Shown: positions 1 through 64,000 of the stretch, in pieces
How positions within the stretch are numbered: position 1 is the stretch's first letter
Layout: each line of letters starts with the position of its first letter
Source of the DNA: Propionicimonas sp.
GTDB lineage: Bacteria > Actinomycetota > Actinomycetes > Propionibacteriales > Propionibacteriaceae
Assembly: GCF_029975155.1 (NCBI RefSeq)
Contig: NZ_JARKPQ010000324.1
Coordinates: 1-64,000, forward strand
Direction: 5' to 3'
Length of the DNA: 64,000 bases
The notes under the pieces: model-generated
The model's database searches: none
The model's input: only the letters and a program-made list of their open reading frames with translations
What the model was told of the DNA's origin: nothing
Program-made: the position numbers and the translations under genes

Positions 1-1
1 C

Positions 2-715
2 CACACCGTCGGACTGGGCGTGAACACCGACGGCGCCTTCGCCGACTACGTCGTCCTGCCGGCCTCCAACGTGTGGCTGCAGCCGGACGCGATCGACCCG
101 GAACTGGGCGCGATCTTCGACCCGCTCGGCAACGCCACCCACACCGCCCTGCAGTGGCCGGTGGTCGGCGAGGACGTGCTGGTCACCGGAGCCGGGCCGA
201 TCGGGGTGATGGCCGCGGCCATCGTCCGGCACGCCGGGGCCAGGCACGTCGTGGTCACCGACATCAGCGACTACCGCCTCGGGCTGGCGAAGGCGGCCGG
301 CGCCGACCTCTGCGTGAACGTCGGCCGGACGCGGATCGCGGACGCCCAGCGCGAACTCGCCATGCTCGAGGGGTTCGACATCGGCCTGGAGATGTCCGGC
401 TCCCCGTCCGCGGTCACCGAGATGCTGGCCAACCTCAACCACGGCGCCAAGGTGGCCATGCTCGGCCTGCCGAAGGACCCGTACCCGGTCGACTGGGGCC
501 GCGTGATCACCCACATGATCACGATCAAGGGCATCTACGGCCGGGAGATGTTCGAGACCTGGTACCTGATGAGCTCGATGCTCGCCACCTCACCGACGTT
601 CGCCGACGCCGTCCGCTCGGTGATCACCCACCGCTTCGGCGCCGAGCAGTGGGCGGACGCCTTCGCCACCGCCCGGACGGGGGAGTGCGGCAAGGTGATC
701 CTCGATTGGAGCTGA
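2..715 (+). CDS. tdh: L-threonine 3-dehydrogenase, 3' part
   Basis: Zinc-type alcohol dehydrogenase family enzyme that oxidises L-threonine to 2-amino-3-ketobutyrate with NAD+. The gene runs in from the left edge; only about the last 237 codons are present. Visible are the end of the GroES-like domain ([15 protein letters not shown]) and a complete Rossmann domain with the [10 protein letters not shown] nucleotide-binding loop followed by an acidic residue (VTDIS) that favours NAD+. The C-terminal part ([16 protein letters not shown]) is typical of Tdh. The catalytic zinc ligands lie upstream of the window. The partner gene kbl is present at 2102-3322, so the product would be cleaved by Kbl to glycine and acetyl-CoA; here the pair is separated by an opposing MFS gene. 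Other MDR-family dehydrogenases are possible, but the kbl context makes Tdh the best call. Confidence 0.85.
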
Positions 716-726
716 CCCCACCAGAA

Positions 727-752
727 CCTCAGCCGGCCAGAGGCGGCTGAGG
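727..752. terminator. Inverted repeat between convergent tdh and MFS genes
   Basis: Perfect 9-bp arms CCTCAGCCG / CGGCTGAGG separated by 8 bases. It sits 12 bases after the tdh stop and overlaps the last codons of the opposing MFS gene. It has no T-run, so it is only a candidate bidirectional terminator. Confidence 0.4.
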
Positions 753-2036
753 CTCCGGCACGTCGGCAGGGCCTTGCGCGTGGCCGTGGGCGAGCGGGTC
801 GGTGTGGTCCCTGGCCGCCTGCAGCGCGCGGCGTCCGGACGGGAGCGCCAGCGCGATCGCCGCCACCACGAACGTGACCAGCCCGGCCGCGATCAGCACG
901 AACTCCACCGACCGGACGTTCGCCAGCGGGCCGAACACCGCCATGCCGATCGGCATCGCGGTCGCCGCCACGATGCCGAAGAAGCCGAACACCCGGCCCT
1001 GCCGGTCAGGCTCGACCGTCTCCTGCAGCACGGTCATCGACGGCGTGGAGAACGCCGGCACCGCGACGCCGGTGAGGAACATGAACCCGAAGAACACCCA
1101 CAGGTTGGTGGACAGGCCCATCGCGATCGACAGCGCGCCGAACCCGATTGACGCACCGATGATCAGCGTCATCCGGCTGAACCGCTTGCCCCAGACGCCG
1201 ATGGTGGCGCCGGCCAGCATCATGCCGATCGAGAACGACAGCTCCAGCACGGTCAGCTTCCAGACCTCCTCGCCGAAGGTGCGCGCGACCATCAGCGGCG
1301 TGAGGAAGGACGGGGCGACCGCCAGCACCATCACCACCGCGTACAGGCCGAGCAGCCAGCGGATCAGCGGATGGCTGACCACGTACCGGAAGCCGGCGGC
1401 CAGGTCGGTGAAGTAGCCCGTGGGCGCGCCCTCCGTCCGGACGACCTTCGACACCGGCACCAGCGCGAGCAGCCCGATCCCGATCGCGGCAGTGATCACG
1501 TCGACGGACAGGATCGCCGCGAGCGGCAGCGTCGCGTAGAGCACCGCGGCCACCGGCGGACCGACCAGCATCATGCCGGCCTGGATGGTCTGGGTGAGGC
1601 CGTTGATGGCCAGCAGCCGGTCGGTCGGCACGATCTGCGGCAGCAGCGCTCCGACCGCCGGCGTCTGGATGCCCGCGCCGACCGAACGGACGGCGAGCGC
1701 GGCATAGATCAGCCAGAGCTCCCGGTTCCCCGCGAACATCAGCAGGGCGAGGGCGAGCGTGGCCGCGGCGATGGCCGCGTCCGCCCCGATGATCAGCAGC
1801 TTGCGGTTGTGCCGGTCGGCCCACACCCCGCCGAAGATCGACACGATCGCCTGTGGCAGGAACCCGAAGACCGTCGAGAGGGCGAGGACGGTGCCGTCCT
1901 TCGTGGTCAGCGTCAGGTACCACATGACCGCGTACTGCACGAGCATCGACCCGAACAGCGACACCATCTGGCCGCTCAGGAACAGGGCGGTGTCGCGGCG
2001 CCAGCGGGGACGGTCGGTGGTCGGTTCTGTGGTCAC
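729..2036 (-). CDS. MFS transporter, MFS_3 / enterobactin-exporter-like
   Basis: Major facilitator superfamily protein of 435 residues with about 12 hydrophobic segments, probably a drug or small-molecule exporter in the cytoplasmic membrane. The N-terminus (FLSGQMVSLFGSMLVQYAV) and the loop-2 motif GGVWADRHNRK match the MFS_3 group (macrolide efflux MefA / EntS type). The start is GTG at 2036. The substrate cannot be told from the sequence. It lies on the opposite strand between tdh and kbl and converges on tdh, so it is not part of the threonine pathway operon. The last residues are proline-rich and overlap an inverted repeat. Confidence 0.8.
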   Translation of the reverse strand: MTTEPTTDRPRWRRDTALFLSGQMVSLFGSMLVQYAVMWYLTLTTKDGTVLALSTVFGFLPQAIVSIFGGVWADRHNRKLLIIGADAAIAAATLALALLMFAGNRELWLIYAALAVRSVGAGIQTPAVGALLPQIVPTDRLLAINGLTQTIQAGMMLVGPPVAAVLYATLPLAAILSVDVITAAIGIGLLALVPVSKVVRTEGAPTGYFTDLAAGFRYVVSHPLIRWLLGLYAVVMVLAVAPSFLTPLMVARTFGEEVWKLTVLELSFSIGMMLAGATIGVWGKRFSRMTLIIGASIGFGALSIAMGLSTNLWVFFGFMFLTGVAVPAFSTPSMTVLQETVEPDRQGRVFGFFGIVAATAMPIGMAVFGPLANVRSVEFVLIAAGLVTFVVAAIALALPSGRRALQAARDHTDPLAHGHAQGPADVPEPQPPLAG

Positions 2037-2089
2037 CCCGCCATTCTCGTCGGTGCCACCGACACCCCGCCAAGAGGGAACCGCGGTCG

Positions 2090-2095
2090 TAGGCT
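2090..2095 (+). promoter_or_regulatory. -10 box TAGGCT of a leaderless kbl promoter
   Basis: TAGGCT (TAnnnT type) ends six bases before the ATG of kbl, with no Shine-Dalgarno sequence between. This spacing puts the transcription start at or next to the ATG, as in leaderless actinobacterial mRNAs. No clear -35 box was seen. Confidence 0.5.
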
Positions 2096-2101
2096 GCCGA
2101 C

Positions 2102-3322
2102 ATGTACGCCAGTGAACTCCGGACCGACCTCGCCGACACTCTCGCGGAGATCCGCGGAGCGGGCCTCTACAAGACCGAGCGGCAGCTGACGACGCCGCAG
2201 TCGGCCCACGTGGCCACCCCGGCCGGCCCGGTGCTGAACTTCTGCGCGAACAACTACCTCGGACTGGCCGACCATCCGGCGGTGGTCGAAGCGGCCGGGG
2301 CCGCGCTGGACGAGTGGGGCTTCGGCATGGCGTCCGTCCGGTTCATCTGCGGCACCCAGACGCTGCACACCGAGCTCGAACGGCGGCTGAGCGAGTTCCT
2401 CGGCACCGAGGACACGATCCTGTTCTCCTCCTGCTTCGATGCCAACGGCGGAGTGTTCGAGGTGCTGTTCGGTGAGCAGGACGCGATCGTCTCCGACGAG
2501 CTCAACCACGCGTCCTTGATCGACGGCATCCGGCTGTCCAGGGCGCAGCGGTACCGGTACCGAAACCGCGATCTGGCGGACCTGGAGGCTCAACTGCGGG
2601 CGGCAGAGGGTGCCCGGCGCACGGTCGTCGTCACCGACGGCGTGTTCTCGATGGACGGCTGCTTCGCACCCCTCGACGGCATCTGCGACCTGGCCGAGAA
2701 GTACGGGGCACTCGTGCTGGTGGACGACTCCCACGCCGTCGGCTTCGTGGGCGATGACGGCCGCGGCACGCCGGAGCGATTCGGTGTCGCCGATCGGGTG
2801 GACCTGCTCACCGGTACGCTCGGCAAGGCACTGGGCGGCGCGTCCGGTGGCTATGTCAGTGGGCCGGCCGAGGTGGTCGCGCTGCTGCGCCAGCGCGCCC
2901 GGCCGTACCTGTTCTCGAACTCGGTCGCACCGGCGGTCGTGGCGGGTTCGCTGGCCGCGCTCGACCTGGTCCGTTCCTCGGCCGATGCGCGCGAGCGGCT
3001 CGTCGCCAACGCTCGGCTGTTCCGCGCGCTGATGGCGGACGCCGGGTTCGACCTGCTTCCCGGCGAGCATCCGATCGTGCCGGTGATGTTCCCCGGCGAG
3101 GACGGCGCCAGGACGGCCGCGCGGATCGCCGACCGGATGCTCGCCGAGGGCGTCTACGTGATCGCGTTCAGCTACCCGGTCGTGCCGAGGGGGAGGGCGC
3201 GGATCCGGGTCCAGCTGTCGGCCGCGCACTCCGAGGACGATGTGCGTACCTGCGTCCGCGCATTCGAGGTCGCGCGGGACGCGGTCGGCGCGCCGCCCGC
3301 GCCCTCGTCATCCCGGGCTTGA
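2102..3322 (+). CDS. kbl: 2-amino-3-ketobutyrate CoA ligase (glycine C-acetyltransferase)
   Basis: PLP-dependent alpha-oxoamine synthase that splits 2-amino-3-ketobutyrate with CoA into glycine and acetyl-CoA, the second step of threonine breakdown. The 406-residue length fits the family (about 400). Key signatures are [15 protein letters not shown] near the N-terminus, [11 protein letters not shown], the cofactor-binding VDDSHAVGF, and [14 protein letters not shown], which holds the Schiff-base lysine. The start follows a TAnnnT box by six bases, suggesting leaderless translation. The last codons and the stop lie inside the first palindromic repeat at 3307, so the C-terminal tail (PSSSRA) is repeat-encoded. 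Partner of tdh at 2-715, with an MFS gene in between on the other strand. Confidence 0.92.
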
Positions 3323-3507
3323 TCCGGCGTCATCCCGGGCTTGATCCGGGATCCTTGTCGGTTGTGTTGCCGGGTGGGCTGCGGGGATCCCGGCGTTCGC
3401 CGGGATGACGTGTGGTGACCACGTTCGTCATCCCGGGCTTGATCCGGGATCCTTGTCGGTTGCGTCGCCGGGTGGGCTGCGGGGATCCCGGCGTTCGCCG
3501 GGATGAC
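3307..3507. repeat. REP-like palindromic repeats, family A, tandem pair
   Basis: One partial and two complete units. The complete units (3329-3409 and 3427-3507, 81 bp each) differ at only two positions. Each starts with GTCATCCCGGGCTTGATCC and ends with GGCGTTCGCCGGGATGAC, so each folds into a long hairpin. The same family occurs at 9093, 28021, 33105 and 45354. The first partial unit supplies the kbl stop codon. Confidence 0.9.
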
Positions 3508-3514
3508 GTTGGCG

Positions 3515-4171
3515 TCAGCGGTTCAGGTACGCCAGCACCGCCCGTACGCGCCGGTTCTCCTCGCTGGGACCGAGGTCGAGCTTGGCGAAGATGTTGGCCA
3601 CGTGCTTGGCGACGGCGGCCGGCGTGATCACCAACTGGTCGGAGATATGGGTGTTGGACGCACCGTTGGCCATCAGCGAGAGCACCTCGAGCTCGCGGGG
3701 AGTGAGCCGGCCGAGCAGTGGGTCGCCGCGCCGGGCGTTCAGCAGTTGGCCGACGACCTCGGGGTCGACCACGACGCCGCCGGCGGCGACCACCTCGATG
3801 GAGTGCAGGAAGTCCGCCACTCGTCCCACTCGTTCCTTGAGCAGGTAGCCCAGCCCGCCCTCCCTGGCTTCGAGCAGCGTCGCGGCGTAGGCCGGCGCGA
3901 CGTACTGGCTGAGCATCAGCACCGGCAGGCCCGGGTGTTCCTCCCGCAGCTGGACGGCCGCCCGCAGTCCGTCGTCGGTCATGGACGGCGGCATCCGGAC
4001 GTCCGCGATCACCAGGTCAGGCAGACCCTCGCCGCCGGCGAGCTTGCGGCACTGCGCGAGCAGCTCCGGGGCGTCCGCCGCCTCGGCCACGACCTGGTGC
4101 CCGGCCCGCTCCAGCAGTCCGACCAGGCCGGCGCGGATCAGCGCCGCGTCATCGGCCACCAGCAGTCTCAT
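3515..4171 (-). CDS. NarL/LuxR-family response regulator
   Basis: Cytoplasmic DNA-binding response regulator of 218 residues. The receiver domain begins MRLLVADDAALIRAG, has the phospho-acceptor aspartate in VIADVRMPP, and ends around the conserved lysine of YLLKERVG. The C-terminal HTH (LTPRELEVLSLMANGASNTHISDQLVITPAAVAKHVANIFAKL, described here by its ends LTPRELEVL and HVANIFAKL) is the LuxR/GerE type. The ATG at 4171 is preferred over GTG 4177 because GAGG lies five bases upstream of it. Its partner kinase is the next gene upstream (4269-5513), and together they probably control the divergent ABC exporter at 5644-7721. Confidence 0.9.
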   Translation of the reverse strand: MRLLVADDAALIRAGLVGLLERAGHQVVAEAADAPELLAQCRKLAGGEGLPDLVIADVRMPPSMTDDGLRAAVQLREEHPGLPVLMLSQYVAPAYAATLLEAREGGLGYLLKERVGRVADFLHSIEVVAAGGVVVDPEVVGQLLNARRGDPLLGRLTPRELEVLSLMANGASNTHISDQLVITPAAVAKHVANIFAKLDLGPSEENRRVRAVLAYLNR

Positions 4172-4221
4172 TGGCACCTCGTTCTCGCCTTTCGTCAGGC
4201 TCAGCCCGGATCCACCGAAAT

Positions 4222-4316
4222 CGAGCGCGTCTCGACAAGCTCGACGAACGGCTCCGGTGGCTCAGGGCTCAGGGATCGTTGGTTGGTCTCGACAAGCTCG
4301 ACCAGCGGTTCGGCGG
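4222..4316. repeat. Family B palindromic repeat (TCGACAAGCTCGA type)
   Basis: Two copies of TCTCGACAAGCTCGAC, at about 4229 and 4287, the second continuing CAGCGG. The same element occurs at 16518-16645 and 19738-19831. It covers the gap between the kinase and regulator genes and encodes the last residues of the kinase. Confidence 0.75.
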
Positions 4317-5513
4317 AGGTACCGGGTTGGGGAACCGCGCCCGGACCAGGGTGGGGCCGCCCGGCGGACTGGTCAACCAGCAGTCGCCGCCCACGGCCCG
4401 GGCGCGTTCGACCAGGCCGCTCAATCCGTGGCCAGGTCGCACCTCGGCGCCGCCGCGGCCGTCGTCGTAGACCTCCACCTCCAGCGGGTCGGCCAGGATC
4501 AGCCGGACGGTCGCCGTGCTGGCGCCCGAGTGCTTGACCACGTTCGTGAAAGCCTCGCTGACCAGGTAGTACGCGGCGAGCGCCAGCTGCTCGCCCGGCT
4601 CGCGCGAGCCACTCACCTCCACCCGCACCGCCACCGGCTGCCGTTCGGCCAGCTCCCGGACGGCGGCCGCCAGACCGCGATCGGTGAGGATCTGCGGGTG
4701 GATCCCGCGGACGGTGTCCCGCAGCGAGGTCATCGCCGCCTCCACCGAGCCGCGGGCGGCTTCGAGCGCGGCCCTGGCGTCGTCCGGACGGCCGCGGTCG
4801 AGCGCGTAGTCGGCCTCACCCAACTGCATGCTGAGCAGGACGAGGTGCTGCTGGGCGCCGTCGTGCAGGTCCTGCTCGATCCGTCGGCGCTCGGCGGCGA
4901 AAAGGTCCACCAGCTCGCGCCGGGACGTGGTCAGCTCGTCCACCTTCCGGCTCAGCTCGGAGGAGGGCCGCAGCTGCAGGTCGATCACCAGCGCCTGTGC
5001 CGACGCCAGCGCCCACGCCCCGTACAGGCCACCCATGAGCACGAGCAGCAGCCCGCCCGCCGACAGCACCCGGTCGGCCAGGGCGGCGGGGGTGGTGTAC
5101 ACCCGAACCAGCGAGGACGCCAGGGACGACACGACCGCTGCCCAGACCATCCCCGGCACGAGGTCGATCAGGCCGAACAGCACGGTGATCCCCCAGACCG
5201 AGAGGTTCCCGTCCTTGAGTCCTCGCAGATCCCAGGGGTGACGCACCCGGCCGCGTGGCAGGGGGCTGAGCCGGGGCAGCCCGAGGACGACGAGTCGTCC
5301 GCGTTCCACGTTCGCCGTCGCCCACGTGACCAGCGGCAGGACGAGCACGCCGACGATGCCGGCCATGAGCGCGAGCAGGCCGGCGATCATCGACGTCAGG
5401 CAGTAGAGCACCGAGCGCCACGCCAGCGGGCTGACGAAGATCCGCAGCGGGTTGCCCGGTGGAGCCAGGTGGGCGCGCAGGTCGGCATCGCTCAGCTGGA
5501 CGGGCGCGCTCAT
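4269..5513 (-). CDS. Sensor histidine kinase, HisKA_3 (NarX/DesK type)
   Basis: Membrane histidine kinase of 414 residues. The N-terminal half has about four hydrophobic segments (residues about 38-65, 100-125, 140-165). A dimerisation/phosphoacceptor helix follows with ERRRIEQDLHDGAQQHL, where the histidine of DLHDG is the expected phosphorylation site. The C-terminal ATPase domain has SEAFTNVVKHSGAS (N box) and DDGRGG / GHGLSGLVERA (G boxes). The start ATG at 5513 is preceded by a TAnnnT box and looks leaderless. The last residues (RWSSLSRPTNDP) are encoded by a family B repeat, so the original C-terminus may have been replaced. The cognate regulator is at 3515-4171, and the ABC exporter that faces it is the probable target. 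Confidence 0.9.
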   Translation of the reverse strand: MSAPVQLSDADLRAHLAPPGNPLRIFVSPLAWRSVLYCLTSMIAGLLALMAGIVGVLVLPLVTWATANVERGRLVVLGLPRLSPLPRGRVRHPWDLRGLKDGNLSVWGITVLFGLIDLVPGMVWAAVVSSLASSLVRVYTTPAALADRVLSAGGLLLVLMGGLYGAWALASAQALVIDLQLRPSSELSRKVDELTTSRRELVDLFAAERRRIEQDLHDGAQQHLVLLSMQLGEADYALDRGRPDDARAALEAARGSVEAAMTSLRDTVRGIHPQILTDRGLAAAVRELAERQPVAVRVEVSGSREPGEQLALAAYYLVSEAFTNVVKHSGASTATVRLILADPLEVEVYDDGRGGAEVRPGHGLSGLVERARAVGGDCWLTSPPGGPTLVRARFPNPVPPPNRWSSLSRPTNDP

Positions 5514-5519
5514 GCCGCC

Positions 5520-5525
5520 ACCCTA
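5520..5525 (-). promoter_or_regulatory. -10 box TAGGGT of the leaderless kinase promoter
   Basis: On the minus strand TAGGGT ends six bases before the ATG of the kinase gene, the spacing expected for a leaderless transcript. Confidence 0.45.
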
Positions 5526-5643
5526 GGGCGTCCCGGCGCACGGGTCAGGTGGGTGGGGACCACCGGGCGGTAGTGCTGGCACTACCCTGCAGACGCCGCC
5601 CAGCGCCCGTGAGCCGACGCGGCGGCCGCGGTTGGCTGGAGGC

Positions 5644-6342
5644 ATGCACAACTCCGCGGGGCGCATGCTGAGCGCCAACCAGATCTCCAAGTCCTTCGGC
5701 GACGTCCGCGCCCTCGACCGGGTATCGATCGACATTCCCGCCGGGCAGTCGGTGTCGGTGATGGGCCCGTCCGGCTCGGGCAAGTCGACGTTGCTGCACT
5801 GCCTGGCGGGCATCCTGCGCCCGGACTCAGGGGACGTGAGCCTCGGCGACGAGCCGGTCTCGCTGTCCTCGGACGCGGCCCGCAGCCGGCTGCGGCTCGA
5901 GCGGATGGGCTTCGTCTTCCAGGACGGCCAGCTGCTGCCCGAACTCCCGGCCCTGGAGAATGTCGCGCTGCCGCTGCTGCTGCTCGGTCGCCCGCGTGCC
6001 GAGGCGCTGGGCCGCGCTGCCGACTGGCTGTCGCGGCTGGGTCTGCACGGGATGGAGAAGCGGCGTCCCGGTCAGCTCTCCGGCGGACAGGAACACCGCG
6101 TGGCGATCGCCCGGGCGCTGGTCGGCTCACCGGCGGTCGTCCTCGCCGACGAACCCACGGGCGCCCTCGACCAGGCCACGGGCGCGGAGGTCATGCGCGT
6201 CCTGACCGCCGCCACCAGGGACGTGGGCGCCAGCCTGGTGGTGGTCACCCACGACGCGGGAGTCGCCGCCTGGTGCGAGCGCCACGTCCAGATCGTCGAC
6301 GGCCGGCTGTTCTCCGACCGTCACGTGGCGGAGGTGGCGTGA
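5644..6342 (+). CDS. ABC transporter ATP-binding protein (LolD/MacB type)
   Basis: Cytoplasmic ATPase subunit of about 232 residues for the FtsX-like permease that follows. Walker A is GPSGSGKST, the Q-loop lies in FVFQDGQLLPE, the signature is LSGGQEHRVAIARAL, Walker B is VVLADEPTGALD, and the H-loop is VVVTHDAG. The ALD form and overall pattern match the MacB/LolD/BceA branch, which exports peptides or lipids or removes antibiotics. The start is uncertain: ATG 5644 directly follows GGAGGC, and ATG 5665 (MLSANQISKSFGD) is the alternative. It overlaps the permease start by one base (TGATG). A two-component system sits divergently upstream, as in antibiotic-sensing Bce-like modules, although here the kinase is of the NarX type. 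Confidence 0.9.
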   Translation: MHNSAGRMLSANQISKSFGDVRALDRVSIDIPAGQSVSVMGPSGSGKSTLLHCLAGILRPDSGDVSLGDEPVSLSSDAARSRLRLERMGFVFQDGQLLPELPALENVALPLLLLGRPRAEALGRAADWLSRLGLHGMEKRRPGQLSGGQEHRVAIARALVGSPAVVLADEPTGALDQATGAEVMRVLTAATRDVGASLVVVTHDAGVAAWCERHVQIVDGRLFSDRHVAEVA

Positions 6343-7721
6343 TGCGCACCCTGCGGCTGGCGCCGCTGCTGCTCCGTGGCCGGATCTCCGCCGGCTACGG
6401 ACTGATCGACCTGATGAGCGTGGCCGCGTTCGCCCTGAGCGGCTGGCTGCTGCTCGTCGTCACCGCCGGCATGAACGCCTTCTACCACCGCCAGCTGGTG
6501 CCGCCCGCCGCCTTCCTGGCGGCCCTCGGTGACGGAGCGGCCGATGGCTCGTCCCAGCTGGTCGTCTGGACGATCCTCGCCGCCTGCGCGGGCGTCCTGC
6601 TCATCGTCCCCGTGCTGACCCTCGGCGCGGCGGCTGCCCGGATGGGCGCGCTCGGACGGGACCGGCGGCTGGCCGGGCTGCGGCTGCTCGGCGCGACCGG
6701 CGGCCAGGTCGTCGCACTGAGCGCCATCGAGACCATGCTCGCCGCGCTGATCGGTGCGCTGCTCGGCACGCTCGGCTACCTGGCCACGCTGCCGCTGTGG
6801 GCGGCGGTGACGTTCCAGGCCACCCCGCTCGGTGCGGCGGAGATGCTGCTGCCTCCAGGGGCGATCGCCGGGGTCGTCTGTCTGCTCGTGCTGCTGGCCG
6901 GGATGAGCTCGGTCGGTGGCCTGCTGCGGCTGCGGATCTCGCCGCTCGGGGTGGCCCGGCGGCAGCCGCGGAAGGCCCTGAAGCTGTGGCGCTTCCTGGC
7001 CCTGCCCGCGGTGGTCGTGGCCTGGCTGGTGGTCGCACCCATGCTGAACCTGGCCCGCGACCTGGTGCTCAGCGCGGCGATCATCGTGGGCACCCTCGGG
7101 GTGTTCATGGGCGTGATCAACCTCGTCGGACCATGGTTGCTGCAGCTGCTGGGACTGTCGCTGACGCGCTCCGGCCGGCCGGCCGTGCTGCTCGCCGGAC
7201 GCCGGCTGCTGGCTGATCCGAAGGCCGCATGGCGGTCGGTCGCCGGCCTGGCTTTCGTCGGCTTCACCGGCGGTGCCCTGGTCAGCCTGCCGGATTTCAC
7301 CGTGGGGAGCGCCGACCCGCTGATCGGCATCCTCGCCGACGACCTGCGCACCGGCACCTATCTGACCCTGGTGATCGCCTTCCTGGTGGCGGCCGCGTCC
7401 ACGCTGCTCAACCAGGCGGCGGCCGTGCTCGACCGGCGCACCGAGCTGAAGCAGCTCGCGAACGTCGGCGTGCCGATCGGGTTGCACGATCGCACCCGGT
7501 TGGTGGAGGTGGTCGCTCCGGCGGCGCTCAGCGCGCTGGGTTCTGGCGGGCTGGCGGTGTTCTTCTTCGGCCTGCTGCCGAAGGTCGGCGCCCAGCAGCT
7601 GGGCGTGGTGCCGTTCGTCGGCGCCCTCCTGCTCGGGCTCGTGCTGGTCTGGGTGGCCGGAGAGGCGTGCCGTCCGCTCGTGCGCTCGGCGGTGGCGAGC
7701 GTCGGGCCGCGGCTCGACTGA
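6342..7721 (+). CDS. FtsX-like ABC transporter permease
   Basis: Integral membrane protein of 459 residues forming the permease of the exporter with the ATPase at 5644-6342. Several hydrophobic segments are visible, including two FtsX-type blocks with the cytoplasmic motif RLAGLRLLGATGGQV (about residues 105-120) and the second copy DRRTELKQLANVGVP (about 365-380). This two-block layout resembles actinobacterial FtsX/BceB relatives but lacks the large extracellular domain of BceB. The ATG overlaps the ATPase stop codon, so the two are translationally coupled. The substrate is unknown; an antimicrobial peptide or lipid is plausible given the divergent sensor system. Confidence 0.85.
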   Translation: MRTLRLAPLLLRGRISAGYGLIDLMSVAAFALSGWLLLVVTAGMNAFYHRQLVPPAAFLAALGDGAADGSSQLVVWTILAACAGVLLIVPVLTLGAAAARMGALGRDRRLAGLRLLGATGGQVVALSAIETMLAALIGALLGTLGYLATLPLWAAVTFQATPLGAAEMLLPPGAIAGVVCLLVLLAGMSSVGGLLRLRISPLGVARRQPRKALKLWRFLALPAVVVAWLVVAPMLNLARDLVLSAAIIVGTLGVFMGVINLVGPWLLQLLGLSLTRSGRPAVLLAGRRLLADPKAAWRSVAGLAFVGFTGGALVSLPDFTVGSADPLIGILADDLRTGTYLTLVIAFLVAAASTLLNQAAAVLDRRTELKQLANVGVPIGLHDRTRLVEVVAPAALSALGSGGLAVFFFGLLPKVGAQQLGVVPFVGALLLGLVLVWVAGEACRPLVRSAVASVGPRLD

Positions 7722-7755
7722 GTGCTCACCACCAGCTCGACGCAACTCTCGTCGC

Positions 7756-7799
7756 AAGGTGGACCGAGACCGCCGTAGTCGACGGTTTCGGTCCACTTT
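7756..7799 (+). terminator. Hairpin after the exporter operon
   Basis: GTGGACCGAGACCG pairs with CGGTTTCGGTCCAC, with one mismatch in 14 and a 10-base loop. The pairing extends outward through AAG/TTT. It lies 37 bases after the permease stop. The rest of the 7722-8014 gap shows no recognisable gene. Confidence 0.55.
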
Positions 7800-8014
7800 G
7801 CGGTGATGGAAAGAGGGGTGGACAGACCCTTGACCACGAAACCCGAACGGCATTAGCTTTTCCGGCGGAACAGGGTGGTTCCCCGGGGGTGCTCGCAGAG
7901 CGCCTGAGTCGATGATCCCGCGCGCGGGGTGACTCAGGGCACGGCGGGTGGGGACCGGTTCCGGTGGCGGCCGGACGGTCCGGTCGCGAACTGGCTCGGG
8001 GAAGGTTTCAGATC

Positions 8015-9079
8015 ATGACGCACCACACGTCCGGACGACCCGCCCGGCGACCCATCCTGTGGTTGGTCGCCCTGCTCACCGCGGTCGGCATGCTGTTCGC
8101 TGTGCCCGCCGCCGCGTCCGCCCACGGCAGTAGGCCGCGCGGTCTGCAGGGGGTGAAGATCCTGCTCACCAACGACGACTCCATGCAGGCGGCCCGGCCG
8201 AACAACACCGACGGACTCGGCCTGTACGAGGTGCGAAAGGCCTTGTGCGCGCAGGGTGCCGACGTGGTGGTGATCGCACCGTGGGCCGTGCAGAGCGGCA
8301 AGGGCACCGCGGTGACCAACTCCGGCAGCTTCCGGCTCGGGCAGAAGGCGCTGCCGGCCGGGTATGAGTCGGACTGCGCGTCCGCTTCGTCCCATGGCCC
8401 GGTGTTCGGGGTGTGCACGGGGACGACCGACTGCTCCGCCACCAGCGGCAGCGCGACCCCGGCCGACACGGTGATGTTCGCCCTGCGCGGCGGCCTGGCC
8501 GCCACGGTGGGCTGGGACGAGCCCGACCTCGTCGTCTCGGGCTCCAACTCCGGGGCCAACGTGGCCAGCTCGGTGAACGACTCCGGCACGGTCGGGGCGA
8601 CGATCGCCGCGATCTCGGACGGGCTCCCGGCAGTCGCGTTCAGCTCGTCCACGGCTGCGGACTTCTCGATGCCGGTGGTCAACTACACCGCGACCGCGAC
8701 CTGGGGCGCCGCGTTCCTTGCCGCGCTGCACAACAAGGGACTGCTGCTGCAGAACAACTTCGCGCTCAACGTGAACTACCCGGACATCTCGACCGGCATC
8801 CCCGCCGGCTCGCCGACGTGGGTGAAGATCGGCAGCGCGACCTACGCCTACCACGGCTACACCAGGCAGGCGGACGGCAGCTGGACGATCGCGCTGTCGA
8901 TCTGCGCTGACAAGCCCATCTGTGTGGAGACCCGCAGGGACGCCGACTGGACCACGCTGACCAAGAAGCACCGGATCACCGTCGCCCCGATCACCTGGGA
9001 CCGCACCTACGGTGTGGCCGACGGCGGCCGGACGCTGGCGAAGGTGCGCAACTTCGTCGGGAAGTACGGACGCCGCTGA
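8015..9079 (+). CDS. Secreted SurE-like 5'/3'-nucleotidase (acid phosphatase)
   Basis: SurE-family phosphatase of 354 residues carrying a Sec signal peptide (basic MTHHTSGRPARR, a hydrophobic stretch, then PAAASAHG), so it probably acts outside the cytoplasm. After the signal, VKILLTNDDS holds the paired aspartates of the SurE metal site, and VVSGSNSGANV is the third signature (usually SGIN-x-G-x-N). NTDGLGLYEVRKAL follows the first block. Classic SurE proteins are cytoplasmic and about 250 residues; this one has an extra Cys-rich insert (ESDCASASSHGPVFGVCTG) and a C-terminal extension (ICADKPICVETRRD). It stands alone, with a hairpin before it and a palindromic repeat after it. It probably releases phosphate from nucleotides or other phosphoesters. 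Confidence 0.85.
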   Translation: MTHHTSGRPARRPILWLVALLTAVGMLFAVPAAASAHGSRPRGLQGVKILLTNDDSMQAARPNNTDGLGLYEVRKALCAQGADVVVIAPWAVQSGKGTAVTNSGSFRLGQKALPAGYESDCASASSHGPVFGVCTGTTDCSATSGSATPADTVMFALRGGLAATVGWDEPDLVVSGSNSGANVASSVNDSGTVGATIAAISDGLPAVAFSSSTAADFSMPVVNYTATATWGAAFLAALHNKGLLLQNNFALNVNYPDISTGIPAGSPTWVKIGSATYAYHGYTRQADGSWTIALSICADKPICVETRRDADWTTLTKKHRITVAPITWDRTYGVADGGRTLAKVRNFVGKYGRR

Positions 9080-9092
9080 CCGACAGCCGCTG

Positions 9093-9171
9093 GTCGTCCC
9101 GGGCTCGACCCGGGATCCCTGTGGTCGAGTTGCGAGGCTGGTGCAGGGATCCCGGCGTTCGCCGGGATGAC
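9093..9171. repeat. REP-like palindromic repeat, family A
   Basis: A single unit starting GTCGTCCCGGGCTCGACC and ending GGCGTTCGCCGGGATGAC. It begins 14 bases after the SurE-like gene and lies between it and the convergent MFS gene. Confidence 0.85.
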
Positions 9172-9235
9172 GGTGGGGGCACGCGTCCGGGGTTGTTCCT
9201 CACCCGGGCGCGGGACGGCCAGCGGCTTCGGCGGC

Positions 9236-10438
9236 TCAGGGGCCGGTGACCGGCTCGGGCTCGGTCGCGGGGAGCGGCTTCGCGACCGGGACGACCAGGA
9301 TCGCGACGAGCGAGATGAGGCCCACGACGAGCAGCGCGTTGAGGACGCCGAAGTGGTCACCGAGGAAGCCCAGCAGCGGCGGGCCGGCCAGGAATGCGCC
9401 GTAGCCGATGGTGGTCACCACGCTCAGGCGCAGCGGGGCGCGAGCGGGATCGTCCGCGGCCGCCGACATGCCGACGGGGAAGCCGAGGCTTGCTCCCACG
9501 CCCCAGATCGCGGTGCCGACGAACGCCAGCCACGGATCGCCGAAGACCACCAGCAGACAGCCGACGACCGCGGCCACGAACAGCAGTCGCAGCACCGGGA
9601 CGCGGCCGTAGCGGTCGAGCACGTGGGTGCCGAGGATGCGACCGGCGGTCATGAACGACAGGAAGACCGCCAGGGCGACCACGCCGAGCGCCTTGTCGAC
9701 GTGGTGGCCCTCGACGAAGGCCACAGCCATCCAGTCGTTGGCCGTCCCCTCCGCGAAAGCAGCGGCGAGCACGACCAGACCGATCAACAGCGTGCGGGGC
9801 TCCGTCCAGGCGGATCGGGCGCGCTCGGTGGGAACTCCGGCCACGGCCGGATCCTCGTCGAAGGCGGGCAGGAACTGCGTCGTCGCCCAGAACACCGCGG
9901 CGAGACCGAGCACGACCACGGTCCCGAGATGCACGGTGAGCGGGACGCGCAACCAGGTCAGGCCGGCGCCGATCAGCGCACCGAGCACGGTCCCGCCGCT
10001 GAAGGCGGCGTGGAACCACGGCATGATGGCGCGGCCCAGTCCCCGCTCGATGTTCGTGCCCTCCAGGTTCTGGGCGACGTCCCAGACGCCGCTGCCGAGC
10101 CCGAGCAGGAACAGCCCGGGCATCACGAGGAACATCGAGAGCTGTGCCTGCGCGGCCAGCGCGGCGAGCAGCAGACCGGGCAGGGCGATACCCGTGCCCA
10201 GCCGGACGGTCTTCGCCGCGCCGATCCGGTGCGCGATCCGTCCCGCGGTCGGCAGGCCGAGCAGTGACCCGACCGAGATGGCCAGCAGCATGATCCCCAG
10301 CTCGCCGGCGGTGAGGGCGAGCAGCTCCTTCACGTCCGGCACGCGTGACATCCAGGACGCGATGGCGATGCCGCTGACGGCGAAGACCAGCAGATCGCCG
10401 TTCCGTGCGCGGACGGCGTCAGTGGGGAGGTGCTGCAT
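9236..10438 (-). CDS. MFS transporter (YbjJ-like)
   Basis: Twelve-segment major facilitator protein of 400 residues from ATG 10438. The N-terminal part (FAVSGIAIASWMSRVPDVKELL) and GLGSGVWDVAQNLEGTNIERGLGRAIMPWFHAAFS (given by its ends GLGSGVWDV and PWFHAAFS) resemble the E. coli YbjJ group, whose substrate is unknown. A longer reading frame upstream exists but lacks a family match. The inverted repeat at 10458-10477, just upstream of the start, could be an operator. It is divergent from the manganese riboswitch-terC transcription unit. Confidence 0.8.
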   Translation of the reverse strand: MQHLPTDAVRARNGDLLVFAVSGIAIASWMSRVPDVKELLALTAGELGIMLLAISVGSLLGLPTAGRIAHRIGAAKTVRLGTGIALPGLLLAALAAQAQLSMFLVMPGLFLLGLGSGVWDVAQNLEGTNIERGLGRAIMPWFHAAFSGGTVLGALIGAGLTWLRVPLTVHLGTVVVLGLAAVFWATTQFLPAFDEDPAVAGVPTERARSAWTEPRTLLIGLVVLAAAFAEGTANDWMAVAFVEGHHVDKALGVVALAVFLSFMTAGRILGTHVLDRYGRVPVLRLLFVAAVVGCLLVVFGDPWLAFVGTAIWGVGASLGFPVGMSAAADDPARAPLRLSVVTTIGYGAFLAGPPLLGFLGDHFGVLNALLVVGLISLVAILVVPVAKPLPATEPEPVTGP

Positions 10439-10457
10439 CGAGATTCTCCGGGCCTGG

Positions 10458-10477
10458 GTGAAACGTTTGCGGTTCAC
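10458..10477. promoter_or_regulatory. Possible operator upstream of the MFS gene
   Basis: Inverted repeat with arms GTGAA and TTCAC separated by 10 bases, 20 bases upstream of the MFS start. The short arms make this tentative. Confidence 0.3.
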
Positions 10478-10554
10478 GCTAGCAAGCACCGGGGTGGCCT
10501 CAGCAATTGTCGTCGCCGAATTGTGGGCTGTGCCGACTCGCCCGTAGGCTCGGT

Positions 10555-10655
10555 CGCCGAGGGGAGTACTTCCCAAGTCATCCGGTGGTCATTCCGGGCA
10601 CGTGATCGTGTCCCCCCGGGTGCGCCTGGCGGACGGGCGAAGGAGACCTCACGCA
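10555..10655 (+). ncRNA. yybP-ykoY manganese riboswitch upstream of terC
   Basis: The region has the hallmarks of this class: a 5' GAGGGGAGTA that can pair through GAGG with CCTC at the 3' end (P1), an internal GGTGGTCATTCCGG, and the 3' motif GGACGGGCGAAGGAGACCT. It ends about 25 bases before the terC start codon. TerC-family proteins are a known target of this Mn2+-sensing riboswitch, which turns expression on when manganese is high. A covariance-model search against RF00080 would settle it. Confidence 0.72.
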
Positions 10656-10679
10656 TTGTGCAGTGAGAAAGGCTCCCTG

Positions 10680-11684
10680 GTGACCCAACCCGTGCTCGAG
10701 ATCGCCATCGGCTCCCCCGAGTTGTGGGCGATCAGCATCCTCGCCGTCCTCGGACTGTTCGTCCTCGACTTCATCCTCACCCGCAAGCCGCACGAGGTCT
10801 CCATGAAGGAGGCCGTGGGCTGGTCGGCGTTCTACATCGCGCTGCCGCTGGCGTTCGGCGTCTGGGTCTGGACGACGTTCGGCTCGCAGCGCGGGCTGGA
10901 GTTCTACGCCGGCTACCTGGTGGAGAAGTCGCTGAGCGTCGACAACCTGTTCGTGTTCATGCTGCTCCTGGCGTCGTTCGCGGTGCCGCGGGAGCTGCAG
11001 CAGCGCGTCCTGCTGATCGGAGTGGCCGGCGCGCTGGTGCTGCGCGGGGTGTTCATCGCCCTCGGTGCGGCGATGCTGGCCACCTTCGCCTGGACGTTCC
11101 TGCTGTTCGGCGCGATCCTGCTGGCCACGGCGGTGAAGGTGCTGCGGGACGCGATGAACCCGGCCGAGCACGAGATCCATCCGAACGACCTGCGCGTGGT
11201 GAAGCTCGTCCGCCGGTTCTGGCCGGTGACGGACGGCTACCGCGGTCCGCGGATGAGCGTGGTCGAGGACGGACGCCGGGCCATCACCCCGTTCGCGCTG
11301 GCCACGCTGGCGATCCTCGCCACGGACGTGGTCTTCGCCGTCGACTCCGTGCCGGCCGTCTACGGCATCACCGGCGACCCCTACCTGGTGTTCGTCACCA
11401 ACGCCTTCGCGCTGCTCGGTCTGCGGGCGCTGTACTTCGTGCTGGAGGGTGCGCTGGGGGCGCTCGTCCACCTGGGCTACGGCCTGGCCGCGATCCTGGC
11501 GTTCATCGGCGCGAAGCTGGTGATGCACTGGGCGCACGGCGTCTGGAGCTGGGTGCCCGAGGTGGACACGCTGTTCTCCCTCGGCGTGATCGTCGGCATC
11601 CTCGCGATCGTGATCGTCACCAGCCTGATCTCGAACCGGAGGGCAGCCCGGGCCGAGGCGCGGCACGCCGCCAAGCCGTCCTGA
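10680..11684 (+). CDS. TerC-family membrane protein, probable Mn2+ exporter
   Basis: Integral membrane protein of 334 residues from GTG 10680, with GAAAGG seven bases upstream as ribosome binding site. About nine hydrophobic segments are visible. The conserved acidic membrane motifs of TerC are present: EKSLSVDNLFVFMLL (about residue 80) and ATDVVFAVDSVPAV (about residue 215). TerC relatives of this type (Alx, MeeF/MeeY) export manganese, often to metallate secreted enzymes. The upstream riboswitch supports this role. Despite the name, tellurite resistance is not implied. Confidence 0.9.
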   Translation: MTQPVLEIAIGSPELWAISILAVLGLFVLDFILTRKPHEVSMKEAVGWSAFYIALPLAFGVWVWTTFGSQRGLEFYAGYLVEKSLSVDNLFVFMLLLASFAVPRELQQRVLLIGVAGALVLRGVFIALGAAMLATFAWTFLLFGAILLATAVKVLRDAMNPAEHEIHPNDLRVVKLVRRFWPVTDGYRGPRMSVVEDGRRAITPFALATLAILATDVVFAVDSVPAVYGITGDPYLVFVTNAFALLGLRALYFVLEGALGALVHLGYGLAAILAFIGAKLVMHWAHGVWSWVPEVDTLFSLGVIVGILAIVIVTSLISNRRAARAEARHAAKPS

Positions 11685-11712
11685 CCACCGCGGCCCGGCC
11701 GGACGGCGGTGG

Positions 11713-13008
11713 TCAGTCGAACCAGCCGCCGATCGCGCTGACCGCGCCGGAGATGCCGCCGGCGATCGCCTCGCCGGTGTCCTCCAGCGCCTCCCAGCCC
11801 TCCTCGAGCGCCTTGCCGACGTCGGGACCGTTCTCGAAGAACGAGTCGATCGCGCCGTCGGCGAAGATCGCGACGCCGGCACCGACCACCGTGCCGACCA
11901 CCGCCCCGACCGCCGTCCCGACGCCCGGCACCACGGACCCGGCCGCAGCGCCGATCAGGGCGGCCGTGCCGACGGAGGCTCCGAAGCCCGCCGCGGCCCC
12001 GACGGCGGCCGAGGCGCCCTGCGACACCGCGATCTGAGTGGTGGACTCGCCCTCGGTCCAGTCGGCGTACAGCCCCAGGCCGAGGCCGAGGGGGCCGAGC
12101 ACCTTGCCCGCCTTGGTGAGGAACCGCGGGAAGCGCGCCGCGGTGAACGGCAGGTCGTCGAGTGCCCGCGCCGCCTTCAGCAGGTCGTGGGCCTCGTCGA
12201 GCTTGCCGTTGATGGCGAGCACGTCGGCGTCCAGCTTGGCCTGGTCGAGCCGGCGCCAGAAGATCCACTTGCGCGTGGTGTAGCGCTCGGGGTGGGCGTG
12301 CATGTCCGTGATCGCGCGCTGGGCGTCGGTCACCAGGTCGTCGGCCCGGGCCAGCAGGCCCGACTGGGTCGCGCCGCGCACCCGCACCTGCTCGGCCAGG
12401 TCGAGGGCCAGCCACACGGCGGCCCCGTCACCCAGGACCTCGCCGGCAGGGACGATCCACTGTGCGTGGTCGGTGAGGGAGTAGGCGCCGGCCAGATCCT
12501 CGCAGGCGGTGTTGTACTTCCGGTCGATCCGTTCAGCCTCGTTGCGGGCATGGATGAACGCCACGGCTCTGGTGTTCCACACCTCGAGCCGCTCGTCGTA
12601 GGCGTCCCACACAGACTGGTCCGCCGTGCCGGCCGGCTCGGCCGGGGGCGTCCCCGGGTGCTCGATCAGGAAGCCGGTGACGGTGAGGCCGCTCGCGGCC
12701 GCGTCCGAGCGGATCGTGGCCATGTCGTTCTGGCAGACGCGCAGGGAGTGGGCGAAGTCGGCGAGGTCGTCGGATATGGAGCGGGTGGCGCCTTCGAGGT
12801 CCTCGGCGACGTCGCGGCCCTTCGACATGCACTGCTCGAACGCCCAGCCCGCCGGCGACTGCCAGTTCTCCTGCACCGCCCTGCGGCCGTCGTTCAGGGC
12901 GTCGGCGGCATCGCCGAGCTCGGACGCGAGCGAGTCCCGCAGCCAGTTGGCCGCGGACTCCACGGACGCCGGGCTGCCGGTGATCTCGGTGTCGACGGTG
13001 TCGCTCAC
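11713..13008 (-). CDS. Large WXG100-type protein, putative ESX/type VII substrate
   Basis: 431-residue protein. The N-terminal 200 residues look helical and WXG100-like, with NWQSPAGWAFEQCMS around residue 50 resembling the W-x-G turn. The centre is a charged helical region (KWIFWRRLDQAKLDADVLAINGK). From about residue 330 there is a long glycine/alanine/valine-rich stretch with glycine-zipper character (VGAVVGTVVGAGVAIF) that could insert in membranes, as seen in C-terminal parts of polymorphic toxins. It starts at GTG 13008 and overlaps the EspC-like gene by four bases. The cassette with 13005-13307 and 13304-13597 is tightly coupled. No catalytic toxin motif or immunity gene is recognisable, and no ESX machinery is in the window. 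Confidence 0.6.
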   Translation of the reverse strand: MSDTVDTEITGSPASVESAANWLRDSLASELGDAADALNDGRRAVQENWQSPAGWAFEQCMSKGRDVAEDLEGATRSISDDLADFAHSLRVCQNDMATIRSDAAASGLTVTGFLIEHPGTPPAEPAGTADQSVWDAYDERLEVWNTRAVAFIHARNEAERIDRKYNTACEDLAGAYSLTDHAQWIVPAGEVLGDGAAVWLALDLAEQVRVRGATQSGLLARADDLVTDAQRAITDMHAHPERYTTRKWIFWRRLDQAKLDADVLAINGKLDEAHDLLKAARALDDLPFTAARFPRFLTKAGKVLGPLGLGLGLYADWTEGESTTQIAVSQGASAAVGAAAGFGASVGTAALIGAAAGSVVPGVGTAVGAVVGTVVGAGVAIFADGAIDSFFENGPDVGKALEEGWEALEDTGEAIAGGISGAVSAIGGWFD

Positions 13009-13307
13009 CGGTTCATCTCCGACTCGATCTGTTCCAGGGATGCGGCCACGTCCGCGTCCGTCCGCTGGTAGTACCCGTGCGCCTGGCGCACCCGCCCGGC
13101 GAGGGCGGTCAGGCCGTTGGCCACGTTCCCCGCGCTGGTGACGACCTGGGCCAGCAGCGGCGAGATGACCGCGGTCATCGGACCCGCGTCGACGCTGGAC
13201 GGCACCGAGCCCGCCAGGTCGTCCAGGCCGGTGGCGGCGTCCTCCAGCGTGGTCGCGATGCCCGGCAGGGCATCGTTGTTGATGTGGATGCCGTACGGCA
13301 CGGTCAT
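13005..13307 (-). CDS. EspC-like / WXG100-family small protein
   Basis: 100-residue all-helical protein (LPGIATTLEDAATGLDDLAG ... ALAGRVRQAHGYYQRTDADV) with the size and late YxxxD-type signal (YYQRTD) typical of ESX secretion substrates and EspC/DUF2580 proteins. It overlaps the larger WXG protein downstream by four bases and the gene upstream by four bases, so the three are one operon. It probably forms a helical hairpin dimer with the downstream protein for type VII secretion. Confidence 0.7.
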   Translation of the reverse strand: MTVPYGIHINNDALPGIATTLEDAATGLDDLAGSVPSSVDAGPMTAVISPLLAQVVTSAGNVANGLTALAGRVRQAHGYYQRTDADVAASLEQIESEMNR

Positions 13308-13597
13308 CGCTGCTCCCCACCGTCGTGGCGCAGCACCGGATCGACGTCGACGAATAGCAGGTCGTAGGGCGTCTGGTCATGGATCCGCTGCAGGGCTGCG
13401 ACGTCGCAGACCACCCAGGAGCTGTCCGGGTCGTAGATGTCGTGCAGCCGGTCGATCGCCGAGTAGGTGTAGAGCGCGATCCGCCCGTCCTCGACCGTGT
13501 GCATCGTCACCCGCCGCTCGGCAGGGTCGGCCTCGGAGGTCGTCGGCACGTAGACGAACGGCGGGATCGGCGGTCGCCTGGGGTCGGGGTGGGTCAT
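13304..13597 (-). CDS. SAV_915-like small protein
   Basis: 97-residue protein with VYVPT near the start, a central ALYTYSAIDRLHDIYDPDSSW, and an end LLFVDVDPVLR. This resembles the SAV_915/SseB-like fold common in Streptomyces and ESX cassettes, where its role is unknown. It is the first gene of the overlapping three-gene operon with the EspC-like and WXG proteins, which suggests a chaperone or accessory role for those secreted proteins. Confidence 0.6.
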   Translation of the reverse strand: MTHPDPRRPPIPPFVYVPTTSEADPAERRVTMHTVEDGRIALYTYSAIDRLHDIYDPDSSWVVCDVAALQRIHDQTPYDLLFVDVDPVLRHDGGEQR

Positions 13598-13629
13598 GGG
13601 CCTGCCTTCCTGATCTGGTGGACTCCGGC

Positions 13630-14403
13630 TCAGCGTCGGGGGTGGTCGATGGTCACCGTCCCGGAGAGCCCGGCGGCGTCGGCCAGCCAGCCGGCGACAT
13701 CCTCGGGGCGGTGTCCGTAGCCGCGGGTGAGGAGCACCATCCCCTCGGTCTCCGGCAGGCGGTGTCGCCATGGGCGGGGACAGGGCGTGCGTTGCGGTTG
13801 CCTGTCGGTGAGCACGACGACCGCGTCCTCGGCGGGGGCGCAGACGATCCCGGTCACCTGGTCGAGCGGCACCCGCTCGCTGCCCCACTCGGTCTCGTGC
13901 GCCAGTGCGTCCGCGCTCAGCCAGATCGCCTCGGGGAACTTGCGCCCGGCCAGGTACAACCCGATTCGCACCGCGGGCCAGACGGCGAAAATGGCCGGCA
14001 GGAGCGACCAGGGCAGGAACCTGCCGCCGGACGCGAGGTCGAGCCAGAGCCCGGCGACGCACAGCGCGATGAACAGGACGTCGATCGTCATCGAGTGGAC
14101 GAGGTCGCCCGTCCAGGCCCGGAGTCCGGCGGCCGGCGAACCGTCGCGGGTCGTCCGCCGGGGTCGCGCGGCCCGCCGGACCGCCTGGGCGACACCGAAA
14201 CCCACGAACGAGAGCCCGCCGAGGCGCACGAACCACGCCAGCAGGCGCGGGAACGGGTCGGGCGGCGTCGCGGCGTCGATGGCCGCGGCGATGCCGATCA
14301 TCACCGCGCCCAGGGCGCCGTTGCCGAGCGCCGCGCCCAGCCGGTGGCGCAGCGGCACCTCCCGCGGTGGGAACTCGGGCAGTCGGACGACGGGTGCGGC
14401 CAC
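13630..14403 (-). CDS. Hypothetical membrane protein
   Basis: 257-residue protein from GTG 14403 with four likely membrane segments (about residues 28-45, 60-75, 105-125 and 130-150). A soluble C-terminal domain of about 100 residues follows (WLSADALAHETEWGSERVPLDQVTGIV...). The layout resembles bacterial PH-domain-like membrane proteins, but no family is recognised with confidence. It precedes the SAV_915/EspC/WXG operon on the same strand with only a 32-base gap, so it may be cotranscribed. Confidence 0.6.
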   Translation of the reverse strand: MAAPVVRLPEFPPREVPLRHRLGAALGNGALGAVMIGIAAAIDAATPPDPFPRLLAWFVRLGGLSFVGFGVAQAVRRAARPRRTTRDGSPAAGLRAWTGDLVHSMTIDVLFIALCVAGLWLDLASGGRFLPWSLLPAIFAVWPAVRIGLYLAGRKFPEAIWLSADALAHETEWGSERVPLDQVTGIVCAPAEDAVVVLTDRQPQRTPCPRPWRHRLPETEGMVLLTRGYGHRPEDVAGWLADAAGLSGTVTIDHPRR

Positions 14404-14472
14404 GAAGCGAGGCTACCGGAGCCCCTCCACCGTGACGCCCGGTCCGTCCGGATCCGTACAGCCGGCCGGTGC

Positions 14473-15402
14473 TCAGGCCAGCTGCAGCACCCGGACGACG
14501 ATCAGGGCCAGCACCAGGACGCCGAAGCCGGCGAGCCCGGCGACCTGGATGCGGTTGCGGTCCTTGCGGGGGGCGTAGACGATGATCGCGGTCGTCACCA
14601 GGCCGCCGACGAGGCCGCCGATGTGGCCCTGCCAGGAGATGCCCGGGCCGAGGAACGAGTAGATCAGGTTGATCGCCAGCCAGGTGAACGCCACCTGCAG
14701 GTCCGCCTTGACCTTCAGGCCGACCACGATCAGTGCGCCGATCAGTCCGAAGACCGCGCCGGACGCGCCGAGCGTCTGCATGGCCGGTGCCTCCAGCCAC
14801 ACCACGGCGGCCGAGCCGGCGAGCGCGGAGAGCAGGTAGACCGCGAGGAACCGTGCCCGGCCCAGCGCGGCCTCCATCGGCGGGCCGAGGAACCACAGCG
14901 ACAGCATGTTCATGCCGAGGTGCAGCGGTGCGGTGTGGGTGAAGGCGGACGTCAGCACCTGCCACCACGCGCCGCCGCTCACACCGCCCTGCCACAGCCC
15001 GTCCACCGTCGCGCACTGGACGGCGGTGGTGACGTCGGGGAACCACTGGGTGGGGTCGTCCGCGGCCAGGCAGATGCCGCCGGGACGCAGCGCGAGCAGG
15101 TCGGCGAGCGAGCCGGTGTCACCACCGAGGAGCATGATCATCGCCCAGACCGCGATGTTGATCCCGATCAGCACCAGGCTGGTGGTGCGCGGGTTGCGGC
15201 TGCGCAGCCCGCCGTACGGACCCTCGTTCTGCCGGGTCTCCCGGGCGCCGGCGGCCACGCACTCCGGGCACTGGAAACCGACGGCGGCGCTGATCATGCA
15301 GTCGCCGCAGATCGGGCGACCGCAGCGCTGGCAGCGGATGTACGTCGGCCGGTCGGGATGTCGGTAGCAGCCGTAGGCGATCGGCTGCTGCGGCTGCGTC
15401 AT
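14473..15402 (-). CDS. Rhomboid-family intramembrane serine protease
   Basis: 309-residue membrane protease that cleaves substrates inside the bilayer. The N-terminus has a B-box-like zinc ribbon with CYRHPDRPTYIRCQRCGRPICGDCM (cysteines in CxxC and CxxC pairs), common in actinobacterial rhomboids. The membrane domain carries HLGMNMLSLWFLG (helix 2), GASGAVFG with the catalytic serine, and GHIGGLVGG with the catalytic histidine. The ATG at 15402 follows a TAnnnT box by seven bases and is probably leaderless. It is divergent from the patatin gene at 15492. Substrates are unknown. Confidence 0.92.
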   Translation of the reverse strand: MTQPQQPIAYGCYRHPDRPTYIRCQRCGRPICGDCMISAAVGFQCPECVAAGARETRQNEGPYGGLRSRNPRTTSLVLIGINIAVWAMIMLLGGDTGSLADLLALRPGGICLAADDPTQWFPDVTTAVQCATVDGLWQGGVSGGAWWQVLTSAFTHTAPLHLGMNMLSLWFLGPPMEAALGRARFLAVYLLSALAGSAAVVWLEAPAMQTLGASGAVFGLIGALIVVGLKVKADLQVAFTWLAINLIYSFLGPGISWQGHIGGLVGGLVTTAIIVYAPRKDRNRIQVAGLAGFGVLVLALIVVRVLQLA

Positions 15403-15409
15403 GCCCTGC

Positions 15410-15415
15410 ACGATA
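15410..15415 (-). promoter_or_regulatory. -10 box TATCGT of leaderless rhomboid gene
   Basis: On the minus strand TATCGT ends seven bases before the rhomboid ATG, with no ribosome binding site between. Confidence 0.45.
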
Positions 15416-15479
15416 CCGGGCGGGCGGAAGGGTCTCCGTCCGGCCGCGCGCACTTTCCGCCGTGGTCGCCGGCGCTGCC

Positions 15480-15485
15480 GATAAT
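15480..15485 (+). promoter_or_regulatory. -10 box GATAAT of the patatin gene
   Basis: GATAAT (five of six matches to TATAAT) ends six bases before the ATG at 15492, so the transcript is probably leaderless even though GGAGGC fills the six bases. Confidence 0.45.
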
Positions 15486-15491
15486 GGAGGC

Positions 15492-16490
15492 ATGTACGGC
15501 AAGCGGGTGGCGTTGGTCCTCGGCTCCGGCGGAGCGCGGGGCTACGCGCACATCGGGGCCATCCAGGTGCTGGCCGAGCGCGGCTACGAGGTGGTCGCGG
15601 TGGCGGGCAGCTCGATGGGCGCCCTCGTCGGCGGCCTGCTCGTCGCGGACAAGGTGGCGGAGTACACCGAGTGGGTCACCACCCTCTCGCAGCGGGACGT
15701 GCTGAAGCTGCTCGACCCGGCGTTGTCCGGGCCGGGCGCGATCCGGCTGGAGCGGGTGCTCGCGAGGATGAGCGAGATCCTGGACGGCGCGTTGATCGAG
15801 GACCTGGCGATCCCCTACACCGCTGTCGCCACGGACATCGGGGCGCGGCGGGAGGTGTGGTTCACGTCCGGCCCGCTGGACGTGGCGATCCGGGCGTCGG
15901 TGGCGATCCCGGGGCTGATCACGCCGATCATGGTGAACGGCCGGCTGCTGGTGGACGGCGGGGTGCTCAACCCGGTGCCGATGGAGCCCGTGATCGGCGT
16001 GGACGCGGACTTCACCCTCGCGGTCTCTCTGGCCGGGGAGAAGTCCGTCAGCTTCGGGGCGTCACCGGCGAAGGAGAGCTCCGCGCAGCGTCCGCCCACG
16101 GAGTGGCTGGACCGGTTCCTGAAGAGCGCGGCAGGGGTCTGGGAGAACGACTTCGTCGCATCCATCCTGGCGCGGTTCGGGCGGCACGACCCGGACGGGG
16201 AGCCCGAGCCGTCCCCGGCCTTCGACCCCCCGCCCCCGGGCCTCGGGATCACCGACGTGACCGCCATGTCCCTGGACACGATGGGCTCCCTGATCACCCG
16301 CTTCCGGCTCGCCGCACTACCCCCCGACGTGCTGGTCACCGTCCCCGGCGACGCCGCCAAGGCCATGGACTTCCACCGCGCCACCGAGCTGATCGACCTC
16401 GGCCGCACGCTCACCGAAGCCGCCCTGGACGAAGCCTTCGGCGACGAGACCCCTCCCGAACTGGAGCCCGCGCCCCCCACCGCCCCCTGA
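15492..16490 (+). CDS. Patatin-like phospholipase / RssA-type esterase
   Basis: 332-residue serine hydrolase of the patatin family, probably a lipid acyl hydrolase. Early motifs are LVLGSGGARGYAHIG (oxyanion hole), GSSMGALVGG with the nucleophile serine of G-x-S-x-G, and VDGGVLNPVPM with the dyad aspartate in DGG. The order and the AHIG sequence match RssA/NTE-type bacterial enzymes. The extended C-terminal third (proline-rich PAFDPPPPGLG, then a helical end) is longer than in E. coli RssA. It is divergent from the rhomboid gene. Confidence 0.9.
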   Translation: MYGKRVALVLGSGGARGYAHIGAIQVLAERGYEVVAVAGSSMGALVGGLLVADKVAEYTEWVTTLSQRDVLKLLDPALSGPGAIRLERVLARMSEILDGALIEDLAIPYTAVATDIGARREVWFTSGPLDVAIRASVAIPGLITPIMVNGRLLVDGGVLNPVPMEPVIGVDADFTLAVSLAGEKSVSFGASPAKESSAQRPPTEWLDRFLKSAAGVWENDFVASILARFGRHDPDGEPEPSPAFDPPPPGLGITDVTAMSLDTMGSLITRFRLAALPPDVLVTVPGDAAKAMDFHRATELIDLGRTLTEAALDEAFGDETPPELEPAPPTAP

Positions 16491-16517
16491 GGAGCGTCTG
16501 GCGTTTCGGGTGAATCG

Positions 16518-16645
16518 CTCGTCGAGCTTGTCGAGACGCGGTGATGGGTCTCGACAAGCTCGACCAGCGGGTTGAGTTCGACCAGCGGGTTGAGCTCGAC
16601 CAGTGGGTTGACCTCGACCAGCGGGTTGACCTCGACCAGCGGTCG
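16518..16645. repeat. Family B element with an 18-bp tandem array
   Basis: After a GTCGAGCTTGTCGAGAC palindrome and a TCTCGACAAGCTCGACCAG copy, the 18-mer CTCGACCAGCGGGTTGAG is repeated in tandem (16559, 16577, 16595, 16613) with one partial fifth unit at 16631. Units differ by one or two bases. The array lies between the convergent patatin and DinB-like genes. Confidence 0.85.
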
Positions 16646-16652
16646 CGGGCGG

Positions 16653-17360
16653 CTACTGGACGCCGACGTCGTGGAGGTGGTGGCGGAGGTCGTGGAGGAG
16701 GTAGCGGCCGAGGGTGTCGAGGGTGAACAGCGAGCCGTTGCTGCGGGTGCCGGGGCGCGGCCACTCGTCCTCGGTGACGGTGGCCCAGGCGGCGGCGTTC
16801 GCCTGGGCTGCGTCCGCGATCTCGGTGGAGACGGTCGTCGGATGCTGCTCCCAGTAGCGGTCGGCGATCGCGGCGGCGTCCTGGTCCCAGTTCGGGAACG
16901 GCGGGTTGTCCTGCGCCCGGATCAGCTCGATGCGTCCGGTGAAGACGCGCAGCACGTCCCGCACGTGGCAGCCGTACTCCAGCGGCGACCAGACCGCCGG
17001 TGCGGGCCGGTCCGCGACCTCCGGACGGGCGAGTACCGCGGCCCAGGGTGCGGTCGCGGCCAGCACGAGCGCCGACAGGTCGCGCGTGTCCACGTTCCCG
17101 GCGAGATAACCGCACTCGGGGCAGGGACGCTCCAGCACGAACGTCCAGTCCTTCTCATCCGGCTCGGGAGCCTGCGGTGACTGCATCGGCTCAGGATAAA
17201 CACGCGCGGGCATTCGCAACACCACCGATCCGGAGTCCAGATCGAGCGGCTCCGGACCGGAACCACCCTTCTCGGCCTCGACGATCAGCATCTTCTCCGT
17301 GTCGAGTTGCTCCCGGGTGTGCCGGAGTCCGGGGTTGAAGATCTCGAAGAAGTCGCTCAT
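16653..17360 (-). CDS. DUF6191-like/DinB-like fusion protein
   Basis: 235-residue ORF with two parts. Residues 1-55 (FNPGLRHTREQLDTEKMLI ... LDLDSGSVVLRMP) resemble the small DUF6191 proteins of actinobacteria. Residues about 58-235 begin MQSPQAPEPDEKDWTFVLERPCPECGYLAG and form a DinB/mycothiol-transferase-like four-helix protein with likely metal-binding histidines (YGCHVRD and LHDLRHHLHDV). The DinB part has its own good start at ATG 17186, with TATCCT six bases upstream, so it may also be made separately from an internal leaderless promoter. In other genomes I would expect the two parts as separate genes. The DinB-like role is probably thiol-dependent detoxification or metal-dependent transfer. 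Confidence 0.7.
   Translation of the reverse strand: MSDFFEIFNPGLRHTREQLDTEKMLIVEAEKGGSGPEPLDLDSGSVVLRMPARVYPEPMQSPQAPEPDEKDWTFVLERPCPECGYLAGNVDTRDLSALVLAATAPWAAVLARPEVADRPAPAVWSPLEYGCHVRDVLRVFTGRIELIRAQDNPPFPNWDQDAAAIADRYWEQHPTTVSTEIADAAQANAAAWATVTEDEWPRPGTRSNGSLFTLDTLGRYLLHDLRHHLHDVGVQ
17193..17198 (-). promoter_or_regulatory. Internal -10 box TATCCT before the DinB-like part
   Basis: On the minus strand TATCCT ends six bases before the in-frame ATG at 17186. This matches the leaderless pattern seen at other genes in the window. Confidence 0.4.
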
Positions 17361-17429
17361 CCGGGGTCCCCGCGGAGTTGTTCGGGGGAGCGCAGCGGAG
17401 GAGAAGAACTTCGTGGGGTGTTCATCCGA

Positions 17430-17957
17430 TCAGCGCTGCAACAGCTCGGCGAACTCCGCCACGCGGTGCAGGCTGATGCCGTTCCGCTGCTCCGCCGCGA
17501 TGGTGTGGAACGAGGTCGGCGACAGCATCAGCAGCGGCGCCATGCCGGGGTCGCGGGTGTGGATGCTCACCTGCAGGCCGCGGGTCGGCTGCTCGTACGG
17601 CAACTCGGTGGCGAGCCGGCCGATCAGCGGCGCGGTCGCGGCCCGGTTGGGGTCGCTCCACGAGTGGGCGATGGCCGCCATGGACGCCTCGTCCACCTCC
17701 ACCCAGACCGCCCAGACGAACACGTCCGACTCCGGCGCGACCACTGGCAGCTGGATGTGTCCGCGGATGTAATGCCTTGTCCTGCCATGGAACGGCAGGA
17801 TGCAGACGTCCGGGGTCAGCTCGGCCTCCAGGCGCTCTCCCTCGCTGACGGCGAGCCAGTCGTCCGGCGCCGACGAGCCGAGCACGCGGCTGAGGTCCCG
17901 GTGCACCTGCCGGCACACGTCGCACGGCGCGCTCGAACCGCTAATCACCGAGACCAT
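17430..17957 (-). CDS. DUF2199 domain-containing protein
   Basis: 175-residue cytoplasmic protein of unknown function. The pattern CDVCRQVH near the start, then APDDWLAVSEGERLE, HYIRGHIQLPVV, VWAVWVEVDEASM, and the C-terminal HTRDPGMAPLLMLSP ... EQRNGISLHRVAEFAELL, matches DUF2199. The CxxC at residues about 12-15 could bind a metal. GGAGG lies nine bases upstream of ATG 17957. It stands next to the DinB-like fusion gene on the same strand. Confidence 0.8.
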   Translation of the reverse strand: MVSVISGSSAPCDVCRQVHRDLSRVLGSSAPDDWLAVSEGERLEAELTPDVCILPFHGRTRHYIRGHIQLPVVAPESDVFVWAVWVEVDEASMAAIAHSWSDPNRAATAPLIGRLATELPYEQPTRGLQVSIHTRDPGMAPLLMLSPTSFHTIAAEQRNGISLHRVAEFAELLQR

Positions 17958-18128
17958 GCCGACAATCCTCCACCACTGTGGCGGGTCGCGTCCGGCGAAA
18001 GGCTGAATTGCTACCTGTGGGATTCCGTGGGACCGATCAGTCCGCCATGTGGGATTCCCTGGTCGTCGGGGCCCACCGGCGAGGGTCCCGCTGCGCGGGC
18101 GGCGCCATGCCGGAGGCTGCGTCCGGGT

Positions 18129-18134
18129 TAGGTT
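18129..18134 (+). promoter_or_regulatory. -10 box TAGGTT of the leaderless Hsp70-like gene
   Basis: TAGGTT ends seven bases before ATG 18142 with no Shine-Dalgarno sequence, consistent with a leaderless transcript. Confidence 0.45.
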
Positions 18135-18141
18135 GGCGGGT

Positions 18142-19647
18142 ATGCAGCTCGGGGTCGATTTCGGAACCACCCGCACGATCGTCGCCCACGCGGACCGGGG
18201 CAACTACCCGATCGTCACCTTCAGTGACGCGGACGGGGACGCGCACGAATTCTTCCCGTCGCTGGTGGCGCTGCGGGACGACCAGCTCGTGTACGGCTTC
18301 GAGGCCCTCGCCTCGGCCCGGCGCGGTGCGCCCCTGCTGCGCTCGGTGAAGCGGCTGCTGGGTGAACCGTCGGCGACCGCGGACACCCCCGTGCGGATCG
18401 GGCCGGCGACCTTCCCGCTGCTGACCGTGCTGACGGGCTTCCTCGGCGCCCTGCGGACGGCGCTCGGCAGCGCGTCCAACATCGCGGCCGAGTTCCGGGC
18501 CGCGAAGGCTGCGCGGACGGTGGTGTCCGTCCCCGCGCACGCCCACGGTGCACAGCGGTTTCTCACGCTCGAGGCGTTCCGGCAGGCCGGCTTCACCGTG
18601 TCGGGGTTGGTCAACGAGCCGTCCGCGGCCGGGTTCGAGTACTCCCACCGCCAGGGCCGGACGCTGACCTCGCGCCGCAACCAGGTGCTGGTGTACGACC
18701 TCGGCGGCGGCACGTTCGACGCGTCCCTCGTCGAGGTGGCCGGCACCCGGCACGAAGTGGTCGGCTCGGTGGGGGTGAACCGGCTGGGGGGCGACGACTT
18801 CGACCAGGTGCTCGCCGGGCTCGCTCTGGAGGCTGCCGGCGCGACCGGACTGGACGAGGCCGCGCGCCGCCAGCTCCTGGACGAGTGCCGCGAGGCCAAG
18901 GAACGGCTCAGCCCGCAGTCGAAACGGATCACCGTCGAGGTCTCCGGTCAGGCGGTGACCGTGCCGGTCGAGGGGTTCTACGAGGCCGCCCGGCCGCTCG
19001 TCCACGCCAGTCTGGACGCGATGGCGCCGCTGGTGGCCGCACTGCCGGACGAGGTCGACACGATCGGCGGTCAGGTGGCCGGGATCTACCTGGTCGGCGG
19101 CGGCAGCGGCCTGCCGCTCGTGCCCCGGCTGCTGCGGGAGCGGTTCGGCCGCCGCGTGCACCGCTCGCCGTACCCGGCCGCGTCCACGGCGATCGGGCTG
19201 GCGATCGCGGCCGACCCCGCGTCCGGCTACTCGCTGTCGGACCGGCTCTGGCGCGGCTTCGGCGTGTTCCGGGAGCTGGACGGCGGCCGCGCGGTCGGCT
19301 TCGACCAGCTCGTGGACCGGGACACCATGCTGCCCGCGCACGGCGAGCTGACGGTCACCCGGCGGTACCGCGCCGTGCACAACGTGGGCTGGTACCGCTT
19401 CGTCGAGTACGCGGACGTGGCCCCGGACGGCGAACCCCGCGGCGACCTGGCCCCGTTCGCCGAGGTGCGGTTCCCGTTCGACCCCTCGCTGCAGGGACGC
19501 TACGTGCTGGACGCCGTCCCCGTGGAGCGCTGGGACCACGGTCCGATCGTCGAGGAGTCCTACCGGATCGATCCCCACGGCATCGTCAGCGCCCGGATCA
19601 CCGACACCGCCACCGGCTACAGCCAGGTCTACGGCCTCGGCAACTGA
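18142..19647 (+). CDS. Hsp70-family (DnaK-like) protein without full substrate-binding domain
   Basis: 501-residue actin-fold ATPase. Phosphate-1 loop is LGVDFGTTRTIVAH at the N-terminus, the connect motif NEPSAAGFEY follows at about residue 155, phosphate-2 is VYDLGGGTFDASLVEV at about 183, and the adenosine motif VGGGSGLPLVPRLL is at about 335. The nucleotide-binding domain is about 385 residues. The remaining 110 form a short beta-rich end that does not resemble a complete DnaK peptide-binding domain plus lid (DnaK is about 620 residues). It is therefore an atypical Hsp70, of the kind also seen near secretion or membrane stress genes. No DnaJ or GrpE gene is nearby, and the client is unknown. 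Confidence 0.85.
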   Translation: MQLGVDFGTTRTIVAHADRGNYPIVTFSDADGDAHEFFPSLVALRDDQLVYGFEALASARRGAPLLRSVKRLLGEPSATADTPVRIGPATFPLLTVLTGFLGALRTALGSASNIAAEFRAAKAARTVVSVPAHAHGAQRFLTLEAFRQAGFTVSGLVNEPSAAGFEYSHRQGRTLTSRRNQVLVYDLGGGTFDASLVEVAGTRHEVVGSVGVNRLGGDDFDQVLAGLALEAAGATGLDEAARRQLLDECREAKERLSPQSKRITVEVSGQAVTVPVEGFYEAARPLVHASLDAMAPLVAALPDEVDTIGGQVAGIYLVGGGSGLPLVPRLLRERFGRRVHRSPYPAASTAIGLAIAADPASGYSLSDRLWRGFGVFRELDGGRAVGFDQLVDRDTMLPAHGELTVTRRYRAVHNVGWYRFVEYADVAPDGEPRGDLAPFAEVRFPFDPSLQGRYVLDAVPVERWDHGPIVEESYRIDPHGIVSARITDTATGYSQVYGLGN

Positions 19648-19659
19648 CTGGCCCTCGCG

Positions 19660-19831
19660 GACCGCTGGCGTCCCGTCCACCGCTGGCGTCCCGTCCACCG
19701 CTGGTGCCCCCGGACCGCGGGCGCCGCCCCCAAACCGCTGGTCGAGCTTGTCGAGACCTGTCGCCACGTCTCGACAGGCTCGACGGTCGGTTGGGGTGGT
19801 CGCCACGTCTCGACAGGCTCGACGATCGGTT
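19660..19831. repeat. Tandem 18-mers followed by family B palindromes
   Basis: CCGCTGGCGTCCCGTCCA occurs twice in tandem, followed by a partial third unit. GGTCGAGCTTGTCGAGACC follows at about 19740. Then come two copies of CGCCACGTCTCGACAGGCTC followed by GACGGTCGG or GACGATCGG. These elements fill the gap between the Hsp70-like gene and the convergent GH65 gene. Confidence 0.75.
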
Positions 19832-19849
19832 GGGTGAGTCGGTTGGGGT

Positions 19850-19880
19850 GAACGGAAAGGGACCCGTCCCCTTTCCGTTC
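19850..19880. terminator. Strong hairpin between convergent genes
   Basis: Perfect 12-bp stem GAACGGAAAGGG / CCCTTTCCGTTC with a seven-base loop, six bases from the end of the GH65 gene. It probably terminates that gene and may work in both directions. Confidence 0.65.
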
Positions 19881-19886
19881 AGGGAC

Positions 19887-22091
19887 TCAGGCGGTCAGTT
19901 CCACCACCTGGCGGACGCCTCGGTGGTGGAAGGAGAACCGCAGGCGCGTCCAGCTGTGCGGGAGGGCCGGACGGACGGCCCAGCCGTCCTCGCTCAGCGT
20001 GAGGCCGGCGAAACCGAAGACGACCGCCTGCCACAGGCCGCCGGCCGACGCACCGTGGATGCCGTCCGCGGCGTTCGCGCGGACGTCGAGCAGGTCGGCC
20101 CTGGCTGCCCGCAGGAAGTGGGCGTACCCGGTCTCCGGGTCGCCGGCGCGGCAGGCCATCACCGCGCTGATCGCCGGGCCGAGGCTGGAGCCCAGCTCGT
20201 GGTCGGTGCGCGGGTCGTAGTAGCGGTAGTTGGTCTCCACCTGCTCCGGCGTGAACAGCTCGGGCAGCAGGTAGCACAGCATCAGCACGTCCGGCTGCTT
20301 GAGGTTCTGGGTGCGGTTGCAGCCCTCGATGCCGTGGATCTGCTGCATGGACAGCGTCCGGGCGGGGTCGCGCAGCACGGCCTGGTCGGCGTCCTCCAGC
20401 CCGACGTAGCCGCTGAACTGCTCGATCAGCCCGGTCTCGTCGACGGCCAGGTGGATGCGGGCGGCCACGTCGGCCCAGCGCGCACGCTCGGCATCGTCCA
20501 GCTCCAGCCGTTCGGCCAGCGCGGACGCGACGTCGGGCGCCGTCCGCTGCAGGTGGTCCCACACCTCCAGCGCCGAGCGCAGGTGCCAGGCGGCCAGGTG
20601 GTTGGTGTAGGCGTTGTCGTCGACGTGCTCGTGGTACTCGTCGGGGCCGATCACGTCGCGGTAGTGGAACTGGCCGTCCGGCTCCTCGACCGCGGCGGAC
20701 GCCCAGAACCGCGCCCCGTCCAGCACCAGCTCGGCACCCTGGGTGCGCAGGAACTCCTCGTCGCCGGTCACCCTCACGTACTGCAGCAGCGCGTAGGCGA
20801 TGTCCGCGGTGATGTGGATCTCGATGTCGCCCGTCCAGATCCGGACGAGTTCCTCCGGCCTCGCGTCCTGCTGCACCCAGGTCGGGGTCACCTCGTCGCC
20901 GGTGCCGGCGCTCTCCCACGGGAACTGCGCGCCGCGGAAGCCGTTGTGCGCGGCCTTCGCCCGCGCCCCGGCCAGCCGCCGGCACCGGTAGGCGAGCATG
21001 TTGCGGGCCACGTCGGGCTGGGTGAAGGTGAACACCGGCAGCATGAAAGTCTCGGTGTCCCAGAACACGTGGTGGCGATACCCGTAGCCGGACAGGGTTT
21101 TCGCGCCGATGGACGCGTCCTCGGTGAACCGGGGCGCGGCGATCACCAGCTGGAACAGGTTGTAGCGGACGGAGAGCTGCGCCTCCGGGTCCCCGTCGAT
21201 CTCCACGTCGCCGTCGACCCACACCTGCCGCCACGCCGCCGCGGAGGCGGCCAGCGACCGCTCCCAGCCCTGCTCCGCGAGCCGGTCGGACGCCTCCCGC
21301 GCCACCGCGAGCGGTCGGTCGGTGTCGAGGCCCGGCACGATCCCCACCGAGCGGACGATCTCCACCGGCTGCCCCGCGCGCAGCGTCAGCACGTAGTCGC
21401 ACGCCGGGGCGCCGTCCGCGTCGCCCGGGGTGAACTCGGCCGGCGCCGACAGCTCGGTGCGGACCACGGTCGCCACCGGGATCCCGGACGCCCTGGTCAC
21501 CGCGACCAGCGCCACCCCGTCCTCGCCCGCGGACTGGCCCACGAGCCGCCAGTGCAGCAGCCCGGTGTTCTCCACGTGGATGCTGGCGCCCGCCCGCACC
21601 CGCAGGCGCGCCTCGCCCTCCGCGAGCGTGACCGTCGTCCGCAGCATGGCCGCGTGCGGGTCGACGAGGCTCACGAACCGCTCGTGGGAGACCTCGACCC
21701 GGGCGCCGCCGGGGTCTGCCTGCCAGGTGAAGGCGCGGGCGAACAGGCCGGTGCGCAGGTCGAGGCTGCGCCGCATGCCGGACGCCGCATCGTCGTCGGT
21801 GAGCACGCGCTGCCCGTCCAGCCAGAGGTCCAGACCCCACCAGCGCGGCAGGCCGGCCAGTTCGGTGACGTTCACGGGCATGTCGTCCCACACCCGGTGC
21901 ATGAACGAGCCGGCGTTCTCCTTCGGATGGCCCTCCTCGAAGCTGCCCCGGACGCAGAAGTTGCCGTTGCCGATCGTGAAGACCGTCTCCTCGTGCCGCA
22001 GCCCCGCGGCGTCGAAACCGTCGCGGCGGACGGTCCACGCGCCGGCGTCCTCCCAGTCGGCGGCCGTCGTGGTCGTGTCCGGCGATCCCAT
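19887..22091 (-). CDS. Glycoside hydrolase family 65 disaccharide phosphorylase
   Basis: 734-residue cytoplasmic enzyme of the maltose/trehalose/kojibiose phosphorylase family, which cleaves an alpha-linked glucose disaccharide with phosphate to beta-glucose-1-phosphate and glucose. The N-terminal beta-sandwich begins FTIGNGNFCVRGSFEEG. The (alpha/alpha)6 barrel has HHVFWDTETFMLPVF and VIGPDEYHEHVDDNAYTN, whose glutamate in PDEYHE is the expected general acid. A phosphate-binding HGASAGGLWQ lies near residue 650. ATG 22091 is used; an upstream in-frame ATG would add 23 residues. It is divergent from the LacI regulator, with a palindromic operator in between, and probably processes the sugar imported by 23452-26727. 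The exact substrate is not resolvable. Confidence 0.88.
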   Translation of the reverse strand: MGSPDTTTTAADWEDAGAWTVRRDGFDAAGLRHEETVFTIGNGNFCVRGSFEEGHPKENAGSFMHRVWDDMPVNVTELAGLPRWWGLDLWLDGQRVLTDDDAASGMRRSLDLRTGLFARAFTWQADPGGARVEVSHERFVSLVDPHAAMLRTTVTLAEGEARLRVRAGASIHVENTGLLHWRLVGQSAGEDGVALVAVTRASGIPVATVVRTELSAPAEFTPGDADGAPACDYVLTLRAGQPVEIVRSVGIVPGLDTDRPLAVAREASDRLAEQGWERSLAASAAAWRQVWVDGDVEIDGDPEAQLSVRYNLFQLVIAAPRFTEDASIGAKTLSGYGYRHHVFWDTETFMLPVFTFTQPDVARNMLAYRCRRLAGARAKAAHNGFRGAQFPWESAGTGDEVTPTWVQQDARPEELVRIWTGDIEIHITADIAYALLQYVRVTGDEEFLRTQGAELVLDGARFWASAAVEEPDGQFHYRDVIGPDEYHEHVDDNAYTNHLAAWHLRSALEVWDHLQRTAPDVASALAERLELDDAERARWADVAARIHLAVDETGLIEQFSGYVGLEDADQAVLRDPARTLSMQQIHGIEGCNRTQNLKQPDVLMLCYLLPELFTPEQVETNYRYYDPRTDHELGSSLGPAISAVMACRAGDPETGYAHFLRAARADLLDVRANAADGIHGASAGGLWQAVVFGFAGLTLSEDGWAVRPALPHSWTRLRFSFHHRGVRQVVELTA

Positions 22092-22161
22092 CAGCACATC
22101 CCCAAGGTCGTTGGTTTCCCGCGCGGAGCGGAGTCGGCCGTCCAGCAGGCTAGCAGCCATC

Positions 22162-22243
22162 TTGATCGATCAAAACCCCCCGGAAAAACCATTGACGTCC
22201 CCGAACGGGGGACAGATACTGGAGGGGCTTTGATCGTTCAAAG
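22162..22243. promoter_or_regulatory. LacI-type operators and promoter of the sugar divergon
   Basis: Two palindromes flank the intergenic region: TTGATCGATCAA (22162-22173) upstream of the GH65 gene, and CTTTGATCGTTCAAAG (22228-22243) upstream of the regulator gene. A good promoter lies between them, with -35 TTGACG at 22192-22197 and -10 GATACT at 22215-22220, separated by 17 bases, reading toward the regulator. The second operator would block initiation or early elongation. The regulator is presumably the LacI protein encoded next to it. Confidence 0.75.
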
Positions 22244-22264
22244 TCTGGCTGCGAAGGAGCGCCG

Positions 22265-23275
22265 ATGGCCAACGGAGCGAGGGACGGCCGGCCCACCATG
22301 GTGTCTCTGGCGCGCGACCTGGGGGTGTCCCGCCAGACCATCTCGAACGTCCTGAACAACCCCGACATCGTCAACGAGCGAACCCGTGCCCGCGTCCTGG
22401 CCGCGATCGAGGAGACCGGCTACCGGCCGTCCGCGATCGGCCGGGCACTGCGGACGCAACGGTCGATGACCATCGGGCTGCGGCTCTACCCGGCGATCGA
22501 CGGCATCAACGGCGCGATCATGGACCGCTTCACCCACAGCCTCACCGAGTCCGCGCAGCTCCACGGCTACCGGCTCACCCTGCTCAGCGCGGCGGACGCG
22601 CCCACCGAGGTGAAGAGCCTCGAAGCCCTGCACCACGTGTCGGCGATCGACGCCGCCGTGCTCACCGACACCTTCCTCGACGATCCCCGGCCGGCGGCGC
22701 TGGGCGCGCGCGGGCTGCCGTTCGTCGCGTTCGGCCGGCCCTGGGGCGACCCGGACGCACCGCATGCCTGGGTGGACGTGGACGGCCGCGCGGGCACCCT
22801 CGCCGCCACCACGTACCTGCGGGAGCGCGGCCACACCCGGATCGGCTTCCTGGGCGTGGACGCCACCGGTGTGAGCGCCGACCGGCGGGAGGGCTGGGCC
22901 GCCGGCATGGCCGGCAGTGGCGTGGCCGGACGCGACCTGCAGGTGCTGCTCGCCCACGACTTCGCCCGCGACGGCGCCGAGGCCGCGGCCGTCCTGCGGG
23001 ACCGGGGCGCGACCGCTCTGGTCTGCGCCAGCGACTCGCTCGCCCTCGGCGCGGTGGGCGTGTTCCGCAACGAGTCCGCCGACATCCCGGTGATCGGCTT
23101 CGACGACACCCCCGTGGCCAGCGCGGTCGGCATCTCCAGCGTCGCCCAGCCGGTGGAGGCGGCCGCGGAGCAGATCATCGGCATCCTGCTGGGCCTGCTC
23201 GCCGGAGGCCCGCCGCGGCGGGTGCTTCTCGAGCCCACGCTCGTGCTGCGGAACCTGGAGCAATTCGCCTCCTGA
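22265..23275 (+). CDS. LacI-family transcriptional regulator
   Basis: 336-residue repressor. The N-terminal HTH VSLARDLGVSRQTISNVLNNPDIVNERTRARV (seen by its ends VSLARDLGVSR and NERTRARV) and hinge YRPSAIGRALRT are typical of LacI. The periplasmic-binding-protein-like sensor has GLRLYPAIDGINGA, RERGHTRIGFLG and VIGFDDTPVA. GGAG lies about six bases before ATG 22265. It heads the operon with the sugar binding protein and permeases, and is divergent from the GH65 gene. It likely represses both until a disaccharide or derivative binds. Confidence 0.92.
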   Translation: MANGARDGRPTMVSLARDLGVSRQTISNVLNNPDIVNERTRARVLAAIEETGYRPSAIGRALRTQRSMTIGLRLYPAIDGINGAIMDRFTHSLTESAQLHGYRLTLLSAADAPTEVKSLEALHHVSAIDAAVLTDTFLDDPRPAALGARGLPFVAFGRPWGDPDAPHAWVDVDGRAGTLAATTYLRERGHTRIGFLGVDATGVSADRREGWAAGMAGSGVAGRDLQVLLAHDFARDGAEAAAVLRDRGATALVCASDSLALGAVGVFRNESADIPVIGFDDTPVASAVGISSVAQPVEAAAEQIIGILLGLLAGGPPRRVLLEPTLVLRNLEQFAS

Positions 23276-23292
23276 CCGAAAGGAACCCGAAC

Positions 23293-23424
23293 ATGCCCAC
23301 CCTCTCCAGCGCCCGGGTCGCAGGCACCACGGTGGCGGCCGTGGCGGCGCTCGCCCTGGCCGGCTGCTCCGGGCGCCGATCCGGCCGCCCGGAGCAGTCG
23401 AGGGTGGTCGTGTCCGTTTGCTGA
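23293..23424 (+). CDS. 43-residue mini-lipoprotein (truncated binding-protein N-terminus?)
   Basis: Short ORF too small for ordinary gene finders. It has a complete lipoprotein signal peptide with lipobox LALAGC and then only 18 residues to a TGA. AGGA lies eight bases upstream of the ATG. It stands just before the real sugar-binding lipoprotein gene, which has a similar leader (GGGAACCAGA before ATG). Inside it, CTCCGGGCG and CGCCCGGAG form a perfect 9-bp inverted repeat. It could be a remnant of a duplicated binding-protein gene, a translated leader, or an attenuator; no function can be assigned. Confidence 0.45.
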   Translation: MPTLSSARVAGTTVAAVAALALAGCSGRRSGRPEQSRVVVSVC

Positions 23425-23451
23425 AACCCCGCCCAAACGAAGGGAACCAGA

Positions 23452-24696
23452 ATGATCCGTTCGAACCGAACCGTCGTCGTGGCGCTGGCCGCGGCGGCCG
23501 TCCTCGGGCTGTCCGCCTGTGGGGGCGGCGGCTTCTCGTCCGAGACCTCGTCCACACCGGCGGCGAGTGCCTCGGCCAACACGAATCCGGTGACCGTGCT
23601 GATCGGCTCCTCCGGCGACGCGGAGACGACCTCGGTGAAGACCGCAGTGGCCGCGTGGTCGGCGACGTCCGGCGTGCCGGCAGAGGTGAAGGTCGCGTCC
23701 GACCTGGTCCAGCAGGCGACCCAGGGCTTCGCCGGCGGCAAGCCCGATGACGTCCTCTACGTGTCCACCGACCAGCTGGCCGGCTGGGCGAAGAACGGGT
23801 CGCTGGAGGCGTACGGCGACCAGCTGACCAACAAGTCCGACTTCTACCCGGGCCTGGTCAGCGCCTTCACCTACGAGAACACGTTCTACTGCGCGCCCAA
23901 GGACTTCTCCACGCTCGCGCTGGTGATCAACTCCGACATGTGGTCCGATGCCGGGCTCACCGACGCCGACGTGCCCACCACCTGGGACCAGCTCGAGGCC
24001 GTGGCCAAGAAGCTGACCAAGGGCAAGCGCGTGGGGCTGGCCTTCAGCCCGGAGATCGCGCGGGTCGGCGTGTTCATGGCCCAGGCCGGCGGCGGCCTGC
24101 TCAGCGCGGACGGCGGGGCCCAGGCCGACGCCCAGCCGAACGTGGACGCGCTCACGTACGTGAAGAAGCTGATGAACGAGGGCGTGGCGGCCTTCTCCAG
24201 TGACCTGGGCGCCGGGTGGGGCGGCGAGGCCTTCGGGAAGAAGCAGGCCGCGATGGTGATCGAGGGCAACTGGATCACCGGCGCCATGACCAGCACGTAC
24301 CCGGGCGTGAAGTACACGGTGGCCGAGCTGCCGGCCGGCACCCAGAAGGGCACCCTGCAGTTCACCAACTGCTGGGGCATCTCCGCCGACGGCGACAACA
24401 AGGCCGCGGCGCTGAACCTCGTGGAGTTCCTGACCACCACCGACCAGCAGCTCACGTTCGCCAAGGACTTCGGCGTGATGCCGTCCGTCCAGTCGGCCGC
24501 CGAGGGCTACAAGAGCGCCAACCCGGCGATGGTGCCGTTCATCAACGGTGCGGAGTACGCGCAGAACCTGCCGGCCATGGCCGGTGCCGCTGACGTGCTG
24601 AAGGACGTCAACAGCCAGCTGTCCGGCCTGAAGTCGAAGGACCCGAAGGCGATCCTCGACAGCACCCAGAAGAACCTCCAGGCGATCACCGGCTGA
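23452..24696 (+). CDS. Sugar ABC transporter substrate-binding lipoprotein
   Basis: 414-residue lipoprotein of solute-binding family 1 (MalE-like). The signal peptide ends at the lipobox GLSAC, after which a Ser/Thr/Ala-rich linker leads into PVTVLIGSSGDAET. Family features include TTWDQLEAVAKKLT and GKKQAAMVIEGNWITGAM. It should capture a disaccharide outside the membrane and hand it to the permeases encoded next. The stop overlaps the start of the first permease (TGATG), so expression is coupled. Trehalose, maltose or a related alpha-glucoside fits the divergent GH65 phosphorylase. Confidence 0.9.
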   Translation: MIRSNRTVVVALAAAAVLGLSACGGGGFSSETSSTPAASASANTNPVTVLIGSSGDAETTSVKTAVAAWSATSGVPAEVKVASDLVQQATQGFAGGKPDDVLYVSTDQLAGWAKNGSLEAYGDQLTNKSDFYPGLVSAFTYENTFYCAPKDFSTLALVINSDMWSDAGLTDADVPTTWDQLEAVAKKLTKGKRVGLAFSPEIARVGVFMAQAGGGLLSADGGAQADAQPNVDALTYVKKLMNEGVAAFSSDLGAGWGGEAFGKKQAAMVIEGNWITGAMTSTYPGVKYTVAELPAGTQKGTLQFTNCWGISADGDNKAAALNLVEFLTTTDQQLTFAKDFGVMPSVQSAAEGYKSANPAMVPFINGAEYAQNLPAMAGAADVLKDVNSQLSGLKSKDPKAILDSTQKNLQAITG

Positions 24697-25847
24697 TGAG
24701 CGCGACCCAGAGGCCGGTGCGGGCGGAGGCGCCCGCGCCGGCCGGGGAGAGCCGCCGGCGGACCCGGCCCAACAGCCAGGCCGGCGCCGGCTGGCTGTTC
24801 GTGCTGCCGATGGTGCTCGTGCTCGGCATCTTCCTGTTCCTGCCGGTGCTGATGGCCGCGTGGGTGTCCGTCTCCGACTGGGGCGGACGGGGTGCGCCGT
24901 GGGGCGGCAACGTGCACTTCGTCGGCGGCGCCAACTACGCGCAGGTGCTCGGCGGGCAGGGCCTGGCCGGACGGGACTTCGGCACGTCGATCCGCAACAA
25001 CCTCTACTACGTGATCCTCGTGGTGCCGTTGCAGACGGCGCTGTCGCTGATGCTGGCCTTCCTGGTGAACAAGCGGGCGCTGAAGGGCAAGGGCTTCTAC
25101 CGGACCGCGTTCTACTTCCCGTCCGTCACCTCGTCGGTGGCGATCACCGTGCTGTGGTTGTTCCTGTTCTCCGCATCGGGGGCCGTCAACGCGGTTCTGG
25201 GCTGGTTCTCGATCAACGGGCCGAACTGGTTCCAGAACCCGGACGGGCTGATCCACCTGATGCTGGGCGGCGGGGACGGGCCGGCGGCGCTGCAGGAACC
25301 GGCGCTGTTCGGGATCAGCACCTGGGAGTGGATCGCGGGGCCATCGGTGGCGATGACCGCGTTCATCCTGATGGCGGTGTTCACCACGTCCGGCACGTTC
25401 ATGCTGCTGTTCCTCGCCGCCCTGCAGGCGATCGGCGAGGAAACCGAGGAGGCCGCCATGGTCGACGGGGCCACCGCCTGGCAGCGGTTCTGGTACGTGA
25501 CCCTGCCGATGCTCCGTCCGACGGTGTTCACGGTGCTGACCCTCGGCACGATCGGCACCTGGCAGGTGTTCGACCAGATCTACACCGGTACCCGCGGCGG
25601 TCCGGCGAAGACCACGCTGACCCCGGCGTACCTGTCCTACGACGCGGCCTTCCTCTCCCAGGACTGGGGTCGCGGGGCGGCGATCGCATTCGTCCTGTTC
25701 GGGATCATCGTGCTGTTCACCGTCCTGCAGCGACTGGTGCTGGGGGCGTCGGGCGGTGGCCGGTCGAGCCGCCGGCTCGAGCGGGCCGAGCTGATCGCCA
25801 GGGAACGGACCACCCAGCAGGCCGCCGCAGGGACGGCCGTCCCGTGA
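24696..25847 (+). CDS. Sugar ABC transporter permease (MalF type)
   Basis: 383-residue inner membrane permease. After a basic N-terminus, six or more hydrophobic segments are seen. The EAA loop that contacts the ATPase is IGEETEEAAMVDGATAWQRFWYVTLPMLRP (by its ends IGEETEEAA and TLPMLRP). It contains an insertion of about 50 residues (WFSINGPNWFQNPDG ... EWIAGPSVAM), as in other CUT1-type MalF proteins. The ATPase subunit is not in this cluster; CUT1 systems in actinobacteria often share one MsiK-type ATPase encoded elsewhere. Confidence 0.9.
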   Translation: MSATQRPVRAEAPAPAGESRRRTRPNSQAGAGWLFVLPMVLVLGIFLFLPVLMAAWVSVSDWGGRGAPWGGNVHFVGGANYAQVLGGQGLAGRDFGTSIRNNLYYVILVVPLQTALSLMLAFLVNKRALKGKGFYRTAFYFPSVTSSVAITVLWLFLFSASGAVNAVLGWFSINGPNWFQNPDGLIHLMLGGGDGPAALQEPALFGISTWEWIAGPSVAMTAFILMAVFTTSGTFMLLFLAALQAIGEETEEAAMVDGATAWQRFWYVTLPMLRPTVFTVLTLGTIGTWQVFDQIYTGTRGGPAKTTLTPAYLSYDAAFLSQDWGRGAAIAFVLFGIIVLFTVLQRLVLGASGGGRSSRRLERAELIARERTTQQAAAGTAVP

Positions 25848-25863
25848 CGGGAAGGAGGGACCG

Positions 25864-26727
25864 ATGAGTTCCACCGACGCGGCCCGTCGCCACGCCGGGG
25901 AACGGCACGGCGCCGGCCACCTGGCCACCTACGCCGTGCTCACCGCGCTGGCGATCGCGTACATCTTCCCGTTCCTGGTGCAGGTGGCGAACTCGTTCAA
26001 GACCGACGAGGAGGCCACGATCGCGGGCATGGCACTGTGGTCGGCCAACTGGACGACGGCCGCCTACCGGACGCTGTTCGCGAACTCGAACTTCGCCCTG
26101 TGGACGTTCAACTCGTTCCTGGTCACCATCCTGGTCACGCTGGGCCGGGTGTTCTTCGTCTCGCTGGCCGGGTACGCGCTGGCGCGGCTGCGGTTCCCCG
26201 GACGGCAGGCGGTCTACCTGATGCTGGTGGCGGTGATGTCGGTGCCGGCGGTGGTGCTGCTGATCCCCAAATTCCTGGTGATCAAGACGCTGGGGATCTA
26301 CGACAGCTATCCCGGCATGATCCTGCCGCTGCTCGTGGACGCGGCCGGGGTGTTCATCATGCGCAACTTCTTCGAATCGATCCCGGTCGCGGTGGAGGAG
26401 GCCGCCCGGATCGACGGCGCGGGCACCTTCCGCACCTTCTGGTCGGTGGTGCTGCCGATGTCTCGCCCGGCGCTGATGACGATCATCATCCTGAGCTTCC
26501 AGGGTTCGTGGAACGAGCTCAACCACTTCATCGTCTCCACCCAGAGTCCCGAGCTGACCACGCTGACCAAGGGAGTGGCGTCCCTGGCGTCCGGCCAGTT
26601 GTCCGCCGGCAACCAGTACCCGATCAAGCTCGCCGCAGCAGCCCTGATGACCATCCCGGTGGCCATCATCTTCTTCATCTTCCAGAAGCGGATCATGAAC
26701 ACCTCCGGCGGCGCCGTGAAGGAGTGA
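25864..26727 (+). CDS. Sugar ABC transporter permease (MalG type)
   Basis: 287-residue second permease with six hydrophobic segments and the EAA loop PVAVEEAARIDGAGTFRTFWSVVLPMSRP (by its ends PVAVEEAARIDGAG and VVLPMSRP). GGAAGGAGGG lies just before the start at 25864, 16 bases after the first permease. It completes the membrane part of the importer with 24696-25847. The end of the gene (CCGTGAAGGAGTGA) is repeated exactly 76 bases downstream, outside the gene, a sign of a small duplication. Confidence 0.9.
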   Translation: MSSTDAARRHAGERHGAGHLATYAVLTALAIAYIFPFLVQVANSFKTDEEATIAGMALWSANWTTAAYRTLFANSNFALWTFNSFLVTILVTLGRVFFVSLAGYALARLRFPGRQAVYLMLVAVMSVPAVVLLIPKFLVIKTLGIYDSYPGMILPLLVDAAGVFIMRNFFESIPVAVEEAARIDGAGTFRTFWSVVLPMSRPALMTIIILSFQGSWNELNHFIVSTQSPELTTLTKGVASLASGQLSAGNQYPIKLAAAALMTIPVAIIFFIFQKRIMNTSGGAVKE

Positions 26728-27102
26728 CTTCTTTCCCGCGTGGACGCCCCGTGCCTGCGTCCCCACGGAACCGGTGCGTGTCAGGAGCACCGTGAAGGAG
26801 TGAGCTGATCGAGGCGGGTGCCCTTCGTGACGCCGGCGTTCGCAAGCTCGCGACGGCTCCTCAGGGCCCAGAACGAGGGCGCGTCACGAAGGGCTGGCGT
26901 GCTGTGCGAGGAACGAGTCCGAATCGGGTCACGAAGGCTGACGCGATCTGCGCAGCAGACGCCCGGCGTCGGGTGCGCCACCGCCGAAGGCGACGATTCA
27001 GTGCGCAAATCGAATCGTCCCCCGTCCACTACCGTCATCCCGGCGGGGTGTCGGCTCCGCGCTGGCTGGCCGGCGTGGACCCCCCGCACGCCGGCCCGGG
27101 GA
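26728..27102. other. 375-base spacer with an inverted repeat
   Basis: No gene is seen. GCCCTTCGTGACGC (26820-26833) and GCGTCACGAAGGGC (26881-26894) form a perfect 14-bp inverted repeat around 47 bases, which may be a terminator of the sugar operon or a small miniature element. A 14-base exact copy of the end of the upstream permease gene lies at 26790-26803. A partial family A repeat core (GTCATCCCGGCGGGG) occurs near 27034. Confidence 0.6.
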
Positions 27103-27729
27103 TCACCCGATCAGGGTCACTCCCGCCAGCGCCACCCGGAAACCCTTGCCAGTGGTGGTGTTTCCGCACGTCACCCCGGACTTGGCGCTCTCGCACACCC
27201 ACGGCCCCTTCGCCACCTTCCGGCCGTAGGGCAGCACGGCCAGCTTCTGCCCGTCGTAGGCCACCGACGGGAGCTTGGCGTGCTTCCACCAGCCGACGTA
27301 CTCGCCGTTGGTCTGGGGCAACGCCTCCGCGCCGCCGCTGCAGAAGTAGTCGGCCTTCTCCACCAGGGAGACGCCGGTGACGTCCAGCTCGGCGCCCGGA
27401 CACACCTCGTCCGGGCTCGGCACCCGCGAGGTGTCCATGCCGTTCGGGAAGTGGCACAGCGCCCATTCGGCGTACAGCGCGCACCAGATCCGTCCGGTGG
27501 GACTGGCGAAATGGGCGCTGTCGTAGCTGTTGACGTCGATCGCGCCCGATGCGGCGGGGATGGTCGGTGCCGTTGACGTCGGGCTCGCCGGGCTGGTCGG
27601 ACCGCTGGGCCCGGACACAGCCGGCGTCGGCCGTTCGGTGACGACCGGACGCGGAGTCCACTGTGGTGAGGATGTGCATCCGGTCAGCAGGCACAACAGC
27701 AGGAGCCGCATGCCGAGGCCACGCGTCAT
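27103..27729 (-). CDS. DUF6636-like lipoprotein
   Basis: 208-residue secreted lipoprotein. The signal peptide (MRLLLLCLLTGC) has a clear lipobox with cysteine at about residue 18, then a proline/threonine-rich linker of about 40 residues. The globular part begins AHFASPTGRIWCALYAEWALCHFP and has six conserved cysteines (for example CPGAEL, YFCSGG, WVCES, VTCGN) ending with TTGKGFRVALAGVTL. This is the pattern of mycobacterial/actinobacterial DUF6636 proteins of unknown function. It is a single gene, divergent from the patatin gene at 27831. ATG 27729 is used; an internal ATG six codons later is possible. Confidence 0.75.
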   Translation of the reverse strand: MTRGLGMRLLLLCLLTGCTSSPQWTPRPVVTERPTPAVSGPSGPTSPASPTSTAPTIPAASGAIDVNSYDSAHFASPTGRIWCALYAEWALCHFPNGMDTSRVPSPDEVCPGAELDVTGVSLVEKADYFCSGGAEALPQTNGEYVGWWKHAKLPSVAYDGQKLAVLPYGRKVAKGPWVCESAKSGVTCGNTTTGKGFRVALAGVTLIG

Positions 27730-27830
27730 TGGGAACCCCGCTCGTCCGCCCCCCGAGTCTGTGGACAGTCTGCCGCCCTCCTCACCCTGCCGCCTGAGAA
27801 CAGCAGAAGAATTTCCCACCCGTCGGCAGA

Positions 27831-28754
27831 ATGCTGAGGGTGGACGCAACTCGACGGACGCTGGTGCTCGGCAGCGGTGGCACCACCGGCCTCGCCTGGG
27901 AGATCGGAGTGCTCTCCGGACTGGCCGACGCCGGCATCGACGTGACCGCGGACCGGATCGTCGGCACCTCTGCCGGAGCCCTGCTCGGTGCCCGGCTCGC
28001 CTCGGGCTCACCCCTTCCCCGTCATCCCGGCCCCCTCCCCCGTCATCCCGGCCCCCTTCCCCGTCATCCCGGCGAAAGCCGGGATCCCCTGCTCCTGCCT
28101 GTGGACTCGACCGCCCTGATGGACGCGACCCTGTCCGTGCCGGCACTGGTGAGGCTGCTCGCCGCTCAGCTCTACCCGAGCCGGCGGCACGCGCTGGCGT
28201 GGCTGGGTCGGCGGGCGGCGCGCGAATGGACGCCGGAGGCGTCGCAGACCTGGATCCGGCAGCTGGCCGGCGACCTCGCCGGACGCCCCTGGCCGGAGCG
28301 GCTCGTGGTCGTGGCGACCGACGCCACGACCGGCCGTCCGGCCTTCTTCAGCGCCGCCCAGCCGGCCGACCTGGCTGCCGCGGTCGCGGCCAGCTGCGCG
28401 ATGCCGGGCGTCTTCCCCGCCGTGAGGATCGACGACCGGCTGCTGTTCGACGGCGGCCTCCGCTCGCCGGTCAACCTCGACGTGGCCGGCCCGGCAGGGG
28501 TGGTCCTGGCCGTGGCACCGCTGACCGGGGCGCTGCGACCCGACCGCCGGCCGGCGACGCAGGCGGCGCTGTTGCGCAGGGCCGGCGCCCGGGTCCTCCT
28601 GCTCACCCCGGACGCGGCCGGCCGGCGCGGCATCGGCGTCGATGTCCTGGCCGCCAGCCGGGTGGACGCGGCCCACCGCGCGGGCCGGGCGCTGGGCGTC
28701 CGCCGTGCCGAAGAGGTGCGGGCCCTCTGGGAGGATCCCGAGCCAACGGGGTAG
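27831..28754 (+). CDS. Patatin-like phospholipase with repeat-derived insert
   Basis: 307-residue patatin-family hydrolase, second in the window. LVLGSGGTTGLAWEIGVLSGL is the oxyanion-hole region (here its first 20 residues), GTSAGALLGA holds the nucleophile serine, and LFDGGLRSPVN holds the dyad aspartate (DGG). Between the nucleophile motif and the next helix, residues about 62-85 read PLPRHPG three times and then ESRDP, and are encoded by a family A palindromic repeat at 28021-28090 inserted in frame. The insert keeps the frame open, so the gene may still be active with an extra loop. Substrate unknown. Confidence 0.85.
   Translation: MLRVDATRRTLVLGSGGTTGLAWEIGVLSGLADAGIDVTADRIVGTSAGALLGARLASGSPLPRHPGPLPRHPGPLPRHPGESRDPLLLPVDSTALMDATLSVPALVRLLAAQLYPSRRHALAWLGRRAAREWTPEASQTWIRQLAGDLAGRPWPERLVVVATDATTGRPAFFSAAQPADLAAAVAASCAMPGVFPAVRIDDRLLFDGGLRSPVNLDVAGPAGVVLAVAPLTGALRPDRRPATQAALLRRAGARVLLLTPDAAGRRGIGVDVLAASRVDAAHRAGRALGVRRAEEVRALWEDPEPTG
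28021..28090. repeat. Family A repeat inside the patatin coding region
   Basis: GTCATCCCGG occurs three times at about 22- to 23-base spacing, with the last followed by CGAAAGCCGGGATCCCC. It is inside the patatin gene, in frame, and yields PLPRHPG repeats. Confidence 0.85.
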
Positions 28755-28867
28755 ATGCAGGGTGCCCGTCCGGAGCGCGAGCGGGGTCTCGCCGGATCTG
28801 GGCGGGGATGCCGCGCCGCGCGGGCCCCGAATACAGTTTCAGACGTCAGCAGCACAGGGGAGGCCCG

Positions 28868-31800
28868 ATGTTCCGCAAGATCCTGGTCGCCAACCGGGGT
28901 GAGATCGCCGTCCGGGCGTTCCGCGCCGCCACCGAGTTGGGGATCGGCACCGTGGCGGTCTTCCCCTACGAGGACCGGCACGCCGAGTACCGGCTGAAGG
29001 CGGACGAGTCCTACGAGATCGGCGAGCACGGCCACCCCGTCCGCGCCTACCTCGATGTGGACGGGATCATCGCCGCAGCCCAGCACGCCGAGGCGGACGC
29101 GATCTACCCCGGCTACGGGTTCCTGTCGGAGAACCCCGACCTGGCCCAGGCCTGCGCGAAGGCCGGGATCACGTTCATCGGCCCCAGCCAGCAGGCTCTC
29201 GAACTCGCCGGGAACAAGGCCCGGGCGATCGCCGCGGCCCGCGAGGCCGGCCTGCCGACGTTGCAGGGCACCGAGCCCAGCGCGGACATCGACACCCTGC
29301 TGGCCGCGGCCGAGACGATCGGGTTCCCGCTGTTCGTGAAGGCGGTCAGCGGCGGCGGCGGCCGTGGCATGCGCCGGGTGGACTCCCCCGAGGGCCTCGC
29401 GGCGGCGCTGGCGGAGGCGATGCGGGAGGCCGAGTCGGCGTTCGGCGACTCGCGGATGTACCTGGAGGAGGCGGTCGTCCGTCCGCGGCACATCGAAGTG
29501 CAGGTGCTGGCGGACGCCACCGGCGAGGTGATCCATCTGTTCGAGCGGGACTGCTCGGTGCAGCGCCGCCACCAGAAGGTGGTCGAGGTCGCGCCCGCAC
29601 CGAACCTCGACCCGGAGTTGCGCCGCCGGATCTGCAGCGACGCCGTCCGGTTCGCCCGGCACATCGGGTACGTGAACGCCGGCACCGTGGAGTTCCTGCT
29701 CGGCGAGGACGGGCGCTACGTGTTCATCGAGATGAACCCGCGCATCCAGGTGGAGCACACGGTCACCGAGGAGGTCACCAACGTCGACCTGGTCTCCTCG
29801 CAGATCCGGATCGCTGCCGGCGAGACCCTCGTCGGCATGGGGCTGACCCAGGACGCGATCCAGGTGCGCGGGTTCGCGCTCCAGTGCCGGATCACGACCG
29901 AGGACCCGGCCAACGGCTTCCGTCCGGACACCGGCACGATCTCGGTCTACCGCACGCCCGGCGGGGCCGGCGTCCGGCTCGACGGTGGCGTGGTGTTCGC
30001 CGGGTCGAGCGTGGGCGCGTACTTCGACTCGATGCTGGTGAAGCTGACCTGCCGCGGGGCCGACCTGCGCAGCGCCGCTCGCCGCGCGTACCGGGCGCTG
30101 ACCGAGTTCCGGGTGCGGGGGGTGTCGACGAACATCCCGTTCCTGGAGGCGGTGATCTCCGACCCCGACTTCCTCGCCGGCCGGGCCACGACCTCCTTCA
30201 TCGACGAGCGGCCCGATCTGCTGCACTTCCACATCCCGGCCGACCGGGGGACGAAGCTGCTCACGTACCTGGCCGAGGTGAGCGTGAACAAGCCGAACGG
30301 CGAGCCGCGGACGCTGCTGCGGCCGCAGGCCAAGCTGCCCGTGCTGCCGAAGGCGGTGGCATCGGCCCCCCCGCCGGCGGGTTCGCGGCAGCGGCTGCTG
30401 GAGGTGGGTCCGGCGCAGTGGGCAGCGGAACTGCGCGCGCAGAGGGCCGTGGCGGTCACCGACACCAGCTTCCGGGACGCGCACCAGTCGCTGCTGGCCA
30501 CCCGCGTCCGCACCCGCGACCTGCTGCACGTCGCGCCGGTGATCGCGCGGACGCTGCCGCAGCTGTTCAGCGTGGAGGCGTGGGGTGGGGCCACCTACGA
30601 CGTGGCGCTGCGGTTCCTCAAGGAGGACCCGTGGGACCGGCTGGACGCCCTGCACCAGGCGATGCCGAACGTCCCGTTGCAGATGCTGCTGCGTGGTCGG
30701 AACACGGTGGGCTACACGCCGTATCCATTGGCTGTGACGAGGGCGTTCGTGGCCGAGGCGGCCCGGTCGGGGTTGGACGTGTTCCGGATCTTCGACGCAC
30801 TGAACAACATCGACCAGATCCGGCCGGCGATCGAGGCGGTGCTGGAGACCGACCACGCCGTCGCGGAGGCAGCCCTGTGCTACACGGGCAACATGACCTC
30901 GCCGGACGAGAAGCTGTACACCCTCGACTACTACCTGCGGCTCGCCGAGGAACTGGTCGAGGCCGGGGCGCACGTTCTGGCGATCAAGGACATGGCCGGT
31001 CTGCTGCGGGCGCCGGCCGCCGCGCAGCTGGTCACCGCGCTGCGGTCGAACTTCGACCTGCCCGTCCACCTGCACACCCACGACACCGCCGGCGGCCAGC
31101 TCGGCACCCTGCTCGCCGCGATCGACGCCGGCGTGGACGCGGTGGACGTCGCGGCCGCGTCGATGGCCGGCACCACCTCGCAGGTCTCCATGTCGGCCCT
31201 GGTCGCCGCCCTGGAAGGCACCGAGCGGGACCCGGGCCTTTCGCTGGCGGCGGTGACCGCGCTGGAGCCGTACTGGGAGGCCGTCCGCAGGCTGTACGCG
31301 CCGTTCGAGTCGGGCCTGCCGGGGCCGACGGGACGGGTGTACGTCCACGAGATCCCCGGCGGGCAGCTGTCGAACCTGCGGCAGCAGGCGATCGCGCTCG
31401 GGCTGGGCGACCGGTTCGAGGCGATCGAGGACATGTACGCCGCGGCGAACCGGATCCTGGGCAACATCGTGAAGGTGACCCCGTCGTCGAAGGTGGTGGG
31501 CGATCTGGCGCTGGCCCTGGTCGGCCGCAACGCCGACCCGGACGACTTCGAGGCGCACCCGGAGACCTACGACATCCCGGACTCGGTGATCGGCTTCCTC
31601 AACGGCGACCTGGGCGACCCGCCCGGCGGCTGGCCCGAGCCGTTCCGCACCAGGGCGCTCGCCGGGCGCGTGACGAAACCCGTGGTCTCGGAGCTGTCGC
31701 CCGAGGACGCCGCCGAGCTGGATGCGAAGCCCCGGCGCACGCTGAACCGGCTGCTGTTTCCCGGACCGCTGCGCGACTACGAGGAGGCCGTGGAGGCGTA

Positions 31801-32254
31801 CTCCGAGCTCACGTCGATGCCGACGCGGGAGTTCCTGCACGGCGTCAAGCAGGGCGAGGAGGTGGAGGTGCAGCTGGAGCGGGGCAAGTCGCTGCTGCTG
31901 GGCATCTCGGCCATCGGCGACGCGGACGACCGCGGCATGCGCCAGGTGATGTGCACGGTCAACGGCCAGATGCGGGTGATCTCGGTGCGGGACGAGTCGG
32001 TGACGTCCACGGTCGCGATGGCCGAGCGGGCCGACCCGAAGGTGCCCGGCCAGGTGCCGGCCCCGTTCGCCGGCGTGGTCACCCTCGTGGTCGAGGTGGG
32101 CGACGAGGTGGCCGCGGGCCAGCAGGTCGCCACGATCGAGGCGATGAAGATGGAGGCCTCGATCACCACCCCGGTCGCCGGCACGGTCAAGCGGGCCGCG
32201 ATCGGTCACGCCCAGGCCGTCGAGGGCGGCGACCTGCTCGTCGAGGTCGGCTGA
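28868..32254 (+). CDS. pyc: Pyruvate carboxylase
   Basis: 1128-residue biotin-dependent enzyme that makes oxaloacetate from pyruvate, bicarbonate and ATP (anaplerosis). The biotin carboxylase domain occupies about residues 1-450: MFRKILVANRGEIAVR, the ATP loop SGGGGRGMRR, and the catalytic EMNPRIQVEHTVTEE. The carboxyltransferase domain (about 530-1010) begins TDTSFRDAHQSLLATR and carries the metal and substrate motifs and HLHTHDTAGGQLG. The biotin carrier domain ends the protein, with the biotinyl lysine in EAMKMEAS. Full length fits the alpha4 single-chain family (about 1130). It stands alone, converging on the YjbR-like gene two bases after its stop. It is relevant to the PEP carboxykinase fragment at the window end as the same metabolic node. 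Confidence 0.96.
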   Translation: MFRKILVANRGEIAVRAFRAATELGIGTVAVFPYEDRHAEYRLKADESYEIGEHGHPVRAYLDVDGIIAAAQHAEADAIYPGYGFLSENPDLAQACAKAGITFIGPSQQALELAGNKARAIAAAREAGLPTLQGTEPSADIDTLLAAAETIGFPLFVKAVSGGGGRGMRRVDSPEGLAAALAEAMREAESAFGDSRMYLEEAVVRPRHIEVQVLADATGEVIHLFERDCSVQRRHQKVVEVAPAPNLDPELRRRICSDAVRFARHIGYVNAGTVEFLLGEDGRYVFIEMNPRIQVEHTVTEEVTNVDLVSSQIRIAAGETLVGMGLTQDAIQVRGFALQCRITTEDPANGFRPDTGTISVYRTPGGAGVRLDGGVVFAGSSVGAYFDSMLVKLTCRGADLRSAARRAYRALTEFRVRGVSTNIPFLEAVISDPDFLAGRATTSFIDERPDLLHFHIPADRGTKLLTYLAEVSVNKPNGEPRTLLRPQAKLPVLPKAVASAPPPAGSRQRLLEVGPAQWAAELRAQRAVAVTDTSFRDAHQSLLATRVRTRDLLHVAPVIARTLPQLFSVEAWGGATYDVALRFLKEDPWDRLDALHQAMPNVPLQMLLRGRNTVGYTPYPLAVTRAFVAEAARSGLDVFRIFDALNNIDQIRPAIEAVLETDHAVAEAALCYTGNMTSPDEKLYTLDYYLRLAEELVEAGAHVLAIKDMAGLLRAPAAAQLVTALRSNFDLPVHLHTHDTAGGQLGTLLAAIDAGVDAVDVAAASMAGTTSQVSMSALVAALEGTERDPGLSLAAVTALEPYWEAVRRLYAPFESGLPGPTGRVYVHEIPGGQLSNLRQQAIALGLGDRFEAIEDMYAAANRILGNIVKVTPSSKVVGDLALALVGRNADPDDFEAHPETYDIPDSVIGFLNGDLGDPPGGWPEPFRTRALAGRVTKPVVSELSPEDAAELDAKPRRTLNRLLFPGPLRDYEEAVEAYSELTSMPTREFLHGVKQGEEVEVQLERGKSLLLGISAIGDADDRGMRQVMCTVNGQMRVISVRDESVTSTVAMAERADPKVPGQVPAPFAGVVTLVVEVGDEVAAGQQVATIEAMKMEASITTPVAGTVKRAAIGHAQAVEGGDLLVEVG

Positions 32255-32256
32255 CG

Positions 32257-32649
32257 TCAGGCCGGGCCCAGCCGCCGCCGCAGGGTGGCCGGGGCGGTGA
32301 GCAGATAGGAGTTCCGGACGAACTCGGACACCTCGTCCCAGTCGGTGGTGGTGTCCAGGTCGAGACCCGTCCAGCCGGAGCCGCCGAGGTAGCCCGGCAC
32401 GTAGGAGCCGGGCAGCGAGCGCAGGACGGACTGACCGTCGAGATCGGCCAGCACGAGGACCGACCGCGGGTGCTGCACCCACGTGCCGTCGACCTTGAGC
32501 GAGCCGCTGTAGTAGGCGAACACCTTGCCCGTGTAGAAGGCGGCCCTGCCGTGCGAGAGCTTCTCTGCGGCGCCGGGCAGCGCGAGGGCGATGCCGCGGA
32601 CGCGCGCCAGCAGCGGGTCGTCCGGGTCGAACATCAGTGGGTGTTCCAT
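32257..32649 (-). CDS. MmcQ/YjbR-family protein
   Basis: 130-residue protein with the cyclophilin-like double-wing fold of the MmcQ/YjbR family. FDPDDPLLARVRGIALALPGAAEKLSHGRAAFYTGKVFAYY (by its ends FDPDDPLLARV and GKVFAYY) and the C-terminal WDEVSEFVRNSYLLTAP are characteristic. The family may bind DNA or nucleotides, but no function is established. It converges on the pyruvate carboxylase gene with two bases between the stop codons, and lies just upstream of 32678 on the same strand (downstream in transcription). Confidence 0.85.
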   Translation of the reverse strand: MEHPLMFDPDDPLLARVRGIALALPGAAEKLSHGRAAFYTGKVFAYYSGSLKVDGTWVQHPRSVLVLADLDGQSVLRSLPGSYVPGYLGGSGWTGLDLDTTTDWDEVSEFVRNSYLLTAPATLRRRLGPA

Positions 32650-32677
32650 GCTGCTCCTCTCCCTGGGCGGGGCGGCT

Positions 32678-33046
32678 CTACCGGTAGTCGTTCTCCTGCA
32701 GCGGGATCACGAACGCGCGACGCTCGCAGATCAGGCCGTCGCGCATCACGAAGACCTCGGCCATCGCGAGCCGCATCGCTTCGCCGGCGTCGCTGCGGAC
32801 GTCGCCGGTCAGCTCCGCCATCACGGTGTCGCCCTCCTCGACGAGCCGGACGACGGTGAGTACCGGGGGCAGGCTGAAGCCCGGCTCGGTGATGTGCTCG
32901 GCGTAGCCGTCCTTGCCGGTGACGCGATAGGCGCCGAACACGGTCCAGGTGATGTCGTCGGTCAGGCAGGACAGGATCTGCGCGCGGTTGCCCGTCCGGA
33001 AGCCGTCCAGGTAACGCTCGACGGTCTGCTTGTTGCGGCTGGTCAC
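32678..33046 (-). CDS. SnoaL-like NTF2-fold protein
   Basis: 122-residue protein from GTG 33046, with GGGAAGGA just upstream as ribosome binding site. NKQTVERYLDGFRTGNRAQILSCLTDDITW (by its ends) and VMAELTGDVRS ... MAEVFVMRDGLICERRAFV fit the SnoaL/ketosteroid-isomerase-like NTF2 fold. These proteins are polyketide cyclases, isomerases or ligand-binding proteins; this one has no distinctive catalytic pair to assign. It is followed on the same strand by the YjbR-like gene, so the two may be cotranscribed. Confidence 0.8.
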   Translation of the reverse strand: MTSRNKQTVERYLDGFRTGNRAQILSCLTDDITWTVFGAYRVTGKDGYAEHITEPGFSLPPVLTVVRLVEEGDTVMAELTGDVRSDAGEAMRLAMAEVFVMRDGLICERRAFVIPLQENDYR

Positions 33047-33104
33047 GTCCTTCCCCTTCTGTCGGAAGCCCCCATTCCACACCTCCGCACTCAGAGCCGC
33101 CACC

Positions 33105-33200
33105 GTCATCCCGGGCTTGACCCGGGATCTCTGTGGGGTTGCGTCGCAGGGTGGGTGCGGGTCCCGGCGTTCGCCGGGATGACGCGTTCGCCGGGATGAC
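33105..33200. repeat. REP-like palindromic repeat, family A
   Basis: One full unit (GTCATCCCGGGCTTGACC ... GGCGTTCGCCGGGATGAC) plus a duplicated end (GCGTTCGCCGGGATGAC again). It lies between the SnoaL-like and beta-lactamase-like genes, which are on the same strand. Confidence 0.85.
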
Positions 33201-33223
33201 GCGGGGGGCCGGGAGGGGGGCGT

Positions 33224-33934
33224 TCAGTGGCCGTGGGCCTGGTAGCGGCGGACGGCCTCGGCGACTCCGCCGGTCCACGCGGTGCCGTGACCGGGCAGGA
33301 CCCAGTGGGCGGTGATGCCGTCCAGCGCGGCCAGGGACGCGTCCGCCTGTCCGGGATCGTCGGTGAACGGCGCGGGCGACGGCCCGTCCGCGCCGGTGAG
33401 CACGTGCCGGGTGGTCAGCGCATCGCCCACGAACAGGGCGTCCACGCCCGGGAAGTGGTAGGCGACGCTCCCGGGCGAGTGGCCGGGCAGCGGGATGACC
33501 CGCGGCGCTCCCGGCACGTCGAGCGTCTGCGCGCCGGCAAAGGTCTCGACCGAGTCGAGGTAGGTCGTCCGGAGCCCGCCCTTGCGCGCGGCGTATGCCA
33601 GGAAGCGCAGCAGCGCGACAGGGCGCACGTCGCCCCAGCCCGTGGACGGCTTGCCCTCGCCCCGTGCGCGCCCGGCGTCCGCCTCGTGCACCCAGACGGG
33701 AACGCCGTGCTCGCGGAGGCGTTCGGCGAAGCCGATGTGGTCCTCGTCGCCGTGGGTGAGCAGGACGGCCCTGACGTCGGCGAGGGAGTGGCCCATCGCC
33801 TCCAGCTCCGCGAGGAACTCGCGCCACTGTCCGGCGAGTCCCGCGTCCACGACGGTGACGCCGGACCCGTCCGAAACCAGGTAGCAGGCCACGATGTCGT
33901 TGCCCACGCGATGCAGATTGGGTGCGAGTTCCAT
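33224..33934 (-). CDS. MBL-fold metallo-hydrolase
   Basis: 236-residue beta-lactamase-fold hydrolase. Metal motif 1 is LLTHGDEDHIG (H-x-D-x-D-H with the usual spacing HGDEDH), a later PGHSPGSVAYHFPG gives the third histidine, LFVGDALT gives the bridging aspartate, and VLPGHGTAW the last histidine. The set is complete for a di-metal site. The reaction is unknown: related proteins cleave lactones, thioesters or phosphodiesters. The gene is divergent from the TetR regulator at 34019, with a perfect operator-like palindrome between, and is the likely target of it. Confidence 0.88.
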   Translation of the reverse strand: MELAPNLHRVGNDIVACYLVSDGSGVTVVDAGLAGQWREFLAELEAMGHSLADVRAVLLTHGDEDHIGFAERLREHGVPVWVHEADAGRARGEGKPSTGWGDVRPVALLRFLAYAARKGGLRTTYLDSVETFAGAQTLDVPGAPRVIPLPGHSPGSVAYHFPGVDALFVGDALTTRHVLTGADGPSPAPFTDDPGQADASLAALDGITAHWVLPGHGTAWTGGVAEAVRRYQAHGH

Positions 33935-33959
33935 CTCGGCCGCCTTCCGGATCGGTTGT

Positions 33960-33982
33960 GATAGCTAAGGTAGGTAGCTATC
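33960..33982. promoter_or_regulatory. Operator-like palindrome between MBL and TetR genes
   Basis: Perfect 8-bp arms GATAGCTA and TAGCTATC with a seven-base spacer; a further half-site ATAGCTAA follows at 33983. It lies in the divergent promoter region between the hydrolase gene and the TetR gene and is a likely TetR binding site. Confidence 0.7.
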
Positions 33983-34018
33983 ATAGCTAATGTCAATAGC
34001 CATGAAGGGGGCCGATCA

Positions 34019-34591
34019 ATGCCCACTCCCGCCCGCACCTCGGTGGAGGGGATCGTCGCGGCCGGTCGCGCGATCCTCACCCGCGACGGACTCGAAGGGC
34101 TGACCATGCAACGCGTCGCGGCGGCGACCGGGGTGCGGGCGCCGTCCCTGTACAAGCGGGTGTCGGGACGGGCGGCCCTCGTCCGACTCGTGGCCGCGAA
34201 CGCCGTCACGGAGTTGGGGCGCGCCCTCGATGCGGCGGCGACGAGCGGCGATCCCGTCCGCGATCTCCGGGCGCAGGCGATCGCGCTGCGGACCTTCGCG
34301 CAGCGCGATCGCCATGCGTTCGCGCTGGTGTTCGCCCCGCCCGCCGAGGGCGGCGTGACCGACCCCGCTCTCCTGGCCGACGCGGCGGCTCCCGTCCTGA
34401 GGGTGGTCACCGATCTCGTCGGGCCCGTACAGGCACTCAGCGCCGCCCGAACGGTCACGGCCTGGGCGTCCGGATTCCTGCGCATGGAACTCGCCGGTGC
34501 CTTCCAGCTGGGTGGCGACGTCGATCAGGCCTTCGACTACGGCATCTCCTTGCTGGTGGACGCGCTGCGCGAGGAGGCGCGCCACTCCTGA
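34019..34591 (+). CDS. TetR/AcrR-family regulator
   Basis: 190-residue repressor. The N-terminal HTH begins EGIVAAGRAILTRDGLEGLTMQRVAAATGVRAPSLYKRV (by its ends EGIVAAGRA and APSLYKRV), and a TetR_C_33/WHG-like ligand domain follows. It probably represses the divergent MBL-fold hydrolase and itself through the GATAGCTA palindrome, releasing when a small molecule binds. The ligand is unknown. Confidence 0.88.
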   Translation: MPTPARTSVEGIVAAGRAILTRDGLEGLTMQRVAAATGVRAPSLYKRVSGRAALVRLVAANAVTELGRALDAAATSGDPVRDLRAQAIALRTFAQRDRHAFALVFAPPAEGGVTDPALLADAAAPVLRVVTDLVGPVQALSAARTVTAWASGFLRMELAGAFQLGGDVDQAFDYGISLLVDALREEARHS

Positions 34592-34631
34592 CTGTGAGTT
34601 GGCCCACCGTGTCGAGTGGACGAATTCACGG

Positions 34632-35048
34632 TCAGGAGACCCGTCGCAGCATCTCGAGATAGTGCGGGCTGTACATCAGCCCGAGGACGTTGCCGAACGG
34701 ATCGGCGACCACGGCGGTCACCCAGCCCTGGTCACCACGCTCGGTCGGCGGCTCCAGCACCGTAGCGCCGAGCGAGGCCAGGCGCTCGGCGGCGGCAGCC
34801 ACATCGTCGACGTGCCAGTACATGACGGCGCCGGCCGGGCGGGCCGAATCGAGGCCGGCCGGACGGTAGGTGCTGCTGATCAGGCCCAGTTCGTGCTGGT
34901 GGTCGCCGATCCGGAACTCGATGTAGGCAGGGTCCTCCAGGGACGGTCGTGCGAAGTACGGCTCGATGCCGAGGACCGCGCGGTACCAGGCGGTGGCGGC
35001 CGGGACGTCGTCGACGAAGAAGTTGATGGTGGTGAGTCCGTGCAGCAC
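34632..35048 (-). CDS. VOC-family (glyoxalase/bleomycin resistance) protein
   Basis: 138-residue protein from GTG 35048 with the two beta-alpha-beta-beta-beta modules of the vicinal oxygen chelate superfamily. LTTINFFVDDVPAATAWYRAVLG is the first module (residues 5-25, described by its ends) and VMYWHVDDVAAAAERLASLGATVLEPPTE the second, ending ADPFGNVLGLMYSP. Possible roles are glyoxalase-like isomerisation or antibiotic binding. It follows the TetR gene convergently and has no clear partner. Confidence 0.85.
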   Translation of the reverse strand: MLHGLTTINFFVDDVPAATAWYRAVLGIEPYFARPSLEDPAYIEFRIGDHQHELGLISSTYRPAGLDSARPAGAVMYWHVDDVAAAAERLASLGATVLEPPTERGDQGWVTAVVADPFGNVLGLMYSPHYLEMLRRVS

Positions 35049-35209
35049 GGCTGCTCCTTTCGGGATCAGTCCACGCTAGGCGGCATTTGGATCGACGAGA
35101 CAGGGCCAAACCCCTGGTCGTCGAGCAGTCCAAATGGCCGGGTCGCCGGCCTGGATGCCCTCGCTCCCTCCGTCCCAGCCGGCTGGTTCGTCGCCCGCTC
35201 TCCGCAGGA

Positions 35210-37126
35210 CTAGATGGCGTAGCCGGCTTCGAAACCCTCCACGACGGCGTCGCGGATCTTGCGCGGCCTCATGGCGTCGCCGACCAGCGTGAAGTCGATC
35301 CCGGCCGCCGACAGGGCCTCGCTCAGCGCGGTGTCGGGCTGGTAGCCGACCGCGATCACGACGGTGTCGAACGGTCCGAGGAGGCCGGTGTCGGTGACGA
35401 CCTCCCCCGCACGGATCTCGAGCACTCTGCGGCCGAACTCGAACCGGGTCGCCGTCTGCCTGATCCGGGCTTCCAGTGGTGCGCGCAGCGTGGGGGACAG
35501 GTCCGCCAGCATGTCGTCGGTGAGCTCGACGACCGTGACCTGGCTGCCCCGGCAGGCCAGCAGCTCGGCGGTCTCCACGCCCACCGATCCGGCACCGATC
35601 ACGGCGACGACGTTCCCCACGTGGGCCCGGTCGAGCAGGACGTCCTCCGCGGTCACCACCGTGGGCGAGTCGATGCCCGGAATGGCCGGGCGGACAGGAT
35701 CGGATCCGGTGGCGACGATGATCCGGTCGGCGCCGCACCGGCCGAGGAACTCCGCGTCGACCGGGTGGCCGACGAACACGTCCACCCCGGTCGTGGCCAG
35801 CATGTTCTTCTCGTAGACCAGGCAGGCCCCCAGCTCGGACTTGAACGGGGGCCGGATGCCCGGCAGGACGTTGCCGCCGAGTTCGTCCGTGGCCTCGTAC
35901 AGCCGGACGTGGTTCCCGCGGGCCGCGGCCGTGCACGCGGCCTCCATTCCCGCGAGTCCGCCGCCGACCACGACGACCTCCTTCGGCGTGCCCGACCTCT
36001 GCGTGAGGTCGTAGTCGAGTTCGTGGCCGGTGAGCGGGTTGTACAGGCAGGAGACGGGCTTGCCGTCCATGAGTTCGCTCAGGCAGTGGTTGCAGGTCAG
36101 GCAGATCCGGATCTGGTCGCGCTGGCCGTCCCTCGCCTTCCGGTAGAAGTCGGGGTCGCAGATCAGCGCGCGTCCGGTGGCGACGAGGTCCGCCTTGCCG
36201 GAGGCGATCACCGCGTCGGCGAACTCGGGTGTCTTGATCCGGTTCGCCACCGCCACCGGAACCGCGGCGGAGACGGCCTGCTTGATCGCGGCCGCGTCGT
36301 CCACGAAGGTGCCCAGCGGATCCCACGGGCCGCCGGCCACCCGGTTGGTCTCGTAGGTGGAGCCGGAGACGCTGATCGCGTCGATGCCGTGCTCCACGAG
36401 CAGCGCGCAGAGCTCGCCGGAGTCGGCGACCGTGAGTCCGTCCGGCAGGAACTCGTCGGCGGAGATCCGGTAGATCAGCGGGTAGTCGCGGCCCAGGGCG
36501 GCGCGCAACCCGTCCACGATCTCCAGGGGGAACCTCGCCCGGCCGGCCTTGTCCCGCCCGTACTCGTCGTCGCGGTGGTTGGTGTGCGGCGACAGGAACT
36601 GGTTGAGCAGGTAGCCGTGCGCGCCATGGATCTCGATCGCGTCGAAGCCGGCTCGCCGGGCCAGCACTCCCGCGTTGGTGAACGCCTGCACGAGCTCGGC
36701 GATCTCGGGGACGGTGAGCTCGTGCGGCATCGTCCGCATCACCGGACAGGGGATCGGCGACGGCGCGACCACGGTGCCGCCGGTCACCGCCGCGTTGGCC
36801 TGGCGTCCGCCGTGGAACAGCTGGACGGCGATCCGTCCCCCGGCGTCGTGGACCGCCTGGGTCAGGCGCTGCAACCCCGGCAGCAGTCCGTCGTGGTCGA
36901 TGCCGAACTGGTTGGGGAATCCCTTCCCGGTCGGGTGGACGTACGCGGCCTCGGTGATGTTGAGCGCAACCCCGCCCCTGGCGCGAGCCACGTGATACGC
37001 GATGAACCGGTCTGTGACGGAACCGTCGAGCCCGCAGAGATTGACGACCATCGGCGGCATGATCCCGCGATGCGGCAGCTCCAGGCTGCCGATCGTCACG
37101 GGAGTGAAGAGATGCTGTGTACTCAT
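35210..37126 (-). CDS. NADH:flavin oxidoreductase, 2,4-dienoyl-CoA-reductase type
   Basis: 638-residue fused flavoprotein. Residues 1-370 form the old-yellow-enzyme TIM barrel with FMN, with FDAIEIHGAHGYLLNQFLSP. A [4Fe-4S] cluster site follows with cysteines in CLTCNHC and later VSCLYNP. The C-terminal half has an FAD loop VVVGGGLAGMEAA (about residue 390) and an NAD(P) loop VAVIGAGSVGVETAELL (about 510). This architecture is that of FadH / trimethylamine dehydrogenase-like enzymes, which pass electrons from NADPH via FAD, FeS and FMN to an enoyl or enone substrate. GGAGG precedes ATG 37126 by eight bases, and an operator-like palindrome lies just upstream. The natural substrate is unknown. 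Confidence 0.9.
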   Translation of the reverse strand: MSTQHLFTPVTIGSLELPHRGIMPPMVVNLCGLDGSVTDRFIAYHVARARGGVALNITEAAYVHPTGKGFPNQFGIDHDGLLPGLQRLTQAVHDAGGRIAVQLFHGGRQANAAVTGGTVVAPSPIPCPVMRTMPHELTVPEIAELVQAFTNAGVLARRAGFDAIEIHGAHGYLLNQFLSPHTNHRDDEYGRDKAGRARFPLEIVDGLRAALGRDYPLIYRISADEFLPDGLTVADSGELCALLVEHGIDAISVSGSTYETNRVAGGPWDPLGTFVDDAAAIKQAVSAAVPVAVANRIKTPEFADAVIASGKADLVATGRALICDPDFYRKARDGQRDQIRICLTCNHCLSELMDGKPVSCLYNPLTGHELDYDLTQRSGTPKEVVVVGGGLAGMEAACTAAARGNHVRLYEATDELGGNVLPGIRPPFKSELGACLVYEKNMLATTGVDVFVGHPVDAEFLGRCGADRIIVATGSDPVRPAIPGIDSPTVVTAEDVLLDRAHVGNVVAVIGAGSVGVETAELLACRGSQVTVVELTDDMLADLSPTLRAPLEARIRQTATRFEFGRRVLEIRAGEVVTDTGLLGPFDTVVIAVGYQPDTALSEALSAAGIDFTLVGDAMRPRKIRDAVVEGFEAGYAI

Positions 37127-37139
37127 TTTCGCGACCTCC

Positions 37140-37157
37140 CACGACATCGTTGTCGTG
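37140..37157. promoter_or_regulatory. Operator-like palindrome upstream of the flavin reductase
   Basis: CACGACATCGTTGTCGTG: perfect 7-bp arms around TCGT, starting 14 bases upstream of the reductase start codon. No regulator gene is adjacent except the TetR genes at 34019 and 38693, which have their own palindromes. Confidence 0.5.
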
Positions 37158-37490
37158 ATTCAAGGCTACGTGTCCCGCGGCCGGTGAGCTCCCCGGGTGG
37201 GAGTACGTGCAGCCGGTCGGAGCCCGCCTGCAACGGGTTGCAGACCCCTGACGCGATCTGGCCACGCGGCGCGTCCGCCTCGTCACTGGAGTCACAGCTG
37301 GGCCCTCGCCTGGCCAGATCGCGACACGGTCCGATCGCGGCGACGCAGGCGCCTCCCGTCGGCAGTGTTCCCGGTCGTCCGGGGTCGTGTCGCGATCTGG
37401 CCACGCGAGCACGTGGATGTGACGGCGGGGACTCGTGGGACTGCTGGAGTGGCCGGATCGCGACAGCGCGTCCCGGGCGCGGCGACGACG
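37158..37490. other. Intergenic region with copies of a TGTCGCGATCTGGCCA motif
   Basis: No gene is seen. TGGCCAGATCGCGACAC (37311-37327) and GTGTCGCGATCTGGCCA (37387-37403) form a perfect 17-bp inverted repeat with about 59 bases between. Further copies are at about 37250 (GCGATCTGGCCACGCG) and 37450 (GGCCGGATCGCGACAG). It could be a third small palindromic repeat family or a cruciform regulatory site between the reductase and glycosyltransferase genes. Confidence 0.6.
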
Positions 37491-38696
37491 TCAGGAGGCG
37501 ACGATCCGCTCGATGGTGCCGATCGCGGTGCTGACGCCGTCCTCTACGACGACTCTCCGACGCAGGGTGGTCGCCTCGGCGAGGGCGTCCCGTACGGCGC
37601 TGGCGCTGGGTCTGCGCGGGTTGAGTGGCGCGGACGCGATCCCCAGCGTGCGGAGCCGGCTCGCCCAGAAGGGCTGGTCCAGGGTGAACGGCACGGGGAT
37701 GGACGGGACGCCGGAGCGGGCGGCCTGGTGGGTGGTGCCGGCTCCGCAGTGGTGGACGATGGCTGCGCAGCGGGGGAAGAGCCAGTCGTGGGGGACCCAG
37801 CCGACCGGGTGGACGTTGTCGGGCAGGTCGGTGTCCGCGAGCCCGGCCCAGCCCGACGACAGCAGCACCCGGTGTGCGGACAGGCCCTCGAGGAGCGCGT
37901 CGCGGAGGGCGGTGGTGCCGGCGAAGCCCGCCATGGAGCCGAAGCCGACGTAGACGGGCGGCTCGCCGGCAGCGAGGAAGGCGGCCAGGTCCGCCGGCGG
38001 CTGCCAGCCGGGGTCGGCGGGCAGCCGCCACGGTCCGGTGATGGTCGCGTCGGGATGGGTCCAGTCCGCGGAGGCAGGCACGAGGACGGGCGACCAGGCC
38101 AGCAGGATGGGCACGTCGTCCCAGACGAGGCGGAGTCCGGGCCGGCCGAGTTCGCGGCGGACGCGGTTGATCCCGCTCCGGAAGGACAGGTCCCCGATCC
38201 AGGCGATGGCCGTGGCCGACGGCCGGTTCAGCCAGCGCGGGATCCCGGTCAGGCCGGAGGCCGGCGGCGGGTAGTCCCGGGTGGCCAGGGACGGCTGCAG
38301 CTGCGCGAAGATCAGCGGAATGCCCCGCTCCTGGGTGACGGAGGCGGCGTGGTAGACCGCCAGGGTGGACGCCACGACCGCGTCGGCTCCTTCGGCCGCG
38401 GCGTCGATCGCCTCGATCCAGGCGCGGGTGTTGAACCGGGCGATCGCGGCGAGCATCCGCATCGATGCGCGCCCGGACGAGATCGCCTCGTCCCAGCCGT
38501 GCGACCCCGCCGTGACGATGGATCGCGCGCTGCCGGGCAGCACCCGGAAGTCCAGTCCGAGCCGGGACGCGTCGGCCTCGGCGCCGTGGTCGGTGACCAG
38601 CACCACCTGGTGCCCGGCCCGGCGCAGGCCGGCGGCGAGCGCCACCAGCGGCTGGGTGTCCCCGGTGCTGCCGTAGCCGGTCACCACGATTCTCAT
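37491..38696 (-). CDS. UGT-type glycosyltransferase (GtfA/MGT-like), copy 1
   Basis: 401-residue GT-B fold glycosyltransferase of family GT1. The N-terminal domain begins VVTGYGSTGDTQPLVALAAGLRRAGHQVVLV (by its ends VVTGYGSTGDTQP and VVLV), the acceptor-binding half. The donor-binding half has VYVGFGSM and the C-terminal WLFPRCAAIVHHCGAGTTHQAA, the PSPG-like nucleotide-sugar motif (HHCGAGT). Such enzymes glycosylate sterols, macrolides or glycopeptides. The gene overlaps the TetR gene by four bases (ATGA) and is its probable target. It is a paralogue of 58312-59547, which shares the same architecture and neighbour. Confidence 0.9.
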   Translation of the reverse strand: MRIVVTGYGSTGDTQPLVALAAGLRRAGHQVVLVTDHGAEADASRLGLDFRVLPGSARSIVTAGSHGWDEAISSGRASMRMLAAIARFNTRAWIEAIDAAAEGADAVVASTLAVYHAASVTQERGIPLIFAQLQPSLATRDYPPPASGLTGIPRWLNRPSATAIAWIGDLSFRSGINRVRRELGRPGLRLVWDDVPILLAWSPVLVPASADWTHPDATITGPWRLPADPGWQPPADLAAFLAAGEPPVYVGFGSMAGFAGTTALRDALLEGLSAHRVLLSSGWAGLADTDLPDNVHPVGWVPHDWLFPRCAAIVHHCGAGTTHQAARSGVPSIPVPFTLDQPFWASRLRTLGIASAPLNPRRPSASAVRDALAEATTLRRRVVVEDGVSTAIGTIERIVAS

Positions 38697-39283
38697 GACG
38701 TCTCCCCGGTCTCGAACGGCGCGCACTGGGCCTCGACGATCCGGCGCAGCAGGCGGCGGGCGTCGTCGGGGTCGTAGGAGCTGGCGGCCAGGCCGTACGC
38801 CATGGCCGAGTACGCCAGCCAGATCGTCCACGTCGCCAGCTGGGCCGGCGACTCGTCGCCCAGTCCGTCGTCGGGGAAGAGGGCACGGATCGCGTCCAGG
38901 ACGCCGGTGAGGCGCCGAAGGTTGGCCTCGTGCTCGGCGGCCCGCAGATAGGCCACAAAGTAGTCGCGGATCGCGTCGGACATGGCGATCGCGGCCTCGA
39001 GCAGGGTGCCCAGATAGGCCCAGACCCGCTCGGTGACCGACTCCGAGTCCGCGCCGGCCCGCGCGATCAGGTGCAGCGAGATCGCGGTCGACCGCTCCTC
39101 CCACGCGCGCAGGAACAGCGCGTCCTTGCTGCCCACCTTGGCGACCGTGCCGACCGCGACCCCGGCCTTCGCGGCGATCTGCGGGACCGTCGTCGCCCGG
39201 TAGCCCTGCGTCCAGAACAACTCCGTCGCCGCCGCCATCACCACCCGGTCCCGCTCAGCCTGCTGTTCCGCTCGAACACCCAT
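38693..39283 (-). CDS. TetR-family regulator of glycosyltransferase copy 1
   Basis: 196-residue regulator. HTH: RVVMAAATELFWTQGYRATTVPQIAAKAGVAVGTVAKVGSKDALFLRAWEE (by its ends). The C-terminal domain with VTERVWAYLGTLLEAAIAMSDAIRDYFVAYLR closely resembles the regulator at 59544, as does the C-terminal IVEAQCAPFET. The stop overlaps the glycosyltransferase start. A 16-bp palindrome sits 18 bases upstream of ATG 39283 and is the likely autoregulatory operator. The ligand is unknown; it may be the acceptor of the glycosyltransferase. Confidence 0.9.
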   Translation of the reverse strand: MGVRAEQQAERDRVVMAAATELFWTQGYRATTVPQIAAKAGVAVGTVAKVGSKDALFLRAWEERSTAISLHLIARAGADSESVTERVWAYLGTLLEAAIAMSDAIRDYFVAYLRAAEHEANLRRLTGVLDAIRALFPDDGLGDESPAQLATWTIWLAYSAMAYGLAASSYDPDDARRLLRRIVEAQCAPFETGETS

Positions 39284-39300
39284 GTGAAGCCGCCTAAAAG

Positions 39301-39316
39301 TGTGAACGCATTCACA
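39301..39316. promoter_or_regulatory. Operator of the TetR/glycosyltransferase copy 1 module
   Basis: TGTGAACGCATTCACA has perfect arms TGTGAA / TTCACA. The core GAACGC(G/A)TTC resembles the operator at 60165 of the paralogous module. Confidence 0.65.
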
Positions 39317-39367
39317 GTATTGGGCGGCGTGACCGTGCGCAAACTGCCGGCCCGCGGCCGGGGCTGA

Positions 39368-40069
39368 CTACGCCGGACTGGCGGGCGTGCGGCGGGCGAG
39401 CAGGACGGCGTCGCTCACCTGCAGCGTCTCGCCGTCCCGGGTCATGGTCCGCGGCCGCTGCTCGACCACGAGGGCTTCGAAGTCGTCGGTCAGCGCTGGC
39501 AGCAACTCCTCCGCGAAGAACATGGCGCTGCGCCGGCCGGGGCTGATCCGATCGGCAAGCTCTGGCGTGGGCGCATGGCCGACGACCAGGAGATGCCCGC
39601 CGGGTGCGACGGCGTGGGAGATCCGGCGGACGACGTCGGACATCCCGCCGTTCGGCGGGTGCAGGAAGTGGGTCGTGACCAGGTCGTAGGACCGGCCGTC
39701 CGCCGCGAAGCTGCGGGCGTCCACCTGCCACCAGTCGACCCGGTCGGCCACGCCCGCCTGCTCGGCGTGGCGAGCGGCCCGGGCCAGCCCCTTGGCCGAG
39801 AAGTCCGCGCCGGTGACCCGCCAGCCGTGTCGCGCCAGCCAGACCACGTCACCGCCCTCGCCGCAACCGAGGTCGAGCGCGGTCCCCGGTGCCAGACGGG
39901 ACGCCTCGGCCACCAGTTGCGCGTTCGCGTGCCCGCTCCAGACCTGCTGCTCGCCCGAGTACCGCTCGTCCCAGCCGTCCGGCTCGAAGAATGCCCGCTC
40001 CTCTTCGTCGCTCGGCTCCGACCCTTCGGACGCGGGCCGGGCGGCGGGTTGCGGGGCAGTGGGATCCAT
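39368..40069 (-). CDS. SAM-dependent methyltransferase (TehB/thiopurine-like class I)
   Basis: 233-residue class I methyltransferase. The SAM site is TALDLGCGEGGDVVWLARHGWRVTGADFS (by its ends ALDLGCGEGGD and VTGADFS), with the acidic ribose-binding residue in GADFS, and motif IV VTTHFLHPPNG follows. The N-terminus (FFEPDGWDERYSGEQQVWSGHANAQLV) matches the bacterial TehB-like/class I group that often methylates small molecules. Substrate unknown. It lies on the same strand as the HU gene but 115 bases further on, with no operon link apparent. Confidence 0.88.
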   Translation of the reverse strand: MDPTAPQPAARPASEGSEPSDEEERAFFEPDGWDERYSGEQQVWSGHANAQLVAEASRLAPGTALDLGCGEGGDVVWLARHGWRVTGADFSAKGLARAARHAEQAGVADRVDWWQVDARSFAADGRSYDLVTTHFLHPPNGGMSDVVRRISHAVAPGGHLLVVGHAPTPELADRISPGRRSAMFFAEELLPALTDDFEALVVEQRPRTMTRDGETLQVSDAVLLARRTPASPA

Positions 40070-40184
40070 GCCCCCAACCCTGCGCGCTCGGGGCGAGTTC
40101 GGCAAGCAGGCTTGTGGAATCGGCAAGGTCCCGCCTGGCGGCTCCTGCGTGGGCTCGATGCGATGGTGCCCGGTCACTCGACCC

Positions 40185-40472
40185 TCACCTCGCCCGGGCG
40201 CCGGCCACGAGCCGGCGGAAGCCCGCGGCGGCCTTGAACGCCGGCACGACCCCGGCCGGAATCTCGATGCTCTGACCGGTCTGAGGGTTGCGTCCCGTGC
40301 GGGCGGACCGGTCCCGGCGCTCGAAGGTGCCGAAGCCCGCGACGGCGACTCGCTCGCCGCCGGCCACCGCCGCCGCGATCTCCTCGAACGCGGCGGCGAG
40401 CACTGCGTCCACGGCCTTCGGGCTCAGGTCGGTCCTGCCGGACACGGTGCCGGCGAGTGTGGTTCGGTTCAT
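40185..40472 (-). CDS. HU-family DNA-binding protein, divergent from the zinc surface gene
   Basis: 95-residue HU/IHF-fold protein. It begins MNRTTLAGTVSGRTDLSPKAVDAVL and has the beta-arm region GFGTFERRDRSARTGRNPQTGQ, including the conserved RNPQTG tip, and ends IPAGVVPAFKAAAGFRRLVAG. It is close to the usual HU length (90-95), lacks the long Lys/Ala tail of mycobacterial HU, and is probably an accessory paralogue. AGGAGAC precedes ATG 40472. It shares a promoter region with the surface protein gene, and a Zur-like box lies in that region, so HU may be repressed when zinc is plentiful. Confidence 0.85.
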   Translation of the reverse strand: MNRTTLAGTVSGRTDLSPKAVDAVLAAAFEEIAAAVAGGERVAVAGFGTFERRDRSARTGRNPQTGQSIEIPAGVVPAFKAAAGFRRLVAGARAR

Positions 40473-40509
40473 GTGGGTCTCCTGTCTGGTGACGATCTTG
40501 TTGCAAATG

Positions 40510-40526
40510 ATAATGGTTTTCGTTAT
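40510..40526. promoter_or_regulatory. Zur-like box in the HU/surface-protein divergon
   Basis: ATAATGGTTTTCGTTAT lies in an AT-rich patch (40501-40526, TTGCAAATGATAATGGTTTT and on) amid GC-rich DNA. Arms ATAA-G / C-TTAT are palindromic and resemble actinobacterial Zur boxes (TGATAATxATTTTCATTATCA-like). The Zur gene is only about 4 kb away. It is placed to repress both divergent genes. Confidence 0.65.
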
Positions 40527-40607
40527 GGTCCGCGACAGAAGCTGCGACGTGGTCGCCAGCCCGCCGGCCCGGCTCGTCTGGTGTGCTCGCACGAAGAAAG
40601 GACCTGC

Positions 40608-42113
40608 ATGAGTTCCACTCGAACGAGGCCGCGAGCCGCGCTGGCGGCCGTCGCGCTGGCACTGGCCGTGGTGGTGACGCCGTTGACCGCATCGACGGCC
40701 CGCGCCGCGGACCTCGACGATCCGGTACGCCTGGAGACCGGGCACATCGACACGTTCAACCTCGCGCTGAACGGGGACAACTCGGTACGGCTCACCCTGA
40801 AGGAGGACGTCACCGGCTCGCACGTGCTGCGGACGCCGGAGTCGGTCGAGCTGTTCGTGAAGCGGGCGGCCCATCTGGAGAACCTGCCGCCCGCCTATCT
40901 GCCCGCGGGCGCGCCCACCGCACTGTGGTACCTCCCCCTGACCCAGGACCAGGACCTGATCTGGCCGGGCTGGGACACCCAGGGCGTGGCTTCCTACTAC
41001 GGCAGCGACGCCAGTGTCGACATCGCGGTGAGCGCCGTCGACGGCCCCGGCGAGGTCTACCTGTGGTCGGCCGACACGTGGGGAGCGCCGAAGAAGCTGC
41101 TGACCGAGGGCTGGTCGTTCCCCGGCACCATTCACCAGGGCTTCCTCGCCCATGCGCACGCCAACTGGGGCTTCACCGCCCCCGGCACGTACCAGCTGAC
41201 CGCCAATGCCACGGTGACCAGCAAGGACGGCGCGCGGACCTCGACCTCGAACACCGCGACCTACACCTTCGTCGTCCAGCCGCTGACCGACGAGCCGGAT
41301 CCCGAGCCGGAGCCCGAGCCGGAACCCGAGCCCGGTGACACGTCGTTGACCATCGACGGCGTGGCCGGCCACTACCACACCGGCGGGGTGGCAGCCCTGA
41401 CCGCGGTGCCGTCACGCGATGCCGGATCGGATCACTACCACTGGTTCACCCGTGCCTCCGAGGCGGACGGATGGGCCGTGGTCGACGGTGCCCATGGCGC
41501 GACCTATGGCTTCGTGGTCGCCGGGTCCCAACAGGTGAAGGCCGTGCTGTACGACGGGAATCACGAGGTGATCGCGGAGAGCGAGCCGGCGGCCATCGTG
41601 ATCGACGATCACGGCAGCACCCCGGGCATCGGCCCGGAGCTGAGCGTCTCCCTGCCCGCGGAACAGGGCGCCCTGGCGATCAGCGTCGCGCCGGAAGGCC
41701 GGACCAGCGAACTGAGCGACCTCACGCTCAACGCCGAGGCCGACCGCTACCTCTCCGAAGGCTCGATCACCGGGATCACCGTCACCGACACCCGGCCGGG
41801 CGAACTCGGCTGGGCGGCCTCGGGCCGCGTCCGCGACCTGGTCACCGTCGAGGGGGCCGTCCTCGACGGCAAGTACCTGGGCTGGACGCCGAAGGTCGTG
41901 TCCTCCGGCGACGGCCGGTCCGTCGCCGCCGGCGCCCAGGTGGCACCCGGGTTCCCCGACGGCAGCGGCATCAAGGGCTGGAGTGCGCTCGGCTCCGCCG
42001 CGGCCGGCGCGTCGACGGGCACGGCCGTGCTCGGCGCCGATCTCCGGATCGAGGCGCCGACCACCACGTCCGTCGGTGACTACACCGGCGTCGTGCTGAT
42101 CACCGTCATCTGA
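40608..42113 (+). CDS. Secreted surface protein: TIGR03769-type metal repeat plus WxL-like C-terminus
   Basis: 501-residue exported protein, signal peptide ending TASTARAAD. Residues about 40-230 are a TIGR03769 / choice-of-anchor M repeat with GHIDTFNLAL, LIWPGWDTQG and HAHANWGFTAPGTY; the His-x-His motif is shared with four proteins downstream and probably binds zinc. A PEPEPE linker leads to an Ig-like domain with extra histidines (GHYHTGG, DHYHWF). The last 150 residues (ISVAPEG, ITVTDTRPGELGWAASG, LGWTPKVVSSG, LGADLRIEAPTT, DYTGVVLITVI) look like the WxL domain that binds peptidoglycan non-covalently in Gram-positives. The next gene encodes a DUF916-like partner, the usual companion of WxL proteins. 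A Zur-like box lies upstream, so expression should rise when zinc is scarce. ATG 40608 follows GAAAGGA. Confidence 0.72.
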   Translation: MSSTRTRPRAALAAVALALAVVVTPLTASTARAADLDDPVRLETGHIDTFNLALNGDNSVRLTLKEDVTGSHVLRTPESVELFVKRAAHLENLPPAYLPAGAPTALWYLPLTQDQDLIWPGWDTQGVASYYGSDASVDIAVSAVDGPGEVYLWSADTWGAPKKLLTEGWSFPGTIHQGFLAHAHANWGFTAPGTYQLTANATVTSKDGARTSTSNTATYTFVVQPLTDEPDPEPEPEPEPEPGDTSLTIDGVAGHYHTGGVAALTAVPSRDAGSDHYHWFTRASEADGWAVVDGAHGATYGFVVAGSQQVKAVLYDGNHEVIAESEPAAIVIDDHGSTPGIGPELSVSLPAEQGALAISVAPEGRTSELSDLTLNAEADRYLSEGSITGITVTDTRPGELGWAASGRVRDLVTVEGAVLDGKYLGWTPKVVSSGDGRSVAAGAQVAPGFPDGSGIKGWSALGSAAAGASTGTAVLGADLRIEAPTTTSVGDYTGVVLITVI

Positions 42114-42122
42114 TGCCGGCCC

Positions 42123-42152
42123 GGGGCGCCGGTCCGACCGGGCCGGCGCCCC
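42123..42152 (+). terminator. GC hairpin between the surface and DUF916-like genes
   Basis: GGGGCGCCGG / CCGGCGCCCC, a perfect 10-bp stem with a 10-base loop, in the 61-base gap. It has no T-run; it may partly terminate transcription or protect the upstream mRNA, giving more of the surface protein than of its membrane partner. Confidence 0.5.
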
Positions 42153-42174
42153 CGATCTCCGAGGAGAGAGTTCG

Positions 42175-43185
42175 ATGCGATGCCGCCGCCTGCTGTGTGC
42201 GCTCGTGCTGGCCGGGCTGGTCGCGTGGCTCACGCCCGCCGCCACCGCGAACGCCGACTCCGAGTCCGGCCGTCAGACCTGGGCACTGGTGCCGGCCACA
42301 GCCAAGGGGCCGGACGGGCGAGGCGTTCTGGAGTACCTCACCGCTCCGGACGCGAAGCAGCGTGACCGGGTCGCCGTCCGGAACTTCGGCGACCGTCCCC
42401 TCACGGTCGCCCTGTACGCCCAGGACGCGATCCAGACCACCCGGAACGCCTTCGAGCTCCGCACGCCCGAGGAACCGGCGCGAGGTGTCGGTGCGTGGGT
42501 CCGGCTGGACAGGGCCGAGGTGACCGTGCCCGCTCACGGCGACGTCGTGGTCGGCTTCACGCTCCGCGTGCCCGCCAACGCCGAGCCGGGAGATCACGCC
42601 GGCGGCATCGTCGCGGTCAGCCGGGCCGAGGCGACCGCGAACGGCCCTGCGGTGCAGTACCGCGTGGGTACCCGGGTCCATCTCCGGGTCGAGGGGCCGG
42701 TCGCCCCGGCCCTCGATCTGGTCCTGGACGAGGCCACCTTCGCCGGCGCTCCGAATCCGGTCGCCCCGGGCGCCCTGCGGCTCGGGGCCAGGCTGACCAA
42801 TGCCGGAAACGTCCGGCTCGCGCCCACTCTCCGCGTGCGCGCACATGCGTTGTTCGGCCTCTGGTCGGCCGTCAGGGACGTCGAGCAGGACGAGGTGCTG
42901 GCCGGCGGGGAGCTGGCGTCGTCGATCGACGTGCCCGAGGTGCCGCCCCTCGGCCCGTTGTGGGTCACCGTGGAGGTCTCCGAGGTCGGATCGCGCGGGC
43001 AGGACGTCACCGCTGCGGTGTCCGTGGCCGAGCACACGTTGGTGGTGTGGGCAGCGCCCTGGGCGCCCTGGGTCGCGGCCGCGACGCTGCTGCTGGGGGC
43101 CTGGCTCGCCGCGACGGTCCTGCGGCGCCGGCGAAAGACGCCGCCGCCGGCCACTTCGCTTGACGATAGTGATAATCATTCTTAA
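42175..43185 (+). CDS. DUF916-like (WxL-interacting) membrane-anchored protein
   Basis: 336-residue protein with an N-terminal signal peptide (CALVLAGLVAWLTPAATANA), an extracellular part of about 260 residues, and one C-terminal membrane helix (WVAAATLLLGAWLAATVL) followed by basic RRRRK. The extracellular part starts TWALVPATAKGPDGRGVLEYLTAPDAKQRDRVAVRNFGDRPLTVALYAQDA (by its ends) and VPANAEPGDHAGGIVAV, the pattern of DUF916 / WxL-interacting proteins. A second beta domain follows (LTNAGNVRLAPTLRV). GAGGAGAG precedes ATG 42175. It probably holds the WxL-like surface protein at the cell envelope. The 3' end of the gene runs into the Zur-like box of the next operon. Confidence 0.75.
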   Translation: MRCRRLLCALVLAGLVAWLTPAATANADSESGRQTWALVPATAKGPDGRGVLEYLTAPDAKQRDRVAVRNFGDRPLTVALYAQDAIQTTRNAFELRTPEEPARGVGAWVRLDRAEVTVPAHGDVVVGFTLRVPANAEPGDHAGGIVAVSRAEATANGPAVQYRVGTRVHLRVEGPVAPALDLVLDEATFAGAPNPVAPGALRLGARLTNAGNVRLAPTLRVRAHALFGLWSAVRDVEQDEVLAGGELASSIDVPEVPPLGPLWVTVEVSEVGSRGQDVTAAVSVAEHTLVVWAAPWAPWVAAATLLLGAWLAATVLRRRRKTPPPATSLDDSDNHS

Positions 43186-43188
43186 TAT
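43168..43188 (+). promoter_or_regulatory. Zur-like box and -10 TAATAT of the S14 operon
   Basis: AGTGATAATCATTCTTAATAT: the TGATAATCA core is a perfect palindrome of the Zur type. TAATAT (43183-43188) is a near-consensus -10 hexamer whose end is seven bases before ATG 43196, so transcription should begin at that ATG. The repressor site overlaps the promoter, as expected for Zur repression of zinc-free ribosomal protein genes. It overlaps the end of the DUF916-like gene. Confidence 0.72.
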
Positions 43189-43195
43189 AGATCGC

Positions 43196-43297
43196 ATGAA
43201 TCCCCTCCCGAGCACTCGGCTCGCCGCGCACTCTGGTGCCCGACCCGGCTTCTCGTTCGTCGCACTGGGCCGGCCCCTGCTCGGCGAGCGGCGCTGA
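43196..43297 (+). CDS. 33-residue leaderless leader ORF before rpsN
   Basis: Starts [19 protein letters not shown] and ends LLGERR. Its ATG is exactly where the TAATAT promoter would start transcription. Its TGA shares a base with the rpsN ATG (TGATG), and rpsN has no strong ribosome binding site of its own, so translation of this ORF may be required for rpsN. It could be a regulatory leader peptide or the worn-down remnant of a zinc-free ribosomal protein gene: SGARPGF resembles the GAxPGFG near the N-terminus of L28. No firm family match. Confidence 0.55.
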
Positions 43298-43602
43298 TGG
43301 CCAGCAAGAGCAGGATCGCCGCCGACGCCAGGCGTCGCGTGGTCGTGGCGCGGCATGCCGAGAGGCGTGCCCTGCTGCGCGGACGAAGCGTGGACCCGGC
43401 GCTGTCACCCGAGGAGCGGTCGGCGGCCATGGCGGCGCTGCACCGGCTGCCGCGCGATGCCAGCCCCGTCCGGCTCCGCAACCGGGACGCGATCGACGGC
43501 CGCCCGCGCGGCTACCTGCGCCGGTTCGGGCTCTCCCGGATCCGCGTGCGGGAGCTCGCCCACCGCGGAGAACTGCCCGGTGTCACCACGTCCAGCTGGT
43601 GA
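43297..43602 (+). CDS. rpsN: 30S ribosomal protein S14, zinc-independent paralogue
   Basis: 101-residue uS14 with no cysteine at all, i.e. the 'C-minus' form that lacks the zinc ribbon. [29 protein letters not shown] is the N-terminal extension of the long type, and the conserved C-terminal part is [41 protein letters not shown] (by its ends SPVRLRNR and GELPGV). It replaces the zinc-binding S14 in ribosomes when zinc is limiting, releasing zinc. It lies directly behind a Zur-like box and leader ORF, and before the MRF-like gene, the classic arrangement of this operon in actinobacteria. Other usual members (L28, L33, S18) are missing here. Confidence 0.93.
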
Positions 43603-43686
43603 CGAAGCGGAGCCGCCGAGGGGCCGGCCGCGATCCGAAACCAGATTTCTCGCAATGGAACCGACAGTTGGAAGGCGAGGTGGCTG

Positions 43687-43734
43687 ATGGCCGTCCCGAA
43701 ACACAGGACCTCTCGAGAGCTGGTCGACCGGTGA
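43687..43734 (+). pseudogene. ORF resembling the first residues of ribosomal protein L32
   Basis: Fifteen codons reading MAVPKHRTSRELVDR. The first ten residues match the near-invariant L32 start MAVPKRKTSR at eight of ten positions. A good ribosome binding site (GAGG, six bases before the ATG) is present. The TGA overlaps the GTG start of the MRF-like gene by four bases (GTGA). It looks like the leftover 5' end of a zinc-free rpmF paralogue, now perhaps serving to couple translation to the downstream gene. Chance cannot be excluded for so short a match. Confidence 0.45.
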
Positions 43735-44837
43735 TCCCGCTGCTCGTCGTGACCGGGGTCGACGCCACCTCGATGGCGGCCGCCACCGTCGGTCTGCAAT
43801 GGGACCTGCCCGGCTCGGTCGTGATCCGCCACCACCTCGACGTGCCGGCCGCCGAGCTCACCCGCACGGTCAGCGACGCCGCGGGAGTGGTCGAGGAGGC
43901 CTCGATCGACCTGGACGGAGCGTGCGTCGGCTGCTCGCTGGACGAGGACCTGATCCCGGTCGTCGAGCGCCTCGCCCGCACGGGTCGCTGGGCGTCCATC
44001 GTCCTGCACCTGCCGCCGTCGATGGAGGCCCGGCCGCTGTGTCATGCGCTGGAACAGCACGAGGCGCTGCGGCGGCTCGTCGCGGTGGCCGCGGTGGTCG
44101 CCGTCCTGCGTGGTGGCTCCGTCCGGCACGACCTGCTCGGGAGCGCGGGACTGCTGGACATCGGCGCCGAGGCGGCTCCCGACGACGACCGTGGCGTCGG
44201 TGAGGTGCTGGCCGCCCAGGTGGAGTACGCGGACGCGGTGATCTGCATGAACGGCTGCGACGACACCGCCCGGGAACTGCTGGCGGCACTGGCCCGCCCG
44301 GACGCGATCGTCCAGCACGAGCCCTTCCTGCCCGACGGCGCCCGGTTGCTGGCCCTCGGTCACCGGACCGAGCGGAGCGACGCGTGGACCGCCCCGCTGC
44401 GCGCGGCTCCGCTGCCGCCGCTGGCCGGCCGCAGGGTCTGGCGTCTCGATCTGGCCTCTGCCCGGCCCTTCCACCCGGACCGGCTGATGACCGAGATCGA
44501 GGAACTCGGCGGCGGCCCGCATCGCTCCCGCGGCTGCTTCTGGCTGCCCACCCGGCCCGGCGACCTCTGTGGCTGGGACGGCTGCGGTGGCCACCTCTCG
44601 ATCGGCACCCTGCAGGCCGACGGCCACCGGCCCCCGTCCACCAGGATCGTGATCGTCGGCGACTGGGAGACCGAGGCGGTGAACGCGCTGGTCACCCGGT
44701 TCGAGCGGTGCCTGCTCACCGACTCCGAGCTGGCGGAGCGGGGCAGTGCGTGGGAGGTGCACCACGACGGCTTCGAGCCCTGGCTGGGCGCGATCGGCAG
44801 CCGCGACGGCGTCCGGCTGCCCGGTGATCGCCCCTAG
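43731..44837 (+). CDS. COG0523 / MRF-like protein of the zinc-limitation operon
   Basis: 368 residues from GTG 43731; in-frame GTG starts at 43680 and 43599 (the latter overlapping the rpsN stop) would give 385 or 412 residues. The sequence follows the G3E/COG0523 family in outline: VIPLLVVTGVDATSMAAATVG at the start, DLDGACVGCSLDEDLIPVVERLARTG at about 60-85 (the place of the CxCC motif), and a C-terminal domain RVWRLDLASARPFHPDRL ... SRGCFWLPTRPGDLCGWDGCGG. In mycobacteria the equivalent MRF recruits a hibernation factor to zinc-starved ribosomes. Here the P-loop GxxGxGKT is degenerate (GVDATSM, no lysine) and only GCVGCS remains of the cysteine motif, so ordinary GTPase activity is doubtful. 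The end overlaps the convergent zur gene by four bases. Confidence 0.7.
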   Translation: MIPLLVVTGVDATSMAAATVGLQWDLPGSVVIRHHLDVPAAELTRTVSDAAGVVEEASIDLDGACVGCSLDEDLIPVVERLARTGRWASIVLHLPPSMEARPLCHALEQHEALRRLVAVAAVVAVLRGGSVRHDLLGSAGLLDIGAEAAPDDDRGVGEVLAAQVEYADAVICMNGCDDTARELLAALARPDAIVQHEPFLPDGARLLALGHRTERSDAWTAPLRAAPLPPLAGRRVWRLDLASARPFHPDRLMTEIEELGGGPHRSRGCFWLPTRPGDLCGWDGCGGHLSIGTLQADGHRPPSTRIVIVGDWETEAVNALVTRFERCLLTDSELAERGSAWEVHHDGFEPWLGAIGSRDGVRLPGDRP

Positions 44838-45241
44838 CGCCGCGCTGCCGCCGCGCACTCCGGACACAATCCGAAGACCTCGAACACGTGCCGGGTGACG
44901 GTGTAGCCGTGCTTCTTGGCCGCGGACGCGATCCAGCTCTCGCTGGGCGGGTCGAGCACCTCGGCCCTGCCGCAGTTCTCGCACACCAGGTGATGATGGT
45001 GGCCGCCCGGAGGGCAGGCCCGGAACAGCTGCCCGCCCGGAGCGGTGATCGTGTCCGCGCTCCCGGTCTCGGCCAGGGCGTTGAGCTGCCGGTACACCGT
45101 CGCCAGGCCGACGGGCGTGCCGGCGTCGTGCAGGAGCCGGTGCACCTGCTGTGCCGAGACGAAGCCAGGGGACGAGTCCAGAGCGTGCCGCACCGCGTCC
45201 TTCTGTGCGGTGCGGCGGGTGTCCGGGGTGGCGCTGCCCAT
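44834..45241 (-). CDS. zur: Fur-family zinc uptake regulator
   Basis: 135-residue Fur-family repressor. The winged helix has SAQQVHRLLHDAGTPVGLATVYRQLNALAETG (by its ends), and the metal-binding region GGHHHHLVCENCGRAEVLD has the histidine cluster and first CxxC, with a second pair in GLCPECAA at the C-terminus. The four cysteines form the structural zinc site of Zur/Fur. Genomic context (cysteine-free S14, MRF, anchored-repeat metal ABC system, Zur-like boxes) makes zinc the likely effector rather than iron. GAGGAG lies seven bases before ATG 45241. No Zur-like box is seen before its own gene. Confidence 0.9.
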   Translation of the reverse strand: MGSATPDTRRTAQKDAVRHALDSSPGFVSAQQVHRLLHDAGTPVGLATVYRQLNALAETGSADTITAPGGQLFRACPPGGHHHHLVCENCGRAEVLDPPSESWIASAAKKHGYTVTRHVFEVFGLCPECAAAARR

Positions 45242-45353
45242 GATGGCTCTCCTCGGTGATGCAGGCTGCGTCCGAGCATAGACACCCCGTCCTCCCCTGA
45301 GCCCTGATCCACCGAATCCGTACGAGCCCGTCGACCGGGACGAGCCCTCTGAC

Positions 45354-45534
45354 GTCATCCCGGACTTGCCCGGGATGACAGCCCTCAACCGTCATCCCGG
45401 GCTTGACCCGGGATCCCTGTAGTGACGTTGTCAGGCCGGTGCGGGGATCCCGGCGTCCGCCGGGATGACGTTGGGGGGCGATCGTCGTGGCGTTGCCGGG
45501 TCGGTGCGGGGATCCCGGCGGGCGCCGGGATGAC
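45354..45534. repeat. Family A palindromic repeat cluster
   Basis: Three or more GTCATCCCGG / CCGGGATGAC elements (45354, 45391, 45442-45470, 45500-45534). This cluster fills most of the 305-base gap between zur and the ABC pair (45242-45546); nothing else is recognisable there. Confidence 0.85.
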
Positions 45535-45546
45535 GTCGGGACGCGC

Positions 45547-47289
45547 TCAGGCGCCGCGGGCCTCCAGGCGGGTGAAAGCGCCTCCGCTCGCGCGCAGTTC
45601 CGCCGCCGGGCCGTGCTCGAGGACGCGTCCGGCGTCCAGCACCACGGTGGGGACGTCGTCGGCGACGAGATCGGCACGATGGGTGATCTCGATGACGGTC
45701 AGGCCGGCGCGGTGCCGGGAGAGGCGGCGGTGCACCGCCCGGGCGGTCGGGGCGTCCAGCTGGCTCAACGCCTCGTCCAGGATCAGCACCTCCGGCGCCG
45801 CCACCAGGGCCCGGGCGAGCGCGAGTCGCTGCAACTGGCCGCCGGAGAGATTGAGCCCACGCTCCCGGACGGCGGTGGCCAGGCCGTCGGGCAGGGACGA
45901 CACCCAGGAGTCCAGACCCACCACCGCGATCGCCTCGCGCAGTGCCTCGTCGGTCGCATCGGGGCGGGCCAGCCGCAGGTTGTCGGCGAGCGTGCCGCTC
46001 AGGGCCGTGGGCCGCTGGGGGACGAGGGCCACTCGCCGGCGGAGATCGTGCAGCGGCAGATCGCGCACGTCGGCGCCGGTCAGCCGGACCGCGCCCTGCT
46101 CGACGTCCCACCCGCGCAGCAGCAGGGCCGCGAGGGTGGACTTGCCGCTGCCGGACGCGCCGACGACGCAGTTCCACGAGCCGCGCCGGAAGCTCACGTC
46201 GACGTCCGCGACGGCGGGCGCCGACATCCCTGGATAGCCGAAGGTCACGGCTTCGAAGGCCACCGCCGGCGCGCCGGGCCGCGGCGCGGGCGCCGGCGGT
46301 CCGCCGGAGTCGCGGACCACGGGCGGCGCCTCGACGACCTGGCGGACGCGCGCGGTGGCAGCGAAGGCCGAGTCGAGGCCCGCGGCGAACTCGGAACCGC
46401 CGCGAGCCGGCCCCCACAGCGCCACGGCCAGGGCCAGCGCGACCACGATGTCCGGCACCGGCACTGCCGCCGCGGCGCCGACGGCGACGAGGGCGACCAG
46501 CCCCGCGACCTCGAGGGCCACCAGCGCGGCGGTGCGCACCGCGGCCACGCGGCCGGCCCGGGACCGGGCGGCACCCAGGGCGGCGTCGGCCTGGTCCAGG
46601 CCGTGGAGGCGGGGGGAGCGGATGCCGAAGCTGAGCACCTCCCGGACGCCCTGGAGGTCGTCGCCGAGCCGCGCGGCCAGCGCCCCGCGCCGCGCGGCGA
46701 CCTGCCGCGCGGCCCGCCAGGTCGACCGGCCGGAGAGGAAGGGGACGACGAACACGACCGCCGCCACGAACGGGACGATCGCCACGGCGAGCCGGCCGTC
46801 CACGCTGACGCCCAGCCAGCACAGGGAGAGGGCGGGGACGATCACCGCGGCGACCGCCGGCGGCAGGGTGTGGGCGAAGAAGACCTCGATCCGGTCGATG
46901 TCGCGAGTCGCCGTCTCGGTGAGTTCGGCGCCCGCCCGGCCCTGGGTCGCGGCCGGGGCCTGCGGGATGAGCCGGGCGAAGAAGACCTCGCGCAGCCGGG
47001 CGAGGGCGGTGAACGCCACCCAGTGACCGGCATAGTGCTCCAGGTAGCGCAGCAGGGCCTTGGCCAGGGCGATCCCGGTCAGCGCGCCCACCATTCCTGG
47101 AACCGGGATCGATGCGTGGGCGGCGACCCGGCCGATCGTGCTCGCGACCATCACCAGCAGCGCGACCCCCAGGAGCTGGCCGGCGATCCGGGCCACGACG
47201 GACACCGCGAGAACGGGGAGGAGCGAGCGGGTGTGCCCGACCAGCCACGCCGCGAGCGCGCGCCGGCCCTGCGTCGGCTGCCCGGTCAC
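45547..47289 (-). CDS. ABC transporter permease/ATPase, CydC-like half
   Basis: 580-residue half-transporter with about six membrane helices in the first 310 residues and a C-terminal ATPase: Walker A VVGASGSGKST, signature LSGGQLQRLALARAL, Walker B VLILDEALSQLD, H-loop EITHRAD. The Walker B aspartate is followed by glutamate-alanine (DEALS), as in CydC/D-type exporters. It overlaps the partner gene 47286-49004 by four bases (start within its stop), so the two form a heterodimer. The pair sits divergently from the zinc-repeat ABC operon, with a Zur-like box between. Possible substrates are a zincophore or thiol; see the partner entry. Confidence 0.88.
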   Translation of the reverse strand: MTGQPTQGRRALAAWLVGHTRSLLPVLAVSVVARIAGQLLGVALLVMVASTIGRVAAHASIPVPGMVGALTGIALAKALLRYLEHYAGHWVAFTALARLREVFFARLIPQAPAATQGRAGAELTETATRDIDRIEVFFAHTLPPAVAAVIVPALSLCWLGVSVDGRLAVAIVPFVAAVVFVVPFLSGRSTWRAARQVAARRGALAARLGDDLQGVREVLSFGIRSPRLHGLDQADAALGAARSRAGRVAAVRTAALVALEVAGLVALVAVGAAAAVPVPDIVVALALAVALWGPARGGSEFAAGLDSAFAATARVRQVVEAPPVVRDSGGPPAPAPRPGAPAVAFEAVTFGYPGMSAPAVADVDVSFRRGSWNCVVGASGSGKSTLAALLLRGWDVEQGAVRLTGADVRDLPLHDLRRRVALVPQRPTALSGTLADNLRLARPDATDEALREAIAVVGLDSWVSSLPDGLATAVRERGLNLSGGQLQRLALARALVAAPEVLILDEALSQLDAPTARAVHRRLSRHRAGLTVIEITHRADLVADDVPTVVLDAGRVLEHGPAAELRASGGAFTRLEARGA

Positions 47290-49004
47290 GCGGACTCCTC
47301 CGTCTCCCCGAGACGGACGACCCGGTCCGCGGCCAGGACGGCGCCGGGACGATGGGCGATCACCAGCACGGTGCGTCCCTCGGCCAGCCGGGCGAGCGCG
47401 GCGAGGATCGCGGCCTCGCCGGCCAGGTCGATCTGGGAGGTCGGCTCGTCCAGCACCAGGATCGGGGCATCGCGCAGCGCCGCCCTCGCGATCGCCAGGC
47501 GCTGGGCCTGCCCGCCGGACAGCAGCCGGCCGTGTTCGCCGACCTGCGTGTCCAGGCCCTCCGGCAGCGCGTCGATCTCGTCGCGCAGGCCCGCCAGGTC
47601 GAGGGCCCGCCAGAGCCGCGCGGCATCAGCCTCGGGCGCGGCGACCCGCAGGTTGTCCGCGATGCTGCCCAGGAACAGGAACGTGCGCTGCTCGACGACG
47701 GCGAGCCGGCTGCGGGCCGCGTCCGGGTCGAGGGCGGTGTCGATCCCGTCGACCAGGACCCGGCCCTCGCGGGGCCGCAGATGGGCCTGGACGAGCGCGC
47801 TGACGGTCGACTTGCCGATGCCGGACGGCCCGACCAGCGCCACCTTCTCGCCCGGGGAGACCCGCAGCGACAGCCCGCGGAGGACCGGCTCGCCCCCGGG
47901 CCAGCCAGCGGACACCGTGTCCAGGACGATGCCGCCGGTCGCGCCGTCCCCCGGTGCTCGCGCCGGCGCCGGCGACTCCGGCTCGGTGAGGTGCGCCTCG
48001 ATCTGCCGCTGCGCGGCCCGCCCGGCGATGCCGACGTAGAAGAACTGGCCCACCACGTCGACCGGCCCGATCACCAGGGTGCACATCAGCAGGACGGCCG
48101 CGCCCTGGCCGAGGCTCAGCTGGCCGGAACCGATCCGTCCGGCGACGACGCCTGCGGCCGCGACGACGACGGCGAGGGAGAAGGCCGCATCGACGACGAA
48201 GATCAACAACTGGTTGCCCGCCAGCAGCCTCATCAGGCCGCGCCGGTGCTCTTCGCCGCGGCGGGCGAGATCGGCGGCGGCGCGCTCTGCGGCCCTGGCG
48301 TACACCAGGGTCTCGAGGGCCTGGATCGCTTCGAGGAAGGCCGCCGTCAGCCTCGCCTGGGTGCGGCGATAGGCCGCGCCGATCGGACGGACGATCCGCT
48401 GGAACCCGGCGATGACCAGCGGCACCGCGAGCACGAGGAGCGCGAGCCAGCCCGCGGTGACCGGGTCGATCGCGAGCCCCATCACCGCCAGCACCAGGAA
48501 CGGCGTGGTCAGCGCACCGACGATCGGCCCCAGGAACCCGGCCCGGTAGTGCGCGGTCCGCTCGACCGCGGCGGTGGCCAACGACAACAGCTCTCCGGCC
48601 CGGCCATCGGTGCCTGTCACGCCGAGATCGAAGACCCGGCTGACCACGAGGCGGCGCAGCTTTCGTTCCACCTCCGACGCGGCCCACTGCGAGAACCAGG
48701 CCCCGCCGGCCGCGCACCCGGCCGCGATCACCCCCAGTGCGGCCAGCAGGCCGAATTCGGCCGGGCCGGGGGACCGGTCGGTGGCGATCGCGTCCAGTGC
48801 CACGCCGAGCCGCCAGAAGAGCAGGGCTGTCGCCGTGGCGCCCAGCCAGGCCAGCCCTGCGGAACACCACATGACCCAGGTCGGCGACGCGGCTCGCACC
48901 GCCCGGATCGCCGCGGGGCTCGGCGCGGCGGGACCGGCCCGGCGCCCACCCTGTTCCTTCCCCCGCACGATCCGGCTGCGGGGCTGGTGATGACCCCGGC
49001 TCAC
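47286..49004 (-). CDS. ABC transporter permease/ATPase, CydD-like half
   Basis: 572-residue half-transporter from GTG 49004. An N-terminal basic, disordered stretch of about 35 residues precedes six membrane helices. ATPase motifs: VALVGPSGIGKST, LLSGGQAQRLAIARAAL and ILVLDEPTSQID. Both halves appear catalytically complete. Real CydDC exports cysteine and glutathione to support cytochrome bd, but no cyd genes are near. Its position, with a Zur-like box at 49145 and the anchored zinc operon on the other side, suggests a zinc-limitation role such as moving a zincophore or reduced thiols, like IrtAB in mycobacteria. This is inference from context only. Confidence 0.85.
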   Translation of the reverse strand: MSRGHHQPRSRIVRGKEQGGRRAGPAAPSPAAIRAVRAASPTWVMWCSAGLAWLGATATALLFWRLGVALDAIATDRSPGPAEFGLLAALGVIAAGCAAGGAWFSQWAASEVERKLRRLVVSRVFDLGVTGTDGRAGELLSLATAAVERTAHYRAGFLGPIVGALTTPFLVLAVMGLAIDPVTAGWLALLVLAVPLVIAGFQRIVRPIGAAYRRTQARLTAAFLEAIQALETLVYARAAERAAADLARRGEEHRRGLMRLLAGNQLLIFVVDAAFSLAVVVAAAGVVAGRIGSGQLSLGQGAAVLLMCTLVIGPVDVVGQFFYVGIAGRAAQRQIEAHLTEPESPAPARAPGDGATGGIVLDTVSAGWPGGEPVLRGLSLRVSPGEKVALVGPSGIGKSTVSALVQAHLRPREGRVLVDGIDTALDPDAARSRLAVVEQRTFLFLGSIADNLRVAAPEADAARLWRALDLAGLRDEIDALPEGLDTQVGEHGRLLSGGQAQRLAIARAALRDAPILVLDEPTSQIDLAGEAAILAALARLAEGRTVLVIAHRPGAVLAADRVVRLGETEESA

Positions 49005-49144
49005 GCAGCGGAGTCCTGCATCTGCCCGCTCCTCACAGCCGAAAGATATCTGTTCTCACCCGTGCCCGGAGCGTGGCGCGGGCCGCGCGCCGTCCCTCGG
49101 AGCGGGTGTCGTCCGGCTTGACAGCCGGCTGCCGATCTGCTTGG

Positions 49145-49180
49145 TTAACGATAACGATTATGCGAACGATTCTCAATAAG
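49145..49180. promoter_or_regulatory. Zur-like box between the CydDC-like pair and the anchored-repeat operon
   Basis: TTAACGATAACGATTATGCG followed by AACGATTCTCAATAAG; the core ATAACGATTAT (49151-49161) has perfect ATAA/TTAT arms. A second half-site (AACGATTCTCAATAAG) follows. It is AT-rich amid GC-rich DNA and lies about 70 bases upstream of the plus-strand surface gene and 140 bases upstream of the minus-strand ABC pair. It is the likely shared operator. Confidence 0.68.
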
Positions 49181-49251
49181 ACGGGCCCGAACCGCGGAGC
49201 CGTCCCTCGCCGTCCCACGATCCACCCGCACGCCCAACAGTGAAAGCAGCC

Positions 49252-52200
49252 ATGAAGCGCCTCCGCCTGATCGCCGTCCCGATGCTCCTGCTGGGCCTGT
49301 TCTCCGGTACGGCCAACGGTGCGCAGACCGCGGTGGCCGGTGAGCCGCGCACGGTCCCGCTGGCGAGGACGGCGCTGCCCACTCTCGTCGGCGATGCGTC
49401 CGGCCTCGCCCTTCGGGCGACCAGCGACGAGAGGGAGCTCAGCCCGGAGAACACGCGGTTCACGGCCGTGGCCGGTGAGACCGCGATCACTCAGGTGAGG
49501 GTCGAGGCCGCCGCGGGCGAGCGCGTGGAGGACCCGGCGCTGCGCTACGAACAGCTCAGTGGCCCCGATGGCGCCGGCATGGCCATCACCCCCGCCGGCG
49601 AGGGCGCGGGGGCGTGGCGGCCGGGCCAGGCCATGCCGCTCGAGAAGGGGGTCGACGCGCTGGCGTGGACCTTCGAGCGTGCCGGGACCTACACGATCCG
49701 AATGGTCGCCACGGCTGGGCTCGTCAGGACCACGCCGACGACGGACGGTGAGCCGGCCACCCGCCAGGCGTCGCTGGAGCAGGTCAGCGCGGCGACCGAC
49801 GTCATCGTGGAGGTGAGTGAAGCCGCCGACCCGCCGGCCGCCGCGGAGGGAGCCAGGTCCGACCAGGCGAGCGCCGAGGAGAGCAGGGTGGCCCCGGCTG
49901 CCGATGACGGCCCCTCGGTGCCGCCGGTGCGCACGGCCGGTGGCACGAACAGCCGGCGAGCGACGGTCGGCGCGGCGAGCGAGGCCGGTCGGTCGATCGT
50001 CCTCACCAAGGGCCACATCGACCTCTTCGAGGTGACGTATGCCGGCGGTGGCCTGCAGCTCGGCGTGAAGGACGACACCGGCCTGTACGCCAGCGGCGCG
50101 CAGTACCGCAGCCCGGCCGACGTGAGCCTGTGGGTGGACACCGCGCTGTCCGGCGTCGACACCGGAGGTCTGGCCGCGGCCTACTCGTTCCTCAGGGAGG
50201 CAGCCGACACCGTCTACCTGCTGCCGCTCGGCCAGGACCCGGAGTTGCCGTGGCCCGGATGGAGTACCGAGCGACTCGCCGGCACACTGCCCACCGACGT
50301 GCACCTGACCGCGGCGGCCGATGCCGTCCAGCTCAGTGTGGCGGTGACCGGCCCCGGTGAGGTGTTCACCTGGATGACCAGCGCGTTCGGCGGCGTCACG
50401 AACAGGTACATCGACACCGTCGACGAGGCCGCGGACGTGATTCCGATCGCCCGGAACGCGCACGTGCACACCGCGTGGGCGTTCACCGCTCCGGGCGACT
50501 ACTACCTCACGCTCACCCCGGTCGCGACGACCACCACCGGTGACCGGCTCACCGGGCCGGGCGCGGTCTACCACGTCCATGTCGGTCCGATCGCCGATGC
50601 CGCGCCACGGGCCGGAACGCCGCCGACGCTCAGCGGCACCGGCGAGGTCGGCAGCCCCATCCGGGTGGACGCCGGCCGGTGGTTCCCCACCCCGCACGGG
50701 ACCACCCAGCAGTGGCTCCGCGACGGCGAGCCCGTCGAGGGTGCGACCGGAACGGAGTACAGCCCGGCCGCAGCGGACGAAGGACGCATCATCTCGGCCA
50801 GGGTGACCGCCCGGATCGGCGCGGCCAGCACGTCCGCCGAGACACCCGGGCTGCGCATCGGCGGCGAACCGGGGAGCGAGGTTCCGGAGGAGCCGCAGCG
50901 GACCAGCGTCGCGCTGGCTGCCGCCGCCACCGGGATCACGCTCGGCGACCGGGTCACGCTGACCGCCACGGTGAGCCCGCGTGGCGGCACGGAGGACCAT
51001 CCGCTCGGGGTCGGTGGCACCGTCGAGCTCTACAGCGGCGCTGCCAGGGTGGGGCGAGCCGAGATCGGCAACCCGGTGTCGGGAGCCGTCCAGTTCGTCG
51101 CGGTCCCGGCCTCGGTCGGCCAGCACCGGTACACCGCGCGCTACCTGCCACCCGCGCCGCACCTGGCCTCGGACTCCAACGAGGTCACCGTCACGGTGAC
51201 GGCCGCGCCCGATCCCGGCCCGGGGCAGCCGGCGGAGGACGTGCCCAACGGTTCGCTCACCGACTCCGGCGCGACCGTCCTCAACCGCGGTCACGTGGAC
51301 ATCGCCTCCCTGCTCGAGGGCGGTCGCCTGATCACCAGGGTGAAGGACACCACCGAGTCGGCCACGCCGGTCTGGCGCGATCCGGCCAGGACCGTGCTGC
51401 AGGCGCTCCCGGAGGCGAAGACCAGGGTGCCCGCCGGCGAGCAGTTCCGCTTCCTCGGCACGGCGGGGGACGACCTCTGGCTGCTGCCGGAGACCCAGGA
51501 CCACTCCCTGCTGTGGCCGGGCTGGTCCACGGAGGAGATCCCGGAGACGGCCACCGCGACCGGCTTCGACTGGACGCTCACCGGCATCGAGGGACCGGGG
51601 GAGTTCGCGCTGTTCACCAGTGGCGCCTTCGGCGAGCCCAAGGTCATGTTCAACACCCGCGACGGGCTGCCCGACACCGCCACGATCGGCAGACACGTTC
51701 ATGTCCACGGCTCGTGGGCCTTCAGCGCGGAGGGCGTGTACTGCCTGGCCTTCGACCGCTCCACGACCCTGACCGGAGGCTCGCGTGCCTCCGACCGGTT
51801 CACGATCGCGGTGGCCGTGGGCGACGTCGCCGTCAAGAAGGTGGACCCGGGCGCGTGTTTCGCCGAGCCCGAGGGCAGGCCGGGCGCTGCCGACACCACG
51901 GCGGTGCCCGACACCCAGCTGACCGACCAGACGACCGGCGGGGTGCGAGTGCTGAACGGCGGGAGCGGCTTCACCGCCGGGCAGCTGGTCACAGCACAGC
52001 TGGGCGGCGATCGTGCGGGGGAATGGGTCTCGGCGTGGCTGCACTCCGATCCGGTCTGGCTGGGCTGGGCACAGGTCGGGACCTCCGGTGCCGTGCAGGT
52101 GCGGCTGCCCGCGGACGCGGCCCCCGGCACCCACCGGCTCGTCCTCAAGGACCGTTCCGGAACGCTGATCGGCTGGGCCGCCCTGACCGTGGTCAAGGCC

Positions 52201-53154
52201 GACTCGGCCGATCCCCCGCCCGGCGGGGACGACGCGGCGAGCCCGTCCAGGAAGACCTCGTCCTCGCGCAGGTGCGTGGCCGGCACGGTGCTCGCGGCCG
52301 GTCACATCGACTACGCGACGAGGATCGTGGACGGCAGGCTGGAATCGCTGATCGGAGACGACACCGGCGCCAGGAAGGTGTTCCGGCAGCCGTCGGCCGT
52401 GGTGCTGTGGCTGAAGCCGGCGAGCAGGGTGACGCTGCCGCCCGGCTACGGCCGGATCGGCCCGCCGGGGACAGCGATCTGGCAGGTGCCGCAGACGCAG
52501 CGGGCGGGGCTGATCTGGCTGGGCTGGAACACCGAGGCCCTCAATGCCGGCAATGCTCGTGGCCCCGTGCGCTGGAAGCTCGATGCGGTCAGCGGGCCAG
52601 GATCGGTGAAGGTCTACCTCTCCGGTGCGTTCGGCGGCATCCAGACCATGGTGCTCAACGGCTCCGGGTCGAGCTACGACATCCCGCTCGGGGTGCACGC
52701 GCACGCCAACTGGGCGTTCGGCGCGCAGGGCGTCTACCGGCTGCGGATGACCCAGACCGTCACGCTGCCGGACGGCCGTCGTGCCAGCGACACCGAGACG
52801 CTCACCATCGCCGTCGGCGACGTCGACCCGCACGCCGTCGGCCGCTGCGGCACCGCGGCGGCCACCTCGCCGACGGCTGCCGAGCCCACGGACGCGACCG
52901 GTCTGGAGGCGGCGGAGCAGGCTGCGGCCGAGGCCGCCGTGCTCGCCGACGGACTGCCCCAGGGCCCGTCCGCCAGTCTGCGGCCCGGCGTGCCGCCCGG
53001 TCCCGTCCAGGAGCTGGCGCAGGGGAGTCCGGTGCCGCTGCTGCTGTCCGTCCTCGGCGGGCTGTTGCTCACCGGGGCCGTGGGCACGGGCGGCTACTGG
53101 TGGTGGCGCCGTCGCTGGCCGGACCTCGGCGCGCCGACCGCGGGAGCCCAATGA
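49252..53154 (+). CDS. Giant anchored metal-ABC-associated repeat protein (TIGR03773-like)
   Basis: 1300-residue exported protein with signal peptide (LIAVPMLLLGLFSGTANG) and a C-terminal membrane helix (LLSVLGGLLLTGAVGTGGYW, then RRRW). ATG 49252 is preferred over GTG 49240. Three TIGR03769 repeats are visible, each opening with GH(I/V)D and carrying W-x-GW and an H-x-H motif: about residues 249-445 (GHIDLFEV, HVHTAWAFTAPG), 676-865 (GHVDIASL, HVHVHGSWAFSAEG) and 1009-1195 (GHIDYATR, HAHANWAFGAQG). Ig-like domains lie between them (about 456-645 and 890-985). The family was named for C. acnes, beside a metal-type ABC importer. The histidines probably bind zinc at the surface and feed the importer encoded next. 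The stop overlaps the start of the binding protein (ATGA). Confidence 0.88.
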   Translation: MKRLRLIAVPMLLLGLFSGTANGAQTAVAGEPRTVPLARTALPTLVGDASGLALRATSDERELSPENTRFTAVAGETAITQVRVEAAAGERVEDPALRYEQLSGPDGAGMAITPAGEGAGAWRPGQAMPLEKGVDALAWTFERAGTYTIRMVATAGLVRTTPTTDGEPATRQASLEQVSAATDVIVEVSEAADPPAAAEGARSDQASAEESRVAPAADDGPSVPPVRTAGGTNSRRATVGAASEAGRSIVLTKGHIDLFEVTYAGGGLQLGVKDDTGLYASGAQYRSPADVSLWVDTALSGVDTGGLAAAYSFLREAADTVYLLPLGQDPELPWPGWSTERLAGTLPTDVHLTAAADAVQLSVAVTGPGEVFTWMTSAFGGVTNRYIDTVDEAADVIPIARNAHVHTAWAFTAPGDYYLTLTPVATTTTGDRLTGPGAVYHVHVGPIADAAPRAGTPPTLSGTGEVGSPIRVDAGRWFPTPHGTTQQWLRDGEPVEGATGTEYSPAAADEGRIISARVTARIGAASTSAETPGLRIGGEPGSEVPEEPQRTSVALAAAATGITLGDRVTLTATVSPRGGTEDHPLGVGGTVELYSGAARVGRAEIGNPVSGAVQFVAVPASVGQHRYTARYLPPAPHLASDSNEVTVTVTAAPDPGPGQPAEDVPNGSLTDSGATVLNRGHVDIASLLEGGRLITRVKDTTESATPVWRDPARTVLQALPEAKTRVPAGEQFRFLGTAGDDLWLLPETQDHSLLWPGWSTEEIPETATATGFDWTLTGIEGPGEFALFTSGAFGEPKVMFNTRDGLPDTATIGRHVHVHGSWAFSAEGVYCLAFDRSTTLTGGSRASDRFTIAVAVGDVAVKKVDPGACFAEPEGRPGAADTTAVPDTQLTDQTTGGVRVLNGGSGFTAGQLVTAQLGGDRAGEWVSAWLHSDPVWLGWAQVGTSGAVQVRLPADAAPGTHRLVLKDRSGTLIGWAALTVVKADSADPPPGGDDAASPSRKTSSSRRCVAGTVLAAGHIDYATRIVDGRLESLIGDDTGARKVFRQPSAVVLWLKPASRVTLPPGYGRIGPPGTAIWQVPQTQRAGLIWLGWNTEALNAGNARGPVRWKLDAVSGPGSVKVYLSGAFGGIQTMVLNGSGSSYDIPLGVHAHANWAFGAQGVYRLRMTQTVTLPDGRRASDTETLTIAVGDVDPHAVGRCGTAAATSPTAAEPTDATGLEAAEQAAAEAAVLADGLPQGPSASLRPGVPPGPVQELAQGSPVPLLLSVLGGLLLTGAVGTGGYWWWRRRWPDLGAPTAGAQ

Positions 53155-54719
53155 CCCGCGGCTCGCTGAGGGCGGTCGCGGCGCTCGTGGCCCTGGGCCT
53201 CGGCGCGGCGACCGGGTGCGCGGCACGGCCGGCTCTGTCCGCGCGCAGTGACCGGCTTCAGGTGATCACCACCACCGGCCTGCTCCGCGACCTGGTCGGG
53301 CAGGTCGGTGGCGACCGCGTCGACGTGGCTTCGATCATCCCCGACTCCGCGGATCCGCACACGTACGAGCCGACGCTGCGTGACGCCCGCAACGTGGCCT
53401 ACGCCGAGGTCGCCTTCAGCAACTACGCGCTGCTGGAGGAACACAGTGTGATCAAGACCCTGGACGCCAACCTGCCCGACTCGGCGGTGAGCGTGTCCCT
53501 GGTCGAGGAGTCGGTGAAGTACGCCGCGGAGTTGATCCCACTGGTGGAGAACCTGAACCTCGACACCGTCTGGCTGGGGCTCCGGGCTCAGGGCGAGGGT
53601 GCTCGGCTGGGTGCGCGGCGCACGTCCGAGGTGCTGTTGTCGATGACCGGCAAGACCGGGCCGGGTGAGGTCTACGGCTACCTGACCGGCACGTTCGGCA
53701 ACACCGAGGTCTCCTTCGACTCCGCCGACGGCTTCGACGCCGCGACCGGCTATCGCGACGACACCGTGAGCCTGCCGGCGGACGCGCACACCCACCTGTC
53801 CTGGGCGTTCACCGTGCCCGGCGTCTACACGCTCACGCTGAGCGCGGCACTGAAGGTGGACGACACCGCGCGTCCGGTGAGCCTGGGCCGGGCGGACTTC
53901 ACCTTCGCGGTCGGGGTGGACCCCGCCGCGGCCGGCATGCCGAATGCCGAAGTGCTGAACCAGGGGCATGCCGACCTGACCGCCAACCTGGACGAACAGC
54001 GCCTGGAGGTGCGCTACGACCCGTCCGGAGGCGGTGAGCACACCCAGCACGCCCGTGCCGCGGACCAGGTGGTGATCGAGGTTCCGGCCAAGGCCCTGGC
54101 CGAGGTTCCGGCCGGCTCCCAGTACCGCTTCCTCGGCAGGCCCGGCAGCCACGTCTACCAGCTCGCCCAGGCCGTGCTCGGCAAGCACGTGCACGGCGAG
54201 ATCGACCCCCACCTGTGGCAGAACGTGCGCAACGCCATGGCCTACGTCCAGCTGATCCGCGACACCCTGACCGGCGCTGACCCCGACGGGGCGAGGCAGT
54301 ACCGGGACAACGCCAACGCCTACCTCGCCGAGCTGGAGGAGCTGGACGACGACGTCCGCGCCACCATCGCCGACATCCCCCCGGAACGGCGCCACCTCGT
54401 GACCACCCACGACGCGTTCGGCTATCTCGGCCGGGCCTACGAGGTGCGGATCGCCGGCTTCGTCACCCCCAACCCCGCGGCGGAGCCGTCGCTGGCCGAC
54501 CGGCGCAAGCTCACCGAGACGCTGCGAACGCTCGCCATTCCCGCGGTCTTCCTCGAACCCAACCTCGCCGCCCGCTCGGCCACGCTCACCGAGGTCGCCC
54601 GGGAGCAGGGTGTGGCCGTGTGCGCGATCTACGGCGACACCTTCGACGCGACGGTGACCAGCTACGTCCAGCTGATGCGGTTCAACGCCGCCTCCCTGCG
54701 GGACTGCCTCCGTCCCTGA
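53151..54719 (+). CDS. Metal ABC binding lipoprotein with inserted repeat domain (TIGR03772-like)
   Basis: 522-residue lipoprotein of the ZnuA/TroA cluster 9 family. The lipobox is AATGC near residue 23. The first ZnuA lobe starts QVITTTGLLRDLVGQVGG, with the first metal histidine in DPHTYEPT (about residue 70). From about 125 to 335 a surface repeat domain interrupts the fold: WLGLRAQGEG, HTHLSWAFTVPGVY, a truncated second GHADLTANL unit, and SQYRFLGRPGSHVYQL. The ZnuA fold then resumes with KHVHGEIDPHLWQN (second histidine), TTHDAFGYLGRAY (third) and EPNLAARSATL ... IYGDTFD (acidic ligand). Fusion of a metal-capture repeat inside the binding protein is the hallmark of this system. It should deliver zinc (or manganese) to the permease at 56532. 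Confidence 0.9.
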   Translation: MTRGSLRAVAALVALGLGAATGCAARPALSARSDRLQVITTTGLLRDLVGQVGGDRVDVASIIPDSADPHTYEPTLRDARNVAYAEVAFSNYALLEEHSVIKTLDANLPDSAVSVSLVEESVKYAAELIPLVENLNLDTVWLGLRAQGEGARLGARRTSEVLLSMTGKTGPGEVYGYLTGTFGNTEVSFDSADGFDAATGYRDDTVSLPADAHTHLSWAFTVPGVYTLTLSAALKVDDTARPVSLGRADFTFAVGVDPAAAGMPNAEVLNQGHADLTANLDEQRLEVRYDPSGGGEHTQHARAADQVVIEVPAKALAEVPAGSQYRFLGRPGSHVYQLAQAVLGKHVHGEIDPHLWQNVRNAMAYVQLIRDTLTGADPDGARQYRDNANAYLAELEELDDDVRATIADIPPERRHLVTTHDAFGYLGRAYEVRIAGFVTPNPAAEPSLADRRKLTETLRTLAIPAVFLEPNLAARSATLTEVAREQGVAVCAIYGDTFDATVTSYVQLMRFNAASLRDCLRP

Positions 54720-54758
54720 TCTCCCCGTCCGACCGATCCACCGTCAATGGAGAACCAC

Positions 54759-55772
54759 ATGCGAAACGCGCTCCGCCGTCCTCGGCGGCTCACCGCAGGG
54801 CTCGTGGCCGCAGCCGCGCTCACCAGCCTCGTCGCCGCACCGCCGGTGCTGCCGGCGCGGGCGGAGACGCCGCCGCCGGAGGATCCGAACCTCACCCAGA
54901 CCCTGGCGCCGGGCCAGCCCGTCCGCGAGGGTCAGCACGTCCTCCAGGCCGGACACGTCGACCTGGGTCCGAAGTACGACGGCGGCCACTGGCGGCTGCT
55001 GGTGCACGACGACGCCGCGCGTGCGGACGCCGGCGCCACCAGCGTGTGGCGCCATCCGGAGGAGACGGTGCTGCGCGTCCTCGACCGGGCCAGGCTCACC
55101 GTGCCGGACGACCCGGCCTACGAATTCCTCGGCACCGAACCGGGGAGCAGCGTCTGGGTGGTCCCCCAGACCCAGAACACCACGGTGGTCTGGCTCGGCT
55201 GGAACACCCAGGACCCCGAGGTGATGAAGACCATCGACCGCGGCGTCACCCTGTCGCTGGACGGTGTCCAGGGGCCCGGAACAGTCACCGTCTACCTGCA
55301 GTCCGGGAGCTTCGGCGAGCCCCAGGTGCTGTGGGACTCGCGCAGAGCGGAGGTCCAGCCGATCTGGGTGGACGTGAACACGCACACCCACGCCAATTGG
55401 GTGTTCACCGCACCGGGCGTCTACCTGTTGCGGCTCACCGCGACGGCCGACCTGATCGACGGCGGCACGGCCGGCGACACCCAGCTGATCCGGTTCGCCG
55501 TGGGCAGTGACACTCCCGCCGCGGACGCCCTGACCGCCGTCTGGACCGGACCCGGGGCGCAAGTCTCCGGCCCGGCTGCCACAGCCGCCGCCGAGCCGCC
55601 ACCGCCATCGGCCCAGGACCCTGCGGTGCCCGTTCTGATCGGCGTGATCGTGCTCGTCGCACTGGGACTCGTCGCGGGCGTGGTCGTCGCGGCGATCCAC
55701 GGCACGAGGATCCGCAGGAGGGCGCTCACCGCCCGATCCGGGCCCACCGGCGACTCGGGGAATCCGGCGTGA
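54759..55772 (+). CDS. Short anchored surface repeat protein (TIGR03769-type)
   Basis: 337 residues from ATG 54759, chosen over ATG 54747 because GGAG lies six bases before it. Signal peptide LTAGLVAAAALTSLVAAPPVLPARA. One repeat: GHVDLGPKYDGG, VVWLGWNTQDPEV, HTHANWVFTAPGVY. A Pro/Ala linker follows, then a C-terminal helix (VLIGVIVLVALGLVAGVVVAAI) with basic HGTRIRRR. It is a one-repeat relative of the giant protein at 49252, probably a membrane-anchored metal-binding relay for the importer. Its stop overlaps the GTG start of the ATPase by four bases. Confidence 0.88.
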   Translation: MRNALRRPRRLTAGLVAAAALTSLVAAPPVLPARAETPPPEDPNLTQTLAPGQPVREGQHVLQAGHVDLGPKYDGGHWRLLVHDDAARADAGATSVWRHPEETVLRVLDRARLTVPDDPAYEFLGTEPGSSVWVVPQTQNTTVVWLGWNTQDPEVMKTIDRGVTLSLDGVQGPGTVTVYLQSGSFGEPQVLWDSRRAEVQPIWVDVNTHTHANWVFTAPGVYLLRLTATADLIDGGTAGDTQLIRFAVGSDTPAADALTAVWTGPGAQVSGPAATAAAEPPPPSAQDPAVPVLIGVIVLVALGLVAGVVVAAIHGTRIRRRALTARSGPTGDSGNPA

Positions 55773-56530
55773 CCGGCCCGGACCGGCCTGCCCTGGCCGC
55801 GTCGGGCGTCTCGGTGGCGCTCGGTGGCCGTCTGGTCCTGGAGTCGGCCGACCTCAGCGTGGACCACGGCGAACTCGTCGGCCTGATCGGGCCCAACGGT
55901 GCGGGCAAGACCACCCTGCTGCGAACGGTGCTCGGCGTGCTCAGACCCGTTCGGGGCGAGGTGACCGTCGAGGGCCGGCCCACTCGTCCCGGACGCACCG
56001 CGATCGGCTATGTGCCGCAACGCCACGAGTTCGCCTGGGAGTTCCCGATCTCGGTGGCGAACGCCGTGATGACCGGCCTCACCCGCCGGCTCGGCGTGCT
56101 GCGCCGACCGGACGAGGCCAGCTGGCGGGCCGTGGCGGACGCGCTCGACCGGGTGCGGCTGACCCGGTTGGCCGACCGGCCGATCGGCCAGCTCTCCGGT
56201 GGCCAGCGTCAGCGGGTGCTGGTCGCTCGCGCGCTCGCGCTGCGGCCGACGGTGCTGCTGCTGGACGAGCCGTTCGCCGGGCTGGACATGCCCGCGCAGG
56301 AACTGCTCTCGGAGCTGTTCCTCGAGCTCGCCGGAGAAGGCCGCGCGCTGCTGATGGCCACGCACGACCTCGCCGGAGCCCTGTACTCGTGTGACCGGAT
56401 CGCCCTGCTGAACCGCACGGTGGTCGCCGCCGGTCGTCCGGCCGACCTGGCCGCCGACACCTCGGCGTGGAGGTCCACCTTCGGCGTCAGTGAGAACAGC
56501 GCCCTGCTCCGCATCCTGAAGGCGGCCTGA
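55769..56530 (+). CDS. Metal ABC transporter ATPase (TIGR03771-like)
   Basis: 253-residue ATPase of the zinc/manganese importer family (ZnuC/MntB type). Walker A GPNGAGKTT, Q-loop in YVPQRHEF (the PQR-x-x-F pattern typical of cluster 9 metal ATPases), signature LSGGQRQRVLVARAL, Walker B VLLLDEPFAGLD, H-loop ATHDLAG. The GTG start at 55769 overlaps the stop of the surface protein (GTGA). It should power the permease at 56532. Confidence 0.92.
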   Translation: MTGPDRPALAASGVSVALGGRLVLESADLSVDHGELVGLIGPNGAGKTTLLRTVLGVLRPVRGEVTVEGRPTRPGRTAIGYVPQRHEFAWEFPISVANAVMTGLTRRLGVLRRPDEASWRAVADALDRVRLTRLADRPIGQLSGGQRQRVLVARALALRPTVLLLDEPFAGLDMPAQELLSELFLELAGEGRALLMATHDLAGALYSCDRIALLNRTVVAAGRPADLAADTSAWRSTFGVSENSALLRILKAA

Positions 56531-56531
56531 C

Positions 56532-57482
56532 GTGAGCCCGGTCGACTTCCTCACCGATCTGCTCAACCCGGACCTGGCCTTCCTGCCGAAGGCGCTGGCC
56601 GTCGCGGTCATGTCGTCGATCGTGTGCGGCGTGGTCGGCTGCTTCGTCGTGCTGCGCGGCATGGCGTTCATCGGCGACGCGGTCGCCCACGCGGTCTTCC
56701 CCGGTCTGGCCGTCGCCTTCGTGCTGTCCGGCAACCTCGTGCTCGGCGGATCCGTCGCCGGCATCCTCACCGCGGTCCTGGTCGCCGTGTTCGCCCAGAA
56801 CCGGCGACTGAAGGAGGACTCCGTGATCGGCGTCCTCTTCGTGGCGGCGTTCGCCCTCGGCATCGTGGTGATCTCCCAGGCACCCGGCTACGCCGGCTCG
56901 CTGCAACAGTTCCTGTTCGGCTCGATCACCGGCATCCCCGACTCCGACCTGTGGGTGGTCGGGGTCACCGGCCTGCTGGTACTCGCCCTGGTGTTCGGGC
57001 TGCACAAGGAGTTCGTCACGATCAGCCTCGACCGCGAGTCCGCCCGGGCGCTGGGCGTGCCGGTGTTCGCCCTCGACCTGGTGCTCTACGTCCTGGTCAC
57101 CCTCGCCGTGGTGATCAGCGTGCAGACCATCGGCAACGTCCTGGTGCTCGCCCTGCTGGTGACCCCCGCCGCGGCGGCCCGGCTGCTCACCGATCGGCTC
57201 GGCGTGATGATGGGCCTGGCACCGGCGATCGGTGCGACGTCCGCGCTGGTCGGTCTCTACGTCTCGTGGTCCTGGGACCTTCCGACCGGAGGGACGATCG
57301 TCCTGGTGCTCACCGCCGCCTTCCTGGCGGCCTGGCTGCTCGGCCCACGCCACGGACTGCTCGCGCTGAGCCGGAGCCGCCGATCCAGGGCCGGTGACAC
57401 CGAGGTCGGCGCTGCTCCGCGAGCGGCCGGCCCGGTTCACCCCGCTTCCCGAGCCGTCACGACCGGAGGTACCCCTCGATGA
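56532..57482 (+). CDS. Metal ABC transporter permease (TIGR03770-like)
   Basis: 316-residue permease of the ZnuB/TroC family with about eight or nine helices. GCFVVLRGMAFIGDAVAHAVFPGLA holds the conserved histidine/aspartate metal path (about residues 37-60, described by its first part), and RALGVPVFALDLVLYVLVTLAVVISVQTIGNVLVLALLVTPAAAA (by its ends RALGVPV and LLVTPAAAA) contacts the ATPase and ends the core. GTG 56532 follows the ATPase stop by one base. A basic C-terminal extension of about 45 residues is unusual for ZnuB. It completes a zinc importer with 53151 and 55769. Confidence 0.92.
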   Translation: MSPVDFLTDLLNPDLAFLPKALAVAVMSSIVCGVVGCFVVLRGMAFIGDAVAHAVFPGLAVAFVLSGNLVLGGSVAGILTAVLVAVFAQNRRLKEDSVIGVLFVAAFALGIVVISQAPGYAGSLQQFLFGSITGIPDSDLWVVGVTGLLVLALVFGLHKEFVTISLDRESARALGVPVFALDLVLYVLVTLAVVISVQTIGNVLVLALLVTPAAAARLLTDRLGVMMGLAPAIGATSALVGLYVSWSWDLPTGGTIVLVLTAAFLAAWLLGPRHGLLALSRSRRSRAGDTEVGAAPRAAGPVHPASRAVTTGGTPR

Positions 57483-58264
57483 TCCCGTCCGTCCAGCCTC
57501 GCCGCTGGCCGCTGCCCCTGGTGGCCGGCCTGCTGGCCGTTCTCGGCGCCGGCTGCCTGGTCGCCGCCGGGTCCGTCTCCGGCCGGGCGACCACGACCAG
57601 CCCGCCGGCCGCGAGCAGTCGGCCGACACCGGGCATCGCCGGTTCCGTCCCGGCCGATGCCGCCGCCACCGAGCCCGCCGCAGTGGGCGTCCGCCCGGTG
57701 GCGGAACGGGCCGACCCGGGCTGGGTCGCCCGGACCGCCGAGGCCGGCGGCATTCCCGCCCGGGCCATGGCCGCCTACGCCGGAGCCGCGCTCGCCACGG
57801 CCGAGAGCCACCCTGGCTGCGGTCTGGGCTGGAACACGCTGGCCGCCATCGGCTACGTCGAATCGGAGCACGGGACCATCGGCGGGGCGAAGATCGCCGC
57901 GGACGGCACCACGGGCCCACCGATCATCGGAATACCCCTGGACGGGGCCAAGGGGGTGGCCAGGGTCTCGGACACCGACGAAGGCGCGCTCGACCAGGAC
58001 ACCACCTGGGACCGGGCCGTCGGCCCCATGCAGTTCCTCCCGGCCACGTGGACCGCCCACGCCGAGGACGGAAACCGCGACGGCATCGCCGACATCCACA
58101 ACATCGACGACGCCACCCTCACCGCGGCGGCCTATCTCTGCGACACCGGCGGGGATCTCACCATCGCCCAGAACTGGATCAGGGCGATCGGCGCGTACAA
58201 CCCCGGGGCGGCCTACAACAAGGCCGTCGTGGAAGCAGCCAGACGCTACGCCACCCTGGCGTAA
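57479..58264 (+). CDS. Lytic murein transglycosylase (MltB/SLT-like)
   Basis: 261-residue exported muramidase-fold protein. The N-terminal hydrophobic segment (LPLVAGLLAVLGAGCLVAAG) is a signal peptide or anchor, followed by a Thr/Ala-rich linker. The catalytic domain has AAIGYVESEHGTIGGA with the expected catalytic glutamate (VESEHG), GPMQFLPATW, and NIDDATLTAAAYLC ... AIGAYNPGAAYN, the order of MltB-type domains. It overlaps the permease stop by four bases (ATGA), so it is the last gene of the anchored metal operon. It may loosen peptidoglycan so the giant surface proteins can be placed or reach the outside. Confidence 0.87.
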   Translation: MIPSVQPRRWPLPLVAGLLAVLGAGCLVAAGSVSGRATTTSPPAASSRPTPGIAGSVPADAAATEPAAVGVRPVAERADPGWVARTAEAGGIPARAMAAYAGAALATAESHPGCGLGWNTLAAIGYVESEHGTIGGAKIAADGTTGPPIIGIPLDGAKGVARVSDTDEGALDQDTTWDRAVGPMQFLPATWTAHAEDGNRDGIADIHNIDDATLTAAAYLCDTGGDLTIAQNWIRAIGAYNPGAAYNKAVVEAARRYATLA

Positions 58265-58311
58265 GGGACGGCCGTCCCCGCTGCACCGGTGTTCCGGGCA
58301 ACAGATGAGAC

Positions 58312-59547
58312 TCACACCCTTCGGGACGTGGCGAGCTCCTCCAGGCGAGTGACGGCACGGCGGACGCCATCCTCCGGGGCGAGGCGCTGGGCGAGCTGGG
58401 TGGCGCGAAGCCGCACGGCGTGGGATTCGGCCGTCGCGACGGCTCGCCGCACGCGTTCGACGCTGGGCTTGCGGGGGTCCAGCGGCGCGGAGGCGACGCC
58501 CAGCCGGTGGAGGCGGTCGGCCCAGAACGGCTGGTCCATCGAGATCGGGACGGGGACCGAGGGGACGCCGCTGGCGGCCGCCTCGTGCGCGGTGCCGGCG
58601 CCGCAGTGGTGGACGACGGCGGCGCAGCGAGGGAACAGCCAGTCGTGCGGGACGAAGCCCGTGCTGAGATGGACGTTCTCCGGCAGAGCCCGGTCGCTCA
58701 GCGCGGTCGGGTCGGCCGCAAGGATGATGCGTCGGGGCGTGAGGCCGGCGACGAGCGCGTCCAGCAGCCTGCCCATGCCGGAGAAGCCCCGCATGGAGCC
58801 GAACCCGACATGGACGGGCGGCTCGCCCGCGTCGAGGAAGGCGGACAGAGCGGGATCGGGTGTCCAGGGCGATGCGGGAAGCTGCCAGCGCCCGGTGACG
58901 GCGAACCGGCTCGCGGGCCAGTCGTCGGGCTGTGGCACCAGCGACGGTGACCAGGCGCAGAGGGTGTACACGTCACGGGTGGGGTCCGTGATGGGCGCCT
59001 GGCCCAGCTCGCGCCGCGCGGCGTTGAGCGGGCGCCGGGCGTTCAGCCAACCGGCCAGCTGCACCGCTCTGCCTGCCGGACGCCTGAGCACCCGGGGCAA
59101 CGTGGGCATCCCGACGCCGGCCGGTGCCATGGCGTGGGTGGGAGCCAGGGGTTGCAGGACACCGAGCACGGGCCGTGCCCCGACCTCCCGGGCGGCGGCG
59201 AGCGCGTGGTAGTGGGCCACGGGCATCCCCACCACGACGTCCGACCCCTCGGCCACCTGCTGGATGAGCCCGAGCCGGGCTCGGTCGTGGGCGTCGTAGT
59301 TCCTCAGCGACTTCCAGGTGAAGTGACCAGCGTCGACCGCCAGCGCCGATGGCTGCCCCGGCTCCATCGTCTCCCGCAGGCTGCCCTCGAGCGCATGGAA
59401 CTCCAGTCCGTGCCGGGTGGCCACGTCCGAGCCTGCCTGATCGCCCACCGTCACCACCTGGTGGCCCGCGGCGCGCAACCCGACCGCGAGCGCCACCAGC
59501 GGCAGGATGTCGCCCGTGCTGCCATAGCTGACCAGCGTGACCCTCAC
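58312..59547 (-). CDS. UGT-type glycosyltransferase, copy 2
   Basis: 411-residue GT1 enzyme, paralogue of 37491-38696. The start GTG 59547 overlaps the TetR stop by four bases. N-terminal VTLVSYGSTGDILPLVALAVGLRAAGHQVVTV (by its ends VTLVSYGSTGDIL and VVTV); a middle part MPVAHYHALAAAREVGARPVL; donor-binding motifs VHVGFGSMRGF and WLFPRCAAVVHHCGAGTAHEAA. It shares HHCGAGT and DQPFWADRL/DQPFWASRL with copy 1, so both use an activated sugar nucleotide. The acceptor is unknown and may be what the TetR protein senses. Confidence 0.9.
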   Translation of the reverse strand: MRVTLVSYGSTGDILPLVALAVGLRAAGHQVVTVGDQAGSDVATRHGLEFHALEGSLRETMEPGQPSALAVDAGHFTWKSLRNYDAHDRARLGLIQQVAEGSDVVVGMPVAHYHALAAAREVGARPVLGVLQPLAPTHAMAPAGVGMPTLPRVLRRPAGRAVQLAGWLNARRPLNAARRELGQAPITDPTRDVYTLCAWSPSLVPQPDDWPASRFAVTGRWQLPASPWTPDPALSAFLDAGEPPVHVGFGSMRGFSGMGRLLDALVAGLTPRRIILAADPTALSDRALPENVHLSTGFVPHDWLFPRCAAVVHHCGAGTAHEAAASGVPSVPVPISMDQPFWADRLHRLGVASAPLDPRKPSVERVRRAVATAESHAVRLRATQLAQRLAPEDGVRRAVTRLEELATSRRV

Positions 59548-60143
59548 CGCCGAGCCGCCCGGTCCGTCGTCTCGAACGGGGCGCACTGGGTCTCGACGAT
59601 CGACCGCATCAGCCGGCGAGCGGTCTCCGGCGGCACCGAGGACGCCGCCAGCGAGAAGCAGAGCGCCGAGAACGACAGCCAGATCGTGGACGCTGCCAGC
59701 GCGGCGGGCGACTCCTCCCACGACAACCCGTCCTCGGGAAACAGGCCCCGCAGTGCTTCGTTAACCTCCTGGACACGGGCCAGGTTCTGTTCGTGGTCGC
59801 CCGACCGCAGATAGGCCACGAAGTAGTCCTGAAGCTGGTCCGGCATCGCGACGGACGCCTCCACCATCTTTCCGACATAGCCCCACACCCGCTCGGTCAC
59901 CGTCGCGGCCGACGAGGCCTCCCGGATCATGGCGAGGGAGCTCGCCGTCGAGAGCTCCTCCACGCTGCGCAGGAAGAGGTCGTCCTTCGACCCGACGCTC
60001 GCCACCGTGCCCACCGACACGCCCGCGACGCGTGCGATCAGCGGGATCGTCGCCGTCCGATAGCCCTGCTCGCCGAAGACGGTCGACGCTGCCGCCATCA
60101 CCCTCGCGACCGTCGCGGCGCGAGCCTGAGCTCTCGTTGTCAT
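59544..60143 (-). CDS. TetR-family regulator of glycosyltransferase copy 2
   Basis: 199-residue regulator paralogous to 38693-39283. HTH: VARVMAAASTVFGEQGYRTATIPLIARVAGVSVGTVASVGSKDDLFLRSVEE (by its ends). The C-terminal domain has VTERVWGYVGKMVEASVAMPDQLQDYFVAYLR and ends IVETQCAPFETTD, nearly the same as copy 1 (VTERVWAYLG, FVAYLR, CAPFET). Two tandem palindromes lie within 10-35 bases upstream of ATG 60143 and are the likely autoregulatory operators. It is probably induced by a ligand of the glycosyltransferase. Confidence 0.9.
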   Translation of the reverse strand: MTTRAQARAATVARVMAAASTVFGEQGYRTATIPLIARVAGVSVGTVASVGSKDDLFLRSVEELSTASSLAMIREASSAATVTERVWGYVGKMVEASVAMPDQLQDYFVAYLRSGDHEQNLARVQEVNEALRGLFPEDGLSWEESPAALAASTIWLSFSALCFSLAASSVPPETARRLMRSIVETQCAPFETTDRAARR

Positions 60144-60152
60144 GACACTCCC

Positions 60153-60178
60153 TGAACGTATTCACTGAACGCGTTCAG
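60153..60178. promoter_or_regulatory. Tandem operators of the TetR/glycosyltransferase copy 2 module
   Basis: TGAACGTATTCA (60153-60164) followed directly by CTGAACGCGTTCAG (60165-60178), a perfect 14-bp palindrome. Both are variants of the GAACGC-TTC motif seen at 39301 for the paralogous module. Confidence 0.7.
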
Positions 60179-60446
60179 GTTACTAGGCCTGCGTGCATCG
60201 CGCGACGTGGCGGGACAGCAACCCCGATGGGTTCAGTGCTGCATGTCCACGAAGCGGCTGTAGTGGCCCTGACCTGCGCGAGTCCGGCTCGCTGGAGCAG
60301 GACGCGCGGACGTGGTGATCCTTGCTCCGGGCCACGGTTCGGCTGCGGACAGCGCCACCATCGGGACGTCCAGTTCCTTGGCCAGCAGCTGCCATCCCCT
60401 TGCCCACGACCATCCGGCCTCGGCTTGCCGAGGTCACCGTGCCGGT
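60179..60446. other. Intergenic region before the sensor kinase
   Basis: No recognisable gene. The stretch has slightly lower GC than its surroundings. On the minus strand one frame gives a short tail GHYSRFVDMQH before a stop near 60234, perhaps a decayed coding remnant, but it matches nothing I can name. Confidence 0.4.
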
Positions 60447-62177
60447 ATGGAAGTTGGCATACTGCACGTCGTGGCATCGAAGCCCGCCCTGCAAGCTGTT
60501 GACCCAGCGGTCCTCGGCATACCGCGCCGGTACCGCCGGTCCACTTCGTTGTGGTCCGACTCCACCGACCGCTGGAGCCTGTCGAGCCAGGTCTTCGCCC
60601 TGGTGGTGTTGATGCTGCTCGTCGTGGTGGTGCCCGTCTGGGGGATGTCCTTGCGTGCGGCTGAAGAGAGCGCACGCAATGAGGCGATCGCTCGCGCACG
60701 GTCGACTGCGGAGACGCTGGCCGATTCGCCGTGGGTCATCGCCGCCGTGAACAGCCCCGACCCGACAGCTGCGCTGAGCGGAGCGGTCGCGCAGATCCAG
60801 GCCGACAACAATCTCGACTTCATTGTCGTCATGGACACCGACGGCACACGCTGGACTCACCCGGATCCGACGCAGATCGGACGCGTCTACCTGGGCTCCA
60901 TCGCTGAGGCCGTTCAGGGTGGTGTCGTCGTCGAGGAGTACCTCGGCACCCTTGGACGGTCCGTCCGGGTGGTCACCCCCATAGTCAGCGAGGGGCGCAC
61001 GATCGGCCTGGTCGCAGCCGGGGTACTCATGGATTCTGTACAACGGATCAGCCAGGAGCGGTCGCTGCAACTGTTGGCGATAACCGTCGCCTCACTCGTA
61101 CTGGGCACTCTCGGAACCTGGGCGATCACGCGCCGGATCCACCGGCAGACCCGCGGTCTCGGCCCGCTCGGGCTGGGCCGGCTGTATTCCTACCACGAGG
61201 CGCTGCTGCACTCGGTACGCGCCGGCCTGGTGCTGGTGGGCCGCGACGGCACCGTGGTTCTGTGCAACGACGTGGCCCGCGAACTGGTCGGCACGCCTCA
61301 GGTGAGGCCGGGTCAGCCGGTGGCTGACCTCTGGCTCGACCCCGAGCTGAGCGAACTGATGAGTTCCGGCCGCGAATGCGACGGGGAGACCATTGTCGAG
61401 GACGGCCGGGTTCTGGTCGTGACCCAAGTGCGGGCCATCCTCGACGGCGAGGATCTGGGCTGGGTGACGACGCTGCGCGACCGCACCGACCTGGTGCGGC
61501 TGACCGGTGAACTGGACTCGGCTCGTTCCTTCGGCGAAATGCTGCGCAGCCGGGCCCACGAGGCCGACAACCGGCTGCACACGGTCATCATGCTGGTGGA
61601 GATGGGGCGTACCGCGGAGGCCGTGGAACTCGCCACGGCGACGATCGAGCAGAGCCAGGTACTCGTGGACGCGGTCACCGGCGCGGTCCGGGACGCGCCG
61701 CTGGCCGCCTTGCTGCTGGGCAAGTCCGCCCAGGCGGAGGAGCGGGGGGTGAGCCTCCGCCTGGCCCCCGACCTCGACGTGCCCGACACCGGGGTGGCTC
61801 AGAGGGACATCCTGGTCGTCCTCGGCAATCTCATCGACAACGCCATCGATGCCGCCGCAACCGGTGATGAGCCGCGCTGGGTCGAGGTCGGCGGCAGCGT
61901 GGAACGGACGAACGGGCATGTCGCGGTGCGGTTCGATGTGGCCGACTCCGGTCCGGGCATACCGCCCGAGTTTGTGGGCAGTGCCTTCCAGAGGGGCTGG
62001 AGCACCAAGCCGCATGGCGAACCCGGGCTCCGACCTCAGGGACGGGGCCTGGGGCTGTCACTGGTCGCGGGCACCGTCCGGCGCCTCGGCGGCACCATCG
62101 AGGTGACTCGCGCGCCTTCCAGGTTCGTGGTACGGCTACCACTGCCGGGAGCCGGCGATGAGGAGCGGGAGCCATGA
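60447..62177 (+). CDS. Sensor histidine kinase, CitA/DcuS family
   Basis: 576 residues from ATG 60447 (GTG 60471 is an alternative). Two membrane segments, about residues 50-70 (VFALVVLMLLVVVVPVWGM) and 210-230 (LLAITVASLVLGTLGTWAI), flank a periplasmic PAS/sCACHE sensor (NNLDFIVVMDTDGTRWTHPDP, VVEEYLGTLGRSVRVVTPI). A cytoplasmic PAS domain follows (AGLVLVGRDGTVVLCN). The phosphoacceptor site is SRAHEADNRLHTVIMLVEMG, with the histidine of AHEADNRLHT. The ATPase has LVVLGNLIDNAIDAAA and DSGPGIPP ... GRGLGLSLV. Such kinases sense C4-dicarboxylates or citrate. The regulator at 62174 overlaps its stop by four bases. Confidence 0.9.
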   Translation: MEVGILHVVASKPALQAVDPAVLGIPRRYRRSTSLWSDSTDRWSLSSQVFALVVLMLLVVVVPVWGMSLRAAEESARNEAIARARSTAETLADSPWVIAAVNSPDPTAALSGAVAQIQADNNLDFIVVMDTDGTRWTHPDPTQIGRVYLGSIAEAVQGGVVVEEYLGTLGRSVRVVTPIVSEGRTIGLVAAGVLMDSVQRISQERSLQLLAITVASLVLGTLGTWAITRRIHRQTRGLGPLGLGRLYSYHEALLHSVRAGLVLVGRDGTVVLCNDVARELVGTPQVRPGQPVADLWLDPELSELMSSGRECDGETIVEDGRVLVVTQVRAILDGEDLGWVTTLRDRTDLVRLTGELDSARSFGEMLRSRAHEADNRLHTVIMLVEMGRTAEAVELATATIEQSQVLVDAVTGAVRDAPLAALLLGKSAQAEERGVSLRLAPDLDVPDTGVAQRDILVVLGNLIDNAIDAAATGDEPRWVEVGGSVERTNGHVAVRFDVADSGPGIPPEFVGSAFQRGWSTKPHGEPGLRPQGRGLGLSLVAGTVRRLGGTIEVTRAPSRFVVRLPLPGAGDEEREP

Positions 62178-62854
62178 TCCGGGTGTTGGTCGTGGACGAC
62201 CAGCCCGCCGTCGCGGAGGGCCATCGCCGCTATGTGGAGCGGGTGTCGGGCTTCGAGGTGATCGGCGTGGTCCATGGCGGCGAACAGGCAATCGAACGCT
62301 GCCGGAGGGGAGACGTCGACCTGGTACTGCTCGATCTGGCGATGCCGGGGATGCACGGTCTCGAGGTCGCACGGGCACTGCAGGCCCAGCCAGAGGGCCC
62401 GGACGTCATGGTCCTGACGGCTTCGCGGGATCTTCAGACGGTACGCGCGGCGATGCGGGGCGGGGCTTTGCACTACGTGGTGAAGCCGTTCTCGTTCGCG
62501 ACCCTACGAGCCAAGCTCCTCCACTACGCCAGCTTCGCCGCGGCTGCGACCGGCGCACGCGACGTGATTGACCAGGGCGAGATCGATGCGGCCCTGGCGG
62601 CACTGCGCGACCCGGGCGGAACGGACCTGGCCAAGGGACTGTCCAGGGAGACCCTGGTGGCCGTGCGGGCGGCTCTACTGGCCGAGCCGAACGGACTATC
62701 GGCAAGCCGGGTGGCCGAGATCATCGGAGCTTCACGGGTCACCGCGCGACGCTACCTCGAGTACCTGGCGGAAACCGGAGGCTGCGAGCGCGAGCCAGTG
62801 TACGGCCGAGCAGGTCGCCCGGAACTGGTCTACAGACCGAAGGCCTCCGGTTGA
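62174..62854 (+). CDS. CitB/DcuR-family response regulator
   Basis: 226 residues. Receiver domain: VLVVDDQPAVAEGHRRYVERV, phospho-acceptor aspartate in LVLLDLAMPGMHG, conserved lysine in HYVVKPFSF. The C-terminal HTH of the CitB type is SASRVAEIIGASRVTARRYLEYLAETGG (by its ends SASRVAEI and RRYLEYL). It partners the kinase at 60447 and should activate carboxylate uptake or metabolism genes. A strong terminator follows. The expected transporter gene is not intact; only a membrane-protein tail remains at 62935. Confidence 0.9.
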   Translation: MIRVLVVDDQPAVAEGHRRYVERVSGFEVIGVVHGGEQAIERCRRGDVDLVLLDLAMPGMHGLEVARALQAQPEGPDVMVLTASRDLQTVRAAMRGGALHYVVKPFSFATLRAKLLHYASFAAAATGARDVIDQGEIDAALAALRDPGGTDLAKGLSRETLVAVRAALLAEPNGLSASRVAEIIGASRVTARRYLEYLAETGGCEREPVYGRAGRPELVYRPKASG

Positions 62855-62865
62855 CTCCAGAGAGT

Positions 62866-62895
62866 ACGGGGGCCCGGCCTGCGCCGGGCCCCCGT
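62866..62895 (+). terminator. Terminator after the two-component operon
   Basis: ACGGGGGCCCGGC pairs perfectly with GCCGGGCCCCCGT (13 bp) around a four-base loop CTGC, 12 bases after the regulator stop. Confidence 0.75.
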
Positions 62896-62934
62896 TGCTG
62901 CTGACGGACCCAGTGAGTGGTCCGGCCAGCGCGG

Positions 62935-62988
62935 TCAGCCGGCCCCCATCAGAGCCAGCAGGACGCCCCCGGCGATCACGCTGGCGAC
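62935..62988 (-). pseudogene. C-terminal tail of an unidentified membrane protein
   Basis: Reading the minus strand, the last codons before a TGA give VASVIAGGVLLALMGAG, a hydrophobic end typical of a transporter. Upstream of it the sequence becomes the PEP carboxykinase gene on the other strand, so only the tail survives. Next to a CitAB-type system, a carboxylate transporter such as CitMHS is a plausible owner, but this is a guess. The reading frame further right is only the shadow of the carboxykinase. Confidence 0.4.
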
Positions 62989-62991
62989 CTG

Positions 62992-63945
62992 CCCGGACCC
63001 GACGGCCGGCTGTACGCGATCAACCCCGAATCCGGCTTCTTCGGCGTCGCGCCCTACACCAGCGAGAAAACCAACCCCACCTGCCTCAACGCCCTGACCC
63101 ACGACGTGATCTTCACCAACGTCGCCCTCACCGACGACGGCGACATCTGGTGGGAAGGCCTCACCGACGAACCACCAGCCCACCTGACCGACTGGCAAGG
63201 CAACGACTGGACCCCCGACAGCGGCCGGCCCGCAGCCCACCCCAACAGCCGCTTCACCGTCCACGCCGCCCAAGCCGAATCCATCTGCCCTGACTGGGAG
63301 AACCCGGCCGGGGTGCCGATCGATGTGATCCTGTTCGGTGGCCGCCGCGCCACCAACATCCCCCTCATCAGCGAGGCCTACGACTGGGAACACGGCGTCT
63401 TCATCGGCGCCACCGTCTCCTCAGAACAAACCGCAGCCGCCGAAGGCGTCGTCGGAGCACTACGCCGCGACCCCTTCGCCATGCTCCCCTTCTGCGGCTA
63501 CAACATGGCCGACTACTGGAACCACTGGCTGAAGACAGGCGAAGTACTCGGCGACAAAGCCCCCCGCATCTTCCAGGTCAACTGGTTCCGCAAGGACGCC
63601 GAGGGCCGCTGGCTGTGGCCGGGCTTCGGGGAGAACTCCCGCCCGATCGAATGGGCCCTACGCCGGGTCGCCGGCCAAACCGAAGCCATCGACGCCATCT
63701 CCGGACGCATCCCAGCACCCGGCCAACTCAACACCGACGGCCTCGACATCACCGACGCCCAACTGGAAGCACTCTTCGAACTCGACCCCGACGCCTGGAC
63801 GCTCGAAACCCGAATCACCGAGGATTACTTCGCCGAGTTCGGCGACAAAGTGCCCCAAGCCCTACGCCAGCAACTGCGGGACCTCAGCGAGCGGGTCGCC
63901 CAATCGCTGAAGAGCGGGCTTCGACCGACATCGAACGGGAGCTGA
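62992..63945 (+). pseudogene. PEP carboxykinase (GTP), C-terminal half only
   Basis: About 318 residues matching the second half of GTP-dependent PEP carboxykinase (about 610 residues when whole). Present: GPDGRLYAINPESGFFGVAP, TNVALTDDGDIWWEGLTDEPPAHL, ILFGGRRATNIPL, VSSEQTAAAEG, MLPFCGYNMADYWNHWL, NWFRKDAEGRWLWPGFGENSRPIEW (each seen by its first part) and a normal C-terminal end. Missing: the substrate-binding half, the P-loop with the reactive cysteine, and the metal site, so it cannot be active alone. An upstream GTG at 62917 could start a 342-residue ORF, but its first 27 codons come from unrelated DNA. It marks a deletion or rearrangement joint at about 62990. Confidence 0.8.
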
Positions 63946-64000
63946 CTCACCGCACTCAAGCCACGGCCTGCGGGAATGCGCACCCTGGGTCACGGTGAGC

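Follow-up and report, generated by a model that had tools for sequence, protein, structure and literature searches.

How does an actinobacterium keep a zinc-linked domain at its surface when the protein carrying it lacks the C-terminal hydrophobic stretch of its neighbors? The question arises at a locus within a 64,000-nucleotide stretch of Propionicimonas sp. DNA (hereafter, the window), where a gene for a secreted protein, P0002, is followed by a gene for a putative binding partner, P0001. The features considered here are as follows.

40508 to 40522, + strand: Zur-box-like site TGATAATGGTTTTCG, found by mismatch search ~85 bases upstream of P0002, between P0002 and a divergent HU-type gene
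40608 to 42113, + strand: P0002, an open frame of 501 aa, secreted choice-of-anchor M protein with a C-terminal WxL-like domain
40731 to 41276, + strand: choice-of-anchor M (choice_anch_M, NF038134) domain, including a TIGR03769 repeat (profile scan)
41277 to 41615, + strand: acidic PE-repeat linker and spacer with HYHTG/HYHWF (read from the sequence and partly inferred)
41616 to 42110, + strand: divergent WxL domain, P0002 residues 337-501 (beta-rich model and profile homology)
42175 to 43185, + strand: P0001, DUF916-type WxL-interacting protein (WxLIP) of 336 aa, in which a signal-like N-terminus precedes two beta domains and a helix at the C-terminus
42340 to 42609, + strand: PF06030 (WxLIP_PGBD) match, P0001 residues 56-145 (Pfam scan)
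43060 to 43137, + strand: predicted C-terminal (transmembrane) helix of P0001, residues 296-321, followed by RRRRK (model and hydropathy)
43164 to 43184, + strand: pair of Zur-box-like sites that overlap each other where P0001 ends, ahead of the S14 gene (mismatch search)
43297 to 43602: S14 gene (profile scan)
44834 to 45388: Fur-family gene (profile scan)
55769 to 57482: ABC ATPase and permease frames (recognized by eye)

P0002 begins with a hydrophobic, signal-like N-terminus. A sequence-only reading of the locus had placed a TIGR03769-type repeat and a WxL-like C-terminal domain on this single chain, and both are present. Residues 42-223 match the choice_anch_M model at 146.4 bits (curated cut-off, 55), and residues 181-223 match TIGR03769 at 51.2 bits (cut-off, 30.9); the WxL-like domain, which occupies the C-terminal 165 residues (337-501 of 501) of the secreted protein, is recognized through its relatives. 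Within the choice-of-anchor M domain lie the motifs GHID (residues 45-48) and HAHANWGF (182-189). The corresponding patterns GHxD (H46, D48) and HxHxxWxF (H182, H184) are invariant in all 13 aligned domains, which are the longer ones among 22 matches and include five from the window. The linker and spacer gave no convincing family match in the Pfam scan; by eye, the spacer with HYHTG/HYHWF appears Ig-like.

Scanned alone, the tail of P0002 has no Pfam or NCBIfam match and does not reach the cut-off of the WxL family (PF13731), so its relatives were gathered. Among 45 aligned tails (alignment A4), 32 match PF13731 at E values up to 1 (best, 1.2e-6), but the window's own row does not. A smaller alignment that includes the window's tail (A1) contains four matches among 13 members at E values up to 10 (best, 6.3e-9), and the six sequences of alignment A7, from four actinobacterial genomes, all match. 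A single hhalign comparison of A4 with A7 gave a probability of 97.5% and an E value of 7.8e-12 over 118 columns, an overlap covering both the VTDxR...GW region and the strands at the C-terminal end; the sole control run, in which A4 was compared with the DUF916 alignment (A5), returned 2.4%. The tail of an equivalent fusion protein from Actinoplanes utahensis passes the PF13731 cut-off (26.0 bits versus 25), and those from a Micromonospora and from genome G342 have no PF13731 match at an E value of 0.05. Because its relatives match PF13731, the A4 and A7 profiles align, and the A. utahensis tail exceeds the family cut-off, the P0002 tail is, by profile homology, a divergent WxL homolog. The WxL-like assignment of the C-terminal domain was therefore upheld, with the qualification that the profile check proposed for it was negative for the protein's own sequence and positive through A4, A7, and A. 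utahensis.

The motifs require correction. WxL domains are described as carrying two W-x-L motifs, the distal one of the form YxxxLTWxL (PMC5817068), and the sequence-only reading had cited LGWTPKV, LGADLRIEAP, and the final ITVI as WxL-like. LGWTPKV and ITVI do not correspond to the two motifs. The Trp of the first motif is W402 (GWAAS), which is present in 45/45 rows of A4 and 13/13 rows of A1; the motif reads WAA in P0002, and a strict W-x-L occurs in 11 of the 45 A4 rows. LGWTPKV (W426) forms a separate block. W426 is likewise found in 45/45 A4 rows, an invariance due partly to selection because the scan pattern demanded LGW; W402 lay outside the pattern used to gather A4. The distal end of P0002, YTGVVLITVI, has lost its Trp and thus departs from the two-motif form. 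None of the 45 A4 rows has a strict distal W-x-L, and none has a Trp within the last 14 residues.

The downstream gene begins 61 bases after P0002. P0001 itself scores just under the PF06030 cut-off (E = 1.5e-5; 25.5 bits versus 27.3), and all 12 members of its alignment, P0001 included, match this family (best, 5.9e-12). By sequence profile, the family also reaches E. faecium EfmWxLIP1 in the PDB (E = 9.5e-5, and 5.2e-5 in another search). The predicted structure of P0001 (pLDDT, 88.2) comprises two beta domains and the helix at residues 296-321, the layout and fold of a WxLIP. Its best PDB match is the E. faecium WxLIP 9i1y (E = 7.8e-13; TMt, 0.56), and 9i25, titled as a WxLIP bound to a long WxL protein, is also among the matches. 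DUF3324 is absent from the family matches of P0001 and from the best 25 of 32 families for its alignment; a second beta domain is nonetheless present in the model. The adjoining gene had been read as having a DUF916 layout, and a match to DUF916, the point on which that reading had staked itself, is what we found for the family of the second protein, whose model also matches solved WxLIP best. The observation of a P0002/P0001 pair is confirmed, and its domain reading, with the motif corrections above, is supported.

The arrangement resembles the Firmicutes WxL/WxLIP clusters (Csc, Elr, and E. faecium loci A-C) in that a large secreted protein ends in a WxL domain and its gene adjoins that of a DUF916 protein whose two beta domains are followed by a C-terminal helix. 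It differs in having one WxL protein only, in the erosion of both strict WxL motifs, and in that DUF3324 goes undetected by sequence. Firmicutes clusters are defined by two WxL proteins per WxLIP (PMC10599100), whereas searches of the window's genome found a single tail match (E up to 1) and a single DUF916-like match, each of them at this locus. The cargo also differs, being zinc linked here and described in Firmicutes as host binding (PMC10599100) or linked to the use of carbohydrates (PMC1534035).

The pair recurs well beyond this genome. In an in-family sample, tails were found in 12 of 117 genomes, the window's own included (15 matches in total), and a P0001 relative was present in 12 of the 14 stretches fetched besides the window's, being absent from L016 and L018. 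A phylum-wide sample gave tails in 32 of 396 genomes, again counting the window's own, and a DUF916-like gene at 27 of 30 loci, own included; two of the three phylum loci lacking one (L047 and L058) are cut by contig ends. The PF13731 model itself matches in 14 of the 396 genomes, eight of them over its cut-off. Across 80 named loci, the top 80 among 110 relatives that were confirmed, a DUF916-like gene lies directly downstream (within 600 bases) of the tail gene in 69. L147 has two tail genes, and its DUF916-like gene comes after the second; among the 11 named loci without one, at least L126 and L162 stop within 110 bases of the gene. Species of Actinoplanes, Streptomyces, and Microbacterium are among the carriers in the named scan, and a role involving host cells is not evident for them.

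Published surveys place more than 91% of 938 WxL sequences in Firmicutes (PMC9772566) and WxL/WxLIP pairs almost entirely in Lactobacillales and Bacillales (PMC10599100). Honeybee lactobacilli carry WxL and DUF916/DUF3324 genes (PMC4449606), and DUF916 proteins and metallophosphatases are reported near Ang-2 proteins (PMC12537917). The titles, abstract openings, and passages covered, which include few subscription papers, describe neither WxL/DUF916 pairs in actinobacteria nor this fusion. The sequence-only reading, noting that WxL domains are best known in Firmicutes, had taken a WxL anchor on an actinobacterial wall as distinct, which is too strong given that such tails occur in 32 of 396 genomes of the actinobacterial phylum. 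Because these tails are not foreign to actinobacteria, what is new is the zinc-linked cargo, together with the setting in which it occurs, more than the anchor itself.

Fusion of choice-of-anchor M to a WxL-type tail was found in four cases: the window, A. utahensis (L090), Micromonospora sp. 15K316 (L086), and G342. L086 and L090 represent two of the 80 named loci. The A. utahensis protein matches NF038134 at 183.9 bits on the same chain as its WxL domain, and the next gene matches PF06030 at 43.8 bits (cut-off, 27.3). Beyond that gene, further choice_anch_M frames follow in line; ZnuA-like and ABC ATPase frames were also recognized there by eye. The Micromonospora fusion (NF038134, 188.1 bits) has other choice_anch_M frames nearby, and its locus of 10.7 kb contains no gene resembling DUF916. 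In G342, the fusion (NF038134, 69.2 bits) has a DUF916 neighbor (34.5 bits) and no other choice_anch_M gene within 19 kb. The domain occurs in 21 of the 117 in-family genomes, where only the window's has a tail match in the same frame, and in four of the 396 phylum-sample genomes, with both domains in one frame only in G000 and G342. Single-domain in-family relatives end differently: one (L213, 6314-7654) matches the LPXTG model TIGR01167 (17.0 bits versus 15.9), and another (L215, 5280-7109) has a PQTG tail recognized by eye and unmatched by TIGR01167. Neither has a tail or DUF916-like gene in the stretches searched. In a tree of tails, the window's tail lies apart from the other three fusion tails (3 changes), and an AU test did not reject a single clade of the four (p = 0.424), so the tree appears compatible with one origin of the fusion or with several.

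The surroundings of the pair are of a zinc-acquisition type. In addition to the genes listed above, the island includes a CobW-type gene, a TIGR03773 surface protein, a TIGR03772/ZnuA substrate protein, and another choice_anch_M protein. By hydropathy, a hydrophobic stretch closes each of the island's two other choice_anch_M surface proteins and is missing from the end of P0002, in agreement with the earlier view that the other surface proteins of the island use membrane helices. Using what we take to be the Zur-box consensus, a search of both strands with up to three mismatches returned six matches at four places versus 0.03 expected under a dinucleotide control, a separate mononucleotide-shuffle control being weak. 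The place at 26474 looks unrelated. A Zur-like box lies just before the Micromonospora fusion gene (L086:3027); the A. utahensis and G342 (L083) loci have no such site with up to three mismatches. Family context suggests that P0002 and P0001 may be under Zur control.

Whether this locus is native to its host draws evidence on both sides. In favor of a foreign or contaminant locus, the source assembly (5.0 Mb) has 8.31% contamination and exceeds in size all nine sampled genomes of its genus; a full choice_anch_M set occurs in none of the nine (G102 has one partial match). Against this, an in-family genome encodes a counterpart of the island's substrate protein with 76% identity.

We consider it probable that P0002 is a zinc-starvation surface protein anchored by its WxL domain with P0001 as partner. 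The domain identities (the tail's through relatives), the conservation of the pair, its occurrence as the one pair found in the genome, and the same fusion next to other choice-of-anchor M genes in another genus are the observations behind this reading. At low zinc, Zur would leave the box at 40508, allowing P0002 and P0001 to be co-produced; both would be exported, with P0001 held in the cell membrane through its C-terminal helix. The DUF916 domain of P0001 would grip the WxL tail and complete its beta-sandwich, comparable to predicted Firmicutes pairs, in which a WxLIP hairpin enters a gap in the WxL domain and completes its sandwich (PMC10599100). The tail and P0001 would then sit on peptidoglycan with the choice-of-anchor M domain held outward, where the GHxD and HxHxxWxF residues may bind zinc and help hand it over to the anchored-repeat ABC transporter 11-15 kb downstream.

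The structure models bear on how much of the anchoring the tail itself would perform. The tail model is confident (pLDDT, 92.6; pTM, 0.83), and its best PDB matches by Foldseek are chaperone-usher pilins (CfaB, E = 6.6e-4, TM = 0.41) and GH123-type domains, with Csu pilins also among the matches. No solved WxL chain is among the best 50 of 833 structural matches, which leaves the likeness of the tail fold to solved WxL domains putative; PDB profile searches with the tail alignments likewise returned no WxL chain. The structural check proposed at the outset was favorable for P0001; for the tail, the case for WxL identity comes from profile homology. After WxLIP, the P0001 model resembles CfaA-type chaperones and other Ig-like proteins, and the two models together recall the halves of a CfaA-CfaB pair. 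Such pairs belong to another envelope, no usher is expected in the window's host, and TM-scores to pilins are only ~0.4; as an analogy, the likeness would fit the sandwich-completion idea. It also lends itself to a different account, in which the tail is a docking module that does not bind peptidoglycan and P0001, chaperone-like and membrane held through its helix and RRRRK, is the true anchor to which P0002 is tethered. The loss of most strict W-x-L motifs favors this account, while the weak pilin scores and the peptidoglycan binding described for Firmicutes WxL domains (PMC5817068) count against it. We regard it as unlikely, though a serious contender, and wall binding by the P0002 tail as the presumptive arrangement.

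With anchoring by the WxL tail retained, the ligand may still differ, as the choice-of-anchor M domain could bind heme, another metal, or a metallophore instead of Zn2+. No PDB sequence matched the domain, and the titles and abstract openings surveyed contain no functional test of it. Heme-linked cargo does occur on the same kind of tail: among 57 non-redundant N-terminal parts (E up to 1e-4), three are HtaA domains, alongside 26 purple acid phosphatase N-terminal domains, 25 metallophosphatases, two GH92, one GH97, one PBP_like_2, and two choice-of-anchor M fusions. These counts are not frequencies, and they lean toward phosphatases because four of the six rows of the query alignment (A3) are, by eye, phosphatase fusions. 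Zinc is favored by the recurrence of the domain inside the island's ZnuA-type substrate protein and by the nearby S14 and Fur-family genes. The anchored-repeat ABC locus of Corynebacterium diphtheriae and its surface proteins are, moreover, described as zinc and Zur repressed (PMC6711530). A ligand other than zinc therefore seems distinctly improbable to us, and zinc capture by the domain is what its family context suggests.

That the tail is a generic beta-sandwich (pilin or NEW3 type) with a coincidental DUF916-like neighbor, as the missing direct Pfam WxL match of the window protein and the other sandwich folds heading its structural list might suggest, is highly improbable in view of the profile comparison, the intermediate sequences, and the near-constant DUF916-like neighbor.

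A zinc-linked protein held by its WxL tail and a DUF916 partner can be set against its closest functional counterparts. Choice-of-anchor M/TIGR03769-TIGR03773 anchored-repeat ABC systems share the surface domain, the TIGR03772 substrate protein, and zinc-starvation-type neighbors with the window, but in-family relatives and the island's other proteins have LPXTG-type tails or hydrophobic helices in place of a WxL tail with a DUF916 partner. CmrA and CmrA2 of C. diphtheriae, which dip0439 from the troA locus reportedly resembles, are alike as zinc- and Zur-repressed surface proteins; they are predicted to be anchored by sortase, and the likeness is one of description (PMC6711530). P0002 is a concrete WxL case of the anchor swapping behind the choice-of-anchor M family name.

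Insertion into host membranes has been proposed for the membrane helix of the partner (PMC10599100). With the pair present in Actinoplanes, Streptomyces, and further actinobacteria, and here as the one pair found in a genome, within a zinc-type island, this idea can be put to the test, and a broader role in surface display is suggested. Tentatively, and with the odds somewhat against it, WxL tails and DUF916 partners could form a widespread actinobacterial means of displaying nutrient-capture proteins (zinc, heme, and phosphate), with the partner completing its client's beta-sandwich as pilus chaperones do and remaining in the membrane of the bacterium itself. If so, the host adhesion and host-membrane insertion proposed for Firmicutes would be a special case.

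Some actinobacterial proteins with WxL-like tails carry haem domains as cargo: Pfam identified HtaA haem domains in 3 of the 57 non-redundant N-terminal passengers scanned. An additional WxL-like tail protein (L038:379-1935) appeared HtaA-like by eye only. A substrate-binding domain shares a chain with such a tail in Actinacidiphila glaucinigra:

L147:930-2756, PBP_like_2 (PF12849) substrate-binding domain and WxL-like tail

The structural model of the fusion protein's WxL-like tail resembles the pilin of chaperone-usher systems, and the model of its DUF916 partner resembles their chaperone.

In other classes of the phylum, DARGTGxGW-type motifs occur in short and long WxL-like proteins (loci L045, L048, L050, L194, L196, L208, and others), with two such genes in tandem at several loci. 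These loci come nearer to the layout of the Firmicutes WxL clusters.

The assembly containing the window (G000) is 5.0 Mb long, whereas same-genus genomes in the sample span 2.2-3.4 Mb; it is split into 404 contigs, and its contamination stands at 8.31%.

The Zur-like box lies between the fusion gene and a divergently oriented gene:

40185-40472, minus strand, HU/IHF-type DNA-binding protein (PF00216 match)

The product of this neighboring gene is possibly a zinc-regulated nucleoid protein.
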